Origin: a virus
Strand: one strand, 5' to 3'
Virus record (IMG/VR): IMGVR_UViG_3300048447_000446
Location: 1 to 20,999 of that record
Length of the DNA: 20,999 bases
Positions 1 through 20,999 of this stretch are shown piece after piece. Both the position numbers and the translations under genes were made by a program. Each line of letters opens with the position of its first letter. Position 1 is the stretch's first letter. The notes under the pieces were generated by a model. It saw only the letters and a program-made list of their open reading frames with translations, had not been told where the DNA came from and ran no database searches.

Positions 1-104
1 GCCCCATGGCCCCCATGATTCGGCGCACCAAAGAACTCTACGACCCCAACACCGGGGCCGTGGTGTACCGCCGGGTCACCAGAACCGAAGGGGGCGAGCC
101 ATGA
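1..104 (+). CDS. C-terminal end of an upstream phage gene (partial)
   Basis: An open frame enters from the left edge and ends at TGA 102-104, leaving about 33 codons (ending RVTRTEGGEP). It overlaps the next ATG by four bases (ATGA), so it belongs to the same operon. No domain can be recognised in so short a tail. In Mu-like genomes the genes just before this block are the transposase A and the ATPase B, so a transposition protein is the positional guess only. Confidence 0.55.
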   Translation, partial: PMAPMIRRTKELYDPNTGAVVYRRVTRTEGGEP

Positions 105-484
105 GCGCCATTCGCCGCACCCGCGCCGTAGATATTTCCAACTGGGGCGCTGAACCGCCCCGCTGGATCACCCTGCTCGCCAACGAAGTGCGCGCCACCA
201 ATCGCAAGATGGCTGGTGATCGTATCGGCGTCTCGCGCAGCGCAGTCTCTTTGGCACTGGCCAACCGCTACCCCAGCCCATCTACCAGCAGCATCGAAAA
301 GAAGGTGCTGGAAGCGCTGGATGGCCTGAACTGCCCCGCGCAAGAACGCACCATCAGCGTGGAACAGTGCCGCGAGTACCGCTCGCGCCCAGCGCCCACC
401 CACAACCCCATGGCCATGCGCCTATGGCGCAGCTGCCAAACCTGCCCGAACAACCCCGACCGCCAGCAGGGAGAAGACCAATGA
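101..484 (+). CDS. Small HTH DNA-binding protein with a four-cysteine C-terminus
   Basis: This is a 127-aa protein. Residues about 35-58 (KMAGDRIGVSRSAVSLALAN) read as a helix-turn-helix of the Xre/LacI-like type, so DNA binding is likely. The C-terminal half carries Cys78-Pro, Cys90, Cys112 and Cys115 (SCQTC), a spacing that could hold a zinc ion or an Fe-S cluster. It is translationally coupled at both ends by ATGA overlaps, placing it inside the early operon behind the presumed transposition genes. Comparable HTH-plus-cysteine proteins occur in Mu-like prophages, but no precise role is known to me. It may be an early regulator; the lysogeny repressor itself should lie upstream, outside the window. 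Confidence 0.8.
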   Translation: MSAIRRTRAVDISNWGAEPPRWITLLANEVRATNRKMAGDRIGVSRSAVSLALANRYPSPSTSSIEKKVLEALDGLNCPAQERTISVEQCREYRSRPAPTHNPMAMRLWRSCQTCPNNPDRQQGEDQ

Positions 485-1116
485 CCCTCAAAGCCACCTG
501 CCCCGAATGCGGCATGAGCGGCGACATGGCCGCGTTCGTTACCCAAGGCGAACACAACCAGGCACTAGCCGCCGCGCTAGAGATGCCCGCCTTGCTGAGC
601 AGCCGCATCGTGCGCTACCTCGGCATGTTCCGGCCCAAATCGCGCGCCCTGGCCAGCGCCAAAAGCGCCCGCCTGCTGGGCGAGCTGAAAGACGTCATCA
701 CCAGCGGCGTGATTGAGCGTAAAGGCATCACCCGTGAAGCGCCGCTCAAGGTCTGGGTGATGGCGCTGGATCAACTGCTAGAGCGCCCACCCAGCAACCT
801 ACCGCTCACCGGCCACGGCTACCTCTATGAGGTGGTGGCCAACTGTGCCGACCGCCACGCCGCCGATGTGGAAAAGCAGAGAGAGGAGCAAGTTCGTAGC
901 GGTGCCAAACAGCCTGCAAACCGCGCCGCCGTTGCCCCCCTGCGCGAGCGCTCCACCGATGACGTACTTGCCGAACACGAACGGTTAGCCCAGCGCAAAG
1001 CGCACGTTACCCAGCAGCGCCCGCCGCAACACGACAAAGCCGCTGAAAAAGCCAACGCCCCAAAGCGCCTAAGCGACCTACTCAAAGGGGCAGCCAGCCA
1101 GGGAGAACAGCCATGA
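481..1116 (+). CDS. Conserved phage protein with N-terminal CPECG motif
   Basis: The protein is 211 aa if started at ATG 481, which overlaps the previous stop as ATGA; longer in-frame starts upstream would lie wholly within the previous gene. Residues 6-11 (TCPECG) look like half of a zinc ribbon. The segment around 35-120 (RYLGMFRPKSRAL, then LLGELKDVI and an HGYLYEVV stretch) recalls a phage protein type sometimes labelled replication or helicase-loader-like, which I cannot confirm. The last 70 residues are charged and probably disordered. Its early-operon position fits a DNA-metabolism role. Function is not assigned. Confidence 0.75.
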   Translation: MTLKATCPECGMSGDMAAFVTQGEHNQALAAALEMPALLSSRIVRYLGMFRPKSRALASAKSARLLGELKDVITSGVIERKGITREAPLKVWVMALDQLLERPPSNLPLTGHGYLYEVVANCADRHAADVEKQREEQVRSGAKQPANRAAVAPLRERSTDDVLAEHERLAQRKAHVTQQRPPQHDKAAEKANAPKRLSDLLKGAASQGEQP

Positions 1117-1538
1117 ACACCATTACCGACAGCGAACTGGAGTACTACGCCGACCGCTTCGTGCGCCTGCGTATCGCTCGCCACGGCTTCAACTTGGCGC
1201 AGTACATCGCCAACCCCGTCGTGATTGAACGGCTAGCCCTAGAGCCAGAGCCGTTGCTACCCCAGCAGCAGGCCGCCGTGCTGCGCTTCTGGCAACGCTG
1301 GGACACCGGCCTAGCAGCGGTATCCGAAGCGGCTAGCGAGTGCGACGACATCGATATTCAAGCCGCAGCCTGGGACTGGCGCGACCTGCTTGACCGCTGG
1401 CGTGAAGAAGTCGCCCAAGCCGAGCGCGCCTTAAACCGCATGAGCCAGCGCAACGGCGCGTTCGTCGAGCCGATGCGACATCACCGTCACCACGGGCGTA
1501 ACCGCACCGCCTCCAACTTTGCCCGTAAAGGAGCCTGA
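1113..1538 (+). CDS. Hypothetical early phage protein
   Basis: A 141-aa protein joined to its neighbour by an ATGA overlap at 1113-1116. It is rich in Trp, Arg and Glu, looks mostly helical, and shows no signal peptide or membrane segment. The C-terminus is basic with a His cluster (HHRHH, about residues 123-127). No family was recognised. The tight coupling and uniform base composition support a genuine gene of the early operon. Confidence 0.7.
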   Translation: MNTITDSELEYYADRFVRLRIARHGFNLAQYIANPVVIERLALEPEPLLPQQQAAVLRFWQRWDTGLAAVSEAASECDDIDIQAAAWDWRDLLDRWREEVAQAERALNRMSQRNGAFVEPMRHHRHHGRNRTASNFARKGA

Positions 1539-1539
1539 G

Positions 1540-1779
1540 ATGAGCAACACCACTAACGCCATGCTGCGGCTACTCAACATCGACGATATCGGTAAAGCCT
1601 CGGTCTGCGATGTGCTGAATGACATGGACACCTCCAACGTCGGCCAAGTGGCCATTCAGCTCGGCAGCAGCGAAGGCCAAGTGCGTGGAGCGCTGATCTG
1701 CCTGAACGGCCCCGATACCCAGCGCTATATCGATGCTTTTAACGCTGTTTCTAACGCCATCGAAGAAGAACAGGAGTAA
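1540..1779 (+). CDS. Small hypothetical early protein
   Basis: A 79-aa acidic protein. The ATG at 1540 is preferred over an in-frame TTG at 1519 because AAAGGAG (about 1527-1533) sits seven bases before it. The previous gene stops at 1538, so the two are nearly abutting. Residues 20-60 (ASVCDVLNDM, VAIQLGSSEGQVRGAL) could form a small helical or HTH-like fold, but this is not diagnostic. Function is unknown. Confidence 0.7.
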   Translation: MSNTTNAMLRLLNIDDIGKASVCDVLNDMDTSNVGQVAIQLGSSEGQVRGALICLNGPDTQRYIDAFNAVSNAIEEEQE

Positions 1780-1782
1780 CCC

Positions 1783-2415
1783 ATGAACACGACAGTGACC
1801 GAGACCACCCAGATCCCCGACGGCTACCGCATGGACGCTAAAGGGCGACTGATCCCCGAAGAGAGCATCAAGCCCATCGACCAAGCCCGCGATGAACTCG
1901 CCATCGAGCTGGTGACCAAGGCCATCGAGCTGAACCGCCAACTGCAGCAGTTCAAAGCCGCCGCCTTTGGCGACATCGAAACGTTCGTGCAGCTCTCTGC
2001 CGAGCAATACGGCGTCAACGTTGGCGGCAAGAAAGGCAACGTCACGCTGCTGAGCTTCGATGGCCGCTACAAAATCCAGCGCCAAATCTCCGACCACATC
2101 ACCTTCGATGAGCGTCTGGAAGCGGCCAAAGCCCTGATTGATGAGTGCCTGAAAGACTGGACCGACGGCGCACGCTCGGAGGTGAAGACCATCGTGCAAG
2201 ACGCCTTCCGCACCGACAAGCAAGGCAATCTGCGCACCGGCGCGGTGTTAGCCCTGCGCCGCTACGACTTCGACGACAAGCGTTGGCTAAAAGCCATGAA
2301 CGCCATCAGCGATGCCGTGCAAATCACCGGCTCCAAAAGCTACGTGCGGATCTACGAGCGCATCGGTGAAACCGAGCGGTACCAGCCCATCAGCCTGAAC
2401 ATCGCGGAGGTGTGA
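1783..2415 (+). CDS. DUF3164 family phage protein
   Basis: A 210-aa protein with the hallmarks of DUF3164, a family found in early regions of Mu-like prophages. It has an N-terminal IPDGYRMDAKGRLIPEE segment, the central GGKKGNVTLLSFDGRYKIQR stretch (about residues 80-99) and a C-terminal RRYDFDDKRWLKAM...AISDA...KSYVRIYER block. The biochemical role of the family is not established. The start follows AGGAGTAACCC, a good ribosome-binding site. It is soluble, with no membrane segments. The family match is strong; the function is unknown. Confidence 0.88.
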   Translation: MNTTVTETTQIPDGYRMDAKGRLIPEESIKPIDQARDELAIELVTKAIELNRQLQQFKAAAFGDIETFVQLSAEQYGVNVGGKKGNVTLLSFDGRYKIQRQISDHITFDERLEAAKALIDECLKDWTDGARSEVKTIVQDAFRTDKQGNLRTGAVLALRRYDFDDKRWLKAMNAISDAVQITGSKSYVRIYERIGETERYQPISLNIAEV

Positions 2416-2418
2416 CCC

Positions 2419-2577
2419 ATGCCCAGAAAGTGCGCCTATTTCTACCAACTCCAAGAGCGCGGCATCAGTGCCGCGCAGGCCAAACGGTGGCTCAAGAAGA
2501 ACCCGATGCCACGCCAATGGAAGCACAGCGCATGGCGTTGGGCTGCTGAGAACATGACCGACGAGGTGGCCCAATGA
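2419..2577 (+). CDS. 52-aa hypothetical protein
   Basis: A short gene of 52 codons starting MPRKCAYFYQLQERG and ending just inside the next gene (TGA 2575-2577 overlaps ATG 2574 as ATGA). It lies three bases after the DUF3164 stop and fills what would otherwise be a gap. It is strongly basic and Trp-rich (KRWLKKNPMPRQW), suggesting nucleic-acid contact or a partner-bound peptide. No family was recognised. Coupling at its 3' end is the main support. Confidence 0.65.
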   Translation: MPRKCAYFYQLQERGISAAQAKRWLKKNPMPRQWKHSAWRWAAENMTDEVAQ

Positions 2578-2810
2578 GCAACGTATTGAATGCCTCCTCC
2601 ATCCGCGTCAGCCCAGCCATGGGCGGCTTTGTCGCGACCCTGCGCGGCCAGCGTGCCACCGGCACCACGCACCGCGACGCAGCCCTAAACGTAGCGCGTC
2701 AGGTGTATGGCCCAAAGGTCAACGTACGCAGTGACTACCTGCGCGATGCAGATCCACTAGCGGGCATCCAGTACCGCTACCACATCACCCACCAGCGAGG
2801 TGTGGCATGA
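2574..2810 (+). CDS. Small hypothetical phage protein
   Basis: A 78-aa protein coupled by ATGA overlaps at both ends (2574 and 2807). It begins MSNVLNASSIRVSPAMGGF and holds a short VATLRGQRATGTTHRDAALN stretch that reads like a small beta-hairpin plus helix, reminiscent of compact RNA/DNA-binding folds. That resemblance is weak. Function is unknown. Confidence 0.65.
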   Translation: MSNVLNASSIRVSPAMGGFVATLRGQRATGTTHRDAALNVARQVYGPKVNVRSDYLRDADPLAGIQYRYHITHQRGVA

Positions 2811-3016
2811 GCGAGAAAGTAAAAACCAGCACCAAGGCCATGATCACGATTGAGCCTAACGAAGGTGGCGGCTTCACGGTATACGTCGGATTCAATGGCG
2901 ATAAAGCCGAATCGCCTCAAATGAAACAGGCAGGCAAGTTAGCGCTGCTGGGAATGCTGGCCATTAAAGAGGCCTTGGAAGAAGTCGGCGGCACCACTCA
3001 AACCACCATCCACTAA
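2807..3016 (+). CDS. Small hypothetical phage protein
   Basis: A 69-aa protein coupled to the previous gene by ATGA. The middle (MITIEPNEGGGFTVYVGF) suggests a short beta-meander, followed by a helix (KQAGKLALLGMLAIKEAL). There are no cysteines and no membrane segment. It ends the first tightly coupled run; a hairpin at 3022-3040 follows. Function is unknown. Confidence 0.65.
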   Translation: MSEKVKTSTKAMITIEPNEGGGFTVYVGFNGDKAESPQMKQAGKLALLGMLAIKEALEEVGGTTQTTIH

Positions 3017-3021
3017 GCGAA

Positions 3022-3040
3022 ACGCCCCTATGTGGGGCGT
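3022..3040 (+). terminator. GC-rich hairpin after the first early gene run
   Basis: ACGCCCC (3022-3028) and GGGGCGT (3034-3040) form a perfect 7-bp stem with a 5-base loop six bases after the stop of the previous gene. No T-run follows, so it is a weak intrinsic terminator at best. It may attenuate or protect the mRNA 3' end ahead of the lower-GC genes at 3090-3745. Confidence 0.4.
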
Positions 3041-3089
3041 CTGCCGGGCGCGGTGGCCCAGCACTGATGAGCAGCCAATGAGGTGAACA

Positions 3090-3494
3090 ATGGATAAGTG
3101 GAAAGATATCAAAGAGCGCTTAAACCACCTGCACGGTTCAGTAGAGCTGCTGGCGGATGGGCACACGCTGTCAATGATCAAGGTGCATGACGGAAAGAAG
3201 ATATTTGTCCGCGTATACGTAGACGGCTGCGTGGACTTCAAATGGACAAAAACCGAGGACGGTAAGCCAGTGCATGCCCAAGGGCGATTCTGGCGGCCAT
3301 TGAAACGGGCGGCATATCCAAAAAAAGCTTACCCGAGCTTGAAACGTATATATGGCAAGAAAGAAGCCGATCGAATGGTAACGCCTCGGGTGATCGGCGT
3401 TGTGCCGGATTTTGGCACCGAAGGCGCTGCTGTGGCGCACCTCAAGAAGCACTTCCCTGATCTTGAGATCAAGGCGGATGAGGTGGCGTCATGA
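3090..3494 (+). CDS. Hypothetical protein of lower GC content
   Basis: A 134-aa protein preceded by GAGGTGAACA, an acceptable ribosome-binding site. The N-terminal half looks like beta-strands around MIKVHDGKKIFVRVYVDGCV; the rest is basic (FWRPLKRAAYPKKAYPSLKRIYGKKEAD) and may bind nucleic acid. No family was recognised. A sample line here (3301-3360) is 26/60 G+C, lower than the flanking early genes, so it may be a more recent arrival. It ends in an ATGA overlap with the next gene, and the two form a pair. Confidence 0.7.
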   Translation: MDKWKDIKERLNHLHGSVELLADGHTLSMIKVHDGKKIFVRVYVDGCVDFKWTKTEDGKPVHAQGRFWRPLKRAAYPKKAYPSLKRIYGKKEADRMVTPRVIGVVPDFGTEGAAVAHLKKHFPDLEIKADEVAS

Positions 3495-3745
3495 GCCCCA
3501 AAAAAGATTACGTGATCGTAGTTGATCGTGTGATTGGCGAAGGGTGGTTTAGCGGAGCAAGTGACGAGGATGAAGCCTCTCCCTATGTGCCTAGCACCGA
3601 AGATCCATTGTTAGCTGTGCGCTACCAGGATTTCACAGAGGCAAATGCTGAGCTTAAAGCGTTAGTAAGTGAGTACCCATCTACTCGGTTTCGCCTGGAT
3701 GTATTAGAGCCAATCACTGATGAACGTACAGATGAGGTAGCGTAA
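3491..3745 (+). CDS. Small acidic hypothetical protein
   Basis: An 84-aa acidic protein (DEDEAS, TDERTDEVA) coupled to the previous gene by ATGA and to the next by a one-base TAATG overlap. The line at 3601-3660 is 28/60 G+C, so it shares the lower GC of its partner. The N-terminal KDYVIVVDRVIGEGWF could be a beta-strand lead-in. A small acidic product beside a basic one may indicate an interacting pair, which is inference. No family was recognised. Confidence 0.65.
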   Translation: MSPKKDYVIVVDRVIGEGWFSGASDEDEASPYVPSTEDPLLAVRYQDFTEANAELKALVSEYPSTRFRLDVLEPITDERTDEVA

Positions 3746-4188
3746 TGACCCTAGAACGCATCCCCTTTAAGCCAGTGGGCAACGATTGGATGGAGTCGTT
3801 CGACATGCTCTGCGGCATGTGCAAGCGCCTGGGCGAATGCGAAGTCGTGGAAGGCATGATCGACATGAAGGACGGCAAGCCGTGGCCCCAAGGCGGCTGG
3901 GTAACCGACCCAGGCGCAGGCATCACCTGCCTAAGCTACGAACCGAAGCCCGTGAAAGCACTGCAAGGCGAAGCGCTAGAAGAAGCCCTTAGCCAAGCGG
4001 TGCCTATGTGCGGCGGCTGTGCGGCTCGCAAGGGTAGCGACGCTTCCAAGAGCCTCCACACGCAAAGAGACTTCAACGCCGCCGTAAAGCGTCGCGGCAT
4101 CTTCGCGTGCCACGAGGGTGATAACCACGGCAAACCCTGCGGCGGCTGGTGCCACGCGGTACGCCGCCAGATGGGAGCCAAGCAATGA
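3745..4188 (+). CDS. Cysteine-rich conserved phage protein (putative zinc-binding)
   Basis: A 147-aa protein with nine cysteines: Cys23 and Cys26 (CGMC), Cys32, Cys62, Cys89 and Cys92 (CGGC), Cys122-His123, Cys132 and Cys136 (CGGWC). The paired CxxC motifs and the C-terminal CHEG...PCGGWCHAVRR block suggest two metal sites or an Fe-S centre in a cytoplasmic protein. It starts on a TAATG overlap and ends with an ATGA overlap into gemA. Similar proteins sit before gemA in other Mu-like prophages, to my recollection. The role is unknown; a nucleic-acid-linked regulatory function is a guess. Confidence 0.75.
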   Translation: MTLERIPFKPVGNDWMESFDMLCGMCKRLGECEVVEGMIDMKDGKPWPQGGWVTDPGAGITCLSYEPKPVKALQGEALEEALSQAVPMCGGCAARKGSDASKSLHTQRDFNAAVKRRGIFACHEGDNHGKPCGGWCHAVRRQMGAKQ

Positions 4189-4607
4189 TCAGCAAAGGCA
4201 AGCTCGCTCAGATCCACATTGCAAAGGCCCAACTGGGCCTGAGTGATGAAGACTACCGCGCAATCCTGGCGCGGACAGCGGGCGTGAGCAGTGCCAAAGA
4301 ACTCACCAACCGCACCGTTGGCGGCGTGATGCACGAGTTTCGCCGCCTCGGTTTTGAACCCAAGCCCGCCAAGAAAGCAGGCCGCAAGGCACCGCGCCCA
4401 CCAGCGACCCGCCAAGCGGAAATGAAAAAGGTAGAGGCGCTGCTAGCAGAAGCGGGCCGCGCTTGGGCCTACGCAGACGGCATGGCAAAGCACATGTTCA
4501 AAGTCGACCGCGTGGACTTTCTCGACGACAGCCAACTGCACAAACTGCTGCAAGCGCTCATCATCGACGCCAAACGGAAAGGACGGTACCCCGATGAACT
4601 CAAATGA
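4185..4607 (+). CDS. gemA: GemA-like regulatory protein (DUF1018)
   Basis: A 140-aa protein starting at ATG 4185 (ATGA overlap with the previous stop); a start further upstream would lie inside that gene. The N-terminus has the family's signature, QIHIAKAQLGLSDEDYRAIL followed by a TAGVSSAKELT segment. A C-terminal domain follows (about residues 75-138: EALLAEAGRAWAYADGMAKHMF...DSQLHKLLQALI). In Mu, GemA is a semi-early protein that affects host gene expression and DNA supercoiling. Its 3' end overlaps the mor gene by 14 bases, so the two are co-translated. Confidence 0.88.
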   Translation: MISKGKLAQIHIAKAQLGLSDEDYRAILARTAGVSSAKELTNRTVGGVMHEFRRLGFEPKPAKKAGRKAPRPPATRQAEMKKVEALLAEAGRAWAYADGMAKHMFKVDRVDFLDDSQLHKLLQALIIDAKRKGRYPDELK

Positions 4608-5007
4608 CGACAACCTCGATTTTGGGTTCGATGAGATCCCCGCCGATGCCCTGGAACGCTTGCCCGACCCAGAGCTAGCCCGCCACTGGCCACAGTCACT
4701 GGTGGACATGCTGCAGGTGATCGAAGCGGAATACGTCGAGATAGGTCTGGAGCCACGCATCGCCCAACGCCTGGCATTTTCCACCCTAAGAATTCTGGCG
4801 TATTACCACGGCGGGCAGGTATTCTATTTAGCCAAAGGGGATCAGCTCGACCGAGCGCTGCGCGACCATCAAATATGGTGCGAGTTTAACGGCAGCAACC
4901 ACGCCGAGTTGGCACGGCGCTACGATAAAAACGTGATCCAGATCTACAAGATCCTGGCCGAACAGCGGTCATTGCACAGGAACCGCATTCAGCCAGGGCT
5001 GTTTTAA
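4594..5007 (+). CDS. mor: Mor-family middle operon transcription activator
   Basis: A 137-aa protein matching the Mor/C activator family. It has an acidic N-terminus, a central dimerisation region ending GGQVFYLAKG (about residues 73-82), then a helix-turn-helix (NHAELARRYDKNVIQIYKIL, about 102-121). Mor of Mu binds a dyad upstream of the middle promoter and recruits RNA polymerase where the -35 element is poor. Here it directly follows gemA, as in Mu. No separate C gene is visible downstream, so this single activator may drive the lysis and late genes itself. Confidence 0.9.
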   Translation: MNSNDDNLDFGFDEIPADALERLPDPELARHWPQSLVDMLQVIEAEYVEIGLEPRIAQRLAFSTLRILAYYHGGQVFYLAKGDQLDRALRDHQIWCEFNGSNHAELARRYDKNVIQIYKILAEQRSLHRNRIQPGLF

Positions 5008-5020
5008 GGGAGGGGACACC

Positions 5021-5362
5021 ATGAAAGCACTTGCAGGCATCACGATCATCAGCGCCGCACTGCTGGCGGGTTGTGGCGAAAGCCAAGCCACTAGCAACGT
5101 CACTCTTGATGAAGAAGCACTTAAAGCCGAAGTCATGGAAAGTGAATCGGTGCACGACTTCTTGATCACAGAAACTGGCGCTATTTACGTCGGTATGTTG
5201 GATAACGGTAACAGTCGAAACGGCTTCGCTAGCTATGTCTGCGAAGTGGTAAGAAGCCATGCCACTGGCGAAGGTAATCGCCTAGTACGTATTATCGATA
5301 TTGCGGCTGTCTCCAGAGGAGAAGGGTTCAAGACTCTGGGGCGACATCAATGTAAAGTTTAA
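5021..5362 (+). CDS. Small predicted lipoprotein
   Basis: A 113-aa protein with a type II signal: Lys2, a hydrophobic stretch (about 4-16) and lipobox LLAGC (14-18), so Cys18 should be lipidated. Gly at +2 favours the outer membrane. The mature part is acidic at first (LDEEALKAEVMESES) and has a later Cys pair (SYVCEV and HQCKV) that may form a disulphide. A strong ribosome-binding site (GGGAGGGG) precedes ATG 5021. Local GC is low (line 5161-5220 is 26/60). It follows mor and precedes a terminator. A cell-surface or superinfection-exclusion role is plausible but unproven. Confidence 0.8.
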   Translation: MKALAGITIISAALLAGCGESQATSNVTLDEEALKAEVMESESVHDFLITETGAIYVGMLDNGNSRNGFASYVCEVVRSHATGEGNRLVRIIDIAAVSRGEGFKTLGRHQCKV

Positions 5363-5382
5363 GCCTTTAGCCAACACCTACA

Positions 5383-5410
5383 AACCCGCCACGGCGGGTT
5401 GTTTGCTTTC
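5383..5410 (+). terminator. Candidate intrinsic terminator after mor/lipoprotein block
   Basis: AACCCGC (5383-5389) pairs with GCGGGTT (5394-5400) around the tetraloop CACG, followed by a T-rich tract GTTTGCTTT. It lies about 20 bases after the lipoprotein stop and fits as the end of the early/middle transcript. Confidence 0.7.
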
Positions 5411-5417
5411 TGGGGCA

Positions 5418-5446
5418 TTGCCAAACCTCCCGCAATCGCGTTGAAT
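5418..5446 (+). promoter_or_regulatory. Possible sigma-70-like promoter between two terminators
   Basis: TTGCCA (5418-5423), a 17-base spacer and TTGAAT (5441-5446) give a moderate -35/-10 match. A transcript from about 5453 would cross a 10-base direct repeat and end at the terminator near 5519, about 70 bases later. This is motif matching only; chance is a real alternative. Confidence 0.25.
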
Positions 5447-5451
5447 ACTCA

Positions 5452-5486
5452 CCAGAGCGCCCGAGCAGCCCGACTGCCAGAGCGCC
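5452..5486 (+). repeat. 10-bp direct repeat CCAGAGCGCC, 25-bp period
   Basis: CCAGAGCGCC occurs at 5452-5461 and again at 5477-5486 in the non-coding stretch between the two terminators. It could be a protein-binding tandem site or part of a short RNA. The gap 5363-5614 otherwise holds only the terminators and the presumed promoter region for the lysis genes. Confidence 0.6.
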
Positions 5487-5493
5487 TCAGAAG

Positions 5494-5519
5494 ATGCCCG
5501 CCCCTCGGTGGGCATTTTT
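5494..5519 (+). terminator. Intrinsic terminator upstream of lysis genes
   Basis: ATGCCCGCC (5494-5502) pairs with GGTGGGCAT (5507-5515, one G-T wobble) around the loop CCTC, followed by TTTT. This is a textbook rho-independent shape on the + strand. It ends whatever is transcribed through the gap before the lysis/late genes. Confidence 0.8.
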
Positions 5520-5614
5520 CTTTAATTCTCGCTAATCCCGACGCCTTACCCTACCGCCCTATCCTGAACCTCACTGCTCTGTGCTTCGCTCACCTGCAAT
5601 GAGGCTCTCTCGCC

Positions 5615-5977
5615 ATGCCCCGTGACGACATCTCTATCCATTTCCGACGCCGTGAATTTGCCTGCAAATGCGGGTGTGGGTTCGATACGGTAGACCTTGA
5701 AACCCTAACGCTACTGCAAGACATCCGTCTGCATTTCGATGCCCCGGTCATCATCAACAGCGGGTGCCGTTGTGCAGACTATAACCGCCGCGTAGGCGGT
5801 GCTGCCGCCAGCCAGCATGTGTTTGGCCGCGCCGCCGATATCCGCGTGCAAGGCATCGACCCCGCCGTGGTAGCCACCTACGTGGAAACCCAGCACCCCA
5901 CGGCCAGCGTGGGACGCTACAACACCTTCACCCACGTAGACACACGCACAAGCGGCCCTGCCCGCTGGGGCGGGTGA
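5615..5977 (+). CDS. M15-family peptidase endolysin
   Basis: A 120-aa protein of the M15 (D-Ala-D-Ala carboxypeptidase/VanY-like) type that cuts peptidoglycan peptide bridges. The zinc-site pattern is visible: SQHVFGRAAD supplies His68 and Asp75, and THVDTR supplies His107 and Asp109. The SGCRCADYNRRVGG segment (about 49-62) precedes them, as usual for this subfamily. There is no signal peptide, so release to the periplasm should need the holin encoded next. The N-terminal FACKCGCGF cysteines are common in these phage enzymes. It opens the lysis operon after a terminator, so a regulated promoter should lie between 5520 and 5614. Confidence 0.9.
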   Translation: MPRDDISIHFRRREFACKCGCGFDTVDLETLTLLQDIRLHFDAPVIINSGCRCADYNRRVGGAAASQHVFGRAADIRVQGIDPAVVATYVETQHPTASVGRYNTFTHVDTRTSGPARWGG

Positions 5978-5980
5978 ACC

Positions 5981-6541
5981 ATGCAATGGCGAGAACTAGC
6001 CACCACCGTGGGCGGTATGGCTCCGCTGATCGGCAGCGCCCTCGGCGGCCCCGCTGGGGCTGCGGTGGGCACCCTTGCTGCAAAAGCCTTAGGCGTTGCC
6101 GCCACCCCCGACGCCGTCGCCCAGGCGCTCGGCGACCCAACCGCCGCCATCAAGCTCCAGCAACTCGAAAACGACCACCAGCAAACCCTCTCCCGCATGG
6201 TGCTAGAAGCCGAAAGCGTGCGCCTTGGCGAGGTAAACAAAACCATGCGGGCCGAAGCGGCGAGCAACGACGCCTATGTACGCCGTTGGCGGCCTACCTT
6301 TGGCTATCTCACTGCGCTTGCCTGGGTCATCCAGTGCGTGGCCATTGCCTGGTCGATTGTGGCCACGCCTGAGCAAGCGGGGGTCGTGGCACAAGCGGTG
6401 ACCGCACTGACACCTATGTGGGGCATTGCCTTAGCCATGCTGGGAGTTAACGCCACCTGCCGAAGCCGCGACAAACAAGTGGCCGCAGGCCAGCAGCCGA
6501 GCGGCTTTATGGATGCCGTTGTAAAGCGCGTTGGCCGCTAA
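5981..6541 (+). CDS. 3TM-type holin
   Basis: A 186-aa protein resembling the three-transmembrane holin family known from gene transfer agents and Mu-like phages. A Gly/Ala-rich hydrophobic segment covers about residues 15-40. A charged central helix (KLQQLENDHQQTLSRMVL) follows, then a conserved RRWRPTFGYLTALAW motif leading into TM2 (about 105-127) and TM3 (about 133-157). It would permeabilise the inner membrane so that the neighbouring endolysin reaches the cell wall. The start lies three bases after the endolysin stop. The family call is confident; membrane topology is inferred. Confidence 0.87.
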   Translation: MQWRELATTVGGMAPLIGSALGGPAGAAVGTLAAKALGVAATPDAVAQALGDPTAAIKLQQLENDHQQTLSRMVLEAESVRLGEVNKTMRAEAASNDAYVRRWRPTFGYLTALAWVIQCVAIAWSIVATPEQAGVVAQAVTALTPMWGIALAMLGVNATCRSRDKQVAAGQQPSGFMDAVVKRVGR

Positions 6542-6561
6542 CCAACCAATAAGGGAACATC

Positions 6562-6909
6562 ATGGAGTTCATAAACTGGGCAGCCGCCAAGCTGCTATTC
6601 GATGTGCTGCAAGCCCTCTTTATGGGCGTCATGGCCGCGTACGTGTACTGGCTCAATAAGCACCGCGCCAGCCAGAGCGCCATCAAGGAAACCCATACGC
6701 GTATTGATGGCGTGGAGAAAAAGGTGGTGAACCTGGAGCACAAGATGGAACGCCTGCCGAATCACGAAGACCTGAACAAGCTGCAAGAGCAAATGGCGCG
6801 TACCAACGTGCTATTAGCTGAAATTAACGCCAGCCAGAAAGCGACATCGGTGCAGGTCAACCGCATGAATGACTATCTGATGAACCAGCCGCGAGGGGGT
6901 CACTCATGA
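6562..6909 (+). CDS. DUF2730 membrane-anchored coiled-coil protein (Mu gp25-like)
   Basis: A 115-aa protein with one N-terminal membrane segment (about residues 9-31, LLFDVLQALFMGVMAAYVYWL) followed by a coiled coil (about 40-90: THTRIDGVEKKVVNLEHKME...LNKLQEQMARTNVLLAEI). This architecture and position match DUF2730, found in the lysis/packaging gap of Mu-like phages. A role in lysis, perhaps spanin-like, has been suggested by position only. The ribosome-binding site AAGGGAA precedes it, and it overlaps the next gene by ATGA. Confidence 0.85.
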   Translation: MEFINWAAAKLLFDVLQALFMGVMAAYVYWLNKHRASQSAIKETHTRIDGVEKKVVNLEHKMERLPNHEDLNKLQEQMARTNVLLAEINASQKATSVQVNRMNDYLMNQPRGGHS

Positions 6910-7211
6910 ACCAGAGCTTTCAAGACTTCGAAACCGAAGGCCGCCGCCTAGGCATCCTGCGGATTCTGTCGCGCCGCAGCCAGTTCACGACCAACGAATA
7001 CAGCCTGAACGATGAGCTGAAAGGTGCCTACGCCCACCACATCAGCCGCGACAAGCTACATGGCGATATTGCCTGGCTGGAAGAACAAGGCCTGGTAATT
7101 GCCCAGCAGCCCCGCGCTGGCTGGATCGTGACCCTCACCTCTCGCGGTGCCGACTGTGCCGAAGGCCTCGCCAATGTACCCGGCGTCGCCAAACCGCGAC
7201 CGGGAGCGTAA
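6906..7211 (+). CDS. Mu gp26-like winged-helix phage protein
   Basis: A 101-aa protein with the layout of the family annotated VpaChn25_0724 / Mu gp26. An N-terminal helical pair (RRLGILRILSRRSQFTTNEY), a SRDKLHGDIAWLEEQGLV recognition-like helix and a GWIVTLTSRGADCAEGL wing read as a winged helix. It is coupled to the DUF2730 gene by ATGA and sits just before the terminase genes, as in Mu. A DNA-binding or packaging accessory role is likely, but no activity is established. Confidence 0.85.
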   Translation: MNQSFQDFETEGRRLGILRILSRRSQFTTNEYSLNDELKGAYAHHISRDKLHGDIAWLEEQGLVIAQQPRAGWIVTLTSRGADCAEGLANVPGVAKPRPGA

Positions 7212-7213
7212 CC

Positions 7214-7762
7214 ATGCCGCCCCGTAACAAGGTGTTCGACCTGCCCCAAGAGGTGCGCGAAGAGCTCAACGAGAAGCTCGTTAGCAGTGGCTTTCAGGGC
7301 TACGAAGCGTTAGCCGGGTGGCTCAGCGAGCGCGGTTATAACGTTTCCAAGTCCAGCGTTCACCGCTATGGCCAGGATCTCCAGGAGGAGTTCGAAGAAG
7401 CCATGGGCGACGTGCGTAAAACCACCGAGCTTGCCCGCGCCATGGCCAGCGATGGCGAAGACGAAAGCGGCCACCTGATCGACGCCACCGCCCGCATCGT
7501 GCAAGACCAGCTGCTGCGTATCTCTATCGCCATGCGCAAAGCCGAAGAAGACCCCGCCAAAGCCGCCAAGCAACTAGGCAGCGTGACTAAAGCGCTGGCC
7601 GATATTGGGCGCGTGTCACTCAGCCAGAAGAAATGGGCCAAGGAACTGCGGGTGGAAGTGGCCAGAGAGGCAGCGGAAAAAGCCGAGACCAGCATGGCTA
7701 CTCAAGGCATGAGCCGCGACGCCATCGACGCCATCAAGCGCGACATACTGGGGATTGCCTAA
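7214..7762 (+). CDS. Small terminase subunit-like protein (DUF3486, Mu gp27)
   Basis: A 182-aa protein with the DUF3486 signature: PPRNKVFDLPQEVREELNEK at the start, a helix-turn-helix near 30-56 (LAGWLSERGYNVSKSSVHRYG), then long helices typical of a small terminase oligomer. It should recognise phage DNA and deliver it to the large subunit encoded immediately downstream; the two overlap by one base (TAATG). In Mu-like phages packaging is headful from integrated copies. The family match is strong. Confidence 0.9.
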   Translation: MPPRNKVFDLPQEVREELNEKLVSSGFQGYEALAGWLSERGYNVSKSSVHRYGQDLQEEFEEAMGDVRKTTELARAMASDGEDESGHLIDATARIVQDQLLRISIAMRKAEEDPAKAAKQLGSVTKALADIGRVSLSQKKWAKELRVEVAREAAEKAETSMATQGMSRDAIDAIKRDILGIA

Positions 7763-9273
7763 TGAGCGCGCTGCCTGAATCCGTTCTGCTGCCCTACCAA
7801 AAGGCATGGATCGAAGACGACTCCGACCTCAAGATTGCCGAGAAGAGCCGCCGTACTGGCTTAACCTGGGGCGAAGCCGCCGATGCTGTGCTGTCGGCTA
7901 GCAGCGCCAAAGCTGCCGGGGGCACCAACCACTTCTATGTGGGCAGCAATAAAGACATGGCCATCGAGTTTATCGATGCCTGCGCCATGTGGGCCAAGGC
8001 CTTCAACCGTGCCGCCTCGCACATCCAGGAAGAGCTGTACGAAGATGAGGATAAAGACATCCTCACCTTCAATATCCACTTCTCCAGCGGCTTCAAGATC
8101 CAAGCGCTCAGCTCGCGCCCCAGCAACATGCGTGGCCGTCAGGGTAACGTCACGATTGACGAAGCCGCTTTCCACGATCAGCTGGCCGAAGTGCTGAAGG
8201 CCGCGCTAGCCCTCACCATGTGGGGCGCAAAGGTGCGTCTGATCAGCACCCACAACGGCGTCGAGAACCTGTTCAATGAGCTGATTCAAGACAGCCGTGC
8301 AGGCAAGAAGCGCTACAGCGTTCACCGCATCACGCTGGATGATGCGTGCGAGCAAGGGCTCTATAAACGCATTTGCCAAGTGCGCGGCAAGCCCTGGACG
8401 CCAGAGGCAGAGGAAGAATGGAAGGCCAACCTGCTCAAGGACACCGCCACCCGAGAAGACGCCCTAGAGGAATACTACTGCGTGCCCAAGGCAGGCGGCG
8501 GTGCTTACCTCTCACGCGCCATGATCGAGGCGCGCATGGTCGATGCGCCGGTGATTCGCTTTGAAGGCAGTGCCGAATTCAACGCGGTACCGGAGCACTA
8601 CCGCGCCCTAGAGATAGACGCCTGGTGCCAAGAGCATTTGCTGCCGCTGCTCGACAAACTCGACCCGCGTTTAGCCCACTGCTTTGGCGAAGACTTTGGC
8701 CGCAGCGGCGACTTAACCGTGATTGCCCCCATGGCCATCACCCAGCAGCTCGTGCGTCAGGTGCCGTTCCTGGTAGAGCTGCGCAACGTGCCGTTCAAGC
8801 AGCAAGAGCAAGTGCTGTTCTTCATCGTGGACCGCCTGCCGCGCCTGCAAGGCGGCGCGCTGGACGGTCGCGGCAACGGCCAGTACCTGGCAGAGCAAGC
8901 CGCCGAGCGCTACGGCAGCATTGTAGAAGTGATCATGCTTTCCCAAAGCTGGTACCTCAACAACATGCCCCCCTTCAAGGCCGCGTTTGAAGACGAACTC
9001 ATCACGCTGCCCCGCGACAGCCAAGTGGTCGACGACCTGCGCGCCCTGCAAGTGATCAAGGGCGTGCCCAAGCTCCCGGATGCCAAAACCGGCGACAGCA
9101 AAGACCGCCACGGCGACGCGGCCATCGCGCTGGCCATGGCGTACTACGCCAGCCTGATGGACGTGGTACCCATCGAATTCACCCCCGCGCCCCTGCCTGG
9201 TGCTTCCCGCCAGGACAACGAAAGCGACGACATTGATATGCACGGTTTTGGAATAGGAGGCGGCGCATGGTAA
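7762..9273 (+). CDS. Terminase large subunit (Mu gp28-like)
   Basis: A 503-aa packaging motor from ATG 7762 (one-base overlap with the previous stop); in-frame extension upstream would lie inside gp27. The ATPase half shows the degenerate Walker A of this family (EKSRRTGLTW, 27-36), Walker B NVTIDEAAF (129-137) and a coupling motif STHNG (162-166). The nuclease half shows acidic positions in GEDFGRSGDLTV (Asp311), DGRGNG (Asp368) and RHGDAAIAL (Asp452), consistent with an RNase H-like fold. It translocates DNA into proheads and cuts it. The last 25 residues are low-complexity and Gly/Asp-rich. Confidence 0.95.
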   Translation: MSALPESVLLPYQKAWIEDDSDLKIAEKSRRTGLTWGEAADAVLSASSAKAAGGTNHFYVGSNKDMAIEFIDACAMWAKAFNRAASHIQEELYEDEDKDILTFNIHFSSGFKIQALSSRPSNMRGRQGNVTIDEAAFHDQLAEVLKAALALTMWGAKVRLISTHNGVENLFNELIQDSRAGKKRYSVHRITLDDACEQGLYKRICQVRGKPWTPEAEEEWKANLLKDTATREDALEEYYCVPKAGGGAYLSRAMIEARMVDAPVIRFEGSAEFNAVPEHYRALEIDAWCQEHLLPLLDKLDPRLAHCFGEDFGRSGDLTVIAPMAITQQLVRQVPFLVELRNVPFKQQEQVLFFIVDRLPRLQGGALDGRGNGQYLAEQAAERYGSIVEVIMLSQSWYLNNMPPFKAAFEDELITLPRDSQVVDDLRALQVIKGVPKLPDAKTGDSKDRHGDAAIALAMAYYASLMDVVPIEFTPAPLPGASRQDNESDDIDMHGFGIGGGAW

Positions 9274-10874
9274 GCCCCACCGCGAAGTATCGGCGCAACC
9301 TGGTCAAAGCCAACGCGCCCGCACTAAAAGAGCAACAGACGAACGACGCCCGCATTGGCCAGCTCAAGCGCGAATTTGCCGAGCACCCCACTAAAGGCCT
9401 CACGCCTGCGCGCCTGTACCAGATCCTTGAAGCGGCTGAGCAAGGCGACCTCAAGGCGCAAAGCGAGCTGTTCGACGACATGGAGGAGAAAGACCCGCAG
9501 ATCGGCGCTGACCTCGGCAAGCGCCGCCAGCTCGCCGCCGAACTGGAGTGGCAGATCGTGCCGCCGGACGGTGCCAGCGCCCAGGAAAAGAAAGCCGCCG
9601 AGCACGCGGCTGAAGTGTTCAGTGGCTTCGAAGTCGAGGATCTCATTCTGGATCTCGGTACCGGCATCGGCCACGGCTGGGCCAACCTTGAGCTTTCGTG
9701 GCAGCGCGACGGCGCACTGCGCTACATCGAGCAGCCCACGCTGCGCCCCCATAGCTGGTTCAGGCTCCACCCGGATGACCAGAACTGCATCACCCTACGC
9801 GATAACAGCGCAACCGGTGCGGAGCTGTGGCCGTTGGGGTGGGTGCAACACCGCCACCGTGCAAAGTCCGGCTACGTCGCCCGCATGGGTTTACACCGCA
9901 TGCTGGCATGGCCGTACTTGTTTCAGAACTATGCGCTCGGGGATCTGGCTCAACTGCTGGAAATCTATGGCCTACCGGCACGCATCGGTAAGTACCCGAA
10001 AAACGCGACTGAAAAAGAGAAAGCCACGCTGCTGCGTGCCGTCGTCACCTTGGGCCAGAACGCCGCTGGCATTATCCCTGAAGGCATGGCCATCGACTTT
10101 ACCGAGGCAGCGGGTAAAGGCAGCTCTGCCGATATTTACAAAACGATGATGGATTGGTGCGAACGTGCCAAGGCTAAAGCGATTCTAGGCGGCACCTTAA
10201 CCTCCGGTACCGGCGAAGGTACGAACACAAATGCGCTGGGCAATGTTCACGAGCGAGGGCAAACCAGCCTTATTCGCTCCGACGTGCGCCAATACGCGGG
10301 CAGTATCCGCAATAGCATCCTGTGGCCCATGGCGGCACTGAATTTCGGTATTGATAAGCCAAACCGCGCCCCCCGTTTCTTTTTGGACACGGGCGAAACC
10401 GAAGACCTCGAACGCCTATCAAAGTCACTGCCCATCTTTGTGGACATGGGCGCGAAGATCCCGCTGTGGTGGCTGCATGAGAAATCCGGCATCCCCAAGG
10501 CGCAAGACGGCGAAGATGTTCTTATGCCAAAGGCAGCGCCAACCCCCTTTGGTGCGCTGCGCATTCCCGCCTCACGGCCACCGCTAGCTGCCCTACGCCA
10601 AGCACCCACGCAACCGGGCCAGCCCAGCTACTACCGCGATGCCACCCTCGACCGGCTCGACGACCAAGCGCAGCCAATCGTCACCGGCTGGGTCAACCAG
10701 GTGCAGCAGCTCGTCGAACAGGCCAGCAGCCTGGAGCAGTTGCAAGAGCTGATCGCTAACGCCTTTGACGACCTCGACGAATCGGAGCTTGCAGACGTGA
10801 TGGCCACCGCATTTGAAGCGGCCAACCTAGCAGGCCGTGCCGTGGTGTATGAGGAAACCGGCGATGCCGATTAG
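9267..10874 (+). CDS. Portal protein (DUF935, Mu gp29-like)
   Basis: A 535-aa protein of the DUF935 portal family. Recognisable segments include an N-terminal LTPARLYQILEAAEQGDL, the GIGHGWANLELSWQ motif, and RPHSWFRLHP; the C-terminal tail (about 470-535) is helical. It forms the ring through which DNA enters the head and which binds terminase and connector proteins. AGGAGG about six bases before ATG 9267 sets the start; the gene overlaps the terminase by seven bases. Its 3' end overlaps the MuF gene by 11 bases. Length is normal for the family. Confidence 0.94.
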   Translation: MVSPTAKYRRNLVKANAPALKEQQTNDARIGQLKREFAEHPTKGLTPARLYQILEAAEQGDLKAQSELFDDMEEKDPQIGADLGKRRQLAAELEWQIVPPDGASAQEKKAAEHAAEVFSGFEVEDLILDLGTGIGHGWANLELSWQRDGALRYIEQPTLRPHSWFRLHPDDQNCITLRDNSATGAELWPLGWVQHRHRAKSGYVARMGLHRMLAWPYLFQNYALGDLAQLLEIYGLPARIGKYPKNATEKEKATLLRAVVTLGQNAAGIIPEGMAIDFTEAAGKGSSADIYKTMMDWCERAKAKAILGGTLTSGTGEGTNTNALGNVHERGQTSLIRSDVRQYAGSIRNSILWPMAALNFGIDKPNRAPRFFLDTGETEDLERLSKSLPIFVDMGAKIPLWWLHEKSGIPKAQDGEDVLMPKAAPTPFGALRIPASRPPLAALRQAPTQPGQPSYYRDATLDRLDDQAQPIVTGWVNQVQQLVEQASSLEQLQELIANAFDDLDESELADVMATAFEAANLAGRAVVYEETGDAD

Positions 10875-12030
10875 CGCCCAGTTCAACCGCCCGTTCCCTG
10901 AGCAAATCAGCTTCTTTAGGAACAAGCTGAACCTGCCCACGACTCGCTCGGGGCAAATCACCCGCGACCAGAACGACGCCGCGTTTGTGGTCGCGGGTGC
11001 CACTAAGGCGGATCTGCTCGCGGATCTGCGCGGCGCAGTAGACGACGCGATCAGCAACGGCCAAAGCCTGGGCGAGTTTCGCCAGCAGTTTGAAGAGATT
11101 GTGGCACGGCGTGGTTGGACCGGCTGGACAGGCGAAGGCAGCAAAGCGGGCCGTGCATGGCGCACCCGCCTTATCTACAAGACAAATTTAGATACCAGTT
11201 ACGCCGCTGGCCGCTGGGCACAGATGACCGACCCGGACGTCGTACGCCTTCGCCCCTACTGGCGCTACATCCACAACACCATCGAAAACCCACGCCAGCA
11301 ACACCAGCGCTGGAACAACTTGGTGCTGCGTGCAGATGACCCTTGGTGGCAAGCGCACTACCCACCCAACGGCTTTGGCTGCAACTGCGGTGTCGAGACA
11401 CTCAACGAACGTGGCCTGCGCCGCCTGGGTAAAGATGGCCCGGATGCCGCACCCAACGACGGCACGTATGAAAGCGTCGATAACACCACCGGCGAAGTGG
11501 TCACAGTACCAAATGGCGTGCAACCCGGCTGGGACTACGCACCAGGGCAAACGGCAACGGAGCGTGCGATTGCCGCACGGCTAGAGCGCTTGGATAGCGT
11601 CGAAGCCACGATTGCTAGGCAGCATGTGGCCGACTTGGTTGAAGCGCCATTATTCAACCGCTTTTGGAATGGCGAAGTACGCGGTGAATATCCGGTGGCG
11701 GTGGTACCGCCCGTAGAACGACAGGTGTTAGGGGCAGAAAGCCCCGTGGTGCTGCTCTCTCAAGAAAGCCTAACGGCGCACAAGGTCAGCCACCCCGAAG
11801 TGGGGCTGGAGGATTACCGCCGCATTCAGCAGATACTGGACGAAGGCGAGGTGTACCAACGCGAAGGCGAATCAGGGCGCATGGTCTACCTGAGCCTTGG
11901 CGAACGGCTATACAGAGCCGCGCTAAAGCGAACAGGCGATGGCAAGAAGAACTACTTCCTCACGCTGTTTATCGTGAGCGATGAAAAGGCCGAGCGGGAA
12001 GTCAGGCAGAAGATGGAGCGCGTGCGCTAG
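10864..12030 (+). CDS. MuF/gp30 head morphogenesis protein with C-terminal nuclease-like domain
   Basis: A 388-aa protein from ATG 10864, preferred over GTG 10837 because GAGGAAA (10851-10857) lies six bases before it. Residues about 1-180 form the Phage_Mu_F domain: RLIYKTNLDTSYAAGRWAQM, YWRYIHNTIENPRQQHQRW and PPNGFGCNC (167-175). These proteins are minor head components near the portal. Residues about 294-388 (LSQESLTAHKVSHPEVGLED, RIQQILDEGEVYQ, LYRAALKRTGDGKKNYFLTLF) resemble the PBECR (BECR-fold RNase) domains often fused to MuF. The nuclease reading rests on recalled family resemblance; catalytic residues were not mapped. Confidence 0.88.
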   Translation: MPISAQFNRPFPEQISFFRNKLNLPTTRSGQITRDQNDAAFVVAGATKADLLADLRGAVDDAISNGQSLGEFRQQFEEIVARRGWTGWTGEGSKAGRAWRTRLIYKTNLDTSYAAGRWAQMTDPDVVRLRPYWRYIHNTIENPRQQHQRWNNLVLRADDPWWQAHYPPNGFGCNCGVETLNERGLRRLGKDGPDAAPNDGTYESVDNTTGEVVTVPNGVQPGWDYAPGQTATERAIAARLERLDSVEATIARQHVADLVEAPLFNRFWNGEVRGEYPVAVVPPVERQVLGAESPVVLLSQESLTAHKVSHPEVGLEDYRRIQQILDEGEVYQREGESGRMVYLSLGERLYRAALKRTGDGKKNYFLTLFIVSDEKAEREVRQKMERVR

Positions 12031-12038
12031 AGGAGAAC

Positions 12039-12122
12039 GTGGTGCAACGCTGGTTCGCCATCCCCAGATACCTCATCTGCTTGCGCAGGGTACACCAGGC
12101 GAATATTGGTCTTTCGCACCAC
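12039..12122 (+). repeat. Nested inverted-repeat element between MuF and gpG genes
   Basis: The 114-bp gap 12031-12144 has no convincing gene but contains stacked complementary arms. These are GTGGTGC (12039-12045) with GCACCAC (12116-12122), TTCGCC (12054-12059) with GGCGAA (12098-12103), TACC (12069-12072) with GGTA (12089-12092), and CTGC (12077-12080) with GCAG (12085-12088) around the loop TTGC. One long interrupted hairpin results. It could be a REP-like element, an mRNA processing or protection structure, or a regulatory RNA. Confidence 0.6.
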
Positions 12123-12144
12123 ACGAGCAGTATAGGAGAGAACC

Positions 12145-12588
12145 GTGATCACCATCAACGCCAACACCGACGCCATCGAACGCGCCATCACCGACCTGAT
12201 CAGCAAAGGCGACGACCTCACCGCGCCGATGAAGAGCATCGGTGAGGAGATGGTCAACCGCACTCAACAGCGGTTCCGCGATAAAGAAGCACCGGACGGC
12301 ACGCCCTGGGCACCGAACGCCCCTTCTACTGAAAAGCGCAAAGGCCATGACCGTGTACTCGAAGGCGAAAGCAAGCAGCTCGCCAAGCAGTTCAGCTACA
12401 GCGCCAGCAGCGAAGGCGTCGAATGGGGCAGCCTGATGGTCTATGCCGCGATGCAAAACTACGGTGGCACCAAGGCCGAGTTCCCCCACCTATGGGGCGA
12501 CATCCCCAGCCGCGAGTTCATCGGCCTGAACGATGACGACGAAGACGAGGTACTGGGCATCCTAGCCGACCATCTGATTGACTCTTAA
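12145..12588 (+). CDS. Virion morphogenesis protein (Mu gpG/gp31-like, tail completion family)
   Basis: A 147-aa protein of the phage virion morphogenesis (gpG/gpS tail-completion) family. Family features are FRDKEAPDGTPWAPN (about 44-58), the EWGSLMVYAAMQNYGG segment (about 92-107) and PSREFIGL. It starts at GTG 12145 behind TAGGAGAG. It acts in head-tail joining. It is the last gene before the AT-rich cassette, and Mu gene order would place the protease next. Confidence 0.9.
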   Translation: MITINANTDAIERAITDLISKGDDLTAPMKSIGEEMVNRTQQRFRDKEAPDGTPWAPNAPSTEKRKGHDRVLEGESKQLAKQFSYSASSEGVEWGSLMVYAAMQNYGGTKAEFPHLWGDIPSREFIGLNDDDEDEVLGILADHLIDS

Positions 12589-12608
12589 GAAAACTGAAAA
12601 AAACAAAA

Positions 12609-12637
12609 TTGATCTAACGTTTCATACAAATTAAAGT
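12609..12637 (+). promoter_or_regulatory. Candidate promoter for the AT-rich cassette
   Basis: TTGATC (12609-12614), a 17-base spacer and TAAAGT (12632-12637) form a plausible sigma-70 promoter 60 bases before the next gene. The gap 12589-12696 is strongly AT-rich; a second possible -10 (TATAAA) lies at 12664-12669. An own promoter would let the cassette be expressed from the prophage. This is motif matching only. Confidence 0.4.
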
Positions 12638-12696
12638 TACTAGGTGAATGGCAATGGTTTTCATATAAAACAATCGGTTATGTAAGGGAGCGGCGG

Positions 12697-13719
12697 ATGC
12701 CTCAAGATAAAGCAAAAATTACTTTCTATAAAATTACCGAATGTGGTTTTTACGGACGTGGCGAAGAAGCCCCTGAATTCGGAAATATGCAAAGTTTGCT
12801 TTCTAGTCTTGAGGAGTGGAGTGGAGGAAAACAGCTTGTCGAAACAAAAACTTATGAACCTAGTGGTATTGATGAGCAAATGCCTTGCTACCTCTTGAAC
12901 ATACATCGTTTGAACAACAATTGGTTAGTGACCATTTGGAATGAGACGCCCTCTACCGACGGCCAAACTGCATCTGCCGTTGGAACCTCCAGCGTTGGCA
13001 ACGCAGAAATTGTGATGAATGAGCTGCCAGAGGGAGGTATACCGGGGTTCGCAACATATTTTTGGTTTATTCCTGATCTGGACGTTTTTGCAAGCATACG
13101 TTTTCAGCATCTGATCACGGGACAGAAGCCTATGCAGCTATATATGGAGTCGTACCTAGCTGAATTTTCTCCTTATGTAGTATTAACAGATCCTGATGAC
13201 GACACAGATATAGAAATCATTGGTTATAAAGCAGCTGACGACGGGGAAGCCCAGCATTTGTACCCTAGGTTTAGAACATGTCTGTTCAGAAAACCAGGCA
13301 ATCGACAGTACCTTCTTGATAATGCACAGTTTATTCGTAAAATTATCTGTAAGTCATCGCTAAAGCTTAGCAGGCCTGAAGACTTGGCCGACTGGCAAAG
13401 GTTTCTCACCAACGTCCGTCTTAGAAGAGCCGAACCCAATGATGAATCAGTCAAGATAAAATACGAGGTAGGTGCTAGCCTTTCTCGAGCTGAGCTCAAT
13501 GAGCTTGTCCACGATTGGGATCAACAGCATGAGCGTCAGTGGGATGATTATGGTTTTAAAATTAGGGGAGAAAAAATTATTCACTGGCTGAGTCATTCTA
13601 TAGCTAGAGACGAATTCCAGGTTGAAGTTCAGAGAGATAACGCTGAGGTCGTCAACGCTCAAAGCCTGTTACGTGAACTCAACCGACTGCAGCCCTCAAT
13701 AACCAGGCTTTTAAATTAA
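12697..13719 (+). CDS. Unrecognised 340-aa protein of an AT-rich cassette
   Basis: A 340-aa soluble protein starting at ATG 12697 behind AAGGGAGCGG. No signal peptide or membrane segment is visible and no family was recognised. The N-terminal half looks mixed alpha/beta (KITFYKITECGFYGRGEEAP, then CYLLNIHRLNNNWLVTIWNE and a GIPGFATYFWFIPDLDVFASI core near 108-128). The C-terminal half is charged and helical (DLADWQRFLTNVRLRRAEPN; IIHWLSHSIARDEFQVEVQR). Codon use and GC (line 13561-13620 is 23/60) differ sharply from the head genes. It sits with a membrane-protein gene inside an otherwise syntenic late operon, so it is probably a moron; phage defence or superinfection exclusion is possible but unproven. 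Confidence 0.8.
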   Translation: MPQDKAKITFYKITECGFYGRGEEAPEFGNMQSLLSSLEEWSGGKQLVETKTYEPSGIDEQMPCYLLNIHRLNNNWLVTIWNETPSTDGQTASAVGTSSVGNAEIVMNELPEGGIPGFATYFWFIPDLDVFASIRFQHLITGQKPMQLYMESYLAEFSPYVVLTDPDDDTDIEIIGYKAADDGEAQHLYPRFRTCLFRKPGNRQYLLDNAQFIRKIICKSSLKLSRPEDLADWQRFLTNVRLRRAEPNDESVKIKYEVGASLSRAELNELVHDWDQQHERQWDDYGFKIRGEKIIHWLSHSIARDEFQVEVQRDNAEVVNAQSLLRELNRLQPSITRLLN

Positions 13720-13723
13720 AGTG

Positions 13724-14296
13724 ATGATACGAGTACTTGCCTACGTTGCGTCCGTTGCTATCTTGACTCTGTCTTTTTGGCTTGGACGTGAAGTCCCTTT
13801 CAGTGAGCAGTGGCCCTTGTTTGAAGCGCTGCGCACCACTGCTGCAATTATCTTTGCGGTTGTGGGTGCTTGGTTAGCAATTATCTATCCAGATCGCTTA
13901 AAAATCTCTTTTAGCCAGCTCAAAGGGGAAAAGAAAACTGCCCAAAATGGCTCAGGCATCGGGAAGCTTTTTACACCAGTTGCGCACTCTACCGCTATTT
14001 TGTGTGTGATATTGCTTTTAGGAATCCTTGCCCCACTCATCAAGACGATTGACGTGCTTCACGACCACGTTGAGTTACTGCGGGGGTGCTCTTACCTAGT
14101 TCTATCGTCTCTTACGCTATGGCAATTATGGACTGTCATTCTGTCTTTGGTGCCCGCCGATGTCATTGTCACGCAATCAAATAATGATGAGCGTAGGCAA
14201 AAAACACTGGATGGTCTAACTTCTCAATCTCGATTTGAAAAACGCCCACCAGAAATAGATGAAAGGGAAGGCCAAGGCGATAGAAGCGAAAACTAA
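13724..14296 (+). CDS. Four-helix membrane protein of the AT-rich cassette
   Basis: A 190-aa protein (ATG 13724; an adjacent GTG at 13721 would add one residue). No clear ribosome-binding site is seen, and it begins four bases after the previous stop, so translation is probably coupled. Four hydrophobic segments are visible near residues 5-22, 37-55, 87-106 and 118-142, with a basic loop between the second and third (DRLKISFSQLKGEKKTA). The C-terminal 45 residues are charged and soluble. No family was recognised. Its pairing with the 340-aa protein suggests a sensor-effector or anchor arrangement, which is inference. Confidence 0.77.
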   Translation: MIRVLAYVASVAILTLSFWLGREVPFSEQWPLFEALRTTAAIIFAVVGAWLAIIYPDRLKISFSQLKGEKKTAQNGSGIGKLFTPVAHSTAILCVILLLGILAPLIKTIDVLHDHVELLRGCSYLVLSSLTLWQLWTVILSLVPADVIVTQSNNDERRQKTLDGLTSQSRFEKRPPEIDEREGQGDRSEN

Positions 14297-14362
14297 CCAT
14301 GGCTATGGCTACTCGTTTGCAATCCAAGCTTACCGCAAAGAAGCTGTCTAATCGCTGACAAT

Positions 14363-14390
14363 CACCGACCTGCTACGGTGCCCCGACTTT
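14363..14390 (+). terminator. Weak terminator candidate after the AT-rich cassette
   Basis: CACCG (14363-14367) and CGGTG (14376-14380) form a 5-bp stem with an 8-base loop, followed ten bases on by a short T-rich run. The stem is short, so this is tentative. Confidence 0.3.
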
Positions 14391-14401
14391 TCTCTTACAA
14401 G

Positions 14402-14446
14402 CGCGTTAGACCCGCGTTAGATGTCGATTTTGACGGACAATAATGT
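14402..14446 (+). promoter_or_regulatory. Possible activator-dependent late promoter (position of Mu P_I)
   Basis: CGCGTTAGA occurs at 14402-14410 and 14413-14421, an 11-bp spacing that puts both copies on one face of the helix. An AATAAT -10-like element at 14439-14444 follows about 17 bases after the second copy, with no good -35. That layout fits a promoter served by a Mor/C-type activator. In Mu, P_I lies just upstream of the protease gene, as here. The gap 14297-14548 holds nothing else but the weak hairpin and the dyad at 14467-14496. Confidence 0.4.
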
Positions 14447-14466
14447 TGGTCGTCACTTGCGATCCC

Positions 14467-14496
14467 ACTTTAAACCCTACACAAGCCCTTTAAAGT
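14467..14496 (+). repeat. 8-bp dyad upstream of the protease gene
   Basis: ACTTTAAA (14467-14474) and TTTAAAGT (14489-14496) are perfect inverted repeats with a 14-base spacer and 22-bp centre spacing, about two helical turns. It could be an operator for a dimeric regulator or a leader hairpin in the late transcript. Confidence 0.5.
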
Positions 14497-14548
14497 CTTT
14501 AACCCACGCTAAATCCCGCTAGCCTCCCCCGCCCCCGATCATGGGGGC

Positions 14549-15640
14549 ATGACTACACAAAGCCTTCACCCCAAGCCCCGCGTTGCCGTTTGCGCCCTCA
14601 GCGTGCAAACCACCAACGACAAAACGCGCCTGATGCCTGCTGGCACCTTCCACGCACCGCGTGGGGCTGCTGAAGGCACTGGCCCCTGGCACCTGTCTGC
14701 CGAAGCGGCTCAAGCGATTATCAAACTGGCCGCTGGGCGCAGTACTGATATTGCCCTCGACTACGAACACCAAACCCTTTACGCCGAGAAGAACGGCAAG
14801 CCCGCGCCTGCATCCGGCTGGCTAGACCCGCGCTCGCTTGAATGGCGGGAAGATGGCCTCTACGGCTCCATTACCTGGACAGCCGCCGCTAGCGCAGCAA
14901 TCGACGCCAATGAATACCGCTACCTCTCCCCCGTATTCCCCTACGACGCCAACGGTGTGCCGTTAGACCTGCTGCACCTGGCATTAACCAACACCCCCGC
15001 CATTGATGAGGGCGCGGCGCAGCTGGCCGCCGCTCGGATGGCGATTGCCCATGACGTCACTAATGACGCCCAGGAGATCGACACCGTGAAACGTGAACAA
15101 CTGATTGCCACGCTCGGCTTGGCCACCGATGCCACCGACGAACAGATCGACACCGCCATCGCCGCACTGAAAGCCGCCAAGGCAGATGCCGACGCCTTCC
15201 GCACCGCGTTAGGTGCCAAAGACGACGCGAAGCCAGCGGAAGCCGTGGCCGCGCTCAAGGCCTCCAGTGCAGCAGCCCCTGCCGATATGAGCCAGTACGT
15301 ACCTGTTGAGGTGTACCAGGAAGCCACCCAGCAACTGGCCGCGCTCAAGTCAGGCAGTGAGACCGCTGAGCTTGACGCGTTGATCAAGGAAGGTTTGGAA
15401 GATGGCCGCATCCCCGGCCAGAAAACGGCGGACTGGCTACGTAAGAGCGGCCTAGCCGCATGCAAAGCTCATCTGGCCGAAGCGCCCAGCATCGCCGCAC
15501 TGAAAACTACCCAGACCCAGGGCAAGCCCCCAGAAGGCATCGAGACCAAAGGCGACGGCAAGCTAAACGAGACCGAGCTGGCGGTGTGCAAGGCGATGGG
15601 CCTAGCGCCCGAGCAGTACCGCGCCGCCAACCCAGCGTAA
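14549..15640 (+). CDS. Prohead protease with C-terminal scaffold region (Mu gpI-like)
   Basis: A 363-aa protein of the Mu-like protease I family. The protease domain covers about residues 1-165, with conserved DYEHQT (71-76), APASGWLD (86-93), YRYLSPVF (123-130) and ALTNTPAI (145-152). It matures the prohead by cleaving scaffold. Residues 180-363 are helical, Ala/Lys/Glu-rich and scaffold-like. The start ATG 14549 is preceded only by a G-run, so initiation may be weak. Two bases alternate with internal scaffold synthesis (see the entry at 15086). It matches Mu gene order apart from the cassette inserted before it. Confidence 0.9.
   Translation: MTTQSLHPKPRVAVCALSVQTTNDKTRLMPAGTFHAPRGAAEGTGPWHLSAEAAQAIIKLAAGRSTDIALDYEHQTLYAEKNGKPAPASGWLDPRSLEWREDGLYGSITWTAAASAAIDANEYRYLSPVFPYDANGVPLDLLHLALTNTPAIDEGAAQLAAARMAIAHDVTNDAQEIDTVKREQLIATLGLATDATDEQIDTAIAALKAAKADADAFRTALGAKDDAKPAEAVAALKASSAAAPADMSQYVPVEVYQEATQQLAALKSGSETAELDALIKEGLEDGRIPGQKTADWLRKSGLAACKAHLAEAPSIAALKTTQTQGKPPEGIETKGDGKLNETELAVCKAMGLAPEQYRAANPA
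15086..15640 (+). CDS. Scaffold protein from an in-frame internal start (Mu gpZ-like)
   Basis: Within the protease gene, GTG 15086 (codon 180) is in frame and lies nine bases after AGGAG (15072-15076), just past the end of the protease domain. Initiation there would give a 184-aa helical protein beginning MKREQLIATLGLATDATDEQ. In Mu the scaffold gpZ is made the same way from the 3' part of gene I. The motif and analogy support it; expression is not proven. Confidence 0.65.
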   Translation: MKREQLIATLGLATDATDEQIDTAIAALKAAKADADAFRTALGAKDDAKPAEAVAALKASSAAAPADMSQYVPVEVYQEATQQLAALKSGSETAELDALIKEGLEDGRIPGQKTADWLRKSGLAACKAHLAEAPSIAALKTTQTQGKPPEGIETKGDGKLNETELAVCKAMGLAPEQYRAANPA

Positions 15641-15676
15641 CGGCTGGAACTACTCCACACGCAAGAGGACACGCAC

Positions 15677-16114
15677 GTGACCGCTGCAACCCAAAACCGA
15701 AACACCCCGCACCGCTTGGGCTTGTCTCGTGGCCATCTGGTCGCGGCGGCAACCGAGTGCTTCGCGGGCACCATCGCCGTCATCAATGCCGATGGCTTTA
15801 CCGAGCCAGGCACCACGGCCATCGGCCTCGTCGCTGCCGGTGTGTTTGAGCACTACCAGGACAACACGGCAGGCGCGGACGGCGACCAAGTCGTGGAAGT
15901 GAAACGCGGCAACTTCCGCCTGGATAACTCTGCGGGTACTGACGAGATCACCGCTGCTGACATCGGCCAGGTTTGCTACATCGTCGATAACCAGACGGTA
16001 GCTAAAACCGACGGCACCGCGACTCGCTCCCCCGCTGGCATTGTCGACGACGTCGACGACGCAGGCGTGTGGGTCAACATCGACCCGACTAACGGCGTGG
16101 CCGCTAGCGCGTAA
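15677..16114 (+). CDS. Head decoration-like structural protein
   Basis: A 145-aa protein starting at GTG 15677 behind AAGAGGA. It is Gly/Ala/Val/Asp-rich and beta-like, with segments GTIAVINADGFTEPGT, GNFRLDNSAGTDEIT and GQVCYIVDNQTVAKT, typical of small phage capsid decoration or stabilising proteins. It lies between the protease/scaffold and the major capsid, where such proteins are encoded. It should bind the outside of the capsid lattice; that assignment is by pattern and position. Confidence 0.72.
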   Translation: MTAATQNRNTPHRLGLSRGHLVAAATECFAGTIAVINADGFTEPGTTAIGLVAAGVFEHYQDNTAGADGDQVVEVKRGNFRLDNSAGTDEITAADIGQVCYIVDNQTVAKTDGTATRSPAGIVDDVDDAGVWVNIDPTNGVAASA

Positions 16115-16128
16115 TAAGGACTGCCTAC

Positions 16129-17031
16129 ATGAATCTTACCCAAGCCAATTTGAAGGTGCTGTTTCAGGCCTACAACACGTCGTTTCAGCAGGGCTTTAGC
16201 TCAATGGGCGAACAGGGCGCGCTCTACGAGCAGTTCTGCACCACCGTGCCCAGCACCACTGCCGTGGAAGTGTACCCGTTCCTCAAGAGCCTGCCGCGCA
16301 TGCGCGAATGGTTGGGCGATCGCGTCATCCACTCGCTCGAAGGTGCCGGGTTCAGCATCAAGAACCGCAAGTTCGAGCTGACCGAAGGCGTCTCACGGGA
16401 TGCTGTGGAAGACGACACCTACGGTTTGTGGTCGCCGGTCTTCCAAGAGTTTGGCCGCTCCAGTCGTGAGCACCCCAACGAACTCGCCGTGGAAGTGCTG
16501 GAGCAAAACCCGGAGTGCTACGACGGCCAGCCGCTGTTCGATGCCGACCACCCAGTGCTGGATAAGTCAGGCAAAGAGATCTCCGTCAGTAACGACATGG
16601 GCGGCACAGGCGATGCCTGGTATGTCATGGATCTGACTCGCGTGATCAAGCCGATCGTGTTCCAGAAGCGCCGTGATTACAACTTCCGCTCCATTACCGA
16701 TCTCAACGACACGCAAGTGTTCATGACCGACAACTTCGTGTTCGGTGTAGATGCTCGCGTGAACGCCGGTGCGGGCCTCTGGCAGCTAGTCGTGCGCTCT
16801 CGCCAGCCGTTCACTGCTGAGAATTATGAGGCAGCACGCCAAGCGTTAACTGCGATGAAAGGCGACTACGAACGCCCGCTCGCGCTGCGCCACTCGCACA
16901 CCATGGTGCCCAACTCCATGGAAGGGGCTGCCCGTGCCGTACTGCAAAGCCAGTTGGCCGCCGGTGGTGAAACCAACAAATGGGCCAACACCTCAACGCT
17001 GGTGCTGAATCCCTGGTTAACCAGCGCTTAA
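16129..17031 (+). CDS. Major capsid protein (Mu gpT-like)
   Basis: A 300-aa protein of the Mu-like gpT major head family. The opening MNLTQANLKVLFQAYNTSFQ and the central EVLEQNPECYDGQPLFDADH segment (about 124-143) are characteristic, and length is normal. It should be the most abundant late protein, assembling the icosahedral shell around scaffold. AAGGA eight bases upstream sets the start. A strong 12-bp hairpin follows the stop at 17052-17079. Confidence 0.94.
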   Translation: MNLTQANLKVLFQAYNTSFQQGFSSMGEQGALYEQFCTTVPSTTAVEVYPFLKSLPRMREWLGDRVIHSLEGAGFSIKNRKFELTEGVSRDAVEDDTYGLWSPVFQEFGRSSREHPNELAVEVLEQNPECYDGQPLFDADHPVLDKSGKEISVSNDMGGTGDAWYVMDLTRVIKPIVFQKRRDYNFRSITDLNDTQVFMTDNFVFGVDARVNAGAGLWQLVVRSRQPFTAENYEAARQALTAMKGDYERPLALRHSHTMVPNSMEGAARAVLQSQLAAGGETNKWANTSTLVLNPWLTSA

Positions 17032-17051
17032 CGGCACGTTAAAACGTCTAT

Positions 17052-17079
17052 CGCCGTGCCTGCTTAGGCGGGCACGGCG
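17052..17079 (+). terminator. 12-bp hairpin after the capsid gene
   Basis: CGCCGTGCCTGC (17052-17063) pairs with GCGGGCACGGCG (17068-17079, one T-G wobble) around the loop TTAG. No T-run follows, so it may protect or process the capsid mRNA 3' end or dampen downstream expression rather than terminate fully. Confidence 0.6.
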
Positions 17080-17096
17080 CAACGGAGAGCACCCCC

Positions 17097-17498
17097 ATGA
17101 CCACACGCAAACAAAGCGCCGCTGCCAAGGCCAAGCAAGAAGCCGAACCGAATACATCACCTGGCCAGGGAGCCAAGGAAATACCACCAGAGGATGTGGC
17201 CAAGGATCTGGCCGCCAAGGACGGCACCACTACGGAAGTCAAGGGCAGCACGGTAACTGGCGACGGCACCGGCAAGGCACTGCCGCCGATCAATGAGCTG
17301 CCAGGCGTTTTCGTGCGGACAAAGCGCCGCATCAAAAGCCGCCGCCGCGCTGGCTTCCGCTTCAACCGCTCGGGCATGGGTATTGCCCTGGAGCTGCTCA
17401 GCGAAGAGCAGCTCCAGCAACTGCGCGATGACCCAGCCCTGGAGGTGGAAGACTGCACCTTCCCGCTGGATGAAGCGACCAGCGAGCCAGAGGCCTAA
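17097..17498 (+). CDS. Mu gp35/HI1506-like protein
   Basis: A 133-aa protein whose C-terminal half matches the HI1506-related family found after the capsid gene in Mu-like prophages. It shows VRTKRRIKSRRRAGFRFNRS (about 73-92), then ALELLSEEQLQQLRDDPALEV. The N-terminal 60 residues are Lys/Thr/Gly-rich and probably disordered. GGAGAG (17084-17089) supports the start. A head or head-tail role is presumed from position; the function is not established. Confidence 0.82.
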   Translation: MTTRKQSAAAKAKQEAEPNTSPGQGAKEIPPEDVAKDLAAKDGTTTEVKGSTVTGDGTGKALPPINELPGVFVRTKRRIKSRRRAGFRFNRSGMGIALELLSEEQLQQLRDDPALEVEDCTFPLDEATSEPEA

Positions 17499-17501
17499 CC
17501 C

Positions 17502-17909
17502 ATGCCGTATTGCACGAAAGCGGATCTCATCGAACGGTTTAGCGAAGGAGAGCTGCTCGCCATCGCCCATGACGCCACTGGCGCCATTGATGACGCTGCC
17601 GTCGAGCGCGCTTGTGACGATGCCAGCGGTGAGATCGACGGCTACGTCAGCGCGGCGGGCTACCAAGTGCCGCTCTCTTCGGTGACTCGCATCGTGACCG
17701 CGTACGCCTGCGACATCGCCCGCTACCGGCTGTACGACGAACACGCTAGCGAGCAGGTGCAGAAGCGCTACGACGACGCGGTGAAGTTCCTGCGCTCGGT
17801 CTCGCGTGGCGAGGTCAAGCTGGGCATCTCCACCGGCCCTTCATCCAGCAGCGCAGGCAGCGTGCACATGAACCCAGGCCGCCAGGTGTTCAACGGCGGC
17901 GGTTTTTAG
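17502..17909 (+). CDS. DUF1320 head-tail connector (Mu gp36-like)
   Basis: A 135-aa protein of the DUF1320 family: YCTKADLIERFSEGELLAIA at the start, AVERACDDASGEIDGYVSAA in the middle and RIVTAYACDIARYRLYD before a helical end, matching gp6/Mu gp36-type connectors. These bind the portal vertex and form the adaptor ring. The last 30 residues are Ser/Gly-rich. It sits three bases after gp35 and shares its stop codon with the next ribosome-binding site. Confidence 0.9.
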   Translation: MPYCTKADLIERFSEGELLAIAHDATGAIDDAAVERACDDASGEIDGYVSAAGYQVPLSSVTRIVTAYACDIARYRLYDEHASEQVQKRYDDAVKFLRSVSRGEVKLGISTGPSSSSAGSVHMNPGRQVFNGGGF

Positions 17910-17918
17910 GAGATGGCC

Positions 17919-18224
17919 ATGAGTGCCAAACAGACCACTAAAGCAGCGCCCGAACAGAGTGCTGAGAAGACCGCGCCACCGCCACCACGGCCCCGTGAAG
18001 CCGTGTCGGTGCGGGTGAAGAACAAATCGCCCGGCGTTAAGCGTCAGGTGTGTGGCGTCATTTTCGACAACAGCTGGAAGCACATCACGCTGGATAACAA
18101 AGGCAGCGCCTATAAAGCGATTGCCCGTGATCCCGCCTTTGTGATGGAACCGCTGCCGTCGAGCGCGCCAAGCGGCGACCAGCTAACCGCTAGCAGTCAG
18201 CCGCCTGAGCAGGCGAAACGCTAA
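17919..18224 (+). CDS. Small hypothetical protein of the connector region
   Basis: A 101-aa protein. ATG 17919 is preferred over ATG 17913 because AGGAG (17908-17912) is six bases before it but touches the earlier ATG. The first 30 residues are Lys/Ala/Pro-rich and likely disordered (APPPPRPRE). The core VKNKSPGVKRQVCGVIFDNS...HITLD looks like a small beta domain. It lies between the DUF1320 and DUF1834-like genes, so a head-completion or tail-related role is presumed. It overlaps the next gene by TAATG. Confidence 0.7.
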   Translation: MSAKQTTKAAPEQSAEKTAPPPPRPREAVSVRVKNKSPGVKRQVCGVIFDNSWKHITLDNKGSAYKAIARDPAFVMEPLPSSAPSGDQLTASSQPPEQAKR

Positions 18225-18625
18225 TGCTCTCGCTCACGCCCTGGTTAGCACGGCTCAACGCCCTGGATGGCCCCACGGTACAGCTGGCTGCCGATGTAGA
18301 TGCTGCCCAAAGCGTTAAAGCGAACCCCAGCCGGATGCTGGTGCTAGGGCGTGAAACCGTCACTCACCAAGACATGAGCAACGGAGCCGATCACCTGGTG
18401 CGGCCCGAGGTATTACTCGTCACCGGTATTCAGCGGCGCAACATGCCGCTAGGTAATACCGATGATGAGTTAGCAACGCTGCGCGAGCCGATGCTGAACA
18501 GCCTGATCAACTGGATACCCGACGACTGCGACAGCGCCATCAAATGGCAGCGCGGCCAAATCCTCAGCTTAAAGAGTCACGCCCTTTTCTGGGTCGACGT
18601 ATTCACCACTGAATACCGGTGGTAG
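18224..18625 (+). CDS. DUF1834/gp37-like tail terminator protein
   Basis: A 133-aa protein matching the Mu gp37 (DUF1834) / tail-terminator type: N-terminal LTPWLARLNAL, central RPEVLLVTGIQRRNM and a C-terminal HALFWVDVFTTEYRW. Such proteins cap the tail tube and join it to the connector. Its one-base TAATG overlap couples it to the preceding gene. From the next gene on, the tail resembles a siphovirus rather than the contractile Mu tail. Confidence 0.78.
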   Translation: MLSLTPWLARLNALDGPTVQLAADVDAAQSVKANPSRMLVLGRETVTHQDMSNGADHLVRPEVLLVTGIQRRNMPLGNTDDELATLREPMLNSLINWIPDDCDSAIKWQRGQILSLKSHALFWVDVFTTEYRW

Positions 18626-18636
18626 GAGAACGAACC

Positions 18637-19572
18637 GTGAGTATGAAAACGAACCGCCGGGCGCTCAGAGTCGCCCTGGAATCTGAATACAACGACGGCA
18701 CCACCACCCCGGACGCCGCCACTAAGGCCGTGTTAGCGCGTGAAATCACGGCAACGCCGCTGGCCGGTAACAACATCGAGCGTAACTTCGTGCGCCCGTA
18801 CTACGGTAACTCACCGCAGGCACCGGGAGAGAAGCACGTCCAGGTGGTCGTGGAAGTCGAGCTGAACACCAGCGGTGAGCTGGGCACCCCTCCCCCTTGG
18901 GGCACGATGCTGCGCGCCTGCGGTTGGAGCGAAGTGATTGCGGTAGGTGAAAGCGTCACCTACTCACCCGTGTCTGATGACGAAGACTCGTGTGTGTTCT
19001 TCGCCCACATGGATGGCAACTTGCACAAGGGTCGCGGTGCACGCGGCACACCAGAATTCACGCTCAATGGTAACGGCATTCCTGTCATTCGCTTCACGCT
19101 TTACGGGCTGATTAGCCCTGTGACGCAAGAAGAGTTGCCCGCCGTCACGCTGACCCAGTGGAAGAAAGCGCTGGTGGTCAACAGCACGAACACCGAACAG
19201 CTCAGCTTCATGGGGGCCACCGTCCCGTTCAGCCAGTTCAGCCTGAACATGGCGGGTCAAGTGGAGCACATGTCCGAAATTATTGGTGGTGCCGATATCG
19301 AGATTACCGGGCGCGGCCCCTCCGGCACGCTGCAAATCGAAGACCCCGGCGTGGGCGTCAAGGACTACTTCGCGGTACACCAGAACGCAGAGACCGGGGT
19401 GCTCACGCTCACCCACGGCAAAACCCCCGGCAACATCATTGAGTTCAACATGCCCTCGGTGGGCATCGAAGCGCCCACCTACGCCGATGTGAAAGGCAAG
19501 CAGATGTTGAGCATCAACTACATGCCCGAGCCGGTCGACGGTAACGACGAAGTGACCATCGTCGTCAAATAA
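18637..19572 (+). CDS. Tail tube protein, long flexible-tail type
   Basis: A 311-aa protein from GTG 18637, six bases after AGGAGAA (18624-18630); ATG 18643 is the alternative. The N-terminal MKTNRRALRVALESEYNDGT and ITATPLAGNNIERNFVRPYY, the ARGTPEFTLNGNGIPVIRFTL segment's repeat-like beta pattern and the SVGIEAPTYADVKGKQMLSI end are typical of phage tail tube proteins. No sheath gene is present between it and the connector genes, so the tail should be non-contractile. An 11-bp hairpin follows the stop. Confidence 0.82.
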   Translation: MSMKTNRRALRVALESEYNDGTTTPDAATKAVLAREITATPLAGNNIERNFVRPYYGNSPQAPGEKHVQVVVEVELNTSGELGTPPPWGTMLRACGWSEVIAVGESVTYSPVSDDEDSCVFFAHMDGNLHKGRGARGTPEFTLNGNGIPVIRFTLYGLISPVTQEELPAVTLTQWKKALVVNSTNTEQLSFMGATVPFSQFSLNMAGQVEHMSEIIGGADIEITGRGPSGTLQIEDPGVGVKDYFAVHQNAETGVLTLTHGKTPGNIIEFNMPSVGIEAPTYADVKGKQMLSINYMPEPVDGNDEVTIVVK

Positions 19573-19588
19573 ACCCTTTTACGACACA

Positions 19589-19614
19589 TTAACCGCTGCC
19601 TAAGCGGCGGTTAA
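19589..19614 (+). terminator. 11-bp hairpin after the tail-tube gene
   Basis: TTAACCGCTGC (19589-19599) pairs with GCGGCGGTTAA (19604-19614, one T-G wobble) around the loop CTAA. Its core GCCTAAGC is the reverse complement of GCTTAGGC in the hairpin after the capsid gene. No T-run follows; mRNA stabilisation or partial termination is likely. Confidence 0.6.
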
Positions 19615-19653
19615 CCAGCGTTTCAAGCGCGATTAAACCCAGGAGAAAGCCCC

Positions 19654-19977
19654 GTGTTCACAGTTAATACACGCCGCACCTACCAGTACCCCGTTAGCGT
19701 CACTATCTATGACGAAGAGGGCAAGGAGCACACCGGCAAGTTCAAGGCCATTTTCAAAGTCGTGCCAGAGGATGAGCTGCGTAACGCTGGGCCTGATGTC
19801 ACGTTGTTAGACCAAGTGCTGGTAGGGGTAGAAGAGATCTGCTTGCAAGACGATGCCGGCAAAACGCTAGAAGGCGCTGAACTGCTACATGCCGCCAAGA
19901 ATGACAGTTCTATTTGTGCAGCTATTCAAAGTGCCTATAGAGAGAGCATCCAAAAAAAGAACCGGGGGCGAATCTAG
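19654..19977 (+). CDS. Tail assembly chaperone, short form (lambda G-like)
   Basis: A 107-aa protein starting at GTG 19654 behind AGGAGAAAG. The N-terminal RTYQYPVSVTIYDEEGKEHTG and the VPEDELRNAGPD...LLDQVLVGVEEI core fit the phage tail assembly chaperone family. The gene ends near a slippery site and is read either to TAG 19975-19977 or into the next frame. By lambda precedent the short form predominates and coats the tape measure during tail assembly. It precedes the tape-measure gene, as usual. Confidence 0.85.
   Translation: MFTVNTRRTYQYPVSVTIYDEEGKEHTGKFKAIFKVVPEDELRNAGPDVTLLDQVLVGVEEICLQDDAGKTLEGAELLHAAKNDSSICAAIQSAYRESIQKKNRGRI
19953..19959 (+). promoter_or_regulatory. Programmed -1 frameshift site A_AAA_AAG
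   Basis: In the frame of the short chaperone the codons CAA AAA AAG make the heptamer A_AAA_AAG, the efficient bacterial -1 slippery sequence (as in E. coli dnaX). Shifting back one base opens a stop-free frame to 20342. A possible downstream stem pairs GGCTGGC (19982-19988) with GCCAGCC (20014-20020). Confidence 0.88.
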
Positions 19978-20342
19978 TCGAGGCTGGCAAGTACTGGGCT
20001 GAAGCCAGCAGTGGCCAGCCCAACTTGGTCAAGGAAGACCTCGCCGCCCTGGGCATCACCCTGGGCGGCGAACTAGCCGAAGAGGCCGAGGCAGAAGCCG
20101 AAGAGCCGGACGTGTTCGAGGTGTTACCCGAAAACTGGCAAGCCCTCGAAACCTTCCTCCGCTGCTCTCGGCAATGGCTCTTCAGGGGTATGGAAGGACA
20201 CCGAGAAGGGCTAGATGTGCAGGCCATTATCAGCGTCCTCAGCCTTTATGAACTGCCCCCTGCAGAAAAACTTGAGCGGCTGGATCAAGTACAACTCATC
20301 GAGCGCGGCGCGCTCAGCGTTATAAACCAACCCCGCAACTAA
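19959..20342 (+). CDS. C-terminal extension of the frameshifted chaperone (DUF1799, lambda T-like)
   Basis: After the -1 shift translation continues at GAA 19959 for 127 residues to TAA 20340-20342, giving a 229-aa fusion with 102 residues from the short form. The frame has no stop between the slip site and the end, and no good independent start. The segment WLFRGMEGHREGLDVQAI is characteristic of the DUF1799 family, usually encoded just before the tape measure as the T part of G-T. It should recruit tube protein to the chaperone-coated tape measure. An acidic run (EEAEAEAEE) links the two parts. Confidence 0.85.
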   Translation, partial: EPGANLVEAGKYWAEASSGQPNLVKEDLAALGITLGGELAEEAEAEAEEPDVFEVLPENWQALETFLRCSRQWLFRGMEGHREGLDVQAIISVLSLYELPPAEKLERLDQVQLIERGALSVINQPRN

Positions 20343-20343
20343 A

Positions 20344-20378
20344 CGTTAGAAGGACACACCGTGGCAAACAATCTAACG
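20344..20378 (+). promoter_or_regulatory. Inverted repeat enclosing the tape-measure ribosome-binding site
   Basis: CGTTAGA (20344-20350) and TCTAACG (20372-20378) are complementary and would form a hairpin whose loop holds the AGGA ribosome-binding site and GTG start at 20361. It may tune translation of the long tape-measure gene. A 7-bp stem with a 21-base loop is modest, so this is tentative. Confidence 0.35.
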
Positions 20379-20999
20379 CTTAGCGTCACCCTGACCGGCG
20401 ATGGGCGCCAGCTCTCGGGCACACTCAAAGATGCCCGGAATGACGTGCGGGAATTTGGCACCACCACCGAGCGGGAAAGCCGCAAAGCTGATACCGCGCT
20501 CACGGCACCAGGCCGGAGTGCGGTGACGGTCTCCGAACACCTACGCGATGCAGGCCGAGAGGCACGCACGTTTGGTACCGAAACCGCCCAAGGTGGGCGC
20601 GTGGCATCTCAGGCGCTGGCTCAAACCAGCGGCGAGGCGCAAACCGTCACCGGCCATTTAGATCAGCTAAGAATGGTAGCCGCAGGCGTAGGCGTTGCCC
20701 TGGCCACCATCGGTGCTCGTGACTTTGTAATGAATGCCTATGCCGCTGTTAGTAGCTCGCAGCAGCTTCAGGGGTCACTCAAAACGGTGACTGGGTCTAT
20801 TGAGAACGCCTCAGCAGCATGGAATACGCTGTTAGGTTTTGCCGCTGAAACCCCCTTCACGCTGGATCAATCAGTCCAAGCGTTTATTCGCATGCAGTCA
20901 CTCGGCTTAAACCCTAGCCTGGAAGCGCTGCGATCGTACGGCAACACCGCCTCTGCCATGGGTAAAGACATGATGCAGATGGTGGAGGCCGTCGCCGAT
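20361..20999 (+). CDS. Tape measure protein (partial, N-terminal part)
   Basis: The frame opens at GTG 20361 behind AAGGA and runs without a stop to the window edge (213 codons). The start (VANNLTLSVTLTGDGRQLSG) and the long helical, Ser/Ala/Gln/Glu-rich region are typical of siphophage tape measures. A tape-measure core begins near residue 95-130 (VAAGVGVALATIGARDFVMN). The MQSLGLNPSLEALRSYGNTA segment is also characteristic of the family. The protein sets tail length. The gene continues beyond the window. Confidence 0.88.
   Translation, partial: MANNLTLSVTLTGDGRQLSGTLKDARNDVREFGTTTERESRKADTALTAPGRSAVTVSEHLRDAGREARTFGTETAQGGRVASQALAQTSGEAQTVTGHLDQLRMVAAGVGVALATIGARDFVMNAYAAVSSSQQLQGSLKTVTGSIENASAAWNTLLGFAAETPFTLDQSVQAFIRMQSLGLNPSLEALRSYGNTASAMGKDMMQMVEAVAD

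Follow-up and report, generated by a model that had tools for sequence, protein, structure and literature searches.

The window and its head operon

The window is a virus record of 20,999 bases from a Mu-like phage of Halomonas-type bacteria. According to profile searches, its head operon has the Mu-like gene order (terminase, portal, MuF, gpG-like morphogenesis protein, protease). The two genes that matter most here are annotated as follows.

10864 to 12030, plus strand: MuF head protein gene (homologue of Mu gp30/F), 388 aa (PF04233, E = 3e-13)
11026 to 11394, plus strand: MuF domain proper (PF04233 match)
12145 to 12588, plus strand: gpG-like virion morphogenesis gene (PF05069, E = 1e-28); its start region holds the promoter-like sequence of the RNA described below

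The MuF gene starts with the ATG at 10864, at a point where a Mu-type portal gene has not yet ended, and its stop codon ends at 12030. In PHROGs, the protein matches phrog_220 (minor head protein and DNA pilot) with an E-value of 1e-89. The Phage_Mu_F match (E = 3e-13) covers residues 64-186, counted on the ORF as listed from 10837.

Two further observations concern the surroundings. A cargo hotspot is located between gpG and the protease gene (12589-14548), and its gene content varies among relatives. The window carries genes for 340 and 191 aa there (phrog_24371 and phrog_37654), while the relatives have 352+181 (L002), 285 (L006), 153 (L012), 314 (L019) or none (L011); the annotated gyrase site of phage Mu is at the same position. 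Between small upstream ORFs, a type II hammerhead ribozyme is encoded at 3015-3080 on the plus strand (Rfam RF02276, 72.9 bits, cut-off 37).

The C-terminal domain of the MuF protein

A preliminary description of this DNA had claimed a BECR-like nuclease domain beyond the MuF domain, at 11743-12027, and had cited the stretches SHPEVGLEDYRRIQQILDEG and LYRAALKRTGDGKKNYF, both of which are present where it placed them. The claimed region is indeed a separate module of ~95 residues. The whole C-terminal module spans approximately 11701-12027, and its folded core in the AlphaFold model nearly coincides with the claimed range.

11740 to 12021, plus strand: C-terminal BECR-fold domain, divergent PBECR3-like predicted RNase (AlphaFold, fold matches, hhalign to PBECR3)
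11791 to 11793, plus strand: His codon (SHPEV); predicted to be catalytic, located in the N-terminal helix and invariant (alignment, model)
11926 to 11928, plus strand: Lys codon (ALKRT), nearly invariant (alignment)
11962 to 11964, plus strand: Thr codon (FLTLF) in strand 4, second predicted active-site residue (alignment, model)

Two relatives with MuF domains that are ~50% identical, Chromohalobacter phage YPCBV-1 and Thiobacimonas phage P1 (ThpP1), lack the tail and end at 263-273 aa. The tail is thus an accessory module. It is swapped or absent in relatives, and the domain is also borne on very different MuF backgrounds. Relatives of the domain were found on viral contigs and in the genomes of Halomonas, Vreelandella, Terasakiispira and Methylovulum, so that copies exist in bacteria of the Halomonas group. 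Viral scans with single queries returned no relative for L049 and one for L050.

When searched alone, the last ~95 residues had no match in Pfam, NCBIfam or PHROGs, and a search of the PDB by sequence gave only chance-level matches. An AlphaFold model of the domain was computed from 18 window and locus sequences. This model, which is confident (pLDDT 86.5, pTM 0.81), has two helices (66-75 and 87-93), followed by four strands (95-99, 105-111, 114-122 and 129-136). Its best fold matches in the PDB are BrnT (Z 6.4), a Salmonella toxin (7vd7, Z 5.8), CdiA-CT (6cp9, Z 4.2), RelE and HigB; Z-values below 8 are modest, but most of these matches belong to a single functional class, the BECR/RelE RNase toxins. 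ToxN is absent among the PDB fold matches listed. The fold matches among viral predictions include MuF C-terminal (MuF-C) and nuclease proteins.

The window domain is too divergent to reach the cut-off of any Pfam family. The profile of its family, when aligned to PBECR3 members by hhalign, gave a probability of 90.5 and an E-value of 1.4e-6; the controls gave 0.3% each (the family profile against PBECR2, and an unrelated gpG profile). One family member (L051) matched PBECR3 with an E-value of 5e-5 and 23.6 bits, which is below the cut-off of 30, and matched PBECR1 weakly. PBECR2 is not supported as the nearest family, given the hhalign value of 0.3% and an empty own-record search. MuF_C (PF18819) was rejected: it matched Mu, B3 and JBD18, each weakly, and did not match the window.

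Iyer et al. (2017, PMC5512222) describe the active-site pattern of PBECR RNases as a helix His combined with a strand Thr/Ser. In the family alignment, H76 is invariant, and the position of T133 of the window is Thr or Ser in all aligned members. The window domain has in common with PBECR3 (PF18812) and the MuF-C domain of Mu gp30 the C-terminal fusion to MuF, the BECR fold, the helix His and strand Thr/Ser, and the head gene context. The preliminary description is therefore supported with respect to the BECR assignment, by the RNase fold matches of the model, the PBECR3 alignment and the retained His and Thr/Ser; neither a BECR match nor a BECR-type fold is missing. Alignment and model together support the assignment as a divergent PBECR3-like predicted RNase, and the domain would be expected to have the metal-independent RNase activity that characterizes PBECR domains.

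Seven other loci (L231, L244, L230, L262, L276, L320 and L348) have MuF ends of a different kind, which are long domains with HExxH-like metallopeptidase motifs and no BECR domain.

A structured RNA in the gap between MuF and gpG

MuF toxins usually precede a small ORF that is taken as the immunity gene (Jamet et al. 2017, PMC5576092). A dedicated immunity protein, which the preliminary description had proposed to look for, is not encoded between MuF and gpG; a conserved structured RNA on the opposite strand is found there instead. The gap has 114 nt without a plausible gene, and no conserved immunity ORF was found in it. The sole ORF (12039, 68 aa) was rejected as an immunity gene: it continues into gpG out of frame, and the covariation of this DNA is that of an RNA. 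Domain carriers have such a gap, whereas MuF genes without the domain abut gpG directly. The elements of the gap are as follows.

12039 to 12122, minus strand: 84-nt structured RNA (covariation; minus strand folds better)
12098 to 12103, minus strand: D-like loop UUCGCC, kissing partner of the T-like loop (alignment)
12054 to 12059, minus strand: T-like loop GGCGAA, kissing partner of the D-like loop (alignment)
12129 to 12158, minus strand: sigma70-like promoter, TTGATG-18 nt-TATACT (9/12 matches; 0.1 expected in shuffles)

The RNA is a cloverleaf with a four-way junction. It consists of a 7-bp closing stem that is acceptor-like, a D-arm-like hairpin, a middle arm and a T-arm-like hairpin. 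The middle arm is longer and has a conserved GAUGAG motif (a UGAUGAG-like internal loop).

The structure is supported by three sets of sequences. In the window-type RNA (11 distinct sequences), 99.0% of the cells are paired and 10 of the 29 pairs show two-sided changes, a result equalled by none of 500 shuffles. Sliding the alignment by one column destroys the structure; because the structures were drawn from the tested sequences, such slid controls favor them, and the shuffles and two-sided changes are the stronger evidence. A second type in the same protein family (type B, 20 sequences) is paired at 97.5%, with two-sided changes in 20 of 29 pairs and 0/500 shuffles equal, and its nested helices were also recovered by RNAalifold without guidance. 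At Mu-type MuF loci, there is an RNA class (12 sequences) that is unrelated in sequence and has the same plan (99.4% paired, two-sided changes in 18 of 30 pairs, 0/500 shuffles). The loop-loop helix covaries within each set. It is UUCGCC/GGCGAA, UUCGUC/GACGAA or UGCGCC/GGCGUA in the window class, and has 5 bp in the Mu-type class (CUCCC/GGGAG, CUGCC/GGCAG, CUGUC/GACAG or CCCCC/GGGGG); inspection of the type B alignments gave GGC/GCC, CGCU/AGCG, ACC/GGU and AGCC/GGCU.

Of 47 distinct elements, 43 fold better on the minus strand, and several G-U pairs arise only when that strand is read; folding of the gap on the sense strand is poorer and was rejected. These data bear on a reading as a cis element, which would serve the MuF-gpG mRNA by antisense action or in processing and might be cut by the RNase to limit late expression. 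The RNA lies exactly between MuF and gpG and opposite to the late transcript, as such an element should, and the element would become useless once catalysis is lost. The folding energy and the wobble pairs, however, indicate that it is rather the minus-strand RNA that folds, and the paired region is outside both reading frames. Moreover, gpG does not need such an element, there being none where MuF lacks the domain. We consider a cis element quite unlikely.

The RNA resembles a tRNA in its size, its cloverleaf and its contact between D-loop and T-loop. It differs in having a long middle arm with the UGAUGAG-type internal loop and no anticodon arm. It has no Rfam match at the gathering threshold, the region 11900-12300 matches no tRNA model at E-values up to 10, and ARAGORN reports no tRNA in the window. 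A tRNA gene in the window gap was rejected on these negatives. The structured RNA is previously undescribed and has no Rfam family. In other MuF families, the gap element has sub-threshold matches to tRNA-Sec. The tRNA-like shape and this weak similarity would suit an RNA that acts during infection as a decoy, or as a substitute for damaged tRNA, rather than in immunity of the host cell. Neither a CCA end nor an anticodon arm of the standard kind was recognized, and there is no tRNA call in the window, which makes such a role very unlikely.

Three loci of another MuF C-terminal family carry a minus-strand element with sub-threshold tRNA-Sec likeness and the T-arm-like stretch GGTTCGAATCC (L245:2032-2111, L260:3714-3789 and L238:3760-3834). 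This element may be a closer tRNA mimic.

The -10 box of the promoter-like sequence ends 6 nt ahead of the RNA stem, and it belongs to the one promoter-like site found, compared to 0.1 in shuffles. Nearly all Halomonas relatives have the same promoter arrangement, and most others have the TATACT box; the same search did not find a promoter in L062, L064 and L203. We predict that the RNA is transcribed from this sequence, independently of the late operon. In L037 and L040, the RNA is present twice in the gap between MuF and gpG, as diverged copies in tandem, and in L040 each copy has its own -10-like box.

Link between the RNA and the catalytic residue

The relation between gap and catalytic residue was evaluated for B3-type MuF loci, which were collected by two protein-based scans, supplemented with earlier loci and made non-redundant at 90% identity. 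This resulted in 71 loci with a measurable gap, and a gap was counted when it had 93 nt or more. It is present in 52 of 52 loci with an intact catalytic residue, in 1 of 11 that have lost the residue and in 0 of 8 that have no domain (intact versus lost: Fisher p = 8.6e-11); gap length is a proxy in this test, the RNA itself not being the scored item, and the catalytic state in the families other than that of the window was assigned manually, with knowledge of the gaps. Under a blind rule, which accepts any His in the helix window, a gap occurs in 35 of 36 loci with His versus 1 of 5 without. The single miss of this rule is L242, where another position of the helix is occupied by a His.

The loci with a lost residue span several families. 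They include L048 and L042 (His deleted or replaced by Gln), L242 (His to Ala), Fc02 and L252 (loss of Arg in a PBECR2-like family), L263 and JBD18 as well as L246, L247 and L251. Phage B3 has retained His and gap alike, and neither is left in its relative JBD18. On a MuF-domain tree with eight independent contrasts, 7-8 agree with the coupling (7.5 on average) and none is opposed (p = 0.008-0.016); when intact and lost are compared alone, five of six contrasts agree and none is opposed, which is short of significance (p = 0.0625). L255 is a true exception, as the helix His is absent and there is nevertheless an element-like gap (~0-115 nt after the MuF stop). In L342, too, the usual position is without His, and element-like sequence is nevertheless found downstream of MuF. 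Fold z-scores, computed for the 115 nt that follow MuF, were so noisy that the classes could not be told apart, and they were discarded.

Gap length was unusable for the Mu-type set, where MuF is often followed by a gene other than gpG. A second RNA model, of the Mu-type RNA, was applied here. In 88 sources, it matched at 17 places with a score of at least 45 bits, adjoining His-bearing domain carriers, and had no match beside seven His-less loci (L054, L297, L302, L304, L306, L325 and L328). Most of these sequences had served in building the models, so that a match was built in; L274, L052, L343 and L055 had not. Three of the His-less loci (L302, L297 and L304) have a different conserved noncoding stretch downstream of MuF (CGCCCTCAGAAGC...GTTTTTAAATGGG).

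The RNA was also approached independently of the protein, by scanning all viral contigs with a DNA pattern for the type B core. Most of the 83 stretches that were returned are unsupported by the covariance model, and 18 confident copies (66 bits or more) were kept. Three of these (L144, L187 and L137) are new with respect to the protein searches, and in each the RNA is located 4-5 nt behind a MuF gene with His in its domain. The other confident copies, as far as they were checked or recognized by contig, belong to carriers that were already known.

Phage Mu is outside the coupling set. It has lost the His and lacks the RNA, which fits the coupling. Its gp30 carries a PBECR domain that is considered inactive, as stated by Iyer et al. 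(2017, PMC5512222), whereas the window domain keeps the active-site pattern. Mu thus illustrates that the fold may persist without activity, and the window domain, too, might be a tail without activity that is structural or binds RNA, which has been proposed for Mu gp30, and the RNA might be unrelated to this domain. Against this reading stand the retained His and Thr/Ser of the window domain and the joint loss of His and RNA in Mu, and the coupling would have to be coincidence; we regard it as highly improbable.

A link to the catalytic residue would also be expected if the RNA were a cofactor or cargo, carried into the virion by the BECR domain as a ribonucleoprotein and required for its activity or choice of target. 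Such a role would account for the strong conservation of the kissing-loop fold. A promoter on the opposite strand and apart from the late operon is, however, a better fit to an immunity factor that is needed beyond virion assembly, and the tandem diverged copies resemble broadened immunity. A cofactor or cargo function is in our view unlikely.

Proposed mechanism

An RNase borne by the head endangers the producing cell as well as lysogens that are hit by sibling phages. The RNA takes the place of the immunity gene, is on the opposite strand, has its own promoter-like sequence and is lost together with the active site. RNA immunity is thus the simplest reading, and the retention of the RNA only where the active-site residue is present suggests an RNA with which the phage neutralizes its own weapon. 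We propose, with a probability of about 0.6, that the RNase domain carried by the virion is countered by an immunity RNA that mimics tRNA, is made from its own promoter and blocks the active site. The domain, its fold and active-site pattern, the structure and strand of the RNA, the promoter-like sequence and the coupling are computed results, on which this proposal builds.

The BECR-fold RNase domain would enter the phage head as the tail of MuF and would probably pass into the next cell along with the DNA. The 84-nt RNA would be produced from its own promoter-like sequence, outside the control of the late operon. It most likely binds to the RNase and blocks its active site as a substrate mimic; it is the coupling to the catalytic residue that points to binding and inhibition. 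As an RNA antitoxin, it would shield the producing cell and resident lysogens from the RNase of their own or sibling phages, and those harmed would be naive cells or competing phages. The tRNA-like shape of the RNA suggests that the natural target of the RNase is probably tRNA. Tandem diverged copies, as in L037 and L040, would broaden the protection.

Comparison with known systems

The window locus is similar to the MuF polymorphic toxins of temperate phages (PMC5576092) in that a MuF domain is combined with an exchangeable, toxin-like C-terminal domain that is absent or swapped in relatives. It differs in having a minus-strand structured RNA, followed by gpG, where a small immunity ORF is expected. 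An RNA partner also sets the window phage apart from PBECR/MuF-C as described in the accessible part of Iyer et al. (PMC5512222), where none is mentioned.

By analogy, the pairing of a predicted RNase with a structured RNA that has tertiary loop contacts would resemble type III toxin-antitoxin systems (ToxIN, CptIN and TenpIN). The RNA antitoxin of type III systems consists of tandem repeats that are located upstream of the toxin and on the same strand. The window RNA, in contrast, is downstream and on the opposite strand, has its own promoter-like sequence, mostly occurs as a single copy and is a four-way cloverleaf, and the toxin-like domain has a BECR-like fold and belongs to a head protein. 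The closest solved folds to the window domain are BrnT/RelE and CdiA-CT RNase toxins, with a sequence identity of ~10%. These are countered by protein antitoxins or immunity proteins. For an RNA partner of MuF, or a tRNA-like antitoxin, no precedent was found in the open literature searched, a search that was thin on subscription journals and preprints.

We are slightly inclined to believe that the matter goes beyond the window, and that a widespread class of kissing-loop cloverleaf RNAs provides the head RNases of Mu-like phages, across several PBECR families, with RNA immunity or else with an RNA partner that is obligate. If true, this is a new class of structured RNA, new also to Rfam, and to our knowledge the first RNA immunity for a virion-delivered toxin. 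It would give a concrete answer to the question of how phages with RNase-bearing head proteins might spare their own host. The predicted PBECR activity becomes testable by a catalytic mutant, with and without the RNA, and a tRNA-like inhibitor would hint at the target of the RNase. Cultured phages offer a natural experiment, with B3 on one side and JBD18 and Mu on the other.

In phage B3, a hypothetical protein of ~32 aa (B3ORF34) is annotated inside the MuF-gpG gap (L087:4234-4332, which is 18980-19078 of the record). It may be a misread RNA region.
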